Assembly: GCA_902797085.1 (NCBI GenBank)
Contig: CADBRM010000113.1
Location: 1-57,724 of the forward strand
Reading direction: 5' to 3'
DNA length: 57,724 nt
Source: an uncultured Methanobacteriaceae archaeon
GTDB lineage: Archaea; Methanobacteriota; Methanobacteria; Methanobacteriales; Methanobacteriaceae
Shown: one piece after another, positions 1-57,724 of the stretch
Position numbering within the stretch: position 1 is the first letter of the stretch
Layout of the letters: every line of letters starts with the position of its first letter
The notes under the pieces: generated by a model
The model's input: only the letters and a program-made list of their open reading frames with translations
What the model was told of the DNA's origin: nothing
Databases searched by the model: none
Program-made: the position numbers and the translations under genes

Positions 1-220
1 ATACTAATAATAAGATAGCGATAAGGAAACCGTAGATAGCCTGAGTTTCAGGAATAGCTGTAAATACTAAACCTTGTGCAAACATACTTGAGTCTTCTGC
101 TACTGCACCTACACCAGCGGAAGATGCGATACCTTGACCGATACCTGAACCTAAAGCTGCGAATCCTACTGCTACTCCAGCACCTATTGCAGCTAAAGCT
201 GAACCTAATACTAATGCCAT
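1..220 (-). CDS. ahaK: A-type ATP synthase subunit K (proteolipid), partial
   Basis: Membrane rotor (c-ring) subunit of the archaeal A1Ao ATP synthase. The visible 73 residues start MALVLGSALAAIGAGVAVGF and form one glycine/alanine-rich hairpin. The second helix carries the motif PETQAIYGF, whose glutamate is the expected ion-binding carboxylate. The ATG at 220-218 has an upstream GGAGGA site (about 228-233). The C-terminus lies beyond the left edge, so I cannot tell whether the hairpin is duplicated as in many methanogens. It follows ahaI by about 70 bases on the same strand and belongs to the same operon. Confidence 0.9.
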   Translation of the reverse strand, partial: MALVLGSALAAIGAGVAVGFAALGSGIGQGIASSAGVGAVAEDSSMFAQGLVFTAIPETQAIYGFLIAILLLV

Positions 221-289
221 TTTAATTTTCCTCCAAATTAATGAATTTTATTTTATATTATATTTTTTTATAAATACATTAGAAAGTAC

Positions 290-2290
290 TTATTTTTTTA
301 ATTTTGTGTATATTCTACTTGCCTTGAATGGCACGAATTCATCACTTTCCCCTTCGTAGAAGTTACCGAAGAATTCTACAAAGTGAAGACGTAATGAGTG
401 AATGAATGATCCCATTGATTGGAATGCAATGTTAAATAAGTGTACTCCTAAGAATACAATTATACCAATAATAATACCTACATATGGTACCATACCAGTT
501 AATAACTGACATAATAAGTTTGCAGTCATAGCAATACCACCAGTGGATAGACATAATGCTAATAATCTTGAGTATGATAATACATCTCCTAAGAATCCAA
601 ATATGTCCATTACTCCCATTGGTCCAGAACCATATAATAATAATATTAATGCAATTACTGCGAATACAGCTGCAATAATTATGTTGCTTGTTAATAAGTA
701 AGCAATGATAGCTACTTCAATTAAAACCCAACAAAGTTGTCCACTACATAATTGTTTGATATTACCACGTTTTACGTTGTCGATAATACCGAATAGGAAT
801 GCAATGTTAAGATGGATTAAACCGATAATAATTGCTAATATCAAAATATTTTCTGGATGTGCGAATGCATTTATATCAGGTATAACTGTTGGTAAAGGTG
901 CATTTGCGTCACCGAATATGAAACGAGGCACGAAGTCCCCTATAAATCCTCCAGTTGCAAGACCCAATGAGAATGTCCATAATCCACATTGTACAAGTAT
1001 TGTACCAAATGATTTGTATGTTTTACTAGTTTTTCCTAAGCCTGTGTATAATACTAATCCTACTATAGCTAATATGATTCCATAGAATGCATCGGTTAAA
1101 CAGTAACCGAAGAAGAATGGGAAACAAATTGCCATTATTATTGTTGGATCAATATCTTTGTAGTTTGGTGGTGAGTACATGTTTACGAGTAATTCGTATG
1201 GTTTAGCAAATCCTGGGTTTTGTTGTTTTACAGGAACTTTGTTGTTGTCAATTTCCTCTTCGGTAGGATCTTCAACATCAATAATACTATTACCATCGGT
1301 AATGTCATCGATTATTGATAAAGTTTCATCAACATCATCTTTGACTACCCAAGCTTTGATCATTTTTGTACTGCCAGTTTCACCAAAGTAAGAATAGATT
1401 TCAGTTCGTTCTTTTTCTAGTTCTAATTGTTCGTTGAGCACTAATAAGTGTTCTTTTGAACGTTGACCAACTTCACCTATATCTTTCATACATTGTTTTC
1501 TTTCATCTTTCAATTCATCCAGTTTATTTTTAGATGCTTCGATAATTTCATTAGGTTTTCCACTTAATCCGGAAACGTCTAATTTTTCGAATTCCAAGCG
1601 TCTTAAAACACCGGATATATCTTCTTCAAATTCAGTTGCTGCAACAATCATTAATGGTATGTATGTTGTGTCACCTTCAGTTGTAGATGAACCTTCAAAG
1701 ATTTCTACTCTGTCAGTAATTGCTTCAATTCCTTTTTTAGCTTCTGCTAAATTTTCAGATGGAATTCTACCAGAAACAATTTTTGTGTATTTAGTTTCTT
1801 GTAGGAATGCGAAGTCAATATCGAAACCTTTTAATTGGTTAGCAACATTTAAAGAATCTTTATATTTTGTTTCTTCAGCTCCAATTTCGTTTATTCTTGT
1901 TTCAATTGGACTGAGAACTGCATCAACTTTATTAATAATTTCATCAGCCTTATCTGCCAATTCTTCAGTAGATAGATTTTCTACCTCTTTAGAATCAATT
2001 TTTTTAGGGCTGATAAATCCTTTAACAACATCGACCATACTTAAAGACTTTTCAGCAGATTTCAAAGTATCGATTGTACTGTTACATTTCATTGATAATG
2101 ACGCGATTCTGCTTGAAAGCGGGTCTTGTCTTGATACATCTAATCCTTTGTATTCTTCTTTTTCCTGGATGCTTTCAGATAGGTCTTCTATTTGAATAAC
2201 TCCTTTTTCGTGAAGAACATCAATTACAGGTTTAGTGTATTTATTCAAAGTGACTATGCTTATTTTTTGCATTTTTGCTGTCCTAAACAT
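290..2290 (-). CDS. ahaI: A-type ATP synthase subunit I
   Basis: Membrane stator subunit (V-ATPase a-subunit family, 666 aa) that forms the ion half-channels against the K ring. The N-terminal half is soluble and rich in heptad-like coiled coil. From about residue 370 the protein is a series of hydrophobic helices. The segment with SYSRLLALCL holds the arginine expected to face the K-ring glutamate. A longer reading to 2317 is possible, but ATG 2290 has an AGGGGT site 7-8 bases upstream and gives the usual start MFRTAKMQKI. It begins 10 bases after the ahaH stop, consistent with one transcript. Confidence 0.93.
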   Translation of the reverse strand: MFRTAKMQKISIVTLNKYTKPVIDVLHEKGVIQIEDLSESIQEKEEYKGLDVSRQDPLSSRIASLSMKCNSTIDTLKSAEKSLSMVDVVKGFISPKKIDSKEVENLSTEELADKADEIINKVDAVLSPIETRINEIGAEETKYKDSLNVANQLKGFDIDFAFLQETKYTKIVSGRIPSENLAEAKKGIEAITDRVEIFEGSSTTEGDTTYIPLMIVAATEFEEDISGVLRRLEFEKLDVSGLSGKPNEIIEASKNKLDELKDERKQCMKDIGEVGQRSKEHLLVLNEQLELEKERTEIYSYFGETGSTKMIKAWVVKDDVDETLSIIDDITDGNSIIDVEDPTEEEIDNNKVPVKQQNPGFAKPYELLVNMYSPPNYKDIDPTIIMAICFPFFFGYCLTDAFYGIILAIVGLVLYTGLGKTSKTYKSFGTILVQCGLWTFSLGLATGGFIGDFVPRFIFGDANAPLPTVIPDINAFAHPENILILAIIIGLIHLNIAFLFGIIDNVKRGNIKQLCSGQLCWVLIEVAIIAYLLTSNIIIAAVFAVIALILLLYGSGPMGVMDIFGFLGDVLSYSRLLALCLSTGGIAMTANLLCQLLTGMVPYVGIIIGIIVFLGVHLFNIAFQSMGSFIHSLRLHFVEFFGNFYEGESDEFVPFKASRIYTKLKK

Positions 2291-2300
2291 AGTATTACCC

Positions 2301-2615
2301 CTATAATACGGTTTCAATTATTACATCAGCTGCGGCATCAACATTGTTTTCAGAACCTCTTAAGGATTCTTTAATGTTGGATTCAGATTGATTTGTAATA
2401 ATTACAGCTTCTTTACCAGCTTCTTCTTCTTTTGCTAATAACATGTGTTTAGCTTGATCTTGTGCTTCTAATTTTGCTGCTTCAATTTCTGAATCTACTT
2501 TTGCACGAGCTTCTTGGATCATTTCAGTTGATTTTTTGTTTGCTTCTTCAACAATACTATCAGCATCAGATTCTGCTTGTCTGATAACTCCGATAGCGTC
2601 AGAAATACTTGCCAT
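2301..2615 (-). CDS. ahaH: A-type ATP synthase subunit H
   Basis: Peripheral-stalk subunit (104 aa) that pairs with subunit E to hold A1 against rotation. The protein is almost entirely charged helix rich in E, A, K and Q with coiled-coil periodicity and no membrane segment, as in the AhaH/AtpH family. It starts MASISDAIGVI with an AGGGTGAT site just upstream (2621-2628 region). It is the first gene of the visible H-I-K series, so the operon promoter should lie in the long AT-rich spacer above 2615. Confidence 0.9.
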   Translation of the reverse strand: MASISDAIGVIRQAESDADSIVEEANKKSTEMIQEARAKVDSEIEAAKLEAQDQAKHMLLAKEEEAGKEAVIITNQSESNIKESLRGSENNVDAAADVIIETVL

Positions 2616-3141
2616 TGATAAATCACCCTTTATATGATCTGTTTTACAATATCATTATACTCAAAAACTTTCCAAATAATAAACAATTATTTTAAAGTAA
2701 AAAGAGCATATAATCTTTAAAATTCGGTTTTTTAAAAAAATATTTAACTAATCAAATATCACCCCAATATAGACATGAGAACTTAAAATTCAATAAGAAT
2801 TCATCAAGATTGATTCTATCAAATTTTTAATCAGTTCAAAAAATTTATCTTATAAGTATATATATTTCATTTCATTAGATATATAATTTTATTTTAATGT
2901 GTTTAAGAAAAAATCATATAATTAGAAAAGATTTATTAAGAGATGTTTTTAGCAAGAATATTGTAAAAAAAGAGTAAATAACGTAAAATTAATAAACTTC
3001 ACAAAAATTTTTAATATTATATAAGTCAAGTTTAATCTTTTACATTAATAATTATAAATTGGATATTGCATCAGATAATGTAAGTTAATTACACAGAATA
3101 TTATAAGGGAATATTTAATTTGATATTAGTATAACATTCCC
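2616..3141. other. 526-base spacer upstream of the ATP synthase operon
   Basis: This is the longest gene-free stretch. It is extremely AT-rich and contains several TATA-like runs (for example around 2855-2865) but no GC-rich block of the kind a tRNA or other stable RNA would make here. A 26-codon frame (2897-2977, plus strand) has no ribosome-binding site. The only clear structure is the inverted repeat at its right end (3103-3145). The ATP synthase operon promoter presumably lies in its left part. Confidence 0.5.
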
Positions 3142-3145
3142 TTAT
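3103..3145 (-). terminator. 10-bp inverted repeat at the tiaS stop
   Basis: ATAAGGGAAT at 3103-3112 is exactly complementary to ATTCCCTTAT at 3136-3145, with a 23-base loop. The right arm contains the tiaS stop codon (3142-3144). No T tract follows on the minus strand, so a termination role is only inferred; it could instead protect the mRNA 3' end. Confidence 0.4.
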
Positions 3146-4413
3146 TCTTTCATTCGGACTATTGGCTTTGAAAGATGTCTTCTCGCCTCTGTTGGAACTT
3201 CATAAAATCCTTCGACAATGTCCCTATTTATTAATTCTTTAACTTTTTCTGATGATCTGATTTTATTTCCACATTTCGGACATTTATAACCCTTGTTTTT
3301 TCCGGCAGATTTCATTCTCTTCCCGCAGGAACATAATGGATTTATCAGCCTGTACTGTGGTGCAACACTTGTTAATTGGAATTTTTCAATATTGAATGTG
3401 TGATTTTCATTTAATCCTCCGTATAATATTATTTCATCACCCATCCTCAGTTTTCTAACAGTATTTCTAAATGTCTTTGTCGGCTCGAATGCTGCACATT
3501 CTAAAGTGCCTGTGTTATCTGATACCTTGAAGAATACATGTCCTCCCTCTATATCATGAGGTTCCTCTGTTACTTCACATTTTACCTTGTAACATGAGTT
3601 TTCCTGCATGTCATGAATAGGAATATTTTCTTGTATGTGCATATCCGTGTGCTGATTTGTTCTGAATATACAGTAATCTTCTATTTCTTCAAAGCTTTTT
3701 ACCATTTTATGTGCTTTTTCAACTATTTCAGCAGTATTTCCCCTTATTCCATACAATACGGGACAAGGAGTATGTGGTTCAATTGCAGTATAATTTCCTT
3801 CAATGTCTATGTTATCAAATGTTTCAGGATATGTCTTTTCATTCATCAAATATATGCTTTCCTGATCCAATTGCCTTTTTGTTCCAATGTTTTCAGATTT
3901 TCTATATGCCAAACATTCGAATGTTTCATCAGGTAAATCAATACTTATTGATGCTATCGAACCAATAATTCCCCTTCCTTTTTTAAATTTATGTACCCTG
4001 GCACCAATTTTTTTAGCGAACTCTTCAGCATAACTTATCGAGTAAATAGAATATATTGCCCCTATTGCATAATCCTTCATTTCCTGTGTTATTTCACCTT
4101 CATAGAATATTACTCCAGGATTGGTGTTTACTCCATCAAACATTGAATACTTTTCCACATTTTCGAGGACAATTTTTTCAACCAATTCCACTTCATCCCT
4201 ATTTTCTAGCTCAACCTTAAATGATAGTGCCCCATTTCCTCTAGTCTTATATCTTGCAAAAGGGTTTAATCTTATTAGTCTCGGATAATCCAATAGTATG
4301 ATATCATGTTTTTTTAGTTGTTTAATTATAATATGCGTTAGATAAGTAGTACACATTCCTTCATTTGAATCAGTGTCATCAATACCTACATGTAATAAAA
4401 TATTATCAGTCAA
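3142..4413 (-). CDS. tiaS: tRNA(Ile2) agmatinylcytidine synthetase TiaS
   Basis: Archaea-specific enzyme that attaches agmatine to C34 of the tRNA-Ile2 anticodon (agmatidine) using ATP, so that AUA is read as isoleucine. The 423-aa length fits the family. The N-terminus has the GIDDTDS motif at residues 10-16 (THUMP-like/kinase region). An OB-like domain follows around residues 270-350, and a C-terminal zinc ribbon (CSCG...CPKCG, residues 361-382) presumably grips tRNA. The start appears to be TTG at 4413, preceded by AAGGAA; no ATG lies before the GIDDTDS motif. The gene is divergent from the regulator at 4510. Confidence 0.93.
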   Translation of the reverse strand: MTDNILLHVGIDDTDSNEGMCTTYLTHIIIKQLKKHDIILLDYPRLIRLNPFARYKTRGNGALSFKVELENRDEVELVEKIVLENVEKYSMFDGVNTNPGVIFYEGEITQEMKDYAIGAIYSIYSISYAEEFAKKIGARVHKFKKGRGIIGSIASISIDLPDETFECLAYRKSENIGTKRQLDQESIYLMNEKTYPETFDNIDIEGNYTAIEPHTPCPVLYGIRGNTAEIVEKAHKMVKSFEEIEDYCIFRTNQHTDMHIQENIPIHDMQENSCYKVKCEVTEEPHDIEGGHVFFKVSDNTGTLECAAFEPTKTFRNTVRKLRMGDEIILYGGLNENHTFNIEKFQLTSVAPQYRLINPLCSCGKRMKSAGKNKGYKCPKCGNKIRSSEKVKELINRDIVEGFYEVPTEARRHLSKPIVRMKE

Positions 4414-4509
4414 ATAAAAAACTTCCTTAAAATCAGTTAATAATTCTAGAATTATATAGCGTTTATTCTTTATTATAATATATTATTAAAGAGATACATA
4501 ATATATATT

Positions 4510-5562
4510 ATGAATTTAGATAACCCTGCAATTAATCGTGAAAATGTTCTACATGAAATAGACAATTTACTTAAATCATACGACTTTAAAACTTCTGACA
4601 TATATGATAGAAGTTGCTTTGATTTACTTGCCAGAAAAGATAACATACTTATTATTCTAAAAATTTTGGTAAACATTGACAGTCTAACAGCACAACAGGC
4701 AGAGGAGTTATCTAAAATTGCAGGAACCTTTTTAGCCAGTCCCATAATAATTGGACTAAAATCCAAACATAATCTTCTTGAAGAAGATGTCGTGTATGAA
4801 AGACATGAAATTCCAGTAATTACTCCACAAACGTTATGTAATATTATAGTGAATGATATTCATCCGGAAATTTTTGCTAAACGTGGAGGATACTATGTGA
4901 AAATTGATGGAAAATTACTAAGACAACTACGTGAATCCCAAAATTTATCCCTTAAAGAACTGGCAGATATGAGTCATGTTTCTAGAGAAACCATTTACAG
5001 ATATGAACAGGGAAATTCCCAAACTTACCCTGAAACAGCACTGATGATAGAAGAAGTTCTTCAAAATCCCATCACACTGTCATTCAATTTGTTAGAATCT
5101 GAAAAACATAACAGTTTAGATAAAAAAATTCAGGAACCTATAGAACTTATTAAGTTGGGTTATGATGTTAAAAGTTCTAAAAAAACACCATTTGATGCAA
5201 TATCTGAAAGTACTGAAAATTCAAAAGAAATCCAAAAATTACAAGAAAAACTTGAAAACAAATTAGATGAGATAGAAAAAATCAGAGCAGAAATAAATAA
5301 GAAAACCCAAGAAAACAATATTCTTATTACTAATCTAGAACGAGGAAGAAGTGAAAATACATTAAATAATATTGCTAATAAAACACAAGACATCTCATCT
5401 GTTACAGGATATGATGCATTATTTGTTTTAGAAAACGAACATAAAACAGAAAATATTAAAAAAATACCTGCCATATATACATGGGAACTAAAAGAAATGA
5501 CAAACATCGATGATTTATTAAAATTAATAAAAGAAAGAAAGGAAGAAGCTGAAGAATCATAA
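4510..5562 (+). CDS. XRE-type transcriptional regulator, archaeal family
   Basis: Putative DNA-binding regulator (350 aa) of the conserved archaeal HTH family (UPF/HAMAP MF_00584 type). A Cro/CI helix-turn-helix lies at about residues 134-185 ([20 protein letters not shown], then ETIYRYEQG). The N-terminal ~130 residues resemble the family's restriction-endonuclease-like domain, and residues ~235-285 are predicted coiled coil rich in E, K and N. No target is evident. It is divergent from tiaS (96-base gap with TATA-like sequence) and overlaps the convergent downstream gene by 6 bases. Confidence 0.82.
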
Positions 5563-6294
5563 TTTATATTCATTAATTATGCCAAAGGTTTCTTCTGCCT
5601 CACTAACCTTTGCAACACCAACACAAACACTATCCACATATTCGATAGTGCTGATAAATTCATAAGCCTCTTTTACTTGTAAAATTCCGGTTGCTAATGT
5701 TCTGTTTGCAATAATCTTCTTATCCAAACTTGATAAAATATTATTAATTTTCTCCTTATTTTCATTGTTTAAAAAATTACAATCCATCATATAACCATAA
5801 AAGTTTAATGGCAACATTATCTCATCAAATTCATCAATGATACTGGATTCTATGATTATCGGTATATTTTTAAATGGAGTTCTGGTTTCAATTGCAGGAG
5901 TATAACCACACTCCTTAATTTTTTTCAAATATCTGGAAATGTTATCAAAATTTTCCTCTTCAATATTTGAATCTACAAAGAAACCATCCAACATTATTGT
6001 AGTCGTATTATACTTTTTGAATATCTCAAGATCCTCTTCAAAATTATCAACATTCGTCTTAGCGATAACAGTCCAATTATTTCCATGTTCTATTGACATA
6101 TCTAACGCTTTTTCAAGATCTTCTGAACGATTCAATAAAATGTTATGCACGCCCAATTCATAAGATTTATCTAAAATTTCAGCAATATTTTCCGGTTGTT
6201 TTTCAAAGTCTAATTCATATAATCTTGTTCTATGCCCAAACTGTGGAGCAAAGATAAAAGGTGAAGTTCCTAGAATAATCTCATTAAATGTCAT
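5557..6294 (-). CDS. aldo/keto-reductase-like TIM-barrel protein, probably non-redox
   Basis: Function unknown (245 aa). The pattern of strands and helices matches aldo/keto reductases: ILGTSPF at the start, a helix then [19 protein letters not shown] where reductases have GINFFDTA..YG, then TVIAKT, then [11 protein letters not shown] where they have the DLYxxH strand. The catalytic Asp, Tyr and His positions appear replaced, while the lysine in AKT remains. I infer a degenerate barrel that may bind a ligand or partner rather than reduce carbonyls. A short inverted repeat spans both stop codons at the convergent 5562 junction. Confidence 0.5.
5558..5581. terminator. short inverted repeat across two convergent stops
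   Basis: CATAATT (5558-5564) pairs with AATTATG (5575-5581) around a 10-base loop. The stops of both convergent genes (5560-5562 plus, 5557-5559 minus) touch the left arm. The arms are mostly A and T, so this is weaker than the other gene-end hairpins. Confidence 0.3.
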
Positions 6295-6358
6295 CTTATC
6301 AACTCTACACTACTAACAATATATTTCTTAAAAGAAGTTATTAAATTAGATAGATGCC

Positions 6359-6377
6359 TTTAGTATTATATACTAAA
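6359..6377. promoter_or_regulatory. 19-bp palindrome between divergent genes (possible operator)
   Basis: TTTAGTAT and ATACTAAA are perfect complements around TAT. The site lies 65 bases above the start of the 6294 gene and 127 bases above serA. It could be an operator or contain a TATA element for the minus-strand gene; in DNA this AT-rich an 8-bp palindrome can arise by chance. Confidence 0.3.
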
Positions 6378-6504
6378 AAAAACATAAATACCATATGAAT
6401 GTTAAACCAATTTAAAAAGACATATAAGGTTTGCAAGTATTATTTTCAGTTTAATAATTTAGGATTATATCCAAAATTCATATAAAACATAAAGGAGAAA
6501 AACT

Positions 6505-8079
6505 ATGCCAAAAGTATTAGTAGCTGATAAGATTAATGAAAAAGGTGTAGAAGTATTAGAAGGATCAGCAGAAGTTGTAAACGATCCTACAATCACACCT
6601 GAAGAATTACTTGAAACAATTGACCAATATGAAGGAATAATTGTTAGAAGTAGAACAAAAGTTACAAGAGACGTAATAGAAAATGCAAAAAACTTAAAAA
6701 TTATTGCAAGAGCTGGTGTTGGAGTAGACAATATTGATGTTGAAGCTGCAACAGAACACGGTATATTAGTTGTTAACGCACCTCAATCAACATCCATCAC
6801 TGTAGCAGAACATGCTATGGGATTAATGTTATCATTAAGCAGAAAAATTGCAATTGCGGATGCATCTGTAAAATCCGGAAAATGGGAAAAAAGTAAATTC
6901 ATGGGAATGGAATTACGTAACAAAACTCTTGGTGTAATCGGAATGGGTAGAATTGGAAGCCAAGTAGTAAAAAGATCAAAAGCATTTGAAATGGATGTAA
7001 TCGTATACGATCCATATATCACAGAAGAAACTGCCAAAGAGTTAGGTGTAGAAATTACAACATTAGATAACTTAGTTCAAACAGCAGATGTAATGACAAT
7101 CCACGTACCTTTAACTCCAGAGACTAAAGGTTTAATTTCCAAAGATGAATTAGCAAAAATGAAAGACAATGCAATTCTTTTAAACTGTGCTAGAGGTGGA
7201 ATCATTGATGAAGCTGATTTATACGAAGCATTAAAAGAAAGACCAGAACTAAAAGCAGGTTTAGATGTATTCGAAAACGAACCATTAGAAAACAGCCCAT
7301 TAGCAACATTAGACAATGTAGTACTTACACCACACATCGCAGCATCTACAAAAGAAGCACAACGTGATGCAGCAATTATCGTTGCAAAAGAAGTTAAAGA
7401 GGTTATTAACGGAGGTACACCAACTAATGTATTAAACATGCCCTTAGTTGATTCCGAAACCTTTCAAACCCTAAAACCATACTTCCAATTAACAGAACAA
7501 TTAGGAAAAGTTCTTGTACAAACTACCACACCAAACATTTCTGATCTTAACATTACCTACAGTGGAGAAATTAATGGTAGATCCAAAGAACCTCTAACGA
7601 GAGAATTATTAAAAGCATTCTTAAATCCTATCTTAACAGAACCTGTAAACAGTGTTAACGCAAAATCAGTTGCAAAACAAAGAGGAATAAAACTCACAGA
7701 AAGTGAAACAGAAGACAGCGGTAAATATGATGCATCAATAAAAGTTTCAGTAAAATATGATGATGAAGAATCAACCATTGAAGGTGTAATTGAAAACAAA
7801 GAACCTAAAATTATTTCAATTAACAACTACGATGTAAACTTAAAATTAGAAGGTTTAATGGCAATCATCCAATACAAAGATTTACCAGGAACTATCGGAA
7901 CTATAGGTACAATATTGGGCAAATACAATATCAACATTGGCGAAATGCAAGTTGGTAGAGAATCAACTGGTGGACAAGCAGTAATGGTTCTTAAAGTAGA
8001 CCAAGAAATTACTGAAGATGCTATTAAAGAATTAGAAGGAACTCAGGACATAGAAGTTGTAAAACCAGTAAACTTATAA
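6505..8079 (+). CDS. serA: D-3-phosphoglycerate dehydrogenase
   Basis: Oxidises 3-phosphoglycerate to 3-phosphohydroxypyruvate with NAD, the first step of serine synthesis. This is the long (type I, 524 aa) form. The NAD-binding GMGRIG lies at residues 146-151. The catalytic Arg ([10 protein letters not shown]), Glu (DVFENEPLE) and His (LTPHIAAST) are all present. An intervening substrate-binding domain follows, then a C-terminal ACT domain (about 452-524, [16 protein letters not shown]), so serine feedback is possible. ATG 6505 has AAAGGAGA 8 bases upstream. It is a single gene ending in a hairpin plus T tract. Confidence 0.96.
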
Positions 8080-8083
8080 CTTC
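8053..8083 (+). terminator. hairpin over the serA stop, then T tract
   Basis: GAAGTTGTAA (8053-8062) pairs with TTATAACTTC (8074-8083) with one G-T wobble and an 11-base loop. The serA stop (8077-8079) is inside the right arm. CCTTTCTTTTTTTT follows, as in a bacterial-style intrinsic terminator. Confidence 0.6.
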
Positions 8084-8137
8084 CATACCTTTCTTTTTTT
8101 TAAAAAAAAAAATAATAAAAATTAAAAAAAAAACCAA

Positions 8138-8584
8138 TTATAAATTATTTTTCAAACGCTCATTTTCTGCTTTCAGTTTAGCAATATCTTCTTCCATTTG
8201 TTTAATCTCTTCTTCTATTTCTTCGGAAGATTTTTGTGGAGTAATATCTATCACATCATCATTAGCATTGTTTGCTGAATTATTTGGCATATTAGTTGTT
8301 GTAATATTTTTTGATGCACCGCTTCGAGGAATTTGTACCCTTCTGACGTTAGCCCTGTTTTGATTATTATTATTTACATTTTGTGGAGCTTTCCTTACGT
8401 GTACTAAAATTTCATCTATATCATCATTTGGTGTTTTGTCTGTTCTAATATCAACATCTATCTGGTCTCCAGGTTCATATTCCGGTGGTAACGGTATTTC
8501 TTTAGTAACTTTTTTACCTTTAATTTCAAATTCCAAATTTAATGTTGCCTGTTTTTTTGGTTGATTGTTATCCTGTTGTGACAT
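8138..8584 (-). CDS. possible internal-start product: C-terminal 148 aa of the JAMM protein
   Basis: In-frame alternative start inside the JAMM gene. The ATG at 8584-8582 follows TAAGGAGAAT with a 9-base gap, a better site than many genes here have. The product would begin MSQQDNNQPKK and contain the proline-rich PLPPEYEPGD segment, the Asn-rich linker and the C-terminal coiled coil, without the protease domain. The junction falls exactly at the end of the acidic linker, a sensible domain boundary. That it is translated separately is inference. Confidence 0.35.
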   Translation of the reverse strand: MSQQDNNQPKKQATLNLEFEIKGKKVTKEIPLPPEYEPGDQIDVDIRTDKTPNDDIDEILVHVRKAPQNVNNNNQNRANVRRVQIPRSGASKNITTTNMPNNSANNANDDVIDITPQKSSEEIEEEIKQMEEDIAKLKAENERLKNNL

Positions 8585-9214
8585 AATATTATTCTCCTTA
8601 GCAATATTATTAGATTCTACTTCAGTATCCTTTTTCTGTATTATTTCTTCTTGAACTGATTTTTCTTCATGTAATATCTCATCTTCTTCCTGTTCTAATT
8701 TTTTCATTTCCTCTATAAATTCTTCGTCAAAATACTCCTTATCAATGTCCAATTCATCCCATTGTTTTATTTCAACTTCTTCACCCAAATCTTTTATTAC
8801 AAAAGTTAGTGGATTACCTGCATGATCATAAGCCCTTATTGATGCTTCTGAGTAGGGTCTACAAATTATCATGTGGAAGTACCCGTTCTTTTGGAAGAAT
8901 GTTAAGTCTGCTTGAGATGGTTGGGCACTTGGTCCGGGATGGCTATGTACGGAACCTACTGCTTTAGTTGTCATTGGCATCATAAATACTTGCATTACAG
9001 CAGAAGATTCTGATGCCTTGTAAGGTAAAAATATTAGTCCTGTAATTTTTAAGATATGCTTATCAATCTTTCCTGACAGTAATGCCACGTATTCCTTTGG
9101 GTCGGCGTTTATTGCAATTTTGATTATTTCATCAATTACTCTCTGGTCTATCTGTACTTCGTCAATTGATTTGTCATTGCCTAATAATTTTGACAGTGCA
9201 TTGTTAAAATCCAT
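8138..9214 (-). CDS. JAMM/MPN+ metalloprotease-like protein with C-terminal extension
   Basis: The N-terminal ~130 residues are a JAMM (Mov34/MPN/PAD-1) domain with a complete zinc motif: Glu41, His90 and His92 in VHSHPGPS, Ser100 and Asp103 in PSQAD. In other archaea such proteins remove ubiquitin-like SAMPs, so isopeptidase activity is plausible. An acidic linker (~150-205) follows, then a small basic/beta region (~225-280), an Asn-rich stretch, and a C-terminal coiled coil (~328-358). ATG 9214 has GAGGGTGA upstream. An in-frame internal ATG at 8584 (codon 211) has its own AAGGAG site 9 bases before it, so a second product is possible. Confidence 0.8.
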   Translation of the reverse strand: MDFNNALSKLLGNDKSIDEVQIDQRVIDEIIKIAINADPKEYVALLSGKIDKHILKITGLIFLPYKASESSAVMQVFMMPMTTKAVGSVHSHPGPSAQPSQADLTFFQKNGYFHMIICRPYSEASIRAYDHAGNPLTFVIKDLGEEVEIKQWDELDIDKEYFDEEFIEEMKKLEQEEDEILHEEKSVQEEIIQKKDTEVESNNIAKENNIMSQQDNNQPKKQATLNLEFEIKGKKVTKEIPLPPEYEPGDQIDVDIRTDKTPNDDIDEILVHVRKAPQNVNNNNQNRANVRRVQIPRSGASKNITTTNMPNNSANNANDDVIDITPQKSSEEIEEEIKQMEEDIAKLKAENERLKNNL

Positions 9215-9282
9215 TATTTCACCCTCAGTTATAGAGTAAATTTAATGATTTAATTCGTATAATTATTTTAGTATTAATCATC

Positions 9283-9996
9283 TTATTTAATTAATTCCAT
9301 TTCTAAATCAATATATATTTCTTTACTTATTGATATATTTTTTTCATTAGTTTTTGGATTTCTACTCTCATCTTCTTGACACATCTTATATAGACATACT
9401 CCTCTTTTATGCCAAGTAGGTACATGAGCGATATTTATACCATTTTCATATAGTAATTCATGAATATCCTGTTTTTTTAGTTTGAATAATATTTCAGATG
9501 TTTCCTTTGGAGAATGATTTTTGTTTAAGACACTTTGTGCATAGCTGTTTAAACAATTTCTCCATGCTTCATCCTGCCTCCATTTGAAATACTCCTTTTT
9601 ATGTGCGGCAGTAGTGATTATTCTACAGTCAAAAGATGCAGGTTTAAGCTGGTATACATCTACATCAAACTTATCTTTATTAATTATCAGATGCTTCATA
9701 AATGATGAAGAAATAAATGAAGCTATTATTGAGTCAATTTTTTCTATTCTGCCATTGAATGGACTTTCTTCAAAAAGTATGTTGATTTCATCCGAAAAAG
9801 TGTAAACATATTTAGGATTGAACTCTGTTATTAGGTCTTTAGAAACTTCAATAAATATGTCTCGCAATCTACCGTCAAACGGTTTTTCTAGTTTTAACTG
9901 CTTAGTATACTTTGAAAATGACCTACCATCAACTCTTAACAGCAATGGAATGTCTTCGATTACTTTAAGTTGTGAAAACTGCTCATATTTTTTCAA
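9283..9996 (-). CDS. thg1: tRNA(His) guanylyltransferase family protein (Thg1)
   Basis: 3'-5' nucleotide-adding enzyme that places or repairs G-1 on tRNA-His (237 aa). The metal-binding aspartates are visible in LRVDGRSFSKYT near the N-terminus and in YTFSDEINILF around residue 75. I place the start at TTG 9996: GGGGGA (10003-10008) is then 6-7 bases upstream and the protein begins MKKYEQFSQLK. The TTG at 10002 would lie against that site. Archaeal Thg1 proteins may act mainly in template-dependent repair; which role applies here cannot be read from sequence. Confidence 0.88.
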   Translation of the reverse strand: MKKYEQFSQLKVIEDIPLLLRVDGRSFSKYTKQLKLEKPFDGRLRDIFIEVSKDLITEFNPKYVYTFSDEINILFEESPFNGRIEKIDSIIASFISSSFMKHLIINKDKFDVDVYQLKPASFDCRIITTAAHKKEYFKWRQDEAWRNCLNSYAQSVLNKNHSPKETSEILFKLKKQDIHELLYENGINIAHVPTWHKRGVCLYKMCQEDESRNPKTNEKNISISKEIYIDLEMELIK

Positions 9997-10084
9997 AAAC
10001 AATCCCCCAAATAGTAAAATTAACTATTAATAAGTAAGTAAAAAATTTATAAAAATTATTAGAATAAAACTAAAAAGAAAAAAA

Positions 10085-10107
10085 ATCTATGAATAATTTT
10101 CATAGAT
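10085..10107 (-). terminator. hairpin plus T tract downstream of nadX
   Basis: ATCTATGAA (10085-10093) and TTCATAGAT (10099-10107) form a perfect 9-bp stem with a 5-base loop. On the minus strand it is followed directly by seven Ts and then CTTTTT. It sits 45 bases after the nadX stop and has the textbook form of an intrinsic terminator. Confidence 0.65.
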
Positions 10108-10151
10108 AACCTTTTAAAATAAGATGTAGTTTTAAAACATTTGATATAATA

Positions 10152-10922
10152 TTAAGATCCTATCTGAATAGTTTCAGATAATTTGTTTAATAAACTTGCA
10201 GCTGAAAAAGCAGCTAATAAACTTGTTTTAGGATTATCAGGACTGCTTACATTAGATGTAATTGTAACTAACTCCCCAAATGTTCCTTTGATACGTATTT
10301 CATGAGTATTGTTTTTAATTTTTGGATCTGCAATAATTTTTACATCAGCATCCATTCCTGAAGCTAAGCTTAAAGTTGAAGAAACATTTATATTTTTAGG
10401 AAATTTGTTTACTGCATCGGAAGCTTTACCTTCAAACAAAACTTTCTCTTCATCCCCTTCAAAATCTTGTCCCAAAGATATAGGAGGTTTCCTAGTTACC
10501 AAAGAAACTGACTCTATTTCGCCAAGTCTTGCAGCTTTAACTGTATCTATACCAGTTATTGCCCCAGTTGGAAGATAAATCGTAGCATTGTTGTCTTTAG
10601 CAATTTTTTCTAGATTTAATCTGAACTCTTCATCAAGTAATGCTCCAACACTCATAATTATTACATTGGTCCCACTTTCAAGAATCTGTGGTACAGAACT
10701 ACGTACAGCTGCTTGAGCTGCTGATTCCAATATTAAATCAGAATTTTCTATAAGCTCTTCCAATGAATAAGCAACATTAGCATTTACTTTTTCAGCTAAA
10801 TCTTTTGCACTTTCAACATCCAAATCATAGAAATATGCTAAATCAACATTCAATTTTCCTTCTAATTTAAAATTGACCAAAGTATTAGCTATAGATCCAC
10901 AACCCATAATCCCTACTTTCAT
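10152..10922 (-). CDS. nadX: L-aspartate dehydrogenase
   Basis: Oxidises L-aspartate to iminoaspartate with NAD(P), feeding quinolinate and NAD synthesis in place of NadB (256 aa). The Rossmann motif GIMGCGSIANT opens the protein. YLPTGAITGIDTVKAA and TRKPP are typical of the family. The C-terminal domain carries the conserved NNTHEIRIKG segment. I use ATG 10922, which has TGGAG 7 bases before it, rather than the TTG three bases upstream. It follows the PRC-barrel gene by 12 bases and probably shares its transcript. Confidence 0.92.
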   Translation of the reverse strand: MKVGIMGCGSIANTLVNFKLEGKLNVDLAYFYDLDVESAKDLAEKVNANVAYSLEELIENSDLILESAAQAAVRSSVPQILESGTNVIIMSVGALLDEEFRLNLEKIAKDNNATIYLPTGAITGIDTVKAARLGEIESVSLVTRKPPISLGQDFEGDEEKVLFEGKASDAVNKFPKNINVSSTLSLASGMDADVKIIADPKIKNNTHEIRIKGTFGELVTITSNVSSPDNPKTSLLAAFSAASLLNKLSETIQIGS

Positions 10923-10934
10923 CAAATAACTCCA

Positions 10935-11315
10935 TTAGTTAGCTTTTGCTGCTTTATTTATAGCAGGTCTTTTAGGATTAGGAGCATTTATTCTTTTTTG
11001 TGAAGATTGATATTGATTTAATTTGTTTTGATCAACTAAAATAATATCCCCTACTGCTAAAACAAGTTCATAAGGAATATCAATAATACCTTCTGCTCTT
11101 ACAGGATTTACATCTTCTTCTTCAGGTACAAGTCTCATGGAATTTCTTAATACATCCCTTAAACCTACGTTTCTATTGTCTTCGGTTAAAGCTTTGGTTT
11201 TAAAAAATGAAATTCTTCCTTTTTTAATGTTTAAAACTACTTCGTTAACTTGTCCTATGTATTTTCCTTCTGTATTGTAGATATTTAAATTGTAAAACTT
11301 AGATAAATTTACCAT
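10935..11315 (-). CDS. PRC-barrel domain protein
   Basis: Small (126 aa) archaeal PRC-barrel protein. Residues ~1-80 form the beta-barrel pattern (YNTEGKYIGQVNEVVLNI, then later VGDIILVD), followed by a basic, proline-containing tail (about 100-126, NPKRPAINKAAKAN) that could bind RNA or DNA. PRC barrels occur in RimM and photosynthetic proteins, but the archaeal stand-alone forms have no firm role. ATG 11315 has GGTGGT just upstream; a TTG at 11339 is less likely. Its tight spacing with nadX is noted without a known reason. Confidence 0.75.
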   Translation of the reverse strand: MVNLSKFYNLNIYNTEGKYIGQVNEVVLNIKKGRISFFKTKALTEDNRNVGLRDVLRNSMRLVPEEEDVNPVRAEGIIDIPYELVLAVGDIILVDQNKLNQYQSSQKRINAPNPKRPAINKAAKAN

Positions 11316-11601
11316 ATTACCACCAAATGTTTTTTTCAATGTAATTAACGATATGTCTTTTATACTCTCTAAAAAGGTCTAATATCCTTAATTTAAAATT
11401 ATTAAAAAATAATTTCTAATCTATTTATTATATGTAAAACATATTATATAAATTTATTTTTTATTTAAAAATCCTTTTTTATAAAAGTCGTAAAAATGTT
11501 CAAGTTTTTAGTTCATTTAAAGAAAAAACAATTTTTAAATTAAATAACTACATAAATATTAGTAAGAAATTATTTTTTTAAAAATAAACAAGGGGAAAAT
11601 T

Positions 11602-12327
11602 ATGTGGGATACTAGTAAAGATTATAGATTAAGAGTAGCAGAAAAAGCCATAGAACAATTTATTAGAGTAGTTGAAGGATCTAACCTTCGAGGTTCCTGG
11701 AATAAAAAACAAGTAAGGTTAATTGCAAAAAACATGAATCCGGACATTCAGACAATGTACTATTCTTATGTTTCTCCTCAAGAATTAGCAGAAACTCCAC
11801 AAATGGAAAAATTATTAAAGGGCGTTGATGAAATTATTGATAATTTGGGTGGAGAGGATTATTCTAAAAAATTCTTAGCTGAATTAAATCGTGAAGAACG
11901 TGAAAAATTAGAATTACCATTATCTAAAATGAAATTCTTCTTTAATACAATTAGAGGATTACCGGATAGACTTAAATTAGGTGAAATAGATGATCCTGTA
12001 ATTGGTGTTGATATTAAGGTTGGAGAACTTGTAAGTGTTAGTAAACATCCAAATACTGATACTTTAATGGTTTGTAACGTTAATTTAGGTAAACGTGCAA
12101 TAACTGTTATTACAAACGATTTAACTGTAAAAGACAATGATAAAGTTGCAGTAGCCCTTTTGCCACCAAGTGCATTTATGGGAATCAGTAGTGAAGGTAT
12201 GTTCCTTGGTGCTGGAGAAGGTATTCTAAAAGATGTTGAAGGAGAGTTAGGTAGTCTTCCACAACACATCGATGTAGCAGCCTTTAATGAAACCAGAAAT
12301 TTAGTTGATCAATTTTTAAAAGAGTAA
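11602..12327 (+). CDS. tRNA-binding OB-fold protein
   Basis: The C-terminal ~115 residues (about 125-241) are a tRNA-binding (EMAP/CsaA/MetRS-beta) OB fold: [20 protein letters not shown] in variant form, then [19 protein letters not shown]. The N-terminal ~120 residues are helical and start [12 protein letters not shown]. Stand-alone proteins of this kind in methanogens probably assist aminoacyl-tRNA synthetases or tRNA handling. ATG 11602 has AGGGGA upstream. It lies alone after a 260-base AT-rich spacer and is convergent with the pilin gene. Confidence 0.8.
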
Positions 12328-12342
12328 CTCCACCCCACCTTT

Positions 12343-12531
12343 TTATTTTAAATATGTTTTTATATTATCTATCTTATTTTTCAAATTTTCCACTTCAGTA
12401 TTGTTTATTTCACTTGTAAAATCGGACAGATAGTCTTTATACATAGATAACGCCACTATCACTATCATCACAATACCCGCCAACAACAATATCAATTCTG
12501 CAGAAACCTGACCGGACACATCATTCATCAT
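12343..12531 (-). CDS. class III signal peptide (pilin-like) protein
   Basis: 62-aa protein with an archaeal class III prepilin signature. The short N-terminus MMNDVSG is followed by QVSAELILLLAG, matching the Q-x-S-x-E-x3-L motif cut by EppA-type prepilin peptidase just before the Gln. One hydrophobic helix (~12-30) and a charged helix follow. The residue before Gly-Gln is Ser rather than the common Lys/Arg. ATG 12531 lies immediately after the TadC-like gene's stop, with GGGTG upstream, so the two are translationally coupled. Confidence 0.75.
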   Translation of the reverse strand: MMNDVSGQVSAELILLLAGIVMIVIVALSMYKDYLSDFTSEINNTEVENLKNKIDNIKTYLK

Positions 12532-12532
12532 A

Positions 12533-13453
12533 TTACACACCCAATATTCCTTTAAATAATATCTGAGAACAATAATACACCAGTAATGATAAAGGTAAGA
12601 CCATTATAATGTATTTAATTCCCTTTTTACCATCCGAATACATGACTATACCCAACAATATACATACCAGAATAGCTTGTATTACAACATAACCCATACT
12701 TGCAGTAGGTATTGCTGTGGCCAATGGATTTTCTCTACCAATTTGACCGATAAATTCTGAGTATAATCTTATCATACCCAATGCAAAGGGAGTTGCTATA
12801 ATAGAAGATATTAATAAAAACATTACAGACATCATAACACCGGCTTTCCTTTCTTTCTTTAACATTAAAGTATCTGTCAAATCATCAGCCATTGCATCCA
12901 ATACTTCTGATAAATCTCCCCCTGATTCCCTATTATGAACAATAATTTGAAATGTATGTTTTAAGTTATCCGAATTGTTTTTATATGCTATGTCCATAAA
13001 TGCTTCATCAAATGGTCTTCCAAAACTAGTTTCCAGCAATGCTCTTTTTATTTCATCATTTAATGAATTATTTATGGTAGTTGATAGTTCATTGAAAGCG
13101 GATTCCAATCCAAAACCTACTTTAATTAAAGCAGACAATTGTCTTAAATAATCTGGCAAATCCACTTCGATGCTTTCCAATCGTCTTTCATTTTTATAAT
13201 AAAGATAAAATGCAACTAAGACAGGTATGGTAAATGACAACATTGAGTACAGCATATTGACATTAAATAGAATACAAATCACTGTTGTGACAATAAAAAT
13301 GAAAATTGTTGTAAGGGATATTATAGCAATTAAATCTTCAATTTTTATAAATATATTTACATCGATTAACTTTCTTTGTAAAGAAGTAATTGTATTATCA
13401 GAAAGTGTTACTTTTATATAATTGCTCAGTATTTTGATTAATTTTCTATACAT
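12533..13453 (-). CDS. TadC-like pilus assembly membrane protein (T2SSF domain)
   Basis: Platform protein of a type IV-like pilus (306 aa). Two hydrophobic helices occur near residues 40-85. A cytoplasmic T2SSF domain (~90-210) contains ALIKVGFGLESAFNEL and the family's second half GGDLSEVLDAMADDL. Further helices end the protein. It is half the size of FlaJ-type proteins, as in Tad/EppA-dependent systems where TadB and TadC are separate. Its partner pilin follows directly; the matching ATPase and second T2SSF gene lie at 19780-22010 on the other strand. Confidence 0.82.
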   Translation of the reverse strand: MYRKLIKILSNYIKVTLSDNTITSLQRKLIDVNIFIKIEDLIAIISLTTIFIFIVTTVICILFNVNMLYSMLSFTIPVLVAFYLYYKNERRLESIEVDLPDYLRQLSALIKVGFGLESAFNELSTTINNSLNDEIKRALLETSFGRPFDEAFMDIAYKNNSDNLKHTFQIIVHNRESGGDLSEVLDAMADDLTDTLMLKKERKAGVMMSVMFLLISSIIATPFALGMIRLYSEFIGQIGRENPLATAIPTASMGYVVIQAILVCILLGIVMYSDGKKGIKYIIMVLPLSLLVYYCSQILFKGILGV

Positions 13454-13528
13454 AACTACATTGCTATGAAATAATTATTGAAATAAATAATATATAAATA
13501 TTACTAAAAAGAAAAAAAGTATGAAAAA

Positions 13529-14530
13529 TTATAATGTGAAATCTAATTTTTTATCAAGACTTGTCAGAACTTTAGTGTTCTTACCGACAAGAACATCATC
13601 TTCAATTCTCACACCAAATTCTCCGGGAATATAAATACCAGGTTCTGCTGTGATAACCATGCTCTCCTCCAATATTCCTTTTGCCTTGTTGGAAATAATC
13701 GGATCCTCATGAATATCCAAACCAAAACCGTGTCCGGTACTATGAATAAAATATTCACCATAACCGTACTCAGATATTACATCCCTTGCAGCATTGTCAA
13801 CATCAGCATAACTAACCCCAGGAGCAATAGTTTTTATAGCAGCCTTTTGTGCTTCCAAAACAATATTCCATATTTCTTCCTGACGTTCGGTATCAATAAA
13901 AGTTCTGGTTATGTCAGAACAGTAATGATCATATTTTGCACCCCAATCCACTACAATAGGTGTTTCAACACGGTTCATGGATGTTTCTGAATGAGGTGAA
14001 CTAGAACGTTTTCCACCAGCAACTATCGTATCAAAAGCAGGTTTTATTGAACCGTTAATGGTCATGTCAAATTCCAACGATGCAGCTGCAAATTTTTCTG
14101 TACTTGAAAAATCAATTTCCATTATGGCATTTTCTGCAATGCCTATGGAATTTTTAATATTGGTAATTTCTTCCTTGGTTTTTGTTTTCCTTTTATCTGT
14201 AAAGACATTTGAAGTTTTGATTGATGATATATCATCAGCCAAATGTTTTACCATCCCAAATTCCAATGAACTTTCTACAGCAACATTACCTGTGAGTAAT
14301 TCCTTAATTTCAGAAAATTTTATAATATCCCTCGTTTCTATCTCTGCTTTTTCCTCAGCAGATTCTTTATCAATACTGTTGACATATAAAATTGGTTCGT
14401 CCGTTATAATCAAATATGCTGTACTGGAAGGATAGAAACCAGAGATATATTTGATGTTTTCTGGTGAATAAACAAACATGGAATCTATATTTTCATCGTT
14501 TAATTGATTTAATATTTCTTCGTTTTTCAT
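13529..14530 (-). CDS. pepQ: M24 family metallopeptidase (Xaa-Pro dipeptidase-like)
   Basis: 333-aa peptidase of the pita-bread fold. The creatinase-like N-terminal domain covers ~1-125. The catalytic domain has all five metal ligands: two Asp in VDWGAKYDHYCSDITRTF, His in HSTGHGFGLDIHE, Glu in TAEPGIYIPG and Glu in GVRIEDDVLV. It probably cleaves dipeptides or peptides with proline at the second position. ATG 14530 follows GAGGT by 6-7 bases. It appears to be a single-gene unit between the pilin pair and ycaO. Confidence 0.88.
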   Translation of the reverse strand: MKNEEILNQLNDENIDSMFVYSPENIKYISGFYPSSTAYLIITDEPILYVNSIDKESAEEKAEIETRDIIKFSEIKELLTGNVAVESSLEFGMVKHLADDISSIKTSNVFTDKRKTKTKEEITNIKNSIGIAENAIMEIDFSSTEKFAAASLEFDMTINGSIKPAFDTIVAGGKRSSSPHSETSMNRVETPIVVDWGAKYDHYCSDITRTFIDTERQEEIWNIVLEAQKAAIKTIAPGVSYADVDNAARDVISEYGYGEYFIHSTGHGFGLDIHEDPIISNKAKGILEESMVITAEPGIYIPGEFGVRIEDDVLVGKNTKVLTSLDKKLDFTL

Positions 14531-14694
14531 ACCAATACCTCTTCAATTGTTAAATACTAATATAAATATCTATTTTATTATCTTAAAAATATTTATTAAA
14601 AGAAGAAGAATCCTTAAAGAAAAAAACATAACTAAACTAAACTACAAAAATAATAATATTTGAAGAATAATATTAAAATAAAAATTTGATAAAA

Positions 14695-15888
14695 ATGTTA
14701 AACGAATCACCAGTTACTTATAAAAAATCCACTCATAGAACAAAAAGTCCTGAAGAGACTTTAGAACAAATATCTAAAATAACATTAGATATAGGATTAA
14801 CAAGAACCTCAAACATTACACACCTGGATAGAATAAAAATTCCTGTTTTTACTTCAGTACGTCCTTTAGCAGAGGAAGGTGCAGTTAGTATTTATGCCGG
14901 TAAAGGTCCAACCGAAATACATGCAAAAGTATCATCAATAATGGAAGCAATTGAAAGATATTCTGCTGAAATGCAGAATAGTGATAAAACAATTGTGAAA
15001 AAATATGATGAAAAAGATTGTATTAATCCTGAAGAATTGATTTTACCCAGAAATAGTTATAATGATGAAGAATTAGAATGGTGTGAAGGTTATTCTGTTG
15101 TTACAGATGAGAAAATATTGATTCCTTCAAATGCAGTATTCCATCCTTACAATAATGATTCTGTAAAACATTTATTTTTATCAAACACTAACGGTTTAGC
15201 TTCCGGTAACAGTCTTGAAGAAGCTGTTTTTCATGGCATGATGGAAGTTGTGGAAAGGGATTCCTGGAGTTTATTTGAGGCATTCAAAGAAGAAAAAAGA
15301 GAAATAATTTGTGATAATTCAACTAATGAATACATTCTGGAATTAATTGAAAAATTTAATGAGGCTAACGTTTCTATCAAATTAATTGATTTAACAAGTG
15401 AAAATAAGATTCCAACAATCGGTGCAGTATCTGAAGACTTATCCCTTAAGGATCCGGCATTATTAACATTAGGTATTGGTACACATTTAGATCCCGAAAT
15501 AGCAGCAATAAGAGCAATTACAGAAGTTGCACAAAGCAGAGCAACCCAAATTCATGGTACTCGTGAAGACACTACCCGTGCAAATTTACTAAGAGAAACC
15601 GGTTATGACCGCATGAAAAGGTTAAATAAGCATTGGTTTAGAGAATCAGAGAATAGTATTGATTTAAATGACATGAAAGATTATTCTCAAGATACTTTTA
15701 AAGAAAATATTGAGAAAAGTATGGAAATGCTAAAATTATCCGATATTCACAATGCATATTATGTTGATTTAACAAGAGAAATTGGTATTCCTGTTGTCCG
15801 TTCAATAATTCCGGGAATGGAAGTGTACAGTGTTGATACTTCAAGAGTTGGTAAAAGATTGATTCCAGACAAATATTTGGTCGAATAA
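14695..15888 (+). CDS. YcaO protein, probable McrA thioglycine synthesis (methanogenesis marker 1)
   Basis: YcaO enzymes use ATP to activate a backbone amide; the methanogen form installs thioglycine in the active site of methyl-coenzyme M reductase. Length is 397 aa. ATP/Mg-binding segments are visible: [13 protein letters not shown], then [13 protein letters not shown], and [14 protein letters not shown] (the ExxQxR motif). No TfuA partner gene lies next to it. The ATG at 14695 lacks a clear Shine-Dalgarno site, and an upstream TTG (14686) is possible. It leads a same-strand run with pth2, mfnE, a zinc finger gene and aEF1B. Confidence 0.85.
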
Positions 15889-15904
15889 GAAAAAGGGGAA
15901 TGAA

Positions 15905-16243
15905 ATGAAACAAGCAATAATAGTTAGAACCGATTTAAAAATGGGTAAAGGCAAGATTGCTGCACAAGCATGTCACGCCAGTCTTGAATGCTATAAAAGA
16001 GCAGATAAACGAAAAATCAGAGAATGGGAACTGTTTGGTCAGAAAAAGGTTGTCCTGAAAGTTTCATCAGAAATGGAATTGTTAGAATTACATACTATGG
16101 CCAAAGCTACCGATTTACCTTGTGCCTTAATTACTGATGCAGGCCATACACAAATAGAACCCAGCACCAGAACATGTTTAGGAATTGGACCCGGACCTGA
16201 TGAAGAAATAGATAAGTTAACAGGACATTTAAAATTATTATAG
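15905..16243 (+). CDS. pth2: peptidyl-tRNA hydrolase, archaeal type (Pth2)
   Basis: Cleaves peptidyl-tRNA released from stalled ribosomes (112 aa, usual length). The conserved [17 protein letters not shown] opens the protein, with the essential Lys and Ser/His region. The C-terminal half holds [15 protein letters not shown] and GIGPGP. ATG 15905 follows AAAGGGGAA, 16 bases after the ycaO stop, so it is probably cotranscribed with it. Confidence 0.95.
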
Positions 16244-16252
16244 GTTGTTGCT

Positions 16253-16912
16253 ATGGTTACTGTAGTAAAAATTGGCGGTAGTTTATTTCCCAAATACACA
16301 AAGAATTTATGTAAACGTTTAACTAAATCCAAAGAGAAAATAGTTTTAGTTAACGGTGGTGGAGAATTAGCCAACATCATTCGAGAATTTAACAAATACA
16401 ATAATTTTTCTAATGACATCAATCACTGGAATGCCATAGAATGCATGGACATAATAGGAAAGTTTATTGCTGATGAAAATAAGGATATTGTACTAATCAA
16501 TAGTTTGGATAAAATTGGAGAAGTCCATGATATGAATAAGACACCATTATTGTTAACTTATGAACTTCTAAAAAAAGAAGATCCCTTGGAACACTCATGG
16601 GATGTTACTAGTGATTCTATTGCTTGCTGGGTGGCAAATCAAATAAATGCCAAACTATTAATATTAACAAATGTAGATGGTATATATAGTGGTAACATTT
16701 CTTCAAATGATAAAAAACTAATTAAAAGCATTAGTGCAAATGAACTATTATTTTTAAAAGAAACTTGTGTTGATAAATGTTTACCTAAATTACTGATTAA
16801 ATATCATTTAAACTGTTTTGTAATGAATGGGAAATACCCTGATAGGGTTATGGCTCATTTAAACAATGATAATAATTATAACAATTTTTATACAATAATA
16901 GGAGGAGAATAG
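16253..16912 (+). CDS. mfnE: amino acid kinase family protein, probable methanofuran kinase MfnE
   Basis: Amino-acid-kinase fold (219 aa): VVKIGGSLF at the N-terminus, [14 protein letters not shown], and TNVDGIYSG late in the sequence. Its small size and methanogen setting fit MfnE, which phosphorylates (5-(aminomethyl)furan-3-yl)methyl phosphate in methanofuran synthesis. Assignment to MfnE rather than another kinase of this fold is by family resemblance only. It starts 9 bases after pth2 and ends just before the GGAGGAGA site of the next gene. Confidence 0.62.
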
Positions 16913-16913
16913 T

Positions 16914-17078
16914 ATGGCAGATAAAATGACTTGTACATCATGTAAACAAGAAATTTCACCTATCGATGAATATGTAAAATTCCACTGCCCAGAATGTGAT
17001 GCAGAAATTTACAGATGTCCTAAATGCAGAACTTTCGGACACGAATACACTTGTGAATGTGGTTTTAAAGGACCATAG
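16914..17078 (+). CDS. small zinc-finger protein (54 aa)
   Basis: A 54-residue protein with CTSC, CPEC, CPKC and CEC cysteine pairs, enough for two zinc knuckles, plus a single tract rich in acidic residues. It matches the archaeal HVO_2753-type small zinc-finger family, usually found beside aEF1B. ATG 16914 follows a strong GGAGGAGA site (16901-16908). The gap to aEF1B is 36 bases. It is likely a translation-associated nucleic-acid-binding protein; the role is inferred from context. Confidence 0.85.
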
Positions 17079-17114
17079 ATTTTTTGACTTAATAAATATA
17101 TAGGAGATTTGATT

Positions 17115-17381
17115 ATGGGAGAAGTAGCAGTTACATTAAAAGTTATGCCTGAAAGTCCTGAAGTAGACTTAGAAGGATTAAAAGAACAAATCAAAAACAC
17201 AGTTGAAGAAAACGTTTTAGAAAGAATCGAAGAAGAACCTATCGGATTCGGATTAGTTGCATTAATAGTAACAATTGTAGTTGATGATGGTGAAGGTGGA
17301 AGTGAACCTACCGAAGAAGCTATCGCAGCACTCGATGACGTAGCAACTGTAGAAGTTACTCACATGACAAGATTAATGTAA
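17115..17381 (+). CDS. ef1b: translation elongation factor aEF-1beta
   Basis: Guanine nucleotide exchange factor for aEF-1alpha (88 aa, the usual archaeal length). The alpha/beta sandwich sequence is clear, with KVMPESPEVDLEGLK near the start and IEEEPIGFGLVALI in the middle. ATG 17115 has AGGAG 8 bases upstream; a TTG six bases before is not needed. It closes the ycaO-pth2-mfnE-zinc finger series and is followed by a hairpin and T tract. Confidence 0.95.
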   Translation: MGEVAVTLKVMPESPEVDLEGLKEQIKNTVEENVLERIEEEPIGFGLVALIVTIVVDDGEGGSEPTEEAIAALDDVATVEVTHMTRLM

Positions 17382-17397
17382 ATATATTAATATTTAC
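17378..17397 (+). terminator. hairpin over the aEF1B stop, then T tract
   Basis: GTAAATAT (17378-17385) and ATATTTAC (17390-17397) form a perfect 8-bp stem with an ATTA loop. The stop codon 17379-17381 is in the left arm. CATCTTTTTTTATTTC follows. Confidence 0.6.
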
Positions 17398-17508
17398 TAA
17401 CAACCATCTTTTTTTATTTCAATTAATTTTTAAGATTTTTTTTCTCTATCCGAATCTGTGATAAAATATAAGTAATACTTTTTTACATATTAAGTAATAA
17501 TAATTGTT

Positions 17509-18747
17509 ATGATTGATATAATTTTTGCAATATTTTTAGGAATAATCTGTGGAATAATAACCGGAATAACTCCAGGACTACATGTAAATACCATAGGAAT
17601 AATAATATTCTCTTTATCAGACAAAATTCTGAATTATACAACACCAATAACACTATGCTCATACTTTGTTAGTGTAGCAATATGTCATGCAATGATAGAA
17701 TTCATACCCTCATTACTTATGGGAATTCCTGATGAAGACACAATACTTAGCATCCAGCCTGGACATAGATTACTTTTCAAAGGTAAAGGAAAAAAAGCCA
17801 TTAGACTAATTAGCTTTGGAGGATTTCTTTCAATAACCATATTAATTGTACTGCTTCCAATTCTAATAATCATATTACCCCTGATTTATGGATTATTTAA
17901 AGATTATATAGGTTATTTATTATTAATTACCATGATAATATTTTTAATACGATTCAATAAGAAAAATACCCGATATAAAAGTATATTGCTATTTTTAGTA
18001 TCCGGAATTTTGGGGTTGCTTGTATTAAATAGTAATATTGGCAGTAATTTAGGATTATTAGCCATGTTATCAGGATTATTCAGCATCAGTAGTTTAATTT
18101 TCAGTATTAACAATAAATCCAATATCCCGCCACAAGATGAGGATAAGAGCATTTTGATTGATAACAAATTTTTTAAATCCACTTTTGCGGGAAGCATTTC
18201 AGGATGCATACTTGGACTGTTACCTGGTCTTGGGCCTGCACAAGGAACCATTATTGCACAATGCCTAACGTTCAATAAGAATATTTCTGCTGAAGAATTT
18301 TTAATAACAAATAGTGGGGTAAATATCTCAGATACACTATTCTCACTAATCTCATTGTATTTGATAAACAATCCCCGAAGTGCCATTAGTGTTTATATCA
18401 GTAATATTTTACCTAATATTGAATTTATGCACATAATGTTGTTTATTTTCATTAGTTTAGTAACTGTTTCGGTATCCTGTGTTGTTTCAATAAAATTAGG
18501 TGATTTCCTAATAGAACACATGTTTAAATTAGATTATAAAAAAATAAATTTGACTATCATCATATTGATAAGTACAATAATAACAATATTTACGATATTT
18601 ACCAATGCCTGTTTATGGTTTGTTTTATTGTGCTACATCACAAGCATAGCATTAGGCTTATTGGCAAATGTTCTTGATTTGAGTAAAAGTAATCTGATGG
18701 GAGTATTAATCATCCCATCAATATTGACATATCTGGGATTGCTGTAG
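17509..18747 (+). CDS. TctA-family integral membrane protein
   Basis: 412-aa polytopic membrane protein of the archaeal TctA-like family (COG1784). About ten hydrophobic helices are seen. Two inverted-repeat glycine/proline loops mark the family: GITPGLHVN near residue 20 and GLLPGLGPAQGTI around residue 240. In bacteria TctA is the large permease of tripartite carboxylate transporters, but no periplasmic binding protein or small TctB-like gene is present here, so substrate and even transport are unproven. No clear ribosome-binding site precedes ATG 17509. Confidence 0.75.
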   Translation: MIDIIFAIFLGIICGIITGITPGLHVNTIGIIIFSLSDKILNYTTPITLCSYFVSVAICHAMIEFIPSLLMGIPDEDTILSIQPGHRLLFKGKGKKAIRLISFGGFLSITILIVLLPILIIILPLIYGLFKDYIGYLLLITMIIFLIRFNKKNTRYKSILLFLVSGILGLLVLNSNIGSNLGLLAMLSGLFSISSLIFSINNKSNIPPQDEDKSILIDNKFFKSTFAGSISGCILGLLPGLGPAQGTIIAQCLTFNKNISAEEFLITNSGVNISDTLFSLISLYLINNPRSAISVYISNILPNIEFMHIMLFIFISLVTVSVSCVVSIKLGDFLIEHMFKLDYKKINLTIIILISTIITIFTIFTNACLWFVLLCYITSIALGLLANVLDLSKSNLMGVLIIPSILTYLGLL

Positions 18748-18766
18748 TAATTTATATTATTACTAC
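18744..18766. terminator. hairpin across two convergent stops
   Basis: GTAGTAAT (18744-18751) pairs exactly with ATTACTAC (18759-18766), loop TTATATT. The stop of the TctA-like gene (18745-18747) and of the methyltransferase (18752-18754) both fall in it, so one structure could end both transcripts. T tracts are poor on either side. Confidence 0.5.
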
Positions 18767-19690
18767 TTCATCACATACATTTTCTAATGATTTAATGTAA
18801 CCGGATGTATCCACATCTGGAAAAGCATCAATTAAGGCTATGTCATAATGATTTTCTAATACGTCAGCCAAATTTAAAATATTTTCATTTCTTATTTCAT
18901 AGGATTCAGGATTCATGTTGTTAACCGTTAAGTTAGTTTTTAATGCATCTAATGATTCTCCATATATGTCATTGAATAAAACTTTTTTTGCGTTACTCAA
19001 TAATGCATATATTCCCAAAGTTCCCGGCCCACACATCGCATCAATAACTGTAGGATTTTCATATTTCTCCAGTACCCCTTTTAATTGTATGATCTTTTGA
19101 GATTCCTTTTTTGGATATTCAATGTGTATTTTTGATTGGTTTTTATAGATTATTATTGGTCCTTTATCCGTATTCTGTATATCACAACGAATATCGCAGC
19201 CCGATAATAATTCATAAGTGTTTGTCTCTACGTTTTCATTGAGTATTCCCACTGTGTTTTCAATATTACCCCTTAAAATAGCCTTAATTTCAGGTACCTT
19301 TTCTATGATTGTTCCTGCAGTTTCTTTATCACAACTTGTTGTAATTATTACCAAAGATTTTTCTGACAGGTAAGGCAAGGATTCAAGGTATATTGCAGGA
19401 GTAATCAATGGCGTTCCCAGTTGTCTTAAAGATGCTGATTCTGAAATTTGTTTATTTTCTATCAGTATCTTTAACACATGTGCCATTACAATATCAATAT
19501 GTCTTTTCCGACAATTATCACATTTATATAAATTTGCATCTAATTTCGATAGTTTAATTTGTCTTTTAAGAGGAATTGCTTTTTTAAATTTCTTTGTATG
19601 GCACTTTAAACATGGTTTATATAAATTATCAATATCCGACAATAATTCTTCCTTCTTTTCTATACAGCTTTCGTTACAGTTACATTTCAT
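18752..19690 (-). CDS. SAM-dependent methyltransferase with N-terminal zinc-binding region
   Basis: 312 aa, target unknown. The C-terminal half (~205-312) is a class I methyltransferase: VIDAMCGPGTLGIYAL as SAM motif I and LFNDIYGESL as motif II. The N-terminal ~70 residues hold clustered cysteines (CNCNESC, then CLKC and CDNC), suggesting a zinc ribbon. The middle portion (~75-200) has no family I can name. This resembles archaeal RNA methyltransferases that pair a Cys-rich tag with a Rossmann domain, so a tRNA or rRNA substrate is a guess. ATG 19690 is immediately followed by the Cys cluster. Confidence 0.65.
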   Translation of the reverse strand: MKCNCNESCIEKKEELLSDIDNLYKPCLKCHTKKFKKAIPLKRQIKLSKLDANLYKCDNCRKRHIDIVMAHVLKILIENKQISESASLRQLGTPLITPAIYLESLPYLSEKSLVIITTSCDKETAGTIIEKVPEIKAILRGNIENTVGILNENVETNTYELLSGCDIRCDIQNTDKGPIIIYKNQSKIHIEYPKKESQKIIQLKGVLEKYENPTVIDAMCGPGTLGIYALLSNAKKVLFNDIYGESLDALKTNLTVNNMNPESYEIRNENILNLADVLENHYDIALIDAFPDVDTSGYIKSLENVCDEVVII

Positions 19691-19779
19691 GTTTAATTAT
19701 TTAGTAATTATAATAATTATCTTTAAAGATGGTAATACTTTTATATAAAAAATGTAATAATTATTAGTAGTTAAACATT

Positions 19780-21144
19780 ATGAAAGACAAAAATACATTA
19801 CCCATCTACAAGAGCAAAAAGACAGTGAAACTATCAAAAAAAGAAGAACGAGAATACCAGAAACTGAAAGAGGAACTAATCCAAATTAAAGTAAATGATG
19901 AGAACATAACAGTACAAGACAATGAGATAAAACGTTTAATGGACAAACAACAAATACAATCTGACAATATTATCAAAAAAATCAACAACGATTTAAATGG
20001 TTACGGTAAAATTGACATACTGTTGCAAGATGATGAACTAGAAGAAATAATGATAATCGGAAGCAATAAACCGGTATACGTATATCATAGAACGAAAGGA
20101 ATGATGATTACTGAAATATTATTAACGGAACCCGAAATTAGACAGATAATCACCAAAATAGCAAATTTCGTTCAAAGAAAAATTGATAAACAGACCCCCA
20201 TTCTCGATGCACGATTACCTGACGGGAGCCGAGTAAATGCAACCATACCCCCCATAACTGCTGATGGTCCAACATTAACCATCAGAAAATTTAAAAAAGA
20301 ACAGCTGACAATATTTGATTTAATTAATTTTAACTCAATAAATACCCATTTGGCAGCTTTTTTATGGATTGTTATTGACGGATTAAATGTAAGACCATCA
20401 AACATCATCATAGCCGGAGGAACAGGTTCCGGTAAAACAACAACATTAAACACATTAACATCATTTATCCCCACCAGAGAACGAATCATTACAATTGAAG
20501 ATACTTTAGAATTACAAATCCCACAGAATCATGTAATCAGAACAGAAACCAGACCTCCAAATATAGAGGGTAAAGGAGAAATCAACATGGATGTTCTTCT
20601 GAAGAATTCCCTAAGACAAAGACCTGACAGAATTATTGTGGGAGAAGTAAGATCCAAAGAGGCAATAACTTTATTCACTGCATTGAATACTGGACATTCG
20701 GGTTTGGGAACATTACATGCCAATTCAACACAGGAAACTGTTAATCGACTAATAAATCCACCAATGAATGTTCCAACAATCATGATCAATTCCATAGATT
20801 TTATCATCATGCAAAACAGAATTTATCATCCCTCAAAGGGAACTATCAGAAGGGTTACCGAAGTAGCGGAAGTTGTGGGTATGGAAATGAATAAAGTACA
20901 ACTTAATCAGATTTACCGATACAACTATTCCAAAGACAAATTGGAATACATAGCAATATCATCCAATGCATTAAATGAAATTGCTTCTATGAAAGGACTA
21001 TCCAGTCAAGAAATCTTGAAAGAAATTGAAAATCGTCAGGAATATTTAGAGAACAATCTAAAAAATGAAAGAATAGACATATATGAGACTAAAAAAATCT
21101 TGAATAATTATGAATATCAACAAAATAAATTAATTGAGGAGTAA
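19780..21144 (+). CDS. type IV pilus/secretion ATPase (TadA/CpaF-like)
   Basis: Hexameric motor ATPase (454 aa) for pilin assembly. The N-terminal ~90 residues are charged and helical. The core has [16 protein letters not shown], Walker A GGTGSGKT at residues 213-220, the Asp box with IEDTLELQI, Walker B-like [14 protein letters not shown] and the His box [15 protein letters not shown]. It is followed 11 bases later by a T2SSF gene. The likely partners are the pilin and TadC-like genes at 12343-13453. Start at ATG 19780. Confidence 0.9.
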
Positions 21145-21155
21145 TTTAAAACATT

Positions 21156-22010
21156 ATGTTAAGAACAATATTCATTAAAATAGGTTCAAATGTAATTAAA
21201 CTATATAAAAAATTAACTGTCAAAGAAAATGTAAGTGAGTTTAATCAAAAAAACAATATTCAAAACAGAACATTAAATGAAATAATAAAAAATAACAGTC
21301 TAAACATCAACACACCCCTATCAATAAAATACATCCTTATCATAATTATCTTGTCCCTTATCCCCCTACTAATAAACTTCCAAATGTCATTAGAAATATT
21401 CGCAATATTCATGACAATAATCCTATATAAAAAAAATCTCCCAAAATTCAAAAAGGACAACAAGAGAAAAGAAATCATGAAAAAATTCCCATATGCACTA
21501 AGACAGATGTCCACACAACTAAAAGCAGGAATGGGATTATATGATTCCATGAAAAACATAGCAAACAGCAACTATGGAGCATTATCAGAAGAATTTCAAA
21601 TCACGTTAAATGAAATACAATACGGAACAAACTATATTGAAGCATTCGAAGGACTGTCCGGGAGAACAAGACTACAAAGTATGGACAAATTAGTAAGTCA
21701 AATAATTCGAACATTAAACAATGGAGGAAACCTCGCAGATACATTGAACACATTAGCAGATGAAAATTCATACAACATGAAAATAAAATACAAGGAATAT
21801 TCTGAAAAATTAAATGCAATAATGTTGTTGTACATGTTCATAGCAGTATTATTTCCCGTTATCCTATTTATTATGATAATAGCAGCCACAACAGTCATGG
21901 GATCAATTATAGAGCCGGAATTATTATTAATATTATACCTGTTCTTTTTCCCAATGATTATTTCGTTCATGATATTATTAATAAAAAGAATGGAACCAAC
22001 ATTAAGTTGA
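21156..22010 (+). CDS. TadB-like pilus assembly membrane protein (T2SSF domain)
   Basis: 284-aa platform protein. A basic N-terminus leads to two adjacent hydrophobic helices (~52-90). A T2SSF domain (~110-210) holds RQMSTQLKAGMGLYDSM and NNGGNLADTLNTLAD, and two helices close the protein. It differs enough from the gene at 12533 to be the second half of a TadB/TadC pair rather than a recent duplicate. The ATPase gene ends 11 bases before; a GAGGAG lies rather far (15 bases) from ATG 21156. Confidence 0.83.
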   Translation: MLRTIFIKIGSNVIKLYKKLTVKENVSEFNQKNNIQNRTLNEIIKNNSLNINTPLSIKYILIIIILSLIPLLINFQMSLEIFAIFMTIILYKKNLPKFKKDNKRKEIMKKFPYALRQMSTQLKAGMGLYDSMKNIANSNYGALSEEFQITLNEIQYGTNYIEAFEGLSGRTRLQSMDKLVSQIIRTLNNGGNLADTLNTLADENSYNMKIKYKEYSEKLNAIMLLYMFIAVLFPVILFIMIIAATTVMGSIIEPELLLILYLFFFPMIISFMILLIKRMEPTLS

Positions 22011-22069
22011 AAAAGATATTAAGTAAAAAGTTTTAAAAATAATAACATAAAATATATGAAGGAAAGAAA

Positions 22070-22957
22070 TTGGCAAAAAAAGAAGAAGATTATATTAAAA
22101 AATTTAATCAAAATCGTAGAATTATCACACAGTTTCTAATAAAAGATAAAACTGTTAAAAGAACTAAAAATAATAAACCGTATCTTGAATTGGTATTACA
22201 AGATAAAACCGGACAAATCAAAGGTAGAGTATTTAATAAAAAAGCATACAACCTATTTGAGAACATAGAAACTAATAAAGTATACAATATAGTTGGAAAA
22301 GTCGAAGAATTTCCTGTTAATTCAAAAAAATACAACATATTAATAGACAAAATTGTTCTGGCAAATGACTTTAATGATGAAGACTTCATCAGAGTAATAG
22401 AAAATCATGATAGCCATATAAACTACTTCATAAACACTATTAAGTCTCTTGAAGATAAAGATTTAAAATTAGTTTTAGATTCCCTGTTTGAAGACAAAGA
22501 ATTGTTTGAAAAATTCATTACTGCACCAGCAGCAAAGAAATATCATCACAATTATCAGGGAGGATTATTAGTACATACTAATGAAGTAATAGAGATATGT
22601 AAAACAATTTGTAACCTCTATGAAGATATTGATAAAGATTTATTATTAACAGGAGCAATATTACATGATATTGGAAAAATAGAAACCTATGATTATGAAA
22701 CAGAAAGTATTGAAATGAAACCAGAAGGAATTATGTTAGAACACTTATTCATAGGAGGATGTTTAGTTAAAGAGAAACTGAATAAAATAGATATTCCTCA
22801 CGAAAGAAAAATTGAATTGATTCACTTAATACTAAGTCATCATGGAAAAGTTGAAAATGGATGGGGCTCATGTATAGACCCTAAAACTCCAGAAGCTATT
22901 GCTCTACACCATGCAGATGATATGAGTGCAAAAATAACAAATTCTTTAGAAATATAA
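22070..22957 (+). CDS. OB-fold/HD-domain nuclease, YhaM-like
   Basis: 295 aa, close to the size of bacterial 3'-5' exoribonuclease YhaM. The N-terminal ~95 residues are an OB fold (VLQDKTGQIKGRVFNKKAYN). An HD domain follows: AAKKYHHNYQGGLLVHTNEV, then GAILHDIGKIETY with the His-Asp pair, then LILSHHGK. This fits a metal-dependent nuclease acting on single-stranded RNA or DNA. The start appears to be TTG 22070 after AAGGAAAG. It follows the pilus gene by 59 bases but is probably independent. Confidence 0.78.
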   Translation: MAKKEEDYIKKFNQNRRIITQFLIKDKTVKRTKNNKPYLELVLQDKTGQIKGRVFNKKAYNLFENIETNKVYNIVGKVEEFPVNSKKYNILIDKIVLANDFNDEDFIRVIENHDSHINYFINTIKSLEDKDLKLVLDSLFEDKELFEKFITAPAAKKYHHNYQGGLLVHTNEVIEICKTICNLYEDIDKDLLLTGAILHDIGKIETYDYETESIEMKPEGIMLEHLFIGGCLVKEKLNKIDIPHERKIELIHLILSHHGKVENGWGSCIDPKTPEAIALHHADDMSAKITNSLEI

Positions 22958-23105
22958 TAAATAAAATTGATACATTAAATTTATTAAATAAAAATTTAAT
23001 ATAATTAAATAGGTACGTTATTAAAATTTTAAAATTAATTTTAGAAAGTTTTAAAAAACTTCATAAATAAACTCTTTAAAATTTATAACAATATAAGGTG
23101 TAAAT

Positions 23106-24209
23106 ATGGAAAAAATTAAAATTGCAGTTGTGGGAATTGGAAACTGTGCAAGCTCATTAATCCAAGGATTATATTACTACGCGGATAAGAACGAAGAAGA
23201 TGTAGATGGATTAATGCACTGGTCAATAGAAGGATACAAGCCTTCAGACATTGAAGTTGTAGCAGCAATTGATATAGATAAAAGAAAAGTCGGAAAAGAT
23301 GTTAGTGAAGCGATATATGCAAAACCAAATTGTACAACAATATTCTACCCAGATATGAAAGAAATGGGTGTTAAAGTTGCAATGGGTAATGTATTGGATG
23401 GTGTAGCACCACATATGAGTGAATTCAAAGAAGATCATACTTTTGTAATTTCAGATGAAGCTGAAAAAACTAAAGATGAAATAGTGGAATTACTTAAAGA
23501 AAGCGGTGCAGAAATTCTTGTAAACTATTTGCCAGTAGGTTCCGAACAAGCCGGAAAATTCTATGCAGACTGTGCATTAGATGCAGGCATAGCATTTATT
23601 AACTGTGTGCCTATATTCATAGTAAGTGATCCTGAATACGAAGCAAAATTTAAAGAAGCAGGATTGCCTTGTGTAGGTGATGATATCAAAGCACAAATTG
23701 GTGCAACTATTACACATAGAACATTAGCAAGTCTCTTCAAAGACAGAGGAGTTAGATTAGATAGAACTTACCAATTAAACACTGGTGGAAACACCGATTT
23801 CCTCAACATGCTTAACAGAGACAGATTAGCATCAAAAAGAGAATCCAAAACAGAAGCCGTACAATCTGTTCTTGCACACAGATTAGATGAAGATGACATC
23901 CATATTGGTCCAAGTGACTATGTAGCATGGCAAAAAGACAACAAATTATGTTTCCTACGCATGGAAGGAAGAACATTCGGTGACGTTCCAATGAACATAG
24001 AGCTAAGATTAAGTGTTGAAGACAGTCCTAACAGTGCAGGATGTGTAATAGACGCAATTAGATGTTGTAAATTGGCATTAAACAGAGGCATTAGTGGAGC
24101 TTTAACTTCAATTTCCTCATACACAATGAAACACCCACCAATACAATATCCTGATGACATAGCACATGACAAAGTAGACGAATTCATCGAAGGAAAACTA
24201 GAAAGATAA
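23106..24209 (+). CDS. ino1: myo-inositol-1-phosphate synthase
   Basis: Converts glucose 6-phosphate to inositol 1-phosphate with NAD (367 aa), the precursor of archaetidylinositol lipids in Methanobacteriales. The N-terminus is the Rossmann segment AVVGIGNCASSLIQGL (residues 8-23). Later NTGGNTDFLNML and the Lys-rich SKRESKTEAVQSV form the active site region. ATG 23106 follows AAGGTG by 5 bases and a TATA-like AATTTATAAC lies further upstream. Single-gene unit. Confidence 0.92.
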   Translation: MEKIKIAVVGIGNCASSLIQGLYYYADKNEEDVDGLMHWSIEGYKPSDIEVVAAIDIDKRKVGKDVSEAIYAKPNCTTIFYPDMKEMGVKVAMGNVLDGVAPHMSEFKEDHTFVISDEAEKTKDEIVELLKESGAEILVNYLPVGSEQAGKFYADCALDAGIAFINCVPIFIVSDPEYEAKFKEAGLPCVGDDIKAQIGATITHRTLASLFKDRGVRLDRTYQLNTGGNTDFLNMLNRDRLASKRESKTEAVQSVLAHRLDEDDIHIGPSDYVAWQKDNKLCFLRMEGRTFGDVPMNIELRLSVEDSPNSAGCVIDAIRCCKLALNRGISGALTSISSYTMKHPPIQYPDDIAHDKVDEFIEGKLER

Positions 24210-24386
24210 TTTTACACTTTTAAACGCCAAACCCCTTTTTATTTTTTTAATAGATTAAATGTTTTTCCTTAGTCAAAGGCTAGAAAAAAATATTGTTAAC
24301 TGTAAAAAAAATATATACTCGTTTTATTTAATACCTATCTTAAAATATTAAATACTTCTTAAAATAAGATAAAAAAATAGTTTTGG

Positions 24387-24409
24387 AGGTTATTTATTCT
24401 TGATAACTT
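24387..24409 (-). terminator. hairpin over the trm56 stop, then T tract
   Basis: AGGTTAT (24387-24393) pairs with ATAACTT (24403-24409) with one wobble. The trm56 stop (24390-24392) is inside. On the minus strand a TATTTTTTTATC tract follows. Confidence 0.45.
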
Positions 24410-24917
24410 CTTTATGTTCATTGTTGGGTACAATCTGCATTTTTCCATCATCATAGGTTATGTCCAATTCTTTTGCATCCATTACGTAATGTAGACATAT
24501 TGCCAGTGCTGCCACTTCAGAGTGTGGCTGATTTGTGACACTTAAGTTCCAGTCAGCTAATTCATATACTTCTGTTGGAACTCTTGAACCACCCACTATT
24601 ATTAGTTTATCCTTACCATTATCCCTTATTGTTGGAATTACTTCTTCCACGTGTTTTCCATACATTGTTAAGTGGATTATTTCATAACCGTTTCTTTTGT
24701 GTTCTTTAATAACTGGCAAATACTTTTTATTATATTCTACCTGAAAGTTCCCACCCCAATTTTCTACGACACTTTCTACTGATTCTATAATATGCTTATC
24801 ACGCTCTCCACTTAAAATTACTTTATCCGCACCGAAAGCCCTTGCAGTTAAACATACATGGGTGGTTATTCTTGTATCTCTTCCCAGTCTATGATCTAAT
24901 CTTAATACCGTTATCAT
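24390..24917 (-). CDS. trm56: tRNA (cytidine(56)-2'-O)-methyltransferase
   Basis: SPOUT-class methyltransferase that makes Cm56 in the T loop of archaeal tRNAs (175 aa). The start VLRLDHRLGRDTRITTHV is diagnostic of Trm56. The knot region includes IIVGGSRVPTEVYELADWN and VTNQPHSEVAALA. It starts 11 bases after the cobS stop, so it is probably cotranscribed with cobS though the functions differ. Confidence 0.95.
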   Translation of the reverse strand: MITVLRLDHRLGRDTRITTHVCLTARAFGADKVILSGERDKHIIESVESVVENWGGNFQVEYNKKYLPVIKEHKRNGYEIIHLTMYGKHVEEVIPTIRDNGKDKLIIVGGSRVPTEVYELADWNLSVTNQPHSEVAALAICLHYVMDAKELDITYDDGKMQIVPNNEHKEVIKNK

Positions 24918-24928
24918 ACTATCTCTCT

Positions 24929-25726
24929 TTATATTGCTAAGTTGAATATTATTAGTATAACTATTATGGATACCAGCCTTGCTATTTCATTAGAAGCTCC
25001 CATGATATCTCCAGTTACACATCCAAATGTTTTATCCGCCATGTGTGACATGTATAAACCTGTACATACTGCTGCAATTACAGCACATACTCCAGGAATT
25101 CCCAATATCAAATATCCTATTAATGAATTTATGATTAATAAGATTAATAAAACTTTAGCATCTATACCCGATTTGATTAATCTACCAATACCTCTTGTAT
25201 CATCCCTACCTATTACCATTGAGGTTATCATACTGAATTTTGATACGAATTCCATTATTATGATGGTTTGTATGAAAATTTCAGTAGGTACTGATGCCAG
25301 TGCAGCCAAGGTTAAACTTGCCACTATGAAAAATGTGGCTATTCCACCAGTTCCCACCATGGAATCCCTCATTACACTTAAACGTTTTTCTGCATCACCA
25401 TGGACCATCAGTCCATCACCCATATCCATTACTCCATCAAGATGATTAAATCCTGTAAACCATATTAAAAATGCATATATGATTGCTGCAGTTAATGTGG
25501 TCGTTAATCCAAGCAGGATATGAGATACATATGCTATTAATGCACCCAATATTCCTATACCAAAACCTACATATGGCCATATTATTACACTACTTGCCAT
25601 TTCTTCTATCGAAACATACCTATTGACAGGTATTCTTGTTGAAAATGAAACAAGACCTAAAATTCCATTTAAATTTGGACAAACTATGGTTTTACGAGTT
25701 GTATTTTCTGTTTCTTCATTATTCAT
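24929..25726 (-). CDS. cobS: adenosylcobinamide-GDP ribazoletransferase (cobalamin synthase)
   Basis: Integral membrane enzyme that joins adenosylcobinamide-GDP with alpha-ribazole (phosphate) in the last stage of cobamide synthesis (265 aa). The motif FNHLDGVMDMGDGLMVHGD is diagnostic, as is SVMRDSMVGTGGIA. Five or six hydrophobic segments are seen. Its ATG (25726) overlaps the stop of the upstream unknown gene by 4 bases (ATGA), so the two are translationally coupled. Confidence 0.95.
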   Translation of the reverse strand: MNNEETENTTRKTIVCPNLNGILGLVSFSTRIPVNRYVSIEEMASSVIIWPYVGFGIGILGALIAYVSHILLGLTTTLTAAIIYAFLIWFTGFNHLDGVMDMGDGLMVHGDAEKRLSVMRDSMVGTGGIATFFIVASLTLAALASVPTEIFIQTIIIMEFVSKFSMITSMVIGRDDTRGIGRLIKSGIDAKVLLILLIINSLIGYLILGIPGVCAVIAAVCTGLYMSHMADKTFGCVTGDIMGASNEIARLVSIIVILIIFNLAI

Positions 25727-26643
25727 GTGAAATCACTTGCCCCCACAATATTTGATAAATATCCGTTGATTAAACCTTTAATAATAGCAGACGAATAAGA
25801 ATCCAAATCCTTTATTATACTATTATCTATTTTATTATTAGGTGCTATATCATTATTTGAAATTATATTTGAGATACTTATAGACATCGTTTCTAAATAC
25901 TCCTCCAAATCCTTTTTTCCATTAATTTCAGTAATAGAATTGTTTTGTATGTCACATTCTAAATTCAGTATAGATTTTATTAAAGAAACAACTGTTACAT
26001 TATTCAATGACAATATTATTTCATTTTGAAGTTTTTCATGAATCTTATTATTAGAACAGGGTATCGATTTCATTGCAACATCCTCAATGTATTTCAAAGA
26101 CAATGATTTATCTTCCAATGCTTGGATGATAGTTTTTGGATATCCAATAGCTTTTAACGATTTTTTCAGGGATTCATCTACAAGTTCTTTAACTTCATAT
26201 AACAAGGATAAGTCAAATGCTATTTTTTTATCATATTTACCTTTACATGCAACAAAAATCATATTATAATGATTTCCTAATTTATTTGCCAAATCATCTT
26301 TATTAATAGCATTCACTTCATATAAAGTAGAGGATATACTTTCAACTACTGTCCTATAAACATTCATTAATGTATTATTATCTAATTCTACATCCAGGAT
26401 AACTGATATGTTTGTGAAAAACTTGTCTACAAAATATTCCACCGTAGATACTACAGTAATACCATTTCTTTCAACAAGGAACCTTTCCAATGTTGGGTTA
26501 TTTAAATAATGATTATCAAATTCCCTGACGTGCTGAAAAATAAATCCGTTTCTATTGGCCAGTACATACATAGGAATTTCACTCTGAAAAACAATCCCCG
26601 TATTTCTTCTGGTGATTGTTATACCTTCTGCATCAACTTTCAA
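25723..26643 (-). CDS. unknown protein coupled to cobS
   Basis: 306 aa; I do not recognise the family. It has no membrane segment and no Cys motif. The first ~80 residues look like beta structure (ITITRRNTGIVFQSEIPMYV, then VVSTVEYFVDKFF). The rest is largely helical and Asn/Ile-rich. Start is TTG 26643 behind AAGGAGGTG (26649-26657), the best ribosome-binding site in the window, 5 bases away. The ATGA overlap with cobS suggests a role in cobamide assembly or membrane delivery of its substrate, but that is inference. Confidence 0.6.
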   Translation of the reverse strand: MKVDAEGITITRRNTGIVFQSEIPMYVLANRNGFIFQHVREFDNHYLNNPTLERFLVERNGITVVSTVEYFVDKFFTNISVILDVELDNNTLMNVYRTVVESISSTLYEVNAINKDDLANKLGNHYNMIFVACKGKYDKKIAFDLSLLYEVKELVDESLKKSLKAIGYPKTIIQALEDKSLSLKYIEDVAMKSIPCSNNKIHEKLQNEIILSLNNVTVVSLIKSILNLECDIQNNSITEINGKKDLEEYLETMSISISNIISNNDIAPNNKIDNSIIKDLDSYSSAIIKGLINGYLSNIVGASDFT

Positions 26644-26897
26644 TATAGCACCTCCTTTAGTTTTATCAAATTACTGTTGGAAGTTATTAATTAAAAAAAT
26701 ATAAAACTTTCTTGATTATAATTAACTAAAATTGATTTTAATCAACAAATATCCTTATTTTTACCCTAATAATACTTTATAAGTAAAAGATTATATAATT
26801 GACTATGATAGTTTAATAATTTGAAAATAATTTAAAAAATATTAATAAATTCAAACAACAAATATTAAGACTATAATATTTAAAGGAATAGATTAAC

Positions 26898-28118
26898 ATG
26901 GTAGTAGTAATAGACCCTCAAGTATCAGGACTAGCAGGAAACATGTTTATAGGTGCATTCATTGATTTAGGAGCCGATGAAGAAAAAATAAAAAAAGTTA
27001 TCAGTGATTATGCAGACCATTTTGGTAAAGTAAAAGTAAATGTTTCCAGGGTATCAAAATCAGGTGTGATGACAACATTCGCAGATATCGAAACTGAAGA
27101 CAATTCAACAAGACATTATCGTGATATAATTAATAAATTGGATGAAATTACTGAAGAAAAATATTCAGATGATGAAAGCGTGAAAAAGAGTATTGAACTA
27201 GCAAAAAAAATATTTGAAACTTTAGCCTCAGCCGAATCTGAAGTTCATGGAAAAAGTATTGATGAATTACATTTCCATGAAGTAGGTTGTGCGGATGCTG
27301 TTGCAGATATTGTCGGTGCATCTTTCGCATATCATTTATTAAAATTTGATGAAGAGAAAATTTACTCTTTACCCGTTGCGACTGGAAATGGATCAGTTAA
27401 GACCCAACATGGTATTTTACCAGTACCTGCACCTGCTGTAATCAATATTCTTAAAGAAGTTCCGACTGTTGGGGGAGAAGTGAACACTGAACTTGCTACA
27501 CCAACCGGTTGTGCCATACTGGTAAATATTGTGGATGAATATGTAAATTCCTCACCATTACTGAAAAATAAGAAAATCGGATACGGTTCGGGTAAAAAAG
27601 ATTTAAAAATATTGAATGCACTTAGAATTATCCATGCCGAAGACTATGCAGAACAGCATACAATTACAATACTCGAAACTAATATTGATACCCTTAGTGG
27701 AGAAGTCTTAGGTAATTTGTATGATAAATTATTAGATGAGGGTGCCCGTGATGTCAGTATAACTCCTACCATGATGAAGAAGAATCGTCCGGGACATATT
27801 GTTAAGGTCATATCTAAGAATAATGATGCCGAACATTTAGTCAAAGTTCTCATGGAAGAAACTGGAACTTTGGGTGTAAGAATGTTACCTTATGTTCATA
27901 GAGGTGTTGCAATAAGGGAAAATGTTCTTCATAGTGTTGAAATAAATGGTGAAAGTGAAGAGGTAAGATTTAAGATTGGTCAAATTGGTGATAAAATTAT
28001 TAAATCCACTCCAGAATATGATGATGTTAAAAAGTTATCCGATAAAACAGGCATCCCCGTAAGAGATTTGCAAAGTTTTATTGAACAGGATTATAAAAAA
28101 TTTTTAAGAAGTGAATAA
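26898..28118 (+). CDS. larC: LarC-like nickel insertion protein
   Basis: 406 aa, matching LarC (TIGR00299), which inserts nickel into the pincer cofactor of lactate racemase-type enzymes. VVIDPQVSGLAGNMFIGAF opens the protein. The His-rich LHFHEVGCADAVADIVG and the LPVPAPAVINILK segment follow, with a ferredoxin-like C-terminal domain. It is encoded here as one unbroken frame. LarB and LarE are not adjacent, so the metal target may differ in methanogens. It is followed almost at once by queC. Confidence 0.88.
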   Translation: MVVVIDPQVSGLAGNMFIGAFIDLGADEEKIKKVISDYADHFGKVKVNVSRVSKSGVMTTFADIETEDNSTRHYRDIINKLDEITEEKYSDDESVKKSIELAKKIFETLASAESEVHGKSIDELHFHEVGCADAVADIVGASFAYHLLKFDEEKIYSLPVATGNGSVKTQHGILPVPAPAVINILKEVPTVGGEVNTELATPTGCAILVNIVDEYVNSSPLLKNKKIGYGSGKKDLKILNALRIIHAEDYAEQHTITILETNIDTLSGEVLGNLYDKLLDEGARDVSITPTMMKKNRPGHIVKVISKNNDAEHLVKVLMEETGTLGVRMLPYVHRGVAIRENVLHSVEINGESEEVRFKIGQIGDKIIKSTPEYDDVKKLSDKTGIPVRDLQSFIEQDYKKFLRSE

Positions 28119-28119
28119 T

Positions 28120-28803
28120 ATGTCTAAAGCTAAGGGAATTAGTGTATTGTCCGGTGGATTAGATTGTTGTGTTGCAACCAGTATTTATGCAAAAGATTAT
28201 GATTTAACAGCCATTACATTTAATTATGGACAACATAGTTTTAATCAGGAATTGAAACATGCAAAACTTATATGTGAAAAGTTAGGCATGGAACATGTTG
28301 TTATTGATTTACCGTGGTTAGAGAAAATCAGTAATTCTTCGTTAACCAATGATAACGAAATTCCTGAAATAGATAATGATGATTTAGATAATTACGAGAA
28401 AGCTATTGAAAGTGCGAAAGCAGTATGGGTCCCTGCTAGAAACACAGTTTTCTGCAGTATTGCATTAGCATTTGCTGAAAGTATTAATGCCGAAATTATT
28501 ATCGTTGGATGGGATTATGAAGAAGCAATAACTTTCCCAGATAATTCAAAGGAATATCTGAAATCATTTAATGAAACCATCAAATACGGATCCTTTGATG
28601 ATATTGAAATTAAAGCTCCTTTAATCGATATGAACAAAGTTGATATTGTTTTAAAAGGCCATGAAGTAAATGCCCCTATGGAGTTAAGTTATTCCTGTTA
28701 TGCAGGTGAAGAAAAACATTGTGGTGTATGTGAATCTTGTAAACGTAGAAAAAGAGCATTTGATAGTGGGAATATATTGGATCCTACAGAATATATTAAA
28801 TAA
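28120..28803 (+). CDS. queC: 7-cyano-7-deazaguanine synthase
   Basis: Makes preQ0 for archaeosine in tRNA (227 aa). The PP-loop is VLSGGLDCCVATS, where most QueC proteins have SGGLDS/T. Downstream VWVPARNTVFCSIALAF binds nucleotide, and a zinc site appears as CYAGEEKHCGVCESCKRR. ATG 28120 lies one base after the larC stop; an in-frame GTG (28111) is less likely. It continues to the DUF2284 gene with a 13-base gap. Confidence 0.92.
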   Translation: MSKAKGISVLSGGLDCCVATSIYAKDYDLTAITFNYGQHSFNQELKHAKLICEKLGMEHVVIDLPWLEKISNSSLTNDNEIPEIDNDDLDNYEKAIESAKAVWVPARNTVFCSIALAFAESINAEIIIVGWDYEEAITFPDNSKEYLKSFNETIKYGSFDDIEIKAPLIDMNKVDIVLKGHEVNAPMELSYSCYAGEEKHCGVCESCKRRKRAFDSGNILDPTEYIK

Positions 28804-28816
28804 AAGAAGTGTTACT

Positions 28817-29377
28817 ATGGATGATATTGATTATAAAGTCATACAACACAAAAAGACTTTAACAACAAAAGAATTCTTCGACAGATTTTATAATTTTGAT
28901 TTAGTCCAAGGTTATTGTAAAGAATGTCCAAGATACGATACAAATTATTCATGTTCTCCAGTGAATATTGACATCAAAGACTTTGTTTTAGGATATGATT
29001 ATGTTGATGTCTATGTGACACAACTATTCTTTAATGCTGAAGATTATGAGAAGAATTATTCTGCAGAGGAACTGAAAGAATTCCTATTTAATTCTTTTTA
29101 CAAAGAAAAACAAAAAATTACTCGGAAAGTATTGGAATTAGAAAAAGATTATCCAAAGGCACAAAGCCTGACAGGACCATGTAATCATTGTGCTGAAAAT
29201 TGTAAAGAATTATATTCTGAATGCAAACATCCAGAAATCAGACGTTTTTCACATGCATCCCTTGGTATGGATAGTAAAAAAATATTAAAAGACTTATTTG
29301 ATATTGATTTAATTTTAATTAATGGAGTGCTACCAAAATATTTGAATAATGTAACATCTCTTTTTTACAAAAAATAG
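28817..29377 (+). CDS. DUF2284 family metal-binding protein
   Basis: 186 aa, function unknown. Conserved cysteines occur in two groups: YCKECPRYDTNYSCSP (~30-45) and GPCNHCAENCKELYSECKHP (~120-140), followed by FSHASLGMD. Such a set could hold an Fe-S cluster or zinc. ATG 28817 with AAGTG nearby; the frame is open further upstream inside queC but that part is not genuine. It probably shares a transcript with larC and queC. A 9-bp hairpin follows its stop. Confidence 0.75.
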   Translation: MDDIDYKVIQHKKTLTTKEFFDRFYNFDLVQGYCKECPRYDTNYSCSPVNIDIKDFVLGYDYVDVYVTQLFFNAEDYEKNYSAEELKEFLFNSFYKEKQKITRKVLELEKDYPKAQSLTGPCNHCAENCKELYSECKHPEIRRFSHASLGMDSKKILKDLFDIDLILINGVLPKYLNNVTSLFYKK

Positions 29378-29383
29378 AAAGAA

Positions 29384-29404
29384 AATGGTTATTCGATAAC
29401 CATT
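29384..29404. terminator. perfect hairpin between convergent genes
   Basis: AATGGTTAT (29384-29392) and ATAACCATT (29396-29404) with a TCG loop. It contains the pycB stop and lies 6 bases after the DUF2284 stop. On the minus strand TTCTTTCTATTTTTT follows, fitting a pycB terminator; on the plus strand no T tract is seen. Confidence 0.62.
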
Positions 29405-31095
29405 AAAACATCATCCTTATCAACAGTGTCTCCTTCTGCAATAAAGATTTCTGTAACTTTTCCAGCTCTATCTGCTTTTACATCATTTTCCATTTTCATA
29501 GCTTCTAGAACTGCAACTGTATCCCCTTCGTTTATGTTGTCGCCAACTTTTACTTTGAGTTTAACAATCATACCCTGCATTGCGGATGTTAAAGCTCCTT
29601 CAACAGAGGATTTTATCTGTTTAGTGCTTGGTTCCATTTCCATGTAACCGGTAGGTAATATTTTTACACTGAATACTTCACCATCAACTTCCACTTCATA
29701 TGAATTTGGTATGTTGGAAGCTGTGTATTCATGTTTAGGTTCAGGAATTTCTTCAGCTACTGCTTCACCTTTAAGGAATTTTTCTGCAACGGTTTGATAT
29801 AAAGCATAAGTAAGAACATCTTCTTCTTTTTTAATTAGGTTTTGTTCTTCTAATTTAGCACGTGCATTTTCAAGTTCAGGTTCTAATAAATCAGCAGGTC
29901 TGCAAGTAATTCTTTCTTCATCACCAATAGCTTCTTTGTATAACTCCTGATTTATATCAGCTGGTGATTTACCATAGTATCCTTTGAGATACTCTTTAAC
30001 CTCTTTAGTAACGTTTTTGTATCTTTCTCCCATCAATACATTCATTACTGATTGTACTCCCACTATTTGACTTGTTGGAGTAACTAGAGGGGGGTAACCT
30101 AAATCTTTACGTACTCTAGGAATTTCAGCCAACACATCTTCATATTTGTCTATTGCATCTTGTTGTTTTAACTGTGATACCAAGTTAGATAACATTCCAC
30201 CAGGTACCTGATATATTAATACATCAGTATCTACTTTTGATGCTAAAGGATCAAATAATGCCTGGTATTTTTCATTTAATTCTGCAAAGTAATCTTTAAT
30301 AGTAGACAATACTTTTAAGTCAATACCCGTATCAAAAGCAGTGCCTTCCAATGCTGCTACAACACTTTCTGTTGGTGGTTGTGCTGTTCCTCCTGAAAAT
30401 GGAGATATAGATGTATCCAACATATCCACACCAGCATTTACTGCAGCCTGATAACTCATTAAAGTCATTCCACTGGTACAATGACTATGTAAGTTTACAG
30501 GCATATCCAATTCATCTTTTAATGCTGTTACTAAATCAGTTGCAACATGAGGAGTGATTAAACCTGCCATATCCTTGATAGTTATTGCATCACATTCCAT
30601 TGCTGCCAATTCTTTTGCGAAATCAACATATTTTTCAATGGTATGTACCGGACTGATTGTGTAGCTAATAGTTCCTTGCACATATGCCCCTTGTTCTTTA
30701 GCAGTTTTAATAGACATTTCCATGTTTCTTGAATCGTTTAATGCATCGAAGATTCTGAATACGTCTACACCATTTTCATATGATTTTTCTACAAATGCTT
30801 TTACTACATCATCTGCGTAATGTTTGTAACCAACTAAGTTTTGTCCTCTTAATAACATTTGGATTGGTGTTTTTTGTAAATGATCTTTAAAAGTTGTCAG
30901 TCTTTCCCAAGGATCTTCATTTAAAAAACGTATACATGAATCAAAAGTTGCTCCACCCCATGCTTCTAGAGAAAAATATCCTGCTTTATCCATATCTTCT
31001 AAAATAGGAACCATATCTTCTGTTCTCATTCTAGTAGCAATTAATGATTGGTGAGCATCACGTAATGCAGTTTCAATAATTTTTACTTTTGCCAT
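29389..31095 (-). CDS. pycB: pyruvate carboxylase subunit B (biotin-carrying)
   Basis: Transfers the carboxyl group from biotin to pyruvate to give oxaloacetate, the anaplerotic step of methanogens (568 aa). ALRDAHQSLIATRM is the metal-binding carboxyltransferase motif. The carrier domain ends the protein with EAMKMEND; the biotinylated lysine is residue 534. The biotin carboxylase subunit (pycA) is not adjacent. ATG 31095 has AGGTG 7 bases before it; the GTG at 31104 lies within that site. Confidence 0.95.
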   Translation of the reverse strand: MAKVKIIETALRDAHQSLIATRMRTEDMVPILEDMDKAGYFSLEAWGGATFDSCIRFLNEDPWERLTTFKDHLQKTPIQMLLRGQNLVGYKHYADDVVKAFVEKSYENGVDVFRIFDALNDSRNMEMSIKTAKEQGAYVQGTISYTISPVHTIEKYVDFAKELAAMECDAITIKDMAGLITPHVATDLVTALKDELDMPVNLHSHCTSGMTLMSYQAAVNAGVDMLDTSISPFSGGTAQPPTESVVAALEGTAFDTGIDLKVLSTIKDYFAELNEKYQALFDPLASKVDTDVLIYQVPGGMLSNLVSQLKQQDAIDKYEDVLAEIPRVRKDLGYPPLVTPTSQIVGVQSVMNVLMGERYKNVTKEVKEYLKGYYGKSPADINQELYKEAIGDEERITCRPADLLEPELENARAKLEEQNLIKKEEDVLTYALYQTVAEKFLKGEAVAEEIPEPKHEYTASNIPNSYEVEVDGEVFSVKILPTGYMEMEPSTKQIKSSVEGALTSAMQGMIVKLKVKVGDNINEGDTVAVLEAMKMENDVKADRAGKVTEIFIAEGDTVDKDDVLMVIE

Positions 31096-31405
31096 ATACG
31101 ACACCTAACATAATTTTATTTAAAATGATTTGTTCAAATCCTAAATAAATGTATTTAAACAATAAATATTCTTTTAACTAAAAAATTCATTAATAATAAT
31201 ATTAAATTTTTTCCATACTATTATATTCTATTTATTATCTTTGTTTAACATTATATACTTAGTTTACTATTACCAATAACTTTAAAAGTAATAATGAATT
31301 AAATTAGAAAAACAAGAAAACAGTTAATATAATTAATAGAAAAAAAGTTAATATTAAAAAAAGCTAAGAAAGAGATAATTTATTAGAAAAAACACTAATA
31401 AACAT
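31096..31405. other. 310-base spacer above pycB
   Basis: AT-rich spacer holding the pycB promoter region on its left and the hairpin of rpl37e on its right (31379-31402). TATA-like runs occur near 31250-31260. I see no small gene, RNA or riboswitch-like conserved block. Confidence 0.5.
31379..31402 (-). terminator. hairpin just after rpl37e, then T-rich tracts
   Basis: TTTATTAG (31379-31386) and CTAATAAA (31395-31402) form a perfect 8-bp stem with an 8-base loop, 3 bases after the rpl37e stop. T-rich stretches, including a run of seven Ts, follow on the minus strand. Confidence 0.6.
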
Positions 31406-31591
31406 CTATTTTAATCTTTGACCTGTAACAGGTTTTTTGTTTTGCCAACTGTATCGGCGTAATCTTTTAGATCTTCCGAATCCACATGAAGCACAGTATT
31501 TTTTATTTGGATTATAAGCGTTTCTACCACATCTTCTGCATCTTATGTGATTCTTTTTATTACGTTTCCCGAATGATGGTGTTCCTTTCAT
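31406..31591 (-). CDS. rpl37e: 50S ribosomal protein L37e
   Basis: 61-aa zinc-binding ribosomal protein. [20 protein letters not shown] holds the four zinc cysteines, and the rest is strongly basic. ATG 31591 has a strong GGGGAGGTT site 5 bases upstream and its own promoter. In many archaea it follows lsm directly; here the genes are in that order but 211 bases apart. Confidence 0.97.
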
Positions 31592-31627
31592 TACATAACC
31601 TCCCCTTATGTGTAAAATAAATTAATA

Positions 31628-31638
31628 AATATAAACCT
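31628..31638 (-). promoter_or_regulatory. TATA box of rpl37e
   Basis: On the minus strand AAAAAGGTTTATATTT precedes rpl37e, a TATA box with purine-rich BRE. It is about 37-47 bases above the ATG, so a start site about 25 bases downstream would leave a short leader with the GGGGAGGTT site. Confidence 0.55.
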
Positions 31639-31802
31639 TTTTCAAAAAAGGTAAAAACAAGAGAATAGAACGTATTCTATTCAAAATCAGATACACGATC
31701 GTTATATCTTATTATACCTTAATATATAAACAAATCAGGTATTACTTTCTAATAAGGACGATTAATATTAATAGATAAACTACTAAGTTGTCCTCTAAAT
31801 AA

Positions 31803-32054
<252 letters not shown>

Positions 32055-32342
32055 TCACCTTATCAATAATATATATTTTTATTTGTTTAAGATTATATTT
32101 AAATGTATCTCAAAAACTAATGATTAACAAATAATTATTTATAATTAGTTATATATTTAATAGTAATAACTAATATAACTTGCTATCTATTATTATTACA
32201 TAAATATAAAAGAATAATAACAACAAAGAGTTATATACATAAATCAGTATATATAAATAGGGAATGGTTCAATAAAAGATTAAAAAGGAATAAATAAAAT
32301 AAAAATTAATAAATATCAACTAATTTAAAGAGGATAATTAAA

Positions 32343-32822
32343 TTGAAAATTAAAAAACGATTTTTCTTAAAAAATAAGAAAATAAAAGAAATTAAAAAAG
32401 AATTAGGTAATTTCCAAGATATAATTCCAAAAAAGGCCCAAGTTGAGCTAGTTAAAATCGAAGATTTTCCGGACATCCTTCTTATCGATGGCGAACCTTT
32501 ACTAATGCAAACCGATGATAAAACCATCCCAACATTACATGCAATGATAAAAGAAGAAATAACAGAAAAATATGCTACAGTAGATATGGGAGCTATAAAC
32601 TTTGTAATAAAAGGTGCCGATATTATGTCTCCAGGTATTGTAGATGCTGATGAAAGTATAGACGTAGGAGAAACAATTGTAATTATTGAAGAACAACACC
32701 ACAAGCCGTTAGCCATAGGAACTAGTTTAATTACAGGTAAGGAAATGATTGAAAACAACAAAGGTAAAGCTATTGAAAATTTACATTATGTTGGAGATCC
32801 TATTTGGGAACTTAACATTTAG
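32343..32822 (+). CDS. PUA domain RNA-binding protein
   Basis: 159 aa with a C-terminal PUA domain (~75-150): EKYATVDMGAINFVIKGADI, MSPGIVDADESIDVGE. The N-terminal ~70 residues are basic (KIKKRFFLKNKKIKEIKKEL). Related archaeal proteins are thought to bind tRNA or rRNA, without a fixed role. Start TTG 32343 behind GAGGAT. It ends 12 bases before arfB and probably shares its transcript. Confidence 0.83.
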   Translation: MKIKKRFFLKNKKIKEIKKELGNFQDIIPKKAQVELVKIEDFPDILLIDGEPLLMQTDDKTIPTLHAMIKEEITEKYATVDMGAINFVIKGADIMSPGIVDADESIDVGETIVIIEEQHHKPLAIGTSLITGKEMIENNKGKAIENLHYVGDPIWELNI

Positions 32823-32834
32823 AGGAAAAAATTA

Positions 32835-33530
32835 ATGAATCAGATAAAACTCAAATATGCTTCAGGAAAGGTATTGTCAGAAAGAATACATGAAATAGGA
32901 ATTATAGCACTGGGTTCACATAGAGAAAATCATGGATCGGCATTACCCATAGACACGGACTCAAAGATTGCAGCCAATATAGCCCTAAAAGTTGCTACAA
33001 AAACTGGTGCTACATTCCTTGGAATATTTTATGGAGCAACTGAATACGATTATGTGAAGCATGGAATACATCTTAAAAAAGATGAACTAATAAATCAGCA
33101 AATAATTCCCCAATTAATTAATGCTAGAGAATTATTGAACATAAAAAAGGTCATAATTGTTAACGGTCATGGTGGAAATAATCTAATAATAGATGAAATT
33201 GATAGTATTTCTGAAAAAACCAATCTGGAAATCATATTCAATAATTCAATCATAGAAAATGAAGGTCCCCATGCATGTACTGGTGAATTATCAATGGGAA
33301 AAGTACTGGGCTTTATCGATGAAAGTAAAATTGACGAACATGGAAACTTTGATAAACATCCAGAAGTAGGTATGGTTGGACTTAAACTAGCACGTGAAAA
33401 TGAACCAATCATCGACAAGGAAGCTAAAACAATAGAAAAAGAGGGTTTTACTGTCGATGCAAACTTTGGAGAACAATTATTGGATAATGCAGAAAAAAAG
33501 ATTATTAATGATATTAAATCATTAATTTAA
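32835..33530 (+). CDS. arfB: FAPy deformylase ArfB (creatininase family)
   Basis: Removes formate from the ring-opened GTP product in the archaeal route to riboflavin and F420 (231 aa). Metal residues are visible in RENHGSALPIDTD, in NGHGGNN and in ACTGELSMG. ATG 32835 has GAGGAAA upstream. ArfC for the next reductive step is encoded at 40999. It ends directly against the convergent helicase. Confidence 0.88.
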   Translation: MNQIKLKYASGKVLSERIHEIGIIALGSHRENHGSALPIDTDSKIAANIALKVATKTGATFLGIFYGATEYDYVKHGIHLKKDELINQQIIPQLINARELLNIKKVIIVNGHGGNNLIIDEIDSISEKTNLEIIFNNSIIENEGPHACTGELSMGKVLGFIDESKIDEHGNFDKHPEVGMVGLKLARENEPIIDKEAKTIEKEGFTVDANFGEQLLDNAEKKIINDIKSLI

Positions 33531-36035
33531 CTACCTTCCCTGTTCTATTTTTTTAATTAAACGTTTACAATTATTGCTTGTATTTTTGTTATTGAAAGCT
33601 AAACTAATTCTAGATATTGCTTCCAACATACGTATCACACTATCCAACCAGCTGAATATATCTCCGGGATAAATGTGTATATCATAGTTTGTCATGAAAT
33701 ATTTACTGATGGCGTTAGGACTCCAGCCATTCAGGCGTTGCTTAATAATTTTATCTGAAACATTTCTTTCCAAACAACTACAGAATGGTCTTTCCTGACA
33801 TTCACATGACATGAAGTCTATCTGGAAAGAAATCAATTTATCCGCGTATTGATCATCAATTTTTGCTAAGGTATCCCCCGAAGTGATTATGTCCCTGGTA
33901 GAATCAGAGAATAATCTTGAACCCACATTAGTTTTTAAAACATTAGACAATCTAGTTGCCAGCCTGTTGCTGATATATGCACTGTCAAATGGTTCAATAT
34001 GTTCAACAATCAATAAGGGATTCTTCTTCAAATGTTTCCTTATGTACTCCGCTTTGTTGACATCCAAGAATGATACCGAAGTTGCTCTTCCATATTTTGT
34101 GGGAACATATACCCCCTTATCCTTATTGTGTTGCATTATTAATTTTTTGTCCAATAACGTGTTTAATACTTCCTCAAAGACTATGGGAGTCTCTATTTTA
34201 TCATATTTTGATTCCAAATCCTTAATTTTAGGATTCTTTATTGCAGAAATATCTGCCAATACCTGTTCCACAGTGTCATCTTCACTGTATTCCACTATGA
34301 TATTATCAACATCACTGTCCAACAGGTCAATAGCCCTCTGTTCTTCAGACTCATTTTCAAATTCCTTTCCCAATTCCGGAAGGAGGTATACCTTACCCAT
34401 ATCATGGTATGTCGGCCTTCCTGCACGTCCCAACATCTGTGAAAAATCATTGTTTGTTAACCATTTGTTTCCCATACGTAAAGTTTCAAATAATACCTGT
34501 GATGCCGGGAAATCCACTCCAGCTGCTAAAGCTGCTGTAGTTACTACTGTTGAGATTTTTTGATTAGCAAAATCCTTTTCTATTTTGACCTTTTTAGAAT
34601 AGGACAATCCTGCATGATAAGCTGCAGTTGATATACCTTTTTTCTCCACCTGTTGAGCAATGGAATGCGTTTTTCTACGAGAGTTTGTGAATATTATTGT
34701 TTGTCCTTTATAACCCTTAGAGGATTTTGATTCAAATTCCTTTCTAGCAAGTTTACCCAGCAAATCTTTCTTCTCAAATTCATTTTTAGTAAATATCAAA
34801 TGACGTTCTAATGGAACTGGTCTTTCCTTATATTCAACCAGCTTCATATTAAAATCATCAGCAATTTGTTTTGAATTTTTTACTGTAGCAGACAAACCAA
34901 TCAGCTGTGCTGAAGGGAATATTGTTAACAAACGTTTTACCAGACCATTTAATCTGGGTCCTCTTTCTTGCTCATCAAGCATATGAATTTCATCAATAAC
35001 TACTGTTCCGACACCATTCAACTGATGATAATTTCCAGAACGCAACAAGAAATCCAATCCTTCATATGTTGCAACTATTATGTCTGCATTTTTTACTGAC
35101 TTGTTGGATATTGTTAATTCACCTTTAGCTTTAACACGATTTGAACCCACTTTTATAGCAACCTTTAAACCTAAAGGTTTATAGAGTTTCTTAAAGTCAC
35201 GATATTTCTGGTTAGCCAATGCAACCAACGGTGTTAAATAAATGAATTTTTGGTGCTTCATTGCCTTTGGTATACCCGCCAATTCACCCACCAACGTTTT
35301 ACCAGATGCAGTTGCAGAAACAACCAGCAAATTCTGATTTTTCATCAGACCTGCATTTAATGATAAGATTTGAATCGGCAGTAAATGTTTAACCTTTTTA
35401 GATAAAATCTTTTTTAATGGATGTGGAATCTTCAACTGATTAATTGTAATTTTGGGATATTTTGTTTTCTTTACTTTGATTTTATCATATATTGTTAATT
35501 CATCATTCTTTACTGGATTAAACTTTGGATCAAAGATTTGTAGAACTTTTTCAAGATTATTTGTTTTAGCCAATAATTTTTTAAAACTAGAAAATGATTT
35601 TTCATCATATCCCTTTAATTCCATGATTCTTTTAATTTCCTTTTCTGCACATTTTTTACAAATATATTCATTGTATAATTTATAAGAAGATGATTTCTTT
35701 AATATGGTGATTGTACCTTCAAAAGTACAATGTCTGCATATGTGTGTGTATTTATAGGAAATGTTTAAAGAATTTAGCATCTTTTCTAAATCTTCATCTT
35801 TTGTAGCTAATAGAACATTTTGTTTTCTTAAGACTTTTATTACTTCTTTTGGTGATTTAAGTGTTTCAAGGTTATCCTGTTGAATGATAAAACGATATGG
35901 TCTAAGCTTTCCATTTACTTCCCTTATTTTAAAATAACTGTAAAACAGTGGTTTGCGTTCACTGTTTAAAGCACCTTTTGCTGGACCTATAGGATATAAT
36001 TCAATGTTCTTCTTGTTACGTCTTAATATTATCAT
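33531..36035 (-). CDS. Ski2-like DEAD/DEAH helicase with cysteine clusters
   Basis: 834-aa superfamily 2 helicase. Walker A is VSATASGKTLVGE, then the DEIH box VVIDEIHMLDE, motif III LIGLSATV and motif VI MLGRAGRPTY. Before the helicase core is a Cys region (CRHC...CKKC, ~115-140), and near the C-terminus CECQERPFCSC followed by a helical domain. This is an archaeal Ski2/Hel308 relative, not canonical Hel308, and could act on RNA or stalled forks. ATG 36035. Its stop abuts that of arfB. Confidence 0.85.
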   Translation of the reverse strand: MIILRRNKKNIELYPIGPAKGALNSERKPLFYSYFKIREVNGKLRPYRFIIQQDNLETLKSPKEVIKVLRKQNVLLATKDEDLEKMLNSLNISYKYTHICRHCTFEGTITILKKSSSYKLYNEYICKKCAEKEIKRIMELKGYDEKSFSSFKKLLAKTNNLEKVLQIFDPKFNPVKNDELTIYDKIKVKKTKYPKITINQLKIPHPLKKILSKKVKHLLPIQILSLNAGLMKNQNLLVVSATASGKTLVGELAGIPKAMKHQKFIYLTPLVALANQKYRDFKKLYKPLGLKVAIKVGSNRVKAKGELTISNKSVKNADIIVATYEGLDFLLRSGNYHQLNGVGTVVIDEIHMLDEQERGPRLNGLVKRLLTIFPSAQLIGLSATVKNSKQIADDFNMKLVEYKERPVPLERHLIFTKNEFEKKDLLGKLARKEFESKSSKGYKGQTIIFTNSRRKTHSIAQQVEKKGISTAAYHAGLSYSKKVKIEKDFANQKISTVVTTAALAAGVDFPASQVLFETLRMGNKWLTNNDFSQMLGRAGRPTYHDMGKVYLLPELGKEFENESEEQRAIDLLDSDVDNIIVEYSEDDTVEQVLADISAIKNPKIKDLESKYDKIETPIVFEEVLNTLLDKKLIMQHNKDKGVYVPTKYGRATSVSFLDVNKAEYIRKHLKKNPLLIVEHIEPFDSAYISNRLATRLSNVLKTNVGSRLFSDSTRDIITSGDTLAKIDDQYADKLISFQIDFMSCECQERPFCSCLERNVSDKIIKQRLNGWSPNAISKYFMTNYDIHIYPGDIFSWLDSVIRMLEAISRISLAFNNKNTSNNCKRLIKKIEQGR

Positions 36036-36288
36036 GTTATCAAAATACCATTAAATAATGTCATTAACTACAAATTAAATTTATATTTGTATTACCTTTT
36101 TTTAGTAATTTACTTTTGGATAGTATTAATTTATAATTTTAAATAATCAAAAATGGTTAAAAGCAAACAAAATTGATTGAAAAATTCATTAGAAAAAGAT
36201 AATTAATTAGTCATTCATATATAATAACAACATTTGAAAATAAATAAGTTAAAATAAATTATAATTATTATTGAAGGACGTGAAATGG

Positions 36289-36918
36289 ATGTATAATATG
36301 GGTGCATCAACAAAACCAGGCTATGATATTGCTAACAAAAGCAGAGAAATTATCAAATCATTAATCGATGAAGAAACTAAAGATTTAACTTACGAAGAAA
36401 GAGATATTGTTGAAAGAGTTGTTCATTCAACAGCTGATCCCGAATACGCAAAATTAGTTAAAATATCACCAACCTTTGTTGAAACTGCATTGGACTGTTT
36501 TGATAAAAAAGAAGATATTCTTACAGACATAAATATGGTTAAATCAGGAATAACCCGTTACGATGGAGAAGTAATGTGTTATATTAGAGATGAAAGAGCA
36601 GTAAAATTAGCTAAAAAAGAAGAGATTACACGTTCAGCAGCAGCTATGAGAATTGCGGCTGAAGATGGCTTTAAAGGAGTAGTTGCTATTGGAAATGCAC
36701 CTACAGCATTATTTGAAGTTATTAGATTAGTTGAAGAAGGACAAATGGATGCAAGAGCTGTAGCTGGTGTTCCAGTAGGTTTTGTAGGAGCAGCTGATTC
36801 CAAAGAAGTTTTATCACAAACAAACATTCCTAATGTGATTACAACCGGACCTAAAGGAGGAACCCCTATAGCAGTAGCTATTATTAACTCATTATTAAAT
36901 ATTAGGAAAAAAGATTAA
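36289..36918 (+). CDS. cbiC: cobalt-precorrin-8 methylmutase
   Basis: Moves the C11 methyl to C12 to give cobyrinate in anaerobic corrin synthesis (209 aa). The active-site histidine is in VERVVHSTADPEYA, and VAIGNAPTALFEVIRL and TTGPKGGTPIAVA are conserved. I choose ATG 36289 because AAGGACGTGA (36274-36283) matches the ideal site at nine of ten bases and is 5 bases away. A TTG at 36271 is not needed. hemL follows 12 bases later. Confidence 0.93.
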   Translation: MYNMGASTKPGYDIANKSREIIKSLIDEETKDLTYEERDIVERVVHSTADPEYAKLVKISPTFVETALDCFDKKEDILTDINMVKSGITRYDGEVMCYIRDERAVKLAKKEEITRSAAAMRIAAEDGFKGVVAIGNAPTALFEVIRLVEEGQMDARAVAGVPVGFVGAADSKEVLSQTNIPNVITTGPKGGTPIAVAIINSLLNIRKKD

Positions 36919-36930
36919 GGAGATAAAAAA

Positions 36931-38196
36931 TTGAATAATGAAAAATCTAAAAAAATATATGAAGAATCTGTTAATTACCTTCCTGGAGGAGTAGACTCCC
37001 CCATAAGGGCTTTTAAACCCTATCCGTTTTTTGTTGAAAAAGCTGAAGGTTCTAAATTAATCGATGTTGATGGTAATGAATACATTGATTACTGTTTAGG
37101 TTACGGACCTCTTATATTAGGACACGCCAATGAAGTTATTGTAGAAGAATCCAAAAAACAATTAGAATTAGGTACAGCTTATGGAGTACCTTCTGAAAAA
37201 GAAGTTTTATTAGCCAAGGAAGTTATTGACAGAGTCCCATGTGCAGAAATGGTTCGTTTTGTTAACAGTGGAACAGAAGCTACCATGAGTGCTATCAGAT
37301 TAGCAAGAGGAGTAACCAATAGAGACAAAATAATTAAATTTGAAGGTGCATACCATGGTGCACATGATGCAGTTCTTGTAAAAGGTGGTTCCGGATTAGC
37401 AGGAAAACCTGATTCACCAGGAGTACCTGAAGATGCCACCAAAAATACCATAATTGTACCATTCAACAACAAGGAAGCAATTTGTGAAGTTATTAATGAA
37501 AATAAAGATGAAATTGCATGTATAATTTTAGAACCTATTATGGGTAATGTTGGTTGTATACCTCCTAAAGAAGGTTTCTTAGAATTTTTAAGAGAAATTA
37601 CTGAAGAAAACAATATCATATTAATATTTGATGAAGTAATCACTGGTTTCAGATTAAGTAAAGGTGGAGCACAAGAATATTATAAAATTACACCAGATTT
37701 AGTAACTTTCGGTAAAATCTTGGGTGGTGGATTCCCTATCGGTGCTATTGCAGGAAAAAGAGAATATGTGGAACAATTTGCACCTAGTGGTTCAATATAC
37801 CAAGCAGGTACATTCAGTGGAAATCCTATGTCAATTAATGGTGGACTAACTGCATTGAAGTTATTAGATGATAAATTTTACAAAGACCTACATGATAAAG
37901 GAGAATATCTAAGAAATGGAATGAAAAATATTTTAACAGATTTAAATATTGATTTCCAATTACATGGTGTCGAATCAATGACACAGGTATACTTCACTGA
38001 TAAAGAAGTATATGATTATGAAACCGCAAAACTGGCAGACGCAGATGGATTCTTAAAATACTTCAACACATTATTAGAAAATGGTGTTTTCATTGCACCA
38101 TCACAATACGAATGTGGCTTTTTATCAGGCAAACATACAATAGAAGATTTGGATAAAACATTAGAAGCAATGGAATTAGCATTTAAAAAACTATAA
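36931..38196 (+). CDS. hemL: glutamate-1-semialdehyde 2,1-aminomutase
   Basis: PLP enzyme making 5-aminolevulinate for all tetrapyrroles, including F430 and cobamides (421 aa). [15 protein letters not shown] is typical. The PLP lysine is K262 in [16 protein letters not shown], and the Asp in [10 protein letters not shown] binds the ring nitrogen. The start is TTG 36931 behind AAGGAGAT. It pairs with cbiC and ends in a 10-bp hairpin. Confidence 0.96.
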
Positions 38197-38203
38197 TTCC
38201 ATT
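38169..38203 (+). terminator. 10-bp hairpin over the hemL stop, then T tract
   Basis: AATGGAATTA (38169-38178) is exactly complementary to TAATTCCATT (38194-38203). The stop codon TAA (38194-38196) opens the right arm. ATTTATTTTTTTT follows. This is the clearest case of the stop-overlapping design. Confidence 0.68.
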
Positions 38204-38342
38204 ATTTATTTTTTTTAAAAAGTATTCTTATAAGTTATAATCAACTAACTTATTAGAAAAAAAATGTTGTTTAGAAAATTTTTAATATTTAATTAAAGAG
38301 AAAATATATTATTATAAAACATTTTAAGAATTAGGTAATATA

Positions 38343-39053
38343 ATGAAAATTGCAATTGGACTCGGTGAGAACGATAATGTTTTAAAAGCAGTAGAACATT
38401 TTCCATTTAAAATTTACATAGCAAAATCTAATGAGGAATTACTTGATTATTTAAAAGATCCGGAAATAGATGGAGTTATCAGAGGTTCACTTAAATCCAA
38501 CATAGTGATGGATTTAAAAAAGGAATTTCCGGATTTATTTAGAGCTTCCCTACTGGAAAAAGAGGGGCATAAGTTTCTTTTAGCTCCTGTTGGAATTGAT
38601 GAGGGGGATTCAATTTCATCAAAAATTACAATCGTTAAAGAATGTTCAAAGGCGATAACATCTTTAGGTGAAAAAGCAAAAATAGCATTGATATCCGGTG
38701 GAAGAAAAGACGATAGAGGAAGAAGTCCGAAAATTGACCAAAGTATTGATGATTGTGAAGAAATTGTAAAACAATTGCAAGACGAATACGACATTAAACA
38801 TTATTATATTCTAATAGAGGAAGCTCTGAAAGACAAGGCTAACATAATCATAGCACCTGACGGGATAACAGGAAACATTATATTTCGAAGCTTAGTGTTA
38901 GTAGCAGGAATAAAAAGTAATGGTGCATTAACATTAAACCAGCCTACTTTGTTTATAGATACATCACGTTCACAAAGTACACAAGGTTACATCAACTCCA
39001 TTAATTTAATGAGAACACTATTAGAAAAAAAGAATGAGGAGACTGTAAAATGA
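38343..39053 (+). CDS. mtxX: methanogenesis marker protein 4 (MtxX-like)
   Basis: 236-aa protein of the methanogen-restricted Mmp4/MtxX family, related to phosphate acetyl/butyryltransferases. [30 protein letters not shown] and [13 protein letters not shown] are visible. A methyltransferase role has been proposed from family naming, but the reaction is not known to me. It overlaps uppS by 4 bases (ATGA) and so is translated with it. Confidence 0.8.
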
Positions 39054-39817
39054 TTTTATTACAACCTGTATACTCCATTTATGAATGGTACATTTCACGG
39101 CACCTGGATAAAGACAAAATACCGAAGCATGTTGCTATCATTATGGATGGAAATAGACGTTTTTCCAAAATGCAAGGAAATGTAAGTGCAATAGAAGGCC
39201 ATAAACGTGGAGTTGACACATTAGAGAACGTACTTGAATGGTGTATAGATTTAGGTATAAATATTGTTACAGTATACGCTTTTTCAACGGAAAACTTTAA
39301 AAGGTCCGAAGAAGAAGTTAATGATTTAATGCAGCTGTTTGTTGACAGCTTCCTTAGCATAAGTACCAATAAGAAAATCCACAAAAATGAGGTACAATTA
39401 AAAGCTGTGGGAAAATTGGATTTATTCCCACAAGATGTTAGGGATGCAATTAAAGATGCGGAAAAGTCTACTGAAAACTATGATAAACGATTGATTAATA
39501 TTGCTATGGGATACGATGGTAGGGTAGAAATAGTGGATGCATTTAAAAAAATTGCTAAAAAAGTTCAAGATGGAGAATTAAATCCTGAAGATATTGATGA
39601 AGAAATGATTAACGATAACTTATATACTGCAGGATTAGCCGATCCAAACCTTGTTATCCGTACCAGTGGAGAAGAACGTTTAAGTGGATTTTTACTATGG
39701 CAGTCCTCCTATTCCGAGTTATATTTCACAGACAGTTTATGGCCAGAACTAAGAAAGGTTGATTTTTTAAGAGCAATAAGATCATATACACAAAGACAAA
39801 GAAGATTTGGAAAATAA
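39050..39817 (+). CDS. uppS: cis-polyprenyl diphosphate synthase (UppS)
   Basis: Elongates an allylic diphosphate with cis isoprene units to build the lipid carrier for glycans (255 aa). [16 protein letters not shown] carries the catalytic Asp33. [16 protein letters not shown] and the C-terminal [15 protein letters not shown] are diagnostic. In archaea the substrate is usually geranylgeranyl diphosphate. It is coupled to mtxX by a 4-base overlap; tatD follows 12 bases later. Confidence 0.95.
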
Positions 39818-39829
39818 GGGGAAGATATA

Positions 39830-40588
39830 ATGATTGATTCACATTGTCATTTAAACTTTGCAGACTTTGATGAAAATAGGGATGAACTCATAGAAGAAAC
39901 TAAGAAAGAATTTAAATATGTTGTCGATTCCGGAGCAAGTATAGAAAGTAACGAAAAATCATTGCTGCTTAAAGAAAAATATGATGGTTTTTTAAAAACT
40001 ACAATGGGTTATCATCCCGTATATGCAGGCAGGGATGATGAAGAAACCTGTGAAAAAACCATACAACAGATTATTGAAAATATTGATAATATTGAAGCTA
40101 TCGGTGAAATAGGGCTTGATTACTCTGAAAGTAGACCTGAAGATGAATTAAAAAGACAGCATGAACGTTTTCATAAATTATTGGAAGTGGCTTCAGAATA
40201 CGATAAAGCAATAGTGTTGCATGTCAGAGAAGCTGAACATCGTGCACTGGATATTGTTAATGAATATCCGAACATCCCCGATGTAATATTTCACTGTTTC
40301 AGTGGCGGCAAACAAACAGCAATTGATGCCGTGGATTGTGGATACTACATTTCATTTGCAACAAATGCCTTATTCTCTAAAAAACATAAAAAGAACATTA
40401 AAGCAGTCCCACTGGAAAATATGTTGACTGAGACTGATAGTCCTTACTTGTCACCAGTCCAAGGTGAAGCCAATCAACCTTTGAATATTCGCAAAACCAT
40501 TGAAAGAATTGAAAGAACTAAAAAAATTTCCTTTGAAGAAATTGAAAAAGAAACCGAAAAGAATGCAATTAAAGTTTATAATCTCTAG
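39830..40588 (+). CDS. tatD: TatD family metal-dependent hydrolase
   Basis: TIM-barrel DNase/hydrolase (252 aa). MIDSHCHLNFADFDENR gives the HxH pair (His5, His7), IGEIGLDY the metal Glu/Asp, VLHVREAE and IFHCFSGG further His ligands, and TETDSPYLSP the final Asp. It may act in DNA repair or processing of 3' ends. ATG 39830 has GGGGAAGA before it. It continues a same-strand run from mtxX. Confidence 0.9.
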   Translation: MIDSHCHLNFADFDENRDELIEETKKEFKYVVDSGASIESNEKSLLLKEKYDGFLKTTMGYHPVYAGRDDEETCEKTIQQIIENIDNIEAIGEIGLDYSESRPEDELKRQHERFHKLLEVASEYDKAIVLHVREAEHRALDIVNEYPNIPDVIFHCFSGGKQTAIDAVDCGYYISFATNALFSKKHKKNIKAVPLENMLTETDSPYLSPVQGEANQPLNIRKTIERIERTKKISFEEIEKETEKNAIKVYNL

Positions 40589-40599
40589 GAATTGTTATT

Positions 40600-40989
40600 A
40601 TGAGTCAAGATGATATGCTTAAATTATATGCAGAAAAAAGAAAAGAATACGAAGATAAAATTAGATGCGATTTAAAAAACATTGAAGATTCTGTTAAAGA
40701 CTTAGCACAGGTTGGTGACTATTTCAGTGTACAGAGCGATGAATTAATGATTACCATTAAAGCAATTGAAGTTGATAATGAAAAACGCATCGCAATTTTT
40801 ACCGATCAAAATCCACGTGAAATTCCATTTAGTGAATTAACCCTTACAGAACACCCTGATTTAATATTATGGGTAATACAAAACGATGCTTTGATTAAAG
40901 AAGGATTTAAAGAAGTATTAATTAATGCCGTAAGAAATGCTGAAAATATTATTAACACTCTTAGAGCATTAAAAGTTGACTATGAGTAG
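40600..40989 (+). CDS. conserved hypothetical protein (129 aa)
   Basis: No family recognised. The N-terminal ~35 residues are charged helix (LKLYAEKRKEYEDKIRC). A central beta-rich part (FSVQSDELMITIKAIEVDN) and a C-terminal helix follow. No membrane segment, no Cys pair. It starts 11 bases after tatD and its stop overlaps the arfC ribosome-binding site, so it is within the mtxX-arfC transcript. The setting suggests a small soluble partner, with no specific role. Confidence 0.55.
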   Translation: MSQDDMLKLYAEKRKEYEDKIRCDLKNIEDSVKDLAQVGDYFSVQSDELMITIKAIEVDNEKRIAIFTDQNPREIPFSELTLTEHPDLILWVIQNDALIKEGFKEVLINAVRNAENIINTLRALKVDYE

Positions 40990-40998
40990 GTGTATCCC

Positions 40999-41652
40999 TT
41001 GAAACCATATGTATTATTAAATTCTGCAATGACCGTTGATGGTAAAATTGCTACAGAAAATTCTTCCATGAAGATTTCCTGCAAGAAAGACTTGATAAGA
41101 GTTCACCATCTTAGAAAAGAATTTGATGCCATTATGGTTGGAATCAATACCGTTTTAATAGACAATCCCAAACTGACCATCCACAAAATTGAGGCCAATA
41201 AGGAAGAAAATCCCGTGAGGATAATTGTAGATAGCAAAGCAAGAACCCCACTGGATTCACTTGTTTTAAATAATGATGCAAAAACCATCATATTAGTTTC
41301 CAATGAAGCTCCACAAGAGAATATTGATAAACTGGAAAAAAAATCTACTGTCATAGTCTGTGGAGATAATCACGTTAACTTAAAAGAAGCACTGAATAAA
41401 CTATATGATATGGGCATATCTTCAATATTATTGGAAGGAGGTTCAACTTTAAACTTTTCTATGTTTAAAGAAGAATTAATTGATGAAATATCTATATGTA
41501 TTGGTTCAAAAATACTCGGTGGAAAAAAATCCAAAACATTCGTTGATGGTGAAGGTTTCAAACAGGACGAATGTGTAAAACTAGAACTTAAAGGAATAGA
41601 AAAAATAGATGAAGACGTAGTATTAAATTACAAGGTCATTTATGACCATTAA
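40999..41652 (+). CDS. arfC: diaminopyrimidine reductase ArfC (RibD C-terminal family)
   Basis: NADPH-dependent reductase that converts the ribosylamino pyrimidine phosphate to its ribitylamino form in archaeal riboflavin/F420 synthesis (217 aa). NSAMTVDGKIAT, FDAIMVGINTVLIDNPKLT and ILLEGGSTLNFSMF fit the RibD reductase fold. The start is TTG 40999: AGGTG (40988-40992) is 6 bases before it, and the GTG at 40990 lies inside that site. arfB is at 32835. Confidence 0.9.
   Translation: MKPYVLLNSAMTVDGKIATENSSMKISCKKDLIRVHHLRKEFDAIMVGINTVLIDNPKLTIHKIEANKEENPVRIIVDSKARTPLDSLVLNNDAKTIILVSNEAPQENIDKLEKKSTVIVCGDNHVNLKEALNKLYDMGISSILLEGGSTLNFSMFKEELIDEISICIGSKILGGKKSKTFVDGEGFKQDECVKLELKGIEKIDEDVVLNYKVIYDH
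41634..41647 (+). terminator. small GC-rich hairpin at the arfC end
   Basis: GGTCA (41634-41638) pairs with TGACC (41643-41647) around TTTA, two bases before the arfC stop. CTTTTATTTATCC follows. It is short but unusually GC-rich for this DNA. Confidence 0.4.
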
Positions 41653-41680
41653 CTTTTATTTATCCATTAAAAAAAAGAGT

Positions 41681-41703
41681 ATGGGAATATTATATTATTC
41701 CAT
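41681..41703 (-). terminator. hairpin over the PHP gene stop, then eight Ts
   Basis: ATGGGAATA (41681-41689) pairs with TATTCCAT (41696-41703) with one bulged G. The PHP stop (41690-41692) falls in the loop. On the minus strand ACTCTTTTTTTT follows. Confidence 0.55.
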
Positions 41704-42361
41704 GTTTTTTAAGGATTTTTCTTGGATTATCCTTTAATACTTTAGGAACTTCTTCTTCCGGAATTTCTGCCCCTTTTGCAATTCTTTCTGCTAATTCATA
41801 ATTAATCAGGTCCCCTGGTGCATGAGTATCAGTATCCAATACCAGATTAGCACCATATTCCAAACCTAATTTTGCTACGTGACCATTTCCAAGACAATGT
41901 CCACCACGTGCACTTATTTCTAAGGATACATCGTTATCTACTGCAATTTGTACTTCTTCCTCAGTGATTAAACCAGGATGCCCAATAATATCCACTTCAG
42001 GACATTCTGCAGACATTCTGTTTGTTCCAGGTCTGACCGGTTCCACTATTGTTTCACCATGCACAACAATAATTTCTGCACCAAAACTTCTTGCTTTATT
42101 GGCTAATTTGTCGATAACTTCTATAGGTACATGTGTAATTTCCACTCCGGGAATTACTGTAATATCCCAATTATCCCTTATATCATTTACTGCTTCTGCA
42201 ATTTTTGATGCAACTTCTATGTTTGAAGCATCAACGTGGTCTGTAATGGCTATGGCATCGTGGCCTATTACATCTGCACGTCTTACTAATTCTGAGGGTA
42301 ATAATTCCCCATCACTAAATAAACTATGAGTGTGTAAGTCAATTCTTTTATTTTCAGACAT
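41690..42361 (-). CDS. PHP domain phosphatase/phosphoesterase
   Basis: 223-aa PHP-fold metal enzyme. [12 protein letters not shown] near the N-terminus, [28 protein letters not shown] and [13 protein letters not shown] give a complete set of metal ligands. It belongs to the archaeal histidinol-phosphatase-like branch, so a sugar- or histidinol-phosphate substrate is likely but not proven. It is divergent from pantoate kinase with a 58-base gap. Confidence 0.8.
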
Positions 42362-42419
42362 TAAATAATACTCCTATGACAATAAATTATTTTGTTATTT
42401 TCTATATTTTATTTATGAA

Positions 42420-43322
42420 ATGAAAAATATAAATAAATATATGATTAAAAAACTTAGAGTATTTGTACCAGCACATATTACTGGTTTTTTTGAAATAATT
42501 CAAAATGAAAATCCAATATTTAAAGGATCCAAAGGTGCAGGTATTGCATTAGATGAAGGTGTCGAAACAGAAACCATTGTTGAAGATGGTTCCGGTAATT
42601 TAAAAATTACACTTAACGGTAAAGAAGACTTATTAAATACCATTAGTCTCCGATGTGTAGATATTATTAAAAATCGTTTCAATCTAAACTTGGATGAATA
42701 CGATATTACCATCAATCATAATACTGTTTTACCTATTAGTGCAGGTTTTGGAACTAGTGCTGGTTTTGCTCTAGGTATTAGTTTTACTTTACCCCAATTG
42801 TTAAATAAGGACATTACATTTAATGAAGCTGGTGAAATTGCACATTTAACGGAAATTGCTGAATCCAGCGGTTTAGGTGATGTAATCTCCGAGATGCATG
42901 GTGGCTGTGTTGTTAGGTTAAAAGAGGGTTCACCAGTATATGCAAAAGTTGATAAAATATTAATCACCAAACCAATCTATGTAATTACAAAAACATTAGG
43001 TTCCTTAAACACAGGAGATATAATTGAAAATCCCCTCTATCAAAAGAGAATTAATCAGAGCGGTAATAAATTACTCAATCAGTTATTAAATAATCCCAAC
43101 CATGAAAATTTTATAAGGTTATCCAGAAAGTTTTCGACTGATGCCGAATTAATAAGTGATGAACTGTTAGAAATTTTAGAAATAATGGATGAAGAGACTA
43201 TCGGTTCTTCCATGGCCATGTTGGGAAATACTGCGTTTAGTTTATCTTATAGTCCGGACATTAGTGTTGAAGACTGTATAATTACAAAAATTAACACAAG
43301 TGGAATAAAATACAAAAAATAG
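42420..43322 (+). CDS. pok: pantoate kinase (GHMP family)
   Basis: Phosphorylates pantoate in the archaeal route to coenzyme A (300 aa). VFVPAHITGFFEI and PISAGFGTSAGFALGISF (the GHMP glycine loop) mark the COG1829 family. AESSGLGDVISEMHGG follows. No Shine-Dalgarno site precedes ATG 42420; the real start could be ATG 42441, and a leaderless transcript is possible. Phosphopantothenate synthetase is not adjacent. Confidence 0.85.
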   Translation: MKNINKYMIKKLRVFVPAHITGFFEIIQNENPIFKGSKGAGIALDEGVETETIVEDGSGNLKITLNGKEDLLNTISLRCVDIIKNRFNLNLDEYDITINHNTVLPISAGFGTSAGFALGISFTLPQLLNKDITFNEAGEIAHLTEIAESSGLGDVISEMHGGCVVRLKEGSPVYAKVDKILITKPIYVITKTLGSLNTGDIIENPLYQKRINQSGNKLLNQLLNNPNHENFIRLSRKFSTDAELISDELLEILEIMDEETIGSSMAMLGNTAFSLSYSPDISVEDCIITKINTSGIKYKK

Positions 43323-43350
43323 TTTTAAAAAAAAGAGTTATAAATGAAGA

Positions 43351-44142
43351 TTATACTTTTTTAACATCTTCAATAGTATATACAATACCTTTTTCTTCAA
43401 GTTTTGAAATGATTCTGTTAGTCATTTTTCCTACAGAAAATACCAATACACGTAATCCTTTTTCAGCAGCACTTGCAGTGGCGCTTGCAGTTGCAAATTC
43501 AAAGTCAGGATATACATTTAAGCTGTTAGTAATTGCTCTTGCACTAGTACCTAATACGCCAATTCTATCAAATTCTTGAGAATAGATTTCTTGAATTTTA
43601 TCCATATCACATACACGTGATCCACCTTCGGAGATAGGTGGTATTTTTACAATAACTACATCTTTAGGAACTAAATCTATTTCTCCACCCAAGTTAATTA
43701 AGGTTACATCTTCACCTTCCAATGCATCACTAAATACTTCTGCATATGCACCAGATTTATCTTCAGTATCTGCATACAGTATTCCATCATCCATATTTAA
43801 CCAAACTTGTTCACCCTGATGTAAATCTTCAGCAGCAATTGCAGGCCATATGGACTTGTAACCATTCATGGTGTTTAATACCATGTCTGAATATGCTTTT
43901 AAGTTTATTGCTTCTGTTTTTACTTTATCAATACCGTATTTTGTTATTTTGTAACGGAAATTTGAACTACCTGTTTCAACATAACCTTCTTTTACTAGCG
44001 TTTTTATGTTTTCAGAAACTGCCTGAACAGTAATCCCTAATTCTTCCGCAATATCTTTTTGTTTAAGATGTGGCTCTTGTTGAGCTATTTTTGCCAATAT
44101 TTGGAACTTTGTAAATTCTCCTTTATTCTTGAAAATTCTCAT
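43351..44142 (-). CDS. winged-helix regulator with large C-terminal domain
   Basis: 263 aa. An N-terminal winged helix (~1-85) contains [20 protein letters not shown] and [17 protein letters not shown]. The C-terminal ~170 residues include [17 protein letters not shown], an alternating beta region and [20 protein letters not shown], and end [14 protein letters not shown]. Archaeal proteins of this layout are treated as ligand-responsive regulators with unknown signal. It is not in an obvious operon; ATG 44142 follows AAGGGGCAT. Confidence 0.72.
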
Positions 44143-44313
44143 TCTTATGCCCCTTATAGTTACCTTATATATGTGTAAAAAAAATTCAATTCTTATTAAT
44201 TAATATATTATTGATTTTATTTAAACTTTTATAGAAAAAGAATTATCTTAAAAACATGTTTAATTTTTAATAAAATTCTCTAAAAAAGATGGAAAATAGA
44301 AATGATTAATTGT

Positions 44314-45741
44314 TTAAGCGATATTCACAGAATTATTTAATAATTGAAGGAAATGGTCCATATTATCCTCTGGAATATATGCTCCACATGCAACACTATG
44401 TCCGCCACCAGAACCTCCACATTTTTCTGAAATATCCCTTACTATATTCCCGAAATGTACTCCCTCGTATCCCAATAATCGGGAACACCTCAAAGAAACC
44501 TTATAGCCGGGTTCATCAGAATCAATAGGTGTATAACCCACTATTGGTTTTTGCCAATCATAGTTACTAAGTAACATTCCGGCAATAGTGCCTACAACAC
44601 TAGGTCTTATTCCTTCACCATTAAAATATTGTATATTCTCCAATATTTCCACATTATTGTCTTCCTGAATTCTAGATAAATTCTGAGCCAAGTACCTTTT
44701 ATGATCTTTAACAAGAGTTTCGAGTTCTCCTGCAATATTATCCCTGTTTCCTTTTATAACTTCCATACCCAATTCATGACGACCATTTCGTCCACAAGCA
44801 TTAATTACCGTACTGTATTCACTAGCATCTTTAAATGGAGTATAATCCTCTTCAAACGTAAACTCATATGATTCACCGGATATTAATTTTGGAACATACT
44901 TGACATATTTATCGGGCACTTCCCGAGTCATCATAGTCAATAATTCATTAAACAACTTCGCTTTCTCATTCATGTTCAAATCACAAAGATAACGTACTGT
45001 TCCCAAATCATTTTTAACAGGAATATCCAAGTTTTCTAAAAAATGAATACATTCATTCCTATTATTTGTTATTGGTAAATGAATATCTCCGAAGTAAGAT
45101 AATGCTACAAATAAAGGCCGGGTATGTCGACCATATAACAGCAAATCATTCACATAGTCCACACAACCAACTTCAGTTGCATCATGCAGTATTTCTGTAT
45201 TCAAACCTCTGAGTTTTCCGGTCATAGTGTTTTGCATATCCCCCACTGCACTTAAAATACCCATCCAACTCAAATCATAGAAATGAAATGTTTTTGCTAA
45301 CAAATAGGATAATCCCCCACCTGATATTGTATAAGAACCATCCAACCCATAATAATTAGGATTTATTTCAATTAAATCCCCCTTAAGTTTTGTCCCCAAT
45401 TGTCGAATAGGAGGATGATGATCCAATACTATCACCGAAGAATTAGAATTTGTACATAAGTTTGAAACATTTTGACCAGCACCCAAATCCGAAATAATAG
45501 TTAAATCGGTATCTGTTTCCAATGTTTCAACTTCGTTTATTTCAACAAAATTTACCGTATGGTCTATATTCAATTTATCCATTATAGAAGACAATATACT
45601 ACCTGCAGTTATTCCATCACAATCGGTATGTGAATAAATTGTAACATCTTCCGCATCCAAGATTTTATCTTTTGCCTTGTTTAATAGCAATTCCATGTGA
45701 TTTCTAGATTCTTCAAAATTATTATTAATAACCGAACTCAT
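44314..45741 (-). CDS. RecJ-like DHH phosphoesterase
   Basis: 475-aa DHH/DHHA1 exonuclease of the archaeal RecJ/GAN group. YSHTDCDGITAGSILSS and SDLGAGQNVSNL, then VIVLDHHPP give the metal site; the DHHA1 domain ends with CGGSGGGHSVACGAYIP. Archaeal members degrade single-stranded DNA or RNA and some associate with the GINS/MCM helicase. It is last in the cobA-hemD-srp19-recJ series, 30 bases after srp19; ATG 45741 follows AGGGGCTT. Confidence 0.88.
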   Translation of the reverse strand: MSSVINNNFEESRNHMELLLNKAKDKILDAEDVTIYSHTDCDGITAGSILSSIMDKLNIDHTVNFVEINEVETLETDTDLTIISDLGAGQNVSNLCTNSNSSVIVLDHHPPIRQLGTKLKGDLIEINPNYYGLDGSYTISGGGLSYLLAKTFHFYDLSWMGILSAVGDMQNTMTGKLRGLNTEILHDATEVGCVDYVNDLLLYGRHTRPLFVALSYFGDIHLPITNNRNECIHFLENLDIPVKNDLGTVRYLCDLNMNEKAKLFNELLTMMTREVPDKYVKYVPKLISGESYEFTFEEDYTPFKDASEYSTVINACGRNGRHELGMEVIKGNRDNIAGELETLVKDHKRYLAQNLSRIQEDNNVEILENIQYFNGEGIRPSVVGTIAGMLLSNYDWQKPIVGYTPIDSDEPGYKVSLRCSRLLGYEGVHFGNIVRDISEKCGGSGGGHSVACGAYIPEDNMDHFLQLLNNSVNIA

Positions 45742-45771
45742 AATAAGCCCCTAAAAAATAGAAAAAAAAGT

Positions 45772-46053
45772 TTATTTTGTAAGACGAGAAGTCTTAATAG
45801 TATTTGCAATTTTACGTAACAATTCTAATTTTGTTGGATATTCATGTTCTACAACTACTCGTCCTGATCTTTCCCACCAGGATGCTGGAAAAGATTTATT
45901 ATTTTCAACAACATATTGTATTTTTAATTTTCGTAAAGCTTGACCTATTTCACGTACTTTAGGTTCAGGTACTGCTTCTTCAAGAGATAACATACGACCT
46001 TCTTTACGTGAGCAATCTGAATTAATATATACAGGCCATACCATTGTTTTCAT
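45772..46053 (-). CDS. srp19: signal recognition particle 19 kDa protein
   Basis: 93-aa RNA-binding protein of the SRP, binding 7S RNA helices 6 and 8 to prime SRP54. MVWPVYINSDCSRKEGR matches the family start, and the C-terminal end is basic. ATG 46053 has GAGGT 6-7 bases upstream. It is cotranscribed with hemD (15-base gap) and recJ. The 7S RNA gene is not in this window. Confidence 0.95.
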   Translation of the reverse strand: MKTMVWPVYINSDCSRKEGRMLSLEEAVPEPKVREIGQALRKLKIQYVVENNKSFPASWWERSGRVVVEHEYPTKLELLRKIANTIKTSRLTK

Positions 46054-46068
46054 TTAATTACCTCTGTA

Positions 46069-46848
46069 TTACATATTTGCTAATAATGCATTAATCATGT
46101 CTTTTACTGTATAACGATTTGGTTCAATAGCAGGAATTTCATATTCATTTAAAACATTACCCGTAATCGGACCTATAGAACCTACAGTAACACTAGTTCT
46201 TAATTTTTCCAAGAAGGTGTCATATTTTTCAGGTTCTTCGTTTTTAATTACTTCTAATAGATTTTTTACTGTCAAGGGACTGGTGAATGTTATTATATCA
46301 ACATCATTATTTATAATATCATTCATTAATTTTATGATATTGCTTGTATCCCTTGGTATACTTGAAGTATAAGCTTCTGCGATAGTAACGATAGCACCAT
46401 ACCCCTCCAAACCTTCAGGTAAAACTTTTCTAGCACTTAAAGTTCGTGGAAGTGCTACTCTTTTACCATCTAAATCGATAGAACTGAATGATTCAAGAAG
46501 ACCCTCTGCAGTAAAATTGTCCGGTATTAAATCGGGAGATTCACCATATTCCGCTAAAATCTCCTCAGTTTTAACACCAATTACTGCTATTTTTGAAGGA
46601 ATATTGTCATTAGAATACACATTGAAAAATGACTTTACTCCTGCGGGTGAAGTAAAAATGATCCAGTCATATTCCCCAATATTTTCCGCAATATATTTCA
46701 ATTCATCGGATTCAACCAATTGTAATTCTAATGTAGGAACAATAATCGGAACCCCATTTTTTTCACGAATTATTTTTGCCAATGATTCAGATCGTTCAAC
46801 AGGCCTTGTTACAACAATATTTTTATTGTTAAAACCATTTGATGACAT
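46069..46848 (-). CDS. hemD: uroporphyrinogen-III synthase
   Basis: Closes and inverts ring D of hydroxymethylbilane to give uroporphyrinogen III (259 aa). VTRPVERSESLAKIIRE at the start, WIIFTSPAGVKSFF, and the second-domain IITFTSPLTVKNLLE and VGSIGPITGNVL fit the family. Its ATG shares one base with the cobA stop (TAATG), so the two consecutive tetrapyrrole steps are translationally coupled. Confidence 0.93.
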   Translation of the reverse strand: MSSNGFNNKNIVVTRPVERSESLAKIIREKNGVPIIVPTLELQLVESDELKYIAENIGEYDWIIFTSPAGVKSFFNVYSNDNIPSKIAVIGVKTEEILAEYGESPDLIPDNFTAEGLLESFSSIDLDGKRVALPRTLSARKVLPEGLEGYGAIVTIAEAYTSSIPRDTSNIIKLMNDIINNDVDIITFTSPLTVKNLLEVIKNEEPEKYDTFLEKLRTSVTVGSIGPITGNVLNEYEIPAIEPNRYTVKDMINALLANM

Positions 46849-47573
46849 TATTCGATTTTACTCCTTAATTCTTCACATTCTTTGTAAATATTTACAACTT
46901 CACCAATGATAACCAATGCAGGTGGTTTAATACGTTTTTCTGTAATATCTGCCAAAGTACCTGTAATAATCTTTTGATTAGGTAATGTACCGTTTTCAAT
47001 TACGCATACAGGTGTATCTGGTGATTTGTATTTTAATATTTTTGGAACATAATGCTTAAGTAATCCTACACCCATGAATACAACTATAGTGTCGGCAGTA
47101 TAATCCCAGTTAACCTGTTTTTCATTTTTTTGTGGATCTTCGTGACCGGTTACTAATGTTAAACTAGTTGCGATAGCTCTATGAGTTAGTGGTAAACCTA
47201 TCCCTGTAGCTGAACCGATTGCTGAGTTAATACCGGAGACAAATTCTACATTAATCCCTTCTTTAAGTAATGCTAATTCTTCTTCTCCACCACGACCAAA
47301 TATGAAGGGATCCCCACCTTTTAAACGAACAACTTTATCGTATTTTTTACCTTGTTCAATTAACAATTCGTTTATTTCGGGTTGTTTTCTGTAATGTTCT
47401 CCAGCCCTTTTTCCCACATAAATTAATTCTGCATCATCCGGAGCATAGTCCAATAACACATCGTTAGCTAAACTATCATATAATACTACTTCAGCTTCTT
47501 TTAATATTTTTACTGCTTTAACTGTTATTAAATCAGGATCCCCCGGACCTGCACCAATCATATATACTGTCAT
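46848..47573 (-). CDS. cobA: uroporphyrinogen-III C-methyltransferase
   Basis: SAM-dependent enzyme making precorrin-2 (241 aa), shared by corrinoid, F430 and siroheme routes. [18 protein letters not shown] opens the protein; [15 protein letters not shown] is the characteristic loop. No CysG-type dehydrogenase fusion is present. It is first in the cobA-hemD-srp19-recJ series. Confidence 0.96.
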
Positions 47574-47703
47574 TATATATCATACCTATTAGTTTTTTAA
47601 TTATAATATTATTATATATTGTAATTATTATTATTAAATAAAATTGATTCAGAAAATGTTATAAATAAAAAAATTATCAACTATTTTCAAAAAAAGATTA
47701 AAA

Positions 47704-47734
47704 AAAGTAATTAGAATTTAGTCTAAAAAACTTT
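47704..47734 (-). terminator. stem-loop over the purQ stop, then T tract
   Basis: TTAGA (47711-47715) pairs with TCTAA (47722-47726) and the flanking AAAGT (47704-47708) with ACTTT (47730-47734). The purQ stop is in the loop. On the minus strand TTTTTTTAATCTTTTTT follows. Confidence 0.45.
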
Positions 47735-48383
47735 CAAAGAATTTTAAACCATCTTTTGAACGTAACAATTCTTCAACTGCTCTTTCTGGGTGAGGCATTA
47801 CGGCAACAACATTTCCTTCTTTATTACAAACACCAGTAATTGCATCCAAAGAACCATTAGGATTACCATCTTCAAATGTTAATACAATCTGATCATCATC
47901 ATATAGCTCTTCAAGGTTTTCTGTGTAATATCTTCCCTCTTTGTGAGCAATAGGCAAGTCAATTACTTCTCCTTTTTTATATAATTTAGTGAACGGTGTT
48001 CTGGTAGTGTTAATTTTGAGCTTTTTGCTTTCACAAATGAATTTAGCATTTTCATTTTCAATAAAAACACCAGGAACCAAATCGATTTCACCAAGAATTT
48101 GTGCACCATTACATATTCCAAGAACAGGATTATTATCATTGGCAAATTCCTTAATTGAATTGATAATTGGTGTAATACCTGCAATTGAACCTGCTCTTAG
48201 ATAATCCCCATATGAAAAACCGCCGGGAATTATTACTACGTCCATTTTAGACAAGTCTGTTTCATTCCAGTAGATATAATTAGCATTTGCACCTACAAGG
48301 TTTACTGCATATTCAATATCCCTGTCACAGTTAGTACCAGGGAATCTAATAATACCTACATTTACATCAGATACATCCGTCAA
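47718..48383 (-). CDS. purQ: FGAM synthase subunit PurQ
   Basis: Glutaminase subunit of the small-type phosphoribosylformylglycinamidine synthase (221 aa). [14 protein letters not shown], the nucleophile Cys in [14 protein letters not shown] and the His-Glu pair in [13 protein letters not shown] complete the triad. The start appears to be TTG 48383 with GAGGA 6 bases before, 2 bases after the purS stop, so the N-terminus is a few residues longer than usual. PurL is not here. Confidence 0.94.
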
Positions 48384-48385
48384 TC

Positions 48386-48634
48386 TTATTCCTCGCTTAT
48401 GTTTATTTCGTAATCATGAATAACAGGATTGCATAATAATTTTTGGCACATTTCATCAACTTGTGCGTAAGCATCATCTTTGTTTTCTGCATTTAATGTG
48501 AATTGAATAATATTAATAGTATTTGTATCTTTTACTTCAAAATTAAGTAAAGCTAATGCTTTTTCTATTGTTGATGCTTCCGGATTTAACATACCTTTCT
48601 TTAAACTTGTTTTCACTTCAACATTATAATTCAT
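48386..48634 (-). CDS. purS: FGAM synthase subunit PurS
   Basis: 82-aa subunit that bridges PurQ and PurL and channels ammonia. [20 protein letters not shown] is the family start and the ferredoxin-like alternation of strands and helices is clear. It sits between purC (22-base gap) and purQ (2-base gap) in one operon. Confidence 0.94.
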
Positions 48635-48656
48635 AATTAATCCTTCCTAAATAAAA

Positions 48657-49406
48657 TTATATTTGTTCAACATTCCATTTTTCTTTTTCTTCATCAGACA
48701 ATACTAAGTTAACAACTTTTAAGTAAGCGTCAACAACCCCTTCTTCACCTTTTCTGTAAATGTCTTTATCGAAATTTTCATAGGTTTCAGAATCCCATAG
48801 TCTGGTAGTATCCGGACTGATTTCATCACCAAGAATTATATTACCTTCAGAATCTTTTCCATATTCTAATTTAAAGTCAACTAGAATAATGCCTCTTTCA
48901 ATTAAGAATTCAGACAATATTTTATTGATTTTTAATGTTATTTCTCTAATGTTATCCAATTCTTCTTGTGTTGCAATACCTAATGCCTTAATTATACTGT
49001 CATTTAACATAGGGTCATGATATTCATCGTTCTTATAATCAAATTGCATTACAGGAGGATCTAATTTTTGATTTTCTTCGAAAGGATATTTTTTTAATAA
49101 ACTTCCAGTAGCAATATTTCTGCAAATTACTTCTAAAGGTATCATTTCAAGAGATTTTGTACGCATTTCATCAGAAGAAAGTAATTCAATATACTGAGTA
49201 TCAATTCCATTTTCTTCTAAAACTTTAAATAATTTTGCTGAGATTAAAACATTACAATATCCCTTGTTACTTAGGTTATCCTTTTTAGCACCGTCACCTG
49301 CAGTAATGTCATCTCTAAATTTAATTATTACTTCGTTTTCGTTTTCAGATTTATAAATATCTTTAGCTTTACCTGCATAAAGTAATTCTCTATTAACGTC
49401 AGTCAT
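48657..49406 (-). CDS. purC: SAICAR synthase
   Basis: Joins aspartate to CAIR with ATP in purine synthesis (249 aa). [18 protein letters not shown], then [14 protein letters not shown] and [15 protein letters not shown], and [12 protein letters not shown] are conserved. ATG 49406 is preferred to a GTG at 49418; a GTGGA lies before it. It leads purC-purS-purQ and is divergent from glmS. Confidence 0.95.
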
Positions 49407-49581
49407 TTTAAATTCCACAATAATTTTTGAAAGATATAATTTAAAAAATAATATTGATATCTTCTTTATTTACTATTATCTTTGTTAATGATAAGTATTA
49501 TAATATATGAATTAAATAATATATAATAATATAATAAAAAGATAAAATATACTTATGAATTATTATTTTAGGTGATTAGTC

Positions 49582-51354
49582 ATGTGTGGAATAGTAGGAT
49601 GTATACTGGATAAGAAAGTCGCACCAACCATAATCGAATCTATAAAAAAACTAGAATATAGAGGATATGATTCGGTTGGAATTGCTACAGTAACTGATAC
49701 TATAAACGTAAAGAAAGGTAGCGGAAAAATTAAAGAAGTAGACGATGAGATAAAACTAACTGATATTGATGGAAACATTGGAATAGCACATGTTAGATGG
49801 GCAACCCATGGAAACCCAACAAAAGAAAATGCACACCCACACTGTGACTGTGATAATAAAATTAGTGTTGTACACAATGGTATTATTGAAAATTTCAAAG
49901 AATTAAGACAGGAACTTATACAAGAAGGACATATATTCAAATCAGAAACAGATACTGAAGTAATACCACACCTTATTGAAAAATTCATGAAAGAAGGAAA
50001 TGACCTATTAAAATCCACACAGCTAGCTATAAAAAAATTAATAGGATCATACGCATTAGCAGTCATCAGTACGGAAGAACCGGATAAAATAATTGGTGCA
50101 CGTAATGAAAGTCCGTTAATTGTTGGAGTATCCGACAATGGAAATTTCTTAGCTTCAGATGTGCCGGCAATACTAAATGAAACAAGAAAAGTCATTTATC
50201 TCGAAGATAAAGAAATCATCCAATTAGAAAAAGATAAAGTAACCATAATGGACATTAATTTGAATCCATTAGAAAAAGAAATCAAAACTATCGATTGGAA
50301 TCCGGAAATGGCTGAAAAAGATGGTTACGACCATTTCATGTTAAAAGAGATTTTTGAAGAACCTCAAGTAATTAAAGATACGTTATTTGAATCTGAAAAA
50401 ATTAAAGAAATTGTAAGCAAATTCAAAAACTTCAATAGAATATACTTTGTAGCTTGTGGAACAAGTTATCATGCTTCATTGGTAGGGGAATATCTGATTG
50501 AAACACAGTTAGGAATACCTACAGAAGTCATATTAGCTAGTGAATTTGAATATTTCCAAAAAACGTTGGATGACCATACCCTTGTAATATTCATTACACA
50601 ATCCGGTGAAACAGCAGACACCATCAAAGCATTAAAAGTAGCCAAACCCGTCTCTGAAACTTTGGCAATAGTGAATGTTGTAGGTAGTTCAATCACACGT
50701 GAAGCACACCACGTAATTTACACACGTGCAGGACCAGAAATAGGTGTGGCTGCCACAAAAACGTACCTTAGTCAATTAATATGTATCTACCTGTTAGTTG
50801 CACACCTGGGTGAAAACGAAGAATTAATCGAAAAGTTACATAGCATACATGAATTATCACTCGAATCATTTGACAGAGAGGAAGAAATCAAGAAAATTGC
50901 TAAAAGGTACAAAAGTGCAAAAGATTTCTTCTATATAGGACGTGGTTTCAATTACCCAACAGCATTAGAGGGAGCACTGAAACTTAAAGAAATTACGTAC
51001 ATCCACGCTGAAGGTTATCCTGCAGGTGAACTAAAGCACGGCCCATTAGCCTTAATAGAAGAGGGAATACCTGTTGTGGGTATATTACCACCTGGTGCAA
51101 GCTATGCAAAGACATTCAACAACCTACAGGAAATTAGAGCTCGAGGAGCCAACATGATTTTACTTGGTGCGGAAAATGATACTCAAATTGATGATGTTGA
51201 AGATAAATTATTATTCAATTCAACCATTGATGAGATTATTGCACCATTATTATACATAATTGATTTACAGTTATTATCATATCACATTAGTGTGGAAAAA
51301 TCGATTGACCCAGATAAACCTAAAAACTTAGCAAAATCTGTTACAGTAGTATAA
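49582..51354 (+). CDS. glmS: glutamine-fructose-6-phosphate aminotransferase
   Basis: Makes glucosamine 6-phosphate, the entry to UDP-GlcNAc and surface glycans (590 aa). MCGIVGCI gives the catalytic Cys2 of the glutaminase domain. Two SIS domains follow: [15 protein letters not shown] with [10 protein letters not shown], and [20 protein letters not shown]. The end SVTVV is typical. ATG 49582 has AGGTGATT before it. A secreted sequon-rich protein is encoded 10 bases downstream. Confidence 0.96.
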
Positions 51355-51364
51355 ATGTGATACT

Positions 51365-51694
51365 ATGAAACAAAACTTATTAGGAGGATTTGTTGTAGTA
51401 TTATTAGTTAGCTTTCTAGCTTTGGGTTGCGGAGTTGTATGTGGAATTAATCATGTAGGAGAAAACTACTGCAAACAGATTCTTCCCACATCCTTAACTT
51501 CCCCCTTAGATACCATTAATTGTATCCATGAAGACAATTTTGTAGCAAACAACATCACGGTACAATTAAATATTCCTAAGACTGTAGTAAGCACAACTCC
51601 AAAAACCAATTATACTAACAATTCAAATAATACAACAACGAATAATACTTATACAGGAAATCATACTTACAATAGTACAAATTCAAATATTTAA
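51365..51694 (+). CDS. small secreted or membrane-anchored Asn/Thr-rich protein
   Basis: 109 aa, no family recognised. The N-terminal ~25 residues are a signal peptide or anchor (LLGGFVVVLLVSFLALGC), with four cysteines among residues ~22-55. The last 35 residues are almost only N, T, S and Y and hold several N-x-S/T sequons (NYT, NNS, NNT, NHT, NST). It looks exported and heavily N-glycosylated, perhaps a cell-surface spacer. Ten bases after glmS on the same strand, it may share its transcript. Confidence 0.6.
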   Translation: MKQNLLGGFVVVLLVSFLALGCGVVCGINHVGENYCKQILPTSLTSPLDTINCIHEDNFVANNITVQLNIPKTVVSTTPKTNYTNNSNNTTTNNTYTGNHTYNSTNSNI

Positions 51695-51736
51695 CCTAAC
51701 CTCCCCAGAAATTATTTTTTTTAGGATGACTTTACC

Positions 51737-52219
51737 ATGTTTAAAACAATCATTACTCCAAGAATTGGAGATACCGATGCCATGAGACACATAACCAACA
51801 CATCCCTTCCAGTATGGTTTGAAACGGCAAGAAACGATTTATTTGAAATATTTACCCCTTCACATGAATTGACATATAAACAATGGAAATTAATTCTTGT
51901 ACATATGGACTTCAACTTCATTAAACAGACCTATTTCGGTTATGACGTTGAAATTAGAACATACGTAAGCAAAATTGGTAAAACATCTTTCACAGTTACT
52001 CATGAAGCATGGCAGAATGGTCAACTTAGAACCAATGGAACTGCAACCATGATTTATTTTGACTTTATCAAACAACAGAGCAATGTCATCCCCAAAGATA
52101 TACGTAATCAACTAAAAAATCATTATATTTCTCCTGAAGAATTAGATGAAAAAAATAAGAATGAAATGAAAAAAAATAAGAGAGTTAAGGAAATTGATTA
52201 TGTTGAATCAGATTTGTGA
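51737..52219 (+). CDS. hot-dog fold acyl-CoA thioesterase
   Basis: 160 aa of the 4-hydroxybenzoyl-CoA thioesterase/FatB-type family. RIGDTDAMRHITNTSLPVWF matches the family's D-x-D-x3-H active-site segment, with IT replacing the common VN after His18. The central hot-dog helix and YFGYDVEIRTYVSKIGKTS follow. Substrate unknown. ATG 51737 follows AGGATGA. It ends one base from the convergent amidohydrolase. Confidence 0.8.
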   Translation: MFKTIITPRIGDTDAMRHITNTSLPVWFETARNDLFEIFTPSHELTYKQWKLILVHMDFNFIKQTYFGYDVEIRTYVSKIGKTSFTVTHEAWQNGQLRTNGTATMIYFDFIKQQSNVIPKDIRNQLKNHYISPEELDEKNKNEMKKNKRVKEIDYVESDL

Positions 52220-52231
52220 TTACATCTGATT
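52206..52231. terminator. hairpin across two abutting convergent stops
   Basis: AATCAGAT (52206-52213) pairs exactly with ATCTGATT (52224-52231). The loop contains both stop codons of the thioesterase (52217-52219) and amidohydrolase (52220-52222), which touch. No T tract is close. Confidence 0.5.
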
Positions 52232-53362
52232 TCCCATAATGAAATTTACAATATCTTCCGATGAAGATCTGTTGACTACTGATAGATATGGGTCATCAGA
52301 TTTTCTCTTGAGGATTAGGATATCCGAAACATTTCCTTCTTTTATGCTGATATCTTTACCCAGTATTTTAAAACCGTTTATCGTAGCCATTTTTAGAACA
52401 TCATATGCCGTTATCTTATTTTTATATGTGGCTCTAACTGCCTTTAATGTGTACTCCATTTCCCTGAACATATCCGGTTGATTAAACATTACATTATCCG
52501 TTCCCAATGCCACATCAACATCATTTTCCACATAAGCAGATACGGGCGGTACACCAACAGATAACATCCCGTTTGATCTCGGACAAGCTACCACAACAGG
52601 ACTTGTAGCATCCAGTAATTCCAAATCCTGTAGTATTGGATGGGTTGCATGTACTAATGTAGTAAATCCTGCCTTTAATGCCCGTTCTATCTCGGTTTGA
52701 TTAGTGAGCTGTACTGATCTTTCTTGAAGTTCATAATATTCGGCCACATGAATTACAGCCAATTTATCTTCCTGATTACATACTTCGGCAATTTGTAACA
52801 TTATTTCCGAATCAACATCCTGTACTCCACTTAATCCTATACCATCACAATGTTGCAATAGTTCCCTAGTTATTAACCTAGCTTCTTCAGGAGTTGTTGA
52901 TGGATCATAATACTTGTCACTTCTTCCAAGTATACATGCATTTATTGGTAAATCAAAAATTGCTTGTTTTAAGAGATTTATTCCCTTTATTCCACCTTCC
53001 CTAAAATCTATGAATGTTGATGTCCCTGAGTATAACATTTCTTTTGCTGCTTCATGCATTGAATCGATTATGTCCTGATCTGATGCTTTTTTTAATATTT
53101 GATGTTTTAGTCCGTTTGGCGGTTCAACAAGCTCTTTTATTGATAATCCATCTCCCACATCCTTAGATATAGAGTCACCTATGTGAATATGTGAATTTAT
53201 AAAGGCAGGCAATACTATGCAATTTGTAGCATCAATTATTTCACCTTCTTCATAGTTAGGTGACAATTTAATTATACGTCCTTCATCATTAATTATCACA
53301 TTTGTTTCAACAGCTTTTAATGTATGTCCCGTTAGAACCAAACCATTTTTAATTGTAATCAT
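52220..53362 (-). CDS. amidohydrolase/deaminase family protein
   Basis: 380-aa metal-dependent hydrolase of the chlorohydrolase/cytosine deaminase group. INSHIHIGDS gives the HxH pair, VIHVAEYYELQ a third His, TTLVHATHP a fourth, and LGTDNVMFNQPD the final Asp. Its beta-sandwich ends flank the barrel as usual. It probably deaminates a purine- or pyrimidine-like ring or an adenosyl nucleoside; the substrate cannot be read from sequence. It ends against the thioesterase. Confidence 0.8.
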   Translation of the reverse strand: MITIKNGLVLTGHTLKAVETNVIINDEGRIIKLSPNYEEGEIIDATNCIVLPAFINSHIHIGDSISKDVGDGLSIKELVEPPNGLKHQILKKASDQDIIDSMHEAAKEMLYSGTSTFIDFREGGIKGINLLKQAIFDLPINACILGRSDKYYDPSTTPEEARLITRELLQHCDGIGLSGVQDVDSEIMLQIAEVCNQEDKLAVIHVAEYYELQERSVQLTNQTEIERALKAGFTTLVHATHPILQDLELLDATSPVVVACPRSNGMLSVGVPPVSAYVENDVDVALGTDNVMFNQPDMFREMEYTLKAVRATYKNKITAYDVLKMATINGFKILGKDISIKEGNVSDILILKRKSDDPYLSVVNRSSSEDIVNFIMGNQM

Positions 53363-53419
53363 ATGAAAATCATCTCAAAAAAAGTAAATAAAAAAAGGAG
53401 TTTAAGATAAGTAAGACAT

Positions 53420-56400
53420 TTATTCTGCATATTCATTTAAAGATTTTACAGTTAATTCGCCATTACTTGCTTCTTCAATTGCTTTAAGTACTGCATTTGC
53501 TGCTGCTATAGTGGTTACGTATGGAATACCTAATTCAATTGCTAATCTTCTGATAATATATCCGTCATCAGCTGATTGTTTTCCACTAGGTGTGTTTATC
53601 AAGAATGCAACTTCACCATTCAACATAGCATCCCTGATATTTGGAGAACCTTGACTAACTTTTCTGATAATATCAATATCCACATCAGGAGCTGCTTCGG
53701 CTGTACCTCTAGTAGCTATTAGATCAAATCCTAATTCTTTAGCTTTCTTAGCAATAGGTGCTATTTTTGGTTTATCTAGGTCACGTACACTAATGAAAAT
53801 TTTTCCTTCTGTAGGTAAATTGTTGCTAGCAGATAGTTGTGATTTGTAGTATGCTAAACCGAAGTTTTTATCTATACCCATTGTTTCTCCAGTAGATTTC
53901 ATTTCTGGACCAAGAATTGAGTCCACATCAGGGATTTTCAAGAATGGGAATACTGATTCTTTTACTGCAACGTGTTTAATATCTGCATAATTTACCAAGT
54001 TAAAGTCAGAAAGTTTTGCTCCCAACATTATTTTTGAAGCTATTTTTGCAATTGGAATTCCTATTGCCTTACTTACGAATGGTACTGTACGACTTGCTCT
54101 TGGGTTTGCTTCAATGATGTATAATTTTGGTTCTGGGTCAACTTTTATAGCATATTGGATGTTTATAAGTCCAACTACACCTAATCTTAAAGCTAATTTA
54201 CGTGTGTATTCTTCTACCTGATCAATAATTTCTTTTGATACTGATTGTGGTGGAATTACACATGCTGAGTCTCCTGAGTGTATACCTGCTTCTTCGATGT
54301 GTTCCATTATACCACATACATATACATCTTCACCATCACATAATGCATCCACATCCAGTTCTATTGAATCTTCAAGGAATTTGTCTACAAGAATTGGATG
54401 TTCTTTAGAAACTTTTACGGCTTCTTTCATATATTCTTCTAACTCATCGTCATCGTATACAATTTCCATTGCACGTCCACCAAGTACGTAAGATGGTCTT
54501 ACTAGTACCGGGAATCCTATGTTGTGTGCTGCTTCCCTTGCTTCATCAAGTGAATTTGCAATTCCATAGTCTGCTTGTGGAATTCCTAACTCATTAAGTA
54601 CTTCAGTGAACTGTTCCCTGTCCTCTACCATGTCAATACTTTCGAAAGGAGTACCTAAGATTTTTATTCCTGCTTCGTTAAGACTTTCTGCAAGGTTAAT
54701 TGAGGTTTGTCCACCGAATTGTACAATTACTCCCTCTGGTTTTTCTTGTTCTAGAACTGCCAATACGTCTTCTTTTGTTAATGGTTCAAAGTATAATCTG
54801 TCTGAAATATCGTAGTCAGTACTTACGGTTTCGGGGTTGTTGTTAATAAGTATTGTTTCTACATTTTCATCTTTTAATGCTAATGCTGCGTGTACACAAC
54901 AGTAATCGAATTCTATTCCTTGACCGATTCTGATAGGACCTGCACCTAGAACTGCAATTTTCTTATTGTCTGATGGTTTAAGTTGTGATGGAGAATCATA
55001 AGTTCCATAGTAATAAGGTGTTTTTGCTTCAAATTCTGCTGCACACGTATCTACCATTTTATATTCAGGAGCAATACCTAATTCATGACGTGCTTGTGAT
55101 ACTTCATCTTCAGTGATATCCAATAATTGACCTATACGTTTATCAGAGAACCCATATTGTTTGACTTTTCTGAACATTTTAGCATCTTTGAGAACAGCAG
55201 TTCCCTGTTCTTTTATTTCTTCCTCACAGTCAACAATACTTTTTATCTTATTTAGGAAGAACGGGCTGATTTTTGTAATGTCTGCCAATTCTTGAATGTC
55301 TCTTCCATCTTTTATTGCAGAATAGATTTGGAACATTCTTAAATCGGTTGCATGTTCTAAATCATAGTCTGTGTATTCAGTATACTCAAATGCCTCTTGG
55401 TCAATATCCAGTGAACGAATTGCTTTTTGTAAAGATTCTTCAATTGTCCTACCAATAGACATCACTTCACCAGTAGATTGCATTTGTACACCCAATTCTC
55501 CAGAGCTTGTTTTGAATTTGTCAAAAGGCCATCTTGGTACTTTTGCAATTACATAATCTACTGCAGGTTCAAAAGATGCCGGTGTCTCTTTGGTAATATC
55601 ATTTTTAATTTCGTCTAGCGTCATTCCCAATGCAATTTTTGAAGAAACTTTTGCAATTGAGTAACCAGTAGCTTTACTTGCTAATGCACTACTTCTACTT
55701 ACCCTAGGGTTTACTTCAATTACTTTGTATTCTCTTGTTTCCGGGTGCAATGCAAACTGGATGTTACATCCACCTTGAATACCTAATGCTCTGATAATTT
55801 TGATTGAAGCATTTCTTAATTTTTGGTTGTCAGCATCAGATAATGTTTGTGTAGGTGCTACTACAATACTTTCTCCGGTGTGAATACCCATTGCATCAAC
55901 GTTTTCCATGTTACATACGATAATACATGAATCATTTTTATCACGCATTACCTCGTATTCGATTTCTTGCCATCCAAGTACTGATTCATCGATTAATACC
56001 TGGTTGTTGAAACTCATATCTAAACCGTGAATTACAATTTCTTCAAATTCCTTTTTGTTGTTTGCAACTCCTCCACCAGTACCACCAAGGGTAAATCCTG
56101 GCCTTACAATAACAGGATAACCTATGTCTTTCACTGCTTCAAATGCTTCTTCTAATGAGTTTACTGCATGACATTTTGGAATAGGTTCTTCTAATCTATC
56201 CATGAATTCAGCAAACAAGTCCCTGTCTTCAACATCTTTAATAGTTTGAACAGGTGAACCCAATACCTTAATACCTTCAAGTGCACCTATTTTTTCCAAG
56301 TCCACTGCAATGTTTAAACCTGTTTGTCCACCCATTGTAGGTAAAATTGCATCAACCTGTTCCTTTTCAATAATTTTTGCAACAATTTCAGCTGTTAATG

Positions 56401-56602
56401 GTTCAACATAAACTTTGTCTGCAGATTCAATATCTGTTTGGATTGTTGCCGGGTTACTATTAACAAGTACTGTTTCAATATTTTCTTCACGCAATGATTT
56501 ACATGCTTGTGAACCTGAATAATCGAACTCAGCAGCTTGTCCTATTTGGATTGGTCCTGAACCAATAATTAATACTTTTTTAATACTTTCATCCTTTGGC
56601 AT
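53420..56602 (-). CDS. carB: carbamoyl-phosphate synthase large subunit
   Basis: 1060 aa; combines bicarbonate, ammonia and 2 ATP to carbamoyl phosphate for pyrimidines and arginine. Two homologous ATP-grasp halves are clear: VLIIGSGPIQIGQAAEFDYS at the start and IAVLGAGPIRIGQGIEFDYC in the second half, each with GGQTGLN/GGQTSIN. The C-terminal ~140 residues are the MGS-like allosteric domain. The frame is unbroken, unlike the split genes of some methanogens. It follows carA by 34 bases. Confidence 0.97.
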   Translation of the reverse strand: MPKDESIKKVLIIGSGPIQIGQAAEFDYSGSQACKSLREENIETVLVNSNPATIQTDIESADKVYVEPLTAEIVAKIIEKEQVDAILPTMGGQTGLNIAVDLEKIGALEGIKVLGSPVQTIKDVEDRDLFAEFMDRLEEPIPKCHAVNSLEEAFEAVKDIGYPVIVRPGFTLGGTGGGVANNKKEFEEIVIHGLDMSFNNQVLIDESVLGWQEIEYEVMRDKNDSCIIVCNMENVDAMGIHTGESIVVAPTQTLSDADNQKLRNASIKIIRALGIQGGCNIQFALHPETREYKVIEVNPRVSRSSALASKATGYSIAKVSSKIALGMTLDEIKNDITKETPASFEPAVDYVIAKVPRWPFDKFKTSSGELGVQMQSTGEVMSIGRTIEESLQKAIRSLDIDQEAFEYTEYTDYDLEHATDLRMFQIYSAIKDGRDIQELADITKISPFFLNKIKSIVDCEEEIKEQGTAVLKDAKMFRKVKQYGFSDKRIGQLLDITEDEVSQARHELGIAPEYKMVDTCAAEFEAKTPYYYGTYDSPSQLKPSDNKKIAVLGAGPIRIGQGIEFDYCCVHAALALKDENVETILINNNPETVSTDYDISDRLYFEPLTKEDVLAVLEQEKPEGVIVQFGGQTSINLAESLNEAGIKILGTPFESIDMVEDREQFTEVLNELGIPQADYGIANSLDEAREAAHNIGFPVLVRPSYVLGGRAMEIVYDDDELEEYMKEAVKVSKEHPILVDKFLEDSIELDVDALCDGEDVYVCGIMEHIEEAGIHSGDSACVIPPQSVSKEIIDQVEEYTRKLALRLGVVGLINIQYAIKVDPEPKLYIIEANPRASRTVPFVSKAIGIPIAKIASKIMLGAKLSDFNLVNYADIKHVAVKESVFPFLKIPDVDSILGPEMKSTGETMGIDKNFGLAYYKSQLSASNNLPTEGKIFISVRDLDKPKIAPIAKKAKELGFDLIATRGTAEAAPDVDIDIIRKVSQGSPNIRDAMLNGEVAFLINTPSGKQSADDGYIIRRLAIELGIPYVTTIAAANAVLKAIEEASNGELTVKSLNEYAE

Positions 56603-56636
56603 AATTGATTAACTCCTCAAAAAAATAGTTGTTTTC

Positions 56637-57724
56637 TTATTCCACCTTATAATTTTTAATTGTGTTCACAAAATTGTCAAAGAATACTTTAGAATCATGT
56701 GGTCCGGGTCCAGCTTCTGGATGATATTGGATACATGTAATTGGTAATTCTTTATGTTCTATAGCTTCTGGTGTTCCATCGTTTAAGTTTATTTGTGTAA
56801 TCTCTAAATCGGTTTCACTAATAGACTCAGGATCTATAGAGAAACTGTGATTTTGTGATGTCATATATACACGACCCGTATCTAAGTGTTGTACAGGTTG
56901 ATTGGAACCACGATGTCCAAATTTCATTTTATATATTTTTGCACCGAATGTAAGAGCTATAATCTGTTGACCTAAACAGATACCTGCAATAGGCATTTTT
57001 TCTGATAGTTCCTTAATGGTGTCCTGGATTACATCTACGTTTTCAGGATTTCCTGGACCACTAGATACTAATACTCCATCGACACCTAAGTCTAAAATTT
57101 CTTTTGCAGTTGTATGTGCTGGAACCAATATTATTCCAACATCTTGTGCCTTCAGATGATCTAAAATGTTCTTTTTAACTCCACAGTCCAATACAGCTAC
57201 ATTATATTCCCTTTTTTCTTGGATGATTTTTGGTTCTTTAACTGTAACTTCATCAACAAGATTTCTATCTTCAATACGTGGATGTTCTTCGATGATTTTC
57301 ATCAATTCTTCATCACTTATTTCCACATTAGCAACAACTGCTTTCATTGAACCTAATTCTCTGATTTTTAAGGTTAATGCTCTTGTATCGATGTTACTGA
57401 TACCTGGAACATCATTTTCTTCTAAAAATTCAGATAAAGTTTTTTCAGATTTTGGATGACAAGGTTCATGACAAACTTGTCTTACAATATATGCTTCTGC
57501 TTTAATATTCTCGGATTGATACCATTCCTTAGATACTCCATAGTTTCCTTCTAAAGGATATGTTGACATCAATATTTGACCTTTGAAAGAAGGGTCTGTT
57601 AATGCTTCAACATAACCAGTCATTGAGGTTGAAAAAACAATTTCTCCAGCTTTAACTGTTTCTGCTCCGAAACCTTCACCTTCTAAAATTGTTCCATCTT
57701 CCAACGCTAATTTTGCAGTTCTTA
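56637..57724 (-). CDS. carA: carbamoyl-phosphate synthase small subunit, 5' end missing
   Basis: Glutaminase subunit feeding ammonia to Car[15 protein letters not shown] opens the visible part; the true start lies beyond the right edge, since the frame stays open through [11 protein letters not shown] to 57722. The class I amidotransferase triad is present: Cys in [11 protein letters not shown], His-Glu in [13 protein letters not shown]. The internal-fold motif [11 protein letters not shown] precedes it. Only a few N-terminal residues are missing. Confidence 0.95.

Follow-up and report, generated by a model that had tools for sequence, protein, structure and literature searches.

Does the JAMM metallopeptidase gene of this uncultured Methanobacteriaceae archaeon encode one protein or two? 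The gene lies on the minus strand of the window, by which we mean the whole 57,724-nucleotide stretch of DNA analysed here, and a Shine-Dalgarno (SD) sequence precedes an in-frame ATG at its codon 211. Comparison with related genes leads us to consider it probable that the locus is a gene within a gene, kept by evolution, in which the SD-led internal start would yield a short chain that joins the full enzyme.

The JAMM gene and its internal start site

The gene and the elements of its two starts are as follows.

8138..9214, minus strand: JAMM gene, long product of 358 aa (open reading frame; Prok-JAB match; relatives in 142/150 genomes of the order)
9219..9224, minus strand: GGGTGA, an SD-like run ahead of the main start (-8.5 in the duplex with the assumed anti-SD)
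8831..9145, minus strand: Prok-JAB/JAMM domain, residues 24-128 (57.3 bits to Pfam PF14464, whose cut-off is 25)
8594..8599, minus strand: internal SD, AAGGAG (read from the sequence; energy -7.1; SD-like counterpart in 16/19 congeners, its own site counted)
8582..8584, minus strand: internal start ATG, codon 211 (read from the sequence; in-frame start kept in 16/19, TTG in three)
8138..8584, minus strand: putative short product of 148 aa (translation)

The JAMM protein has a single match in its own genome, which is 87% complete. Prok-JAB is the sole Pfam match above cut-off in the full-length protein, and the cut-off of the haloarchaeal desampylase NF041370 is not reached (23.3 bits vs 130). 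Residues E41, H90, S91, H92, S100 and D103 are invariant in all 19 Methanosphaera proteins of the alignment; E41, H90, H92, S100 and D103 correspond to E, HxH, S and D, which we take to be the metal motif of JAMM/MPN+ proteins. Family membership suggests that the enzyme probably cleaves ubiquitin-like conjugates, the substrates on which archaeal JAMM enzymes work according to two reports (PMC4895103, PMC6043591). Among 11 named Methanosphaera loci searched up to 3 kb on either side, thg1 and an aspartate dehydrogenase-like gene (partial in one case) each accompany the JAMM gene in 10, and serA does so in 8.

At the internal start the reverse strand reads GCTAAGGAGAATAATATTATG. The original prediction of an SD and an in-frame ATG at codon 211 is borne out by these letters: AAGGAG is present, nine bases separate GGAG from the ATG at 8584-8582, this ATG is in frame with the open reading frame 9214-8138, and an open frame of 148 aa runs from it. 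SD strength is expressed throughout as the energy of the duplex with an assumed anti-SD sequence. The 16S tail pattern GGATCACCTCCT occurs in none of the 20 genomes of the genus and a universal 16S site in one of them, so the rRNA seems to be missing or masked in these genome copies.

Taken within the window alone, the codon-211 site is ordinary and not beyond chance. Among the 603 internal in-frame ATG, GTG and TTG codons of the 54 open reading frames, 27 reach a duplex energy of -7.0 or below, the codon-211 site (-7.1) included, and comparison with relatives is therefore needed. The SD enrichment in the window is itself partly circular because gene starts had been picked by their SD; when the count is redone with first ATGs, AGGAG lies upstream of 6/54 starts vs 17/1358 control positions, and GGAGG upstream of 0/54 vs 7/1358. 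Two other genes of the window have an internal SD and in-frame start stronger than that of codon 211, both at -9.3: the gene at 13529-14530 (minus strand), at about codon 290, and the gene at 4510-5562 (plus strand), at about codon 129. Across the 10 species compared, the internal SD of the JAMM gene is stronger than the gene's own SD in six and weaker in four, including the present one; its strength is about that of a gene start.

Architecture of the protein

An AlphaFold model of the JAMM protein, built with 36 sequences (mean pLDDT 74, pTM 0.46), divides the region after the JAMM domain into four elements.

8621..8725, minus strand: predicted acidic helix, residues 164-198 (AlphaFold model)
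8561..8617, minus strand: disordered joint, residues 200-218 (pLDDT < 50)
8390..8545, minus strand: beta module of four strands, residues 224-275 (AlphaFold model; conserved in the genus)
8144..8227, minus strand: helix at the C terminus (residues 330-357), probably a coiled coil (AlphaFold model; weak coiled-coil profile matches, best E 0.0067)

A further disordered stretch is modelled between the beta module and the C-terminal helix. Codon 211 falls within the disordered joint of residues 200-218, between the JAMM part and the beta module with its coiled coil. This succession of joint, beta module and probable coiled coil fits the earlier proposal that what follows the start could be a free chain with a coiled coil.

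The C-terminal chain could not be assigned to a known Pfam family, all eight matches of the window's chain lying below cut-off; a Pfam scan of the other members' chains gave weak matches, mostly to coiled-coil families. A PDB profile search with the chain reached a best E of 0.0067, in the coiled-coil region. With the model of the short chain, Foldseek returned no match at E <= 0.001 and the best Z from VIA-align was 2.5. That model is poor (mean pLDDT 64), and a new fold is therefore not claimed.

Distribution of the gene and of the C-terminal chain

Relatives of the JAMM protein are widespread in the order, being found in all but eight of its 150 genomes. By sequence, only Methanosphaera, a genus of methane-producing gut archaea, has the C-terminal chain: it is present in 19 of the 20 genomes, in every case fused within the long open frame, and the twentieth (G116) holds residues 1-79 only of a gene cut at the contig edge. 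Relatives of the Methanobrevibacter type have a different, shorter tail, and other relatives consist of scarcely more than the JAMM domain. Genome contigs were scanned with an alignment-based profile, the best 80 of 130 matches being kept, and the chain was not found as a stand-alone gene among the 150 genomes of the order. The suggestion that the two parts might be separate genes in other Methanobacteriales has accordingly to be given up, as the C-terminal chain was not found outside the genus.

A first search outside the genus gave one weak match, in G088 (E 0.009), and a second gave four (E 1e-4 to 6e-4), which cover profile positions 92-131 or 54-131 and lie in open frames of 395-925 codons. 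These were rejected as true relatives and are read as coiled-coil resemblance. A search for viral relatives found none. One record titled Treponema sp. (JAHAZJ010000214.1) bears a Methanobrevibacter-like JAMM gene, probably through a binning error.

Conservation of the internal start in Methanosphaera

Alignments of the 19 Methanosphaera genes were made at both the DNA and the protein level. The sequences can be aligned over the JAMM domain and over the C-terminal module, but hardly at all over the linker between the two. Within this linker, 16 of the 19 genes have, 11-33 residues ahead of the module, an in-frame start whose SD energy is -5.8 or below. Conservation in relatives, whose absence had been named beforehand as grounds for abandoning the idea, is thus seen in most congeners. 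At the level of sequence, the SD, the start codon, its frame and its spacing are kept in Methanosphaera while the residues of the linker have changed.

The sites vary in their letters: AAGGAGG-ATATTATT-ATG in L005, AAGGAGG-ATATTAAC-TTG in L006, GAGGAGG-AAACTGAA-TTG in L004, TAGGAGATGATTTA-ATG in L012 and TAGGTGA-AAAC-ATG in L013. In L011 the site is ATGATG at codons 179-180, and the short chains predicted from the sites are 119-165 aa long, depending on the species. The weakest of the 16 sites are those of L008 and L015, both at -5.8. The linker start is absent from three genes, namely L009 and L010, which are identical in the columns used for the tree, and L019, the most divergent. Both L009 and L010 have GCAGGAGGTATACCT-ATG (-11.4) at codon 136, within the JAMM domain; this site may have arisen by chance or may be a start that has moved.

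When the codons of each linker are permuted, 15 of the 16 sites have p < 0.05 (L015, p 0.146); under synonymous resampling just 9 of the 16 do. An SD energy of -7 or lower occurs in 14 of the 19 linkers, vs 0.62 expected from codon permutation. Collapsing the genes to nine lineages leaves six at <= -7, with P about 9e-9 if lineages are independent, an approximate assumption for a tree with unresolved deep forks; to count, a lineage needed the site in a majority of its members, and each was assigned its highest null probability.

The linkers contain 11 exact SD cores (AGGAG, GGAGG or AGGTGA), of which 10 are followed by an in-frame start; the one core without such a start at the proper spacing is in L012. 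The distance from core to start is 8-9 nt for AGGAG and GGAGG and 4 nt for AGGTGA, about one register against the anti-SD. Five further runs of the outer motif letters in the linkers have no in-frame start. The SD is found in two codon phases, being read for example as KED, TEE or EED in L001-L007 and as IGD or IGE in L012, L013, L014 and L016; it is therefore the bases that are kept, not the residues. All three linker starts other than ATG, which belong to one clade (L004, L006, L007), are TTG, vs 48 of the 471 leucine codons in the genes, and UUG is given among archaeal start codons in one paper (PMC7531240). Within each gene, mRNA folding at the site is weaker than in most other windows (rank <= 0.21 in 11 of 16), partly because of base composition.

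A probable gene within a gene and its alternatives

A mechanism that would account for these observations is as follows. Ribosomes starting at the normal ATG would make the JAMM metallopeptidase, ending in the beta module and the coiled coil. Ribosomes starting at the SD-led ATG in the disordered joint, or at TTG in one clade, would make the beta module and coiled coil alone. Our inference is that ribosomes use both starts and that the long chain is joined by the short one, which lacks an enzyme part of its own; the simplest route for this would be the coiled coil, itself a predicted helix. The joined short chain may then set the assembly or the activity of the enzyme.

A different account, which we think unlikely, has the short chain acting as an inhibitor and not as a partner, and translated, as in rpn, from a separate transcript that begins inside the gene instead of from the full-length mRNA. 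The layout is alike, with the enzyme first and an oligomerising tail last, and a study of E. coli rpn (PMC10327210) reports both that the C-terminal chain, translated on its own, blocks the full-length protein and that transcription can start inside the gene. This account shares the internal start with the gene-within-gene reading and differs solely in the transcript and the effect. A candidate internal promoter was sought upstream of the internal start and rejected, with nothing above shuffled sequence: in the 16 genes a perfect TATA-like box occurs 30-120 nt upstream in none and one with a single mismatch in four, about the shuffled level, in what is a weak test for AT-rich DNA.

That the pattern reflects chance or shared ancestry without function is very improbable. 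Such sites are common in the window, as the 27 of 603 internal codons attest, and since the tree does not resolve its deep forks, the nine lineages are independent only in part. Control genes from the same loci (serA, thg1 and the aspartate dehydrogenase-like gene) have a start at <= -5.8 in at least one sequence at 16 of 1021 alignment columns, and just one of these columns, serA column 493, is common to a majority. There an SD-like run and an in-frame start are present in 9/9 orthologues (window 6505-8079), in a well conserved stretch of protein that probably carries the site along; a conserved protein motif can therefore do so. Against chance stand the linker residues, which are not conserved, the two codon phases of the SD, and the count of 14 linkers where less than one is expected.

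A further comparison is with 49 genes from outside the genus, mostly from Methanobrevibacter. Downstream of the JAMM core, a start at <= -7 turns up in 17 of them, which counts against the gene-within-gene reading; in 14 it falls at residue 144-145, next to a GDY motif at the end of the domain. Beyond this motif, the disordered tails have one at <= -7 in 1/49 and at <= -5.8 in 3/49, which speaks for that reading.

The GDYxx position itself (about residue 144, in the Methanobrevibacter-type genes L049-L108) has codon TTG in 13/49 and ATG in 9/49, preceded by SD-like GGTGAT or GGAGAT. TTG makes up 13 of the 27 leucine codons there, vs 18.7% overall, and CTG is enriched as well. A parallel start at GDYxx is not claimed, since 27/49 have neither ATG nor TTG at this position.

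Finally, it is scarcely credible that the SD-like run is kept to slow elongating ribosomes so that the JAMM part can fold, with no initiation. In favour of this, the run does sit at the modelled domain joint, and slowed elongation at internal SDs has been proposed, though it is disputed (PMC5100845). Against it, pausing needs no start codon, yet an in-frame start follows 10 of the 11 exact cores at initiation spacing, an out-of-frame start alone follows none save one core in L012, and all three non-ATG sites are TTG.

Comparison with known systems

To our knowledge, cases of a gene within a gene are little documented in archaea and rarely recognised. A search of the open-licence literature on Methanosphaera JAMM proteins and on archaeal internal starts or genes within genes found no report of an internal start in Methanosphaera JAMM. 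If the gene-within-gene reading is right, it adds a case in an unrelated family, backed by conservation across a genus, and gives an archaeal JAMM enzyme a built-in partner or regulator. Its signature, an SD and a start kept in a drifting linker, even across codon phases, could reveal more such genes.

The closest solved relative by sequence and fold is AfJAMM (PDB 1r5x, 1oi0). It shares the JAMM domain by sequence (E about 1e-23) as well as by fold; unlike the present protein, its solved chains have 124-133 residues and lack the C-terminal chain.

An archaeal counterpart is Cas11b of Haloferax volcanii, made from inside cas8b. As reported (PMC11899642), it too is a C-terminal chain from an in-frame internal start, with a possible SD upstream. 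Cas11b is, however, a CRISPR protein proven by tagging and start-codon mutation, whereas here the enzyme is an unrelated JAMM protein and the evidence is one of conservation.

Spa33/SctQ of type III secretion also has an internally started C-terminal chain carrying a domain that is repeated in the full product, and for Spa33 this chain is reported to bind the full-length one (PMC4832279). It differs from the present case in being bacterial, in having no JAMM domain, and in that both products and their 1:2 complex have been shown, whereas the pairing proposed here is a prediction. The Spa33/SctQ C-terminal domain family is absent from the Pfam scan of the full and short chains, which is silent on functional likeness.

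RpnL/RpnS is similar in having an enzyme domain first and a separately started, oligomerising C-terminal chain. RpnL is a PD-(D/E)XK nuclease, and RpnS is reported to be a helical bundle that inhibits it (PMC10327210); in contrast, the protein studied here has a JAMM domain followed by a predicted beta module and coiled coil. The Pfam scan gave no match to the PD-(D/E)XK nuclease N-terminal domain, Prok-JAB alone being above cut-off. Tentatively, and as something short of an even prospect, we suggest that Methanosphaera may possess an archaeal JAMM enzyme with an intragenic partner that co-assembles with it and either controls its assembly or holds it back; such an arrangement, comparable to that of SctQ or RpnS, would have arisen independently in archaea.
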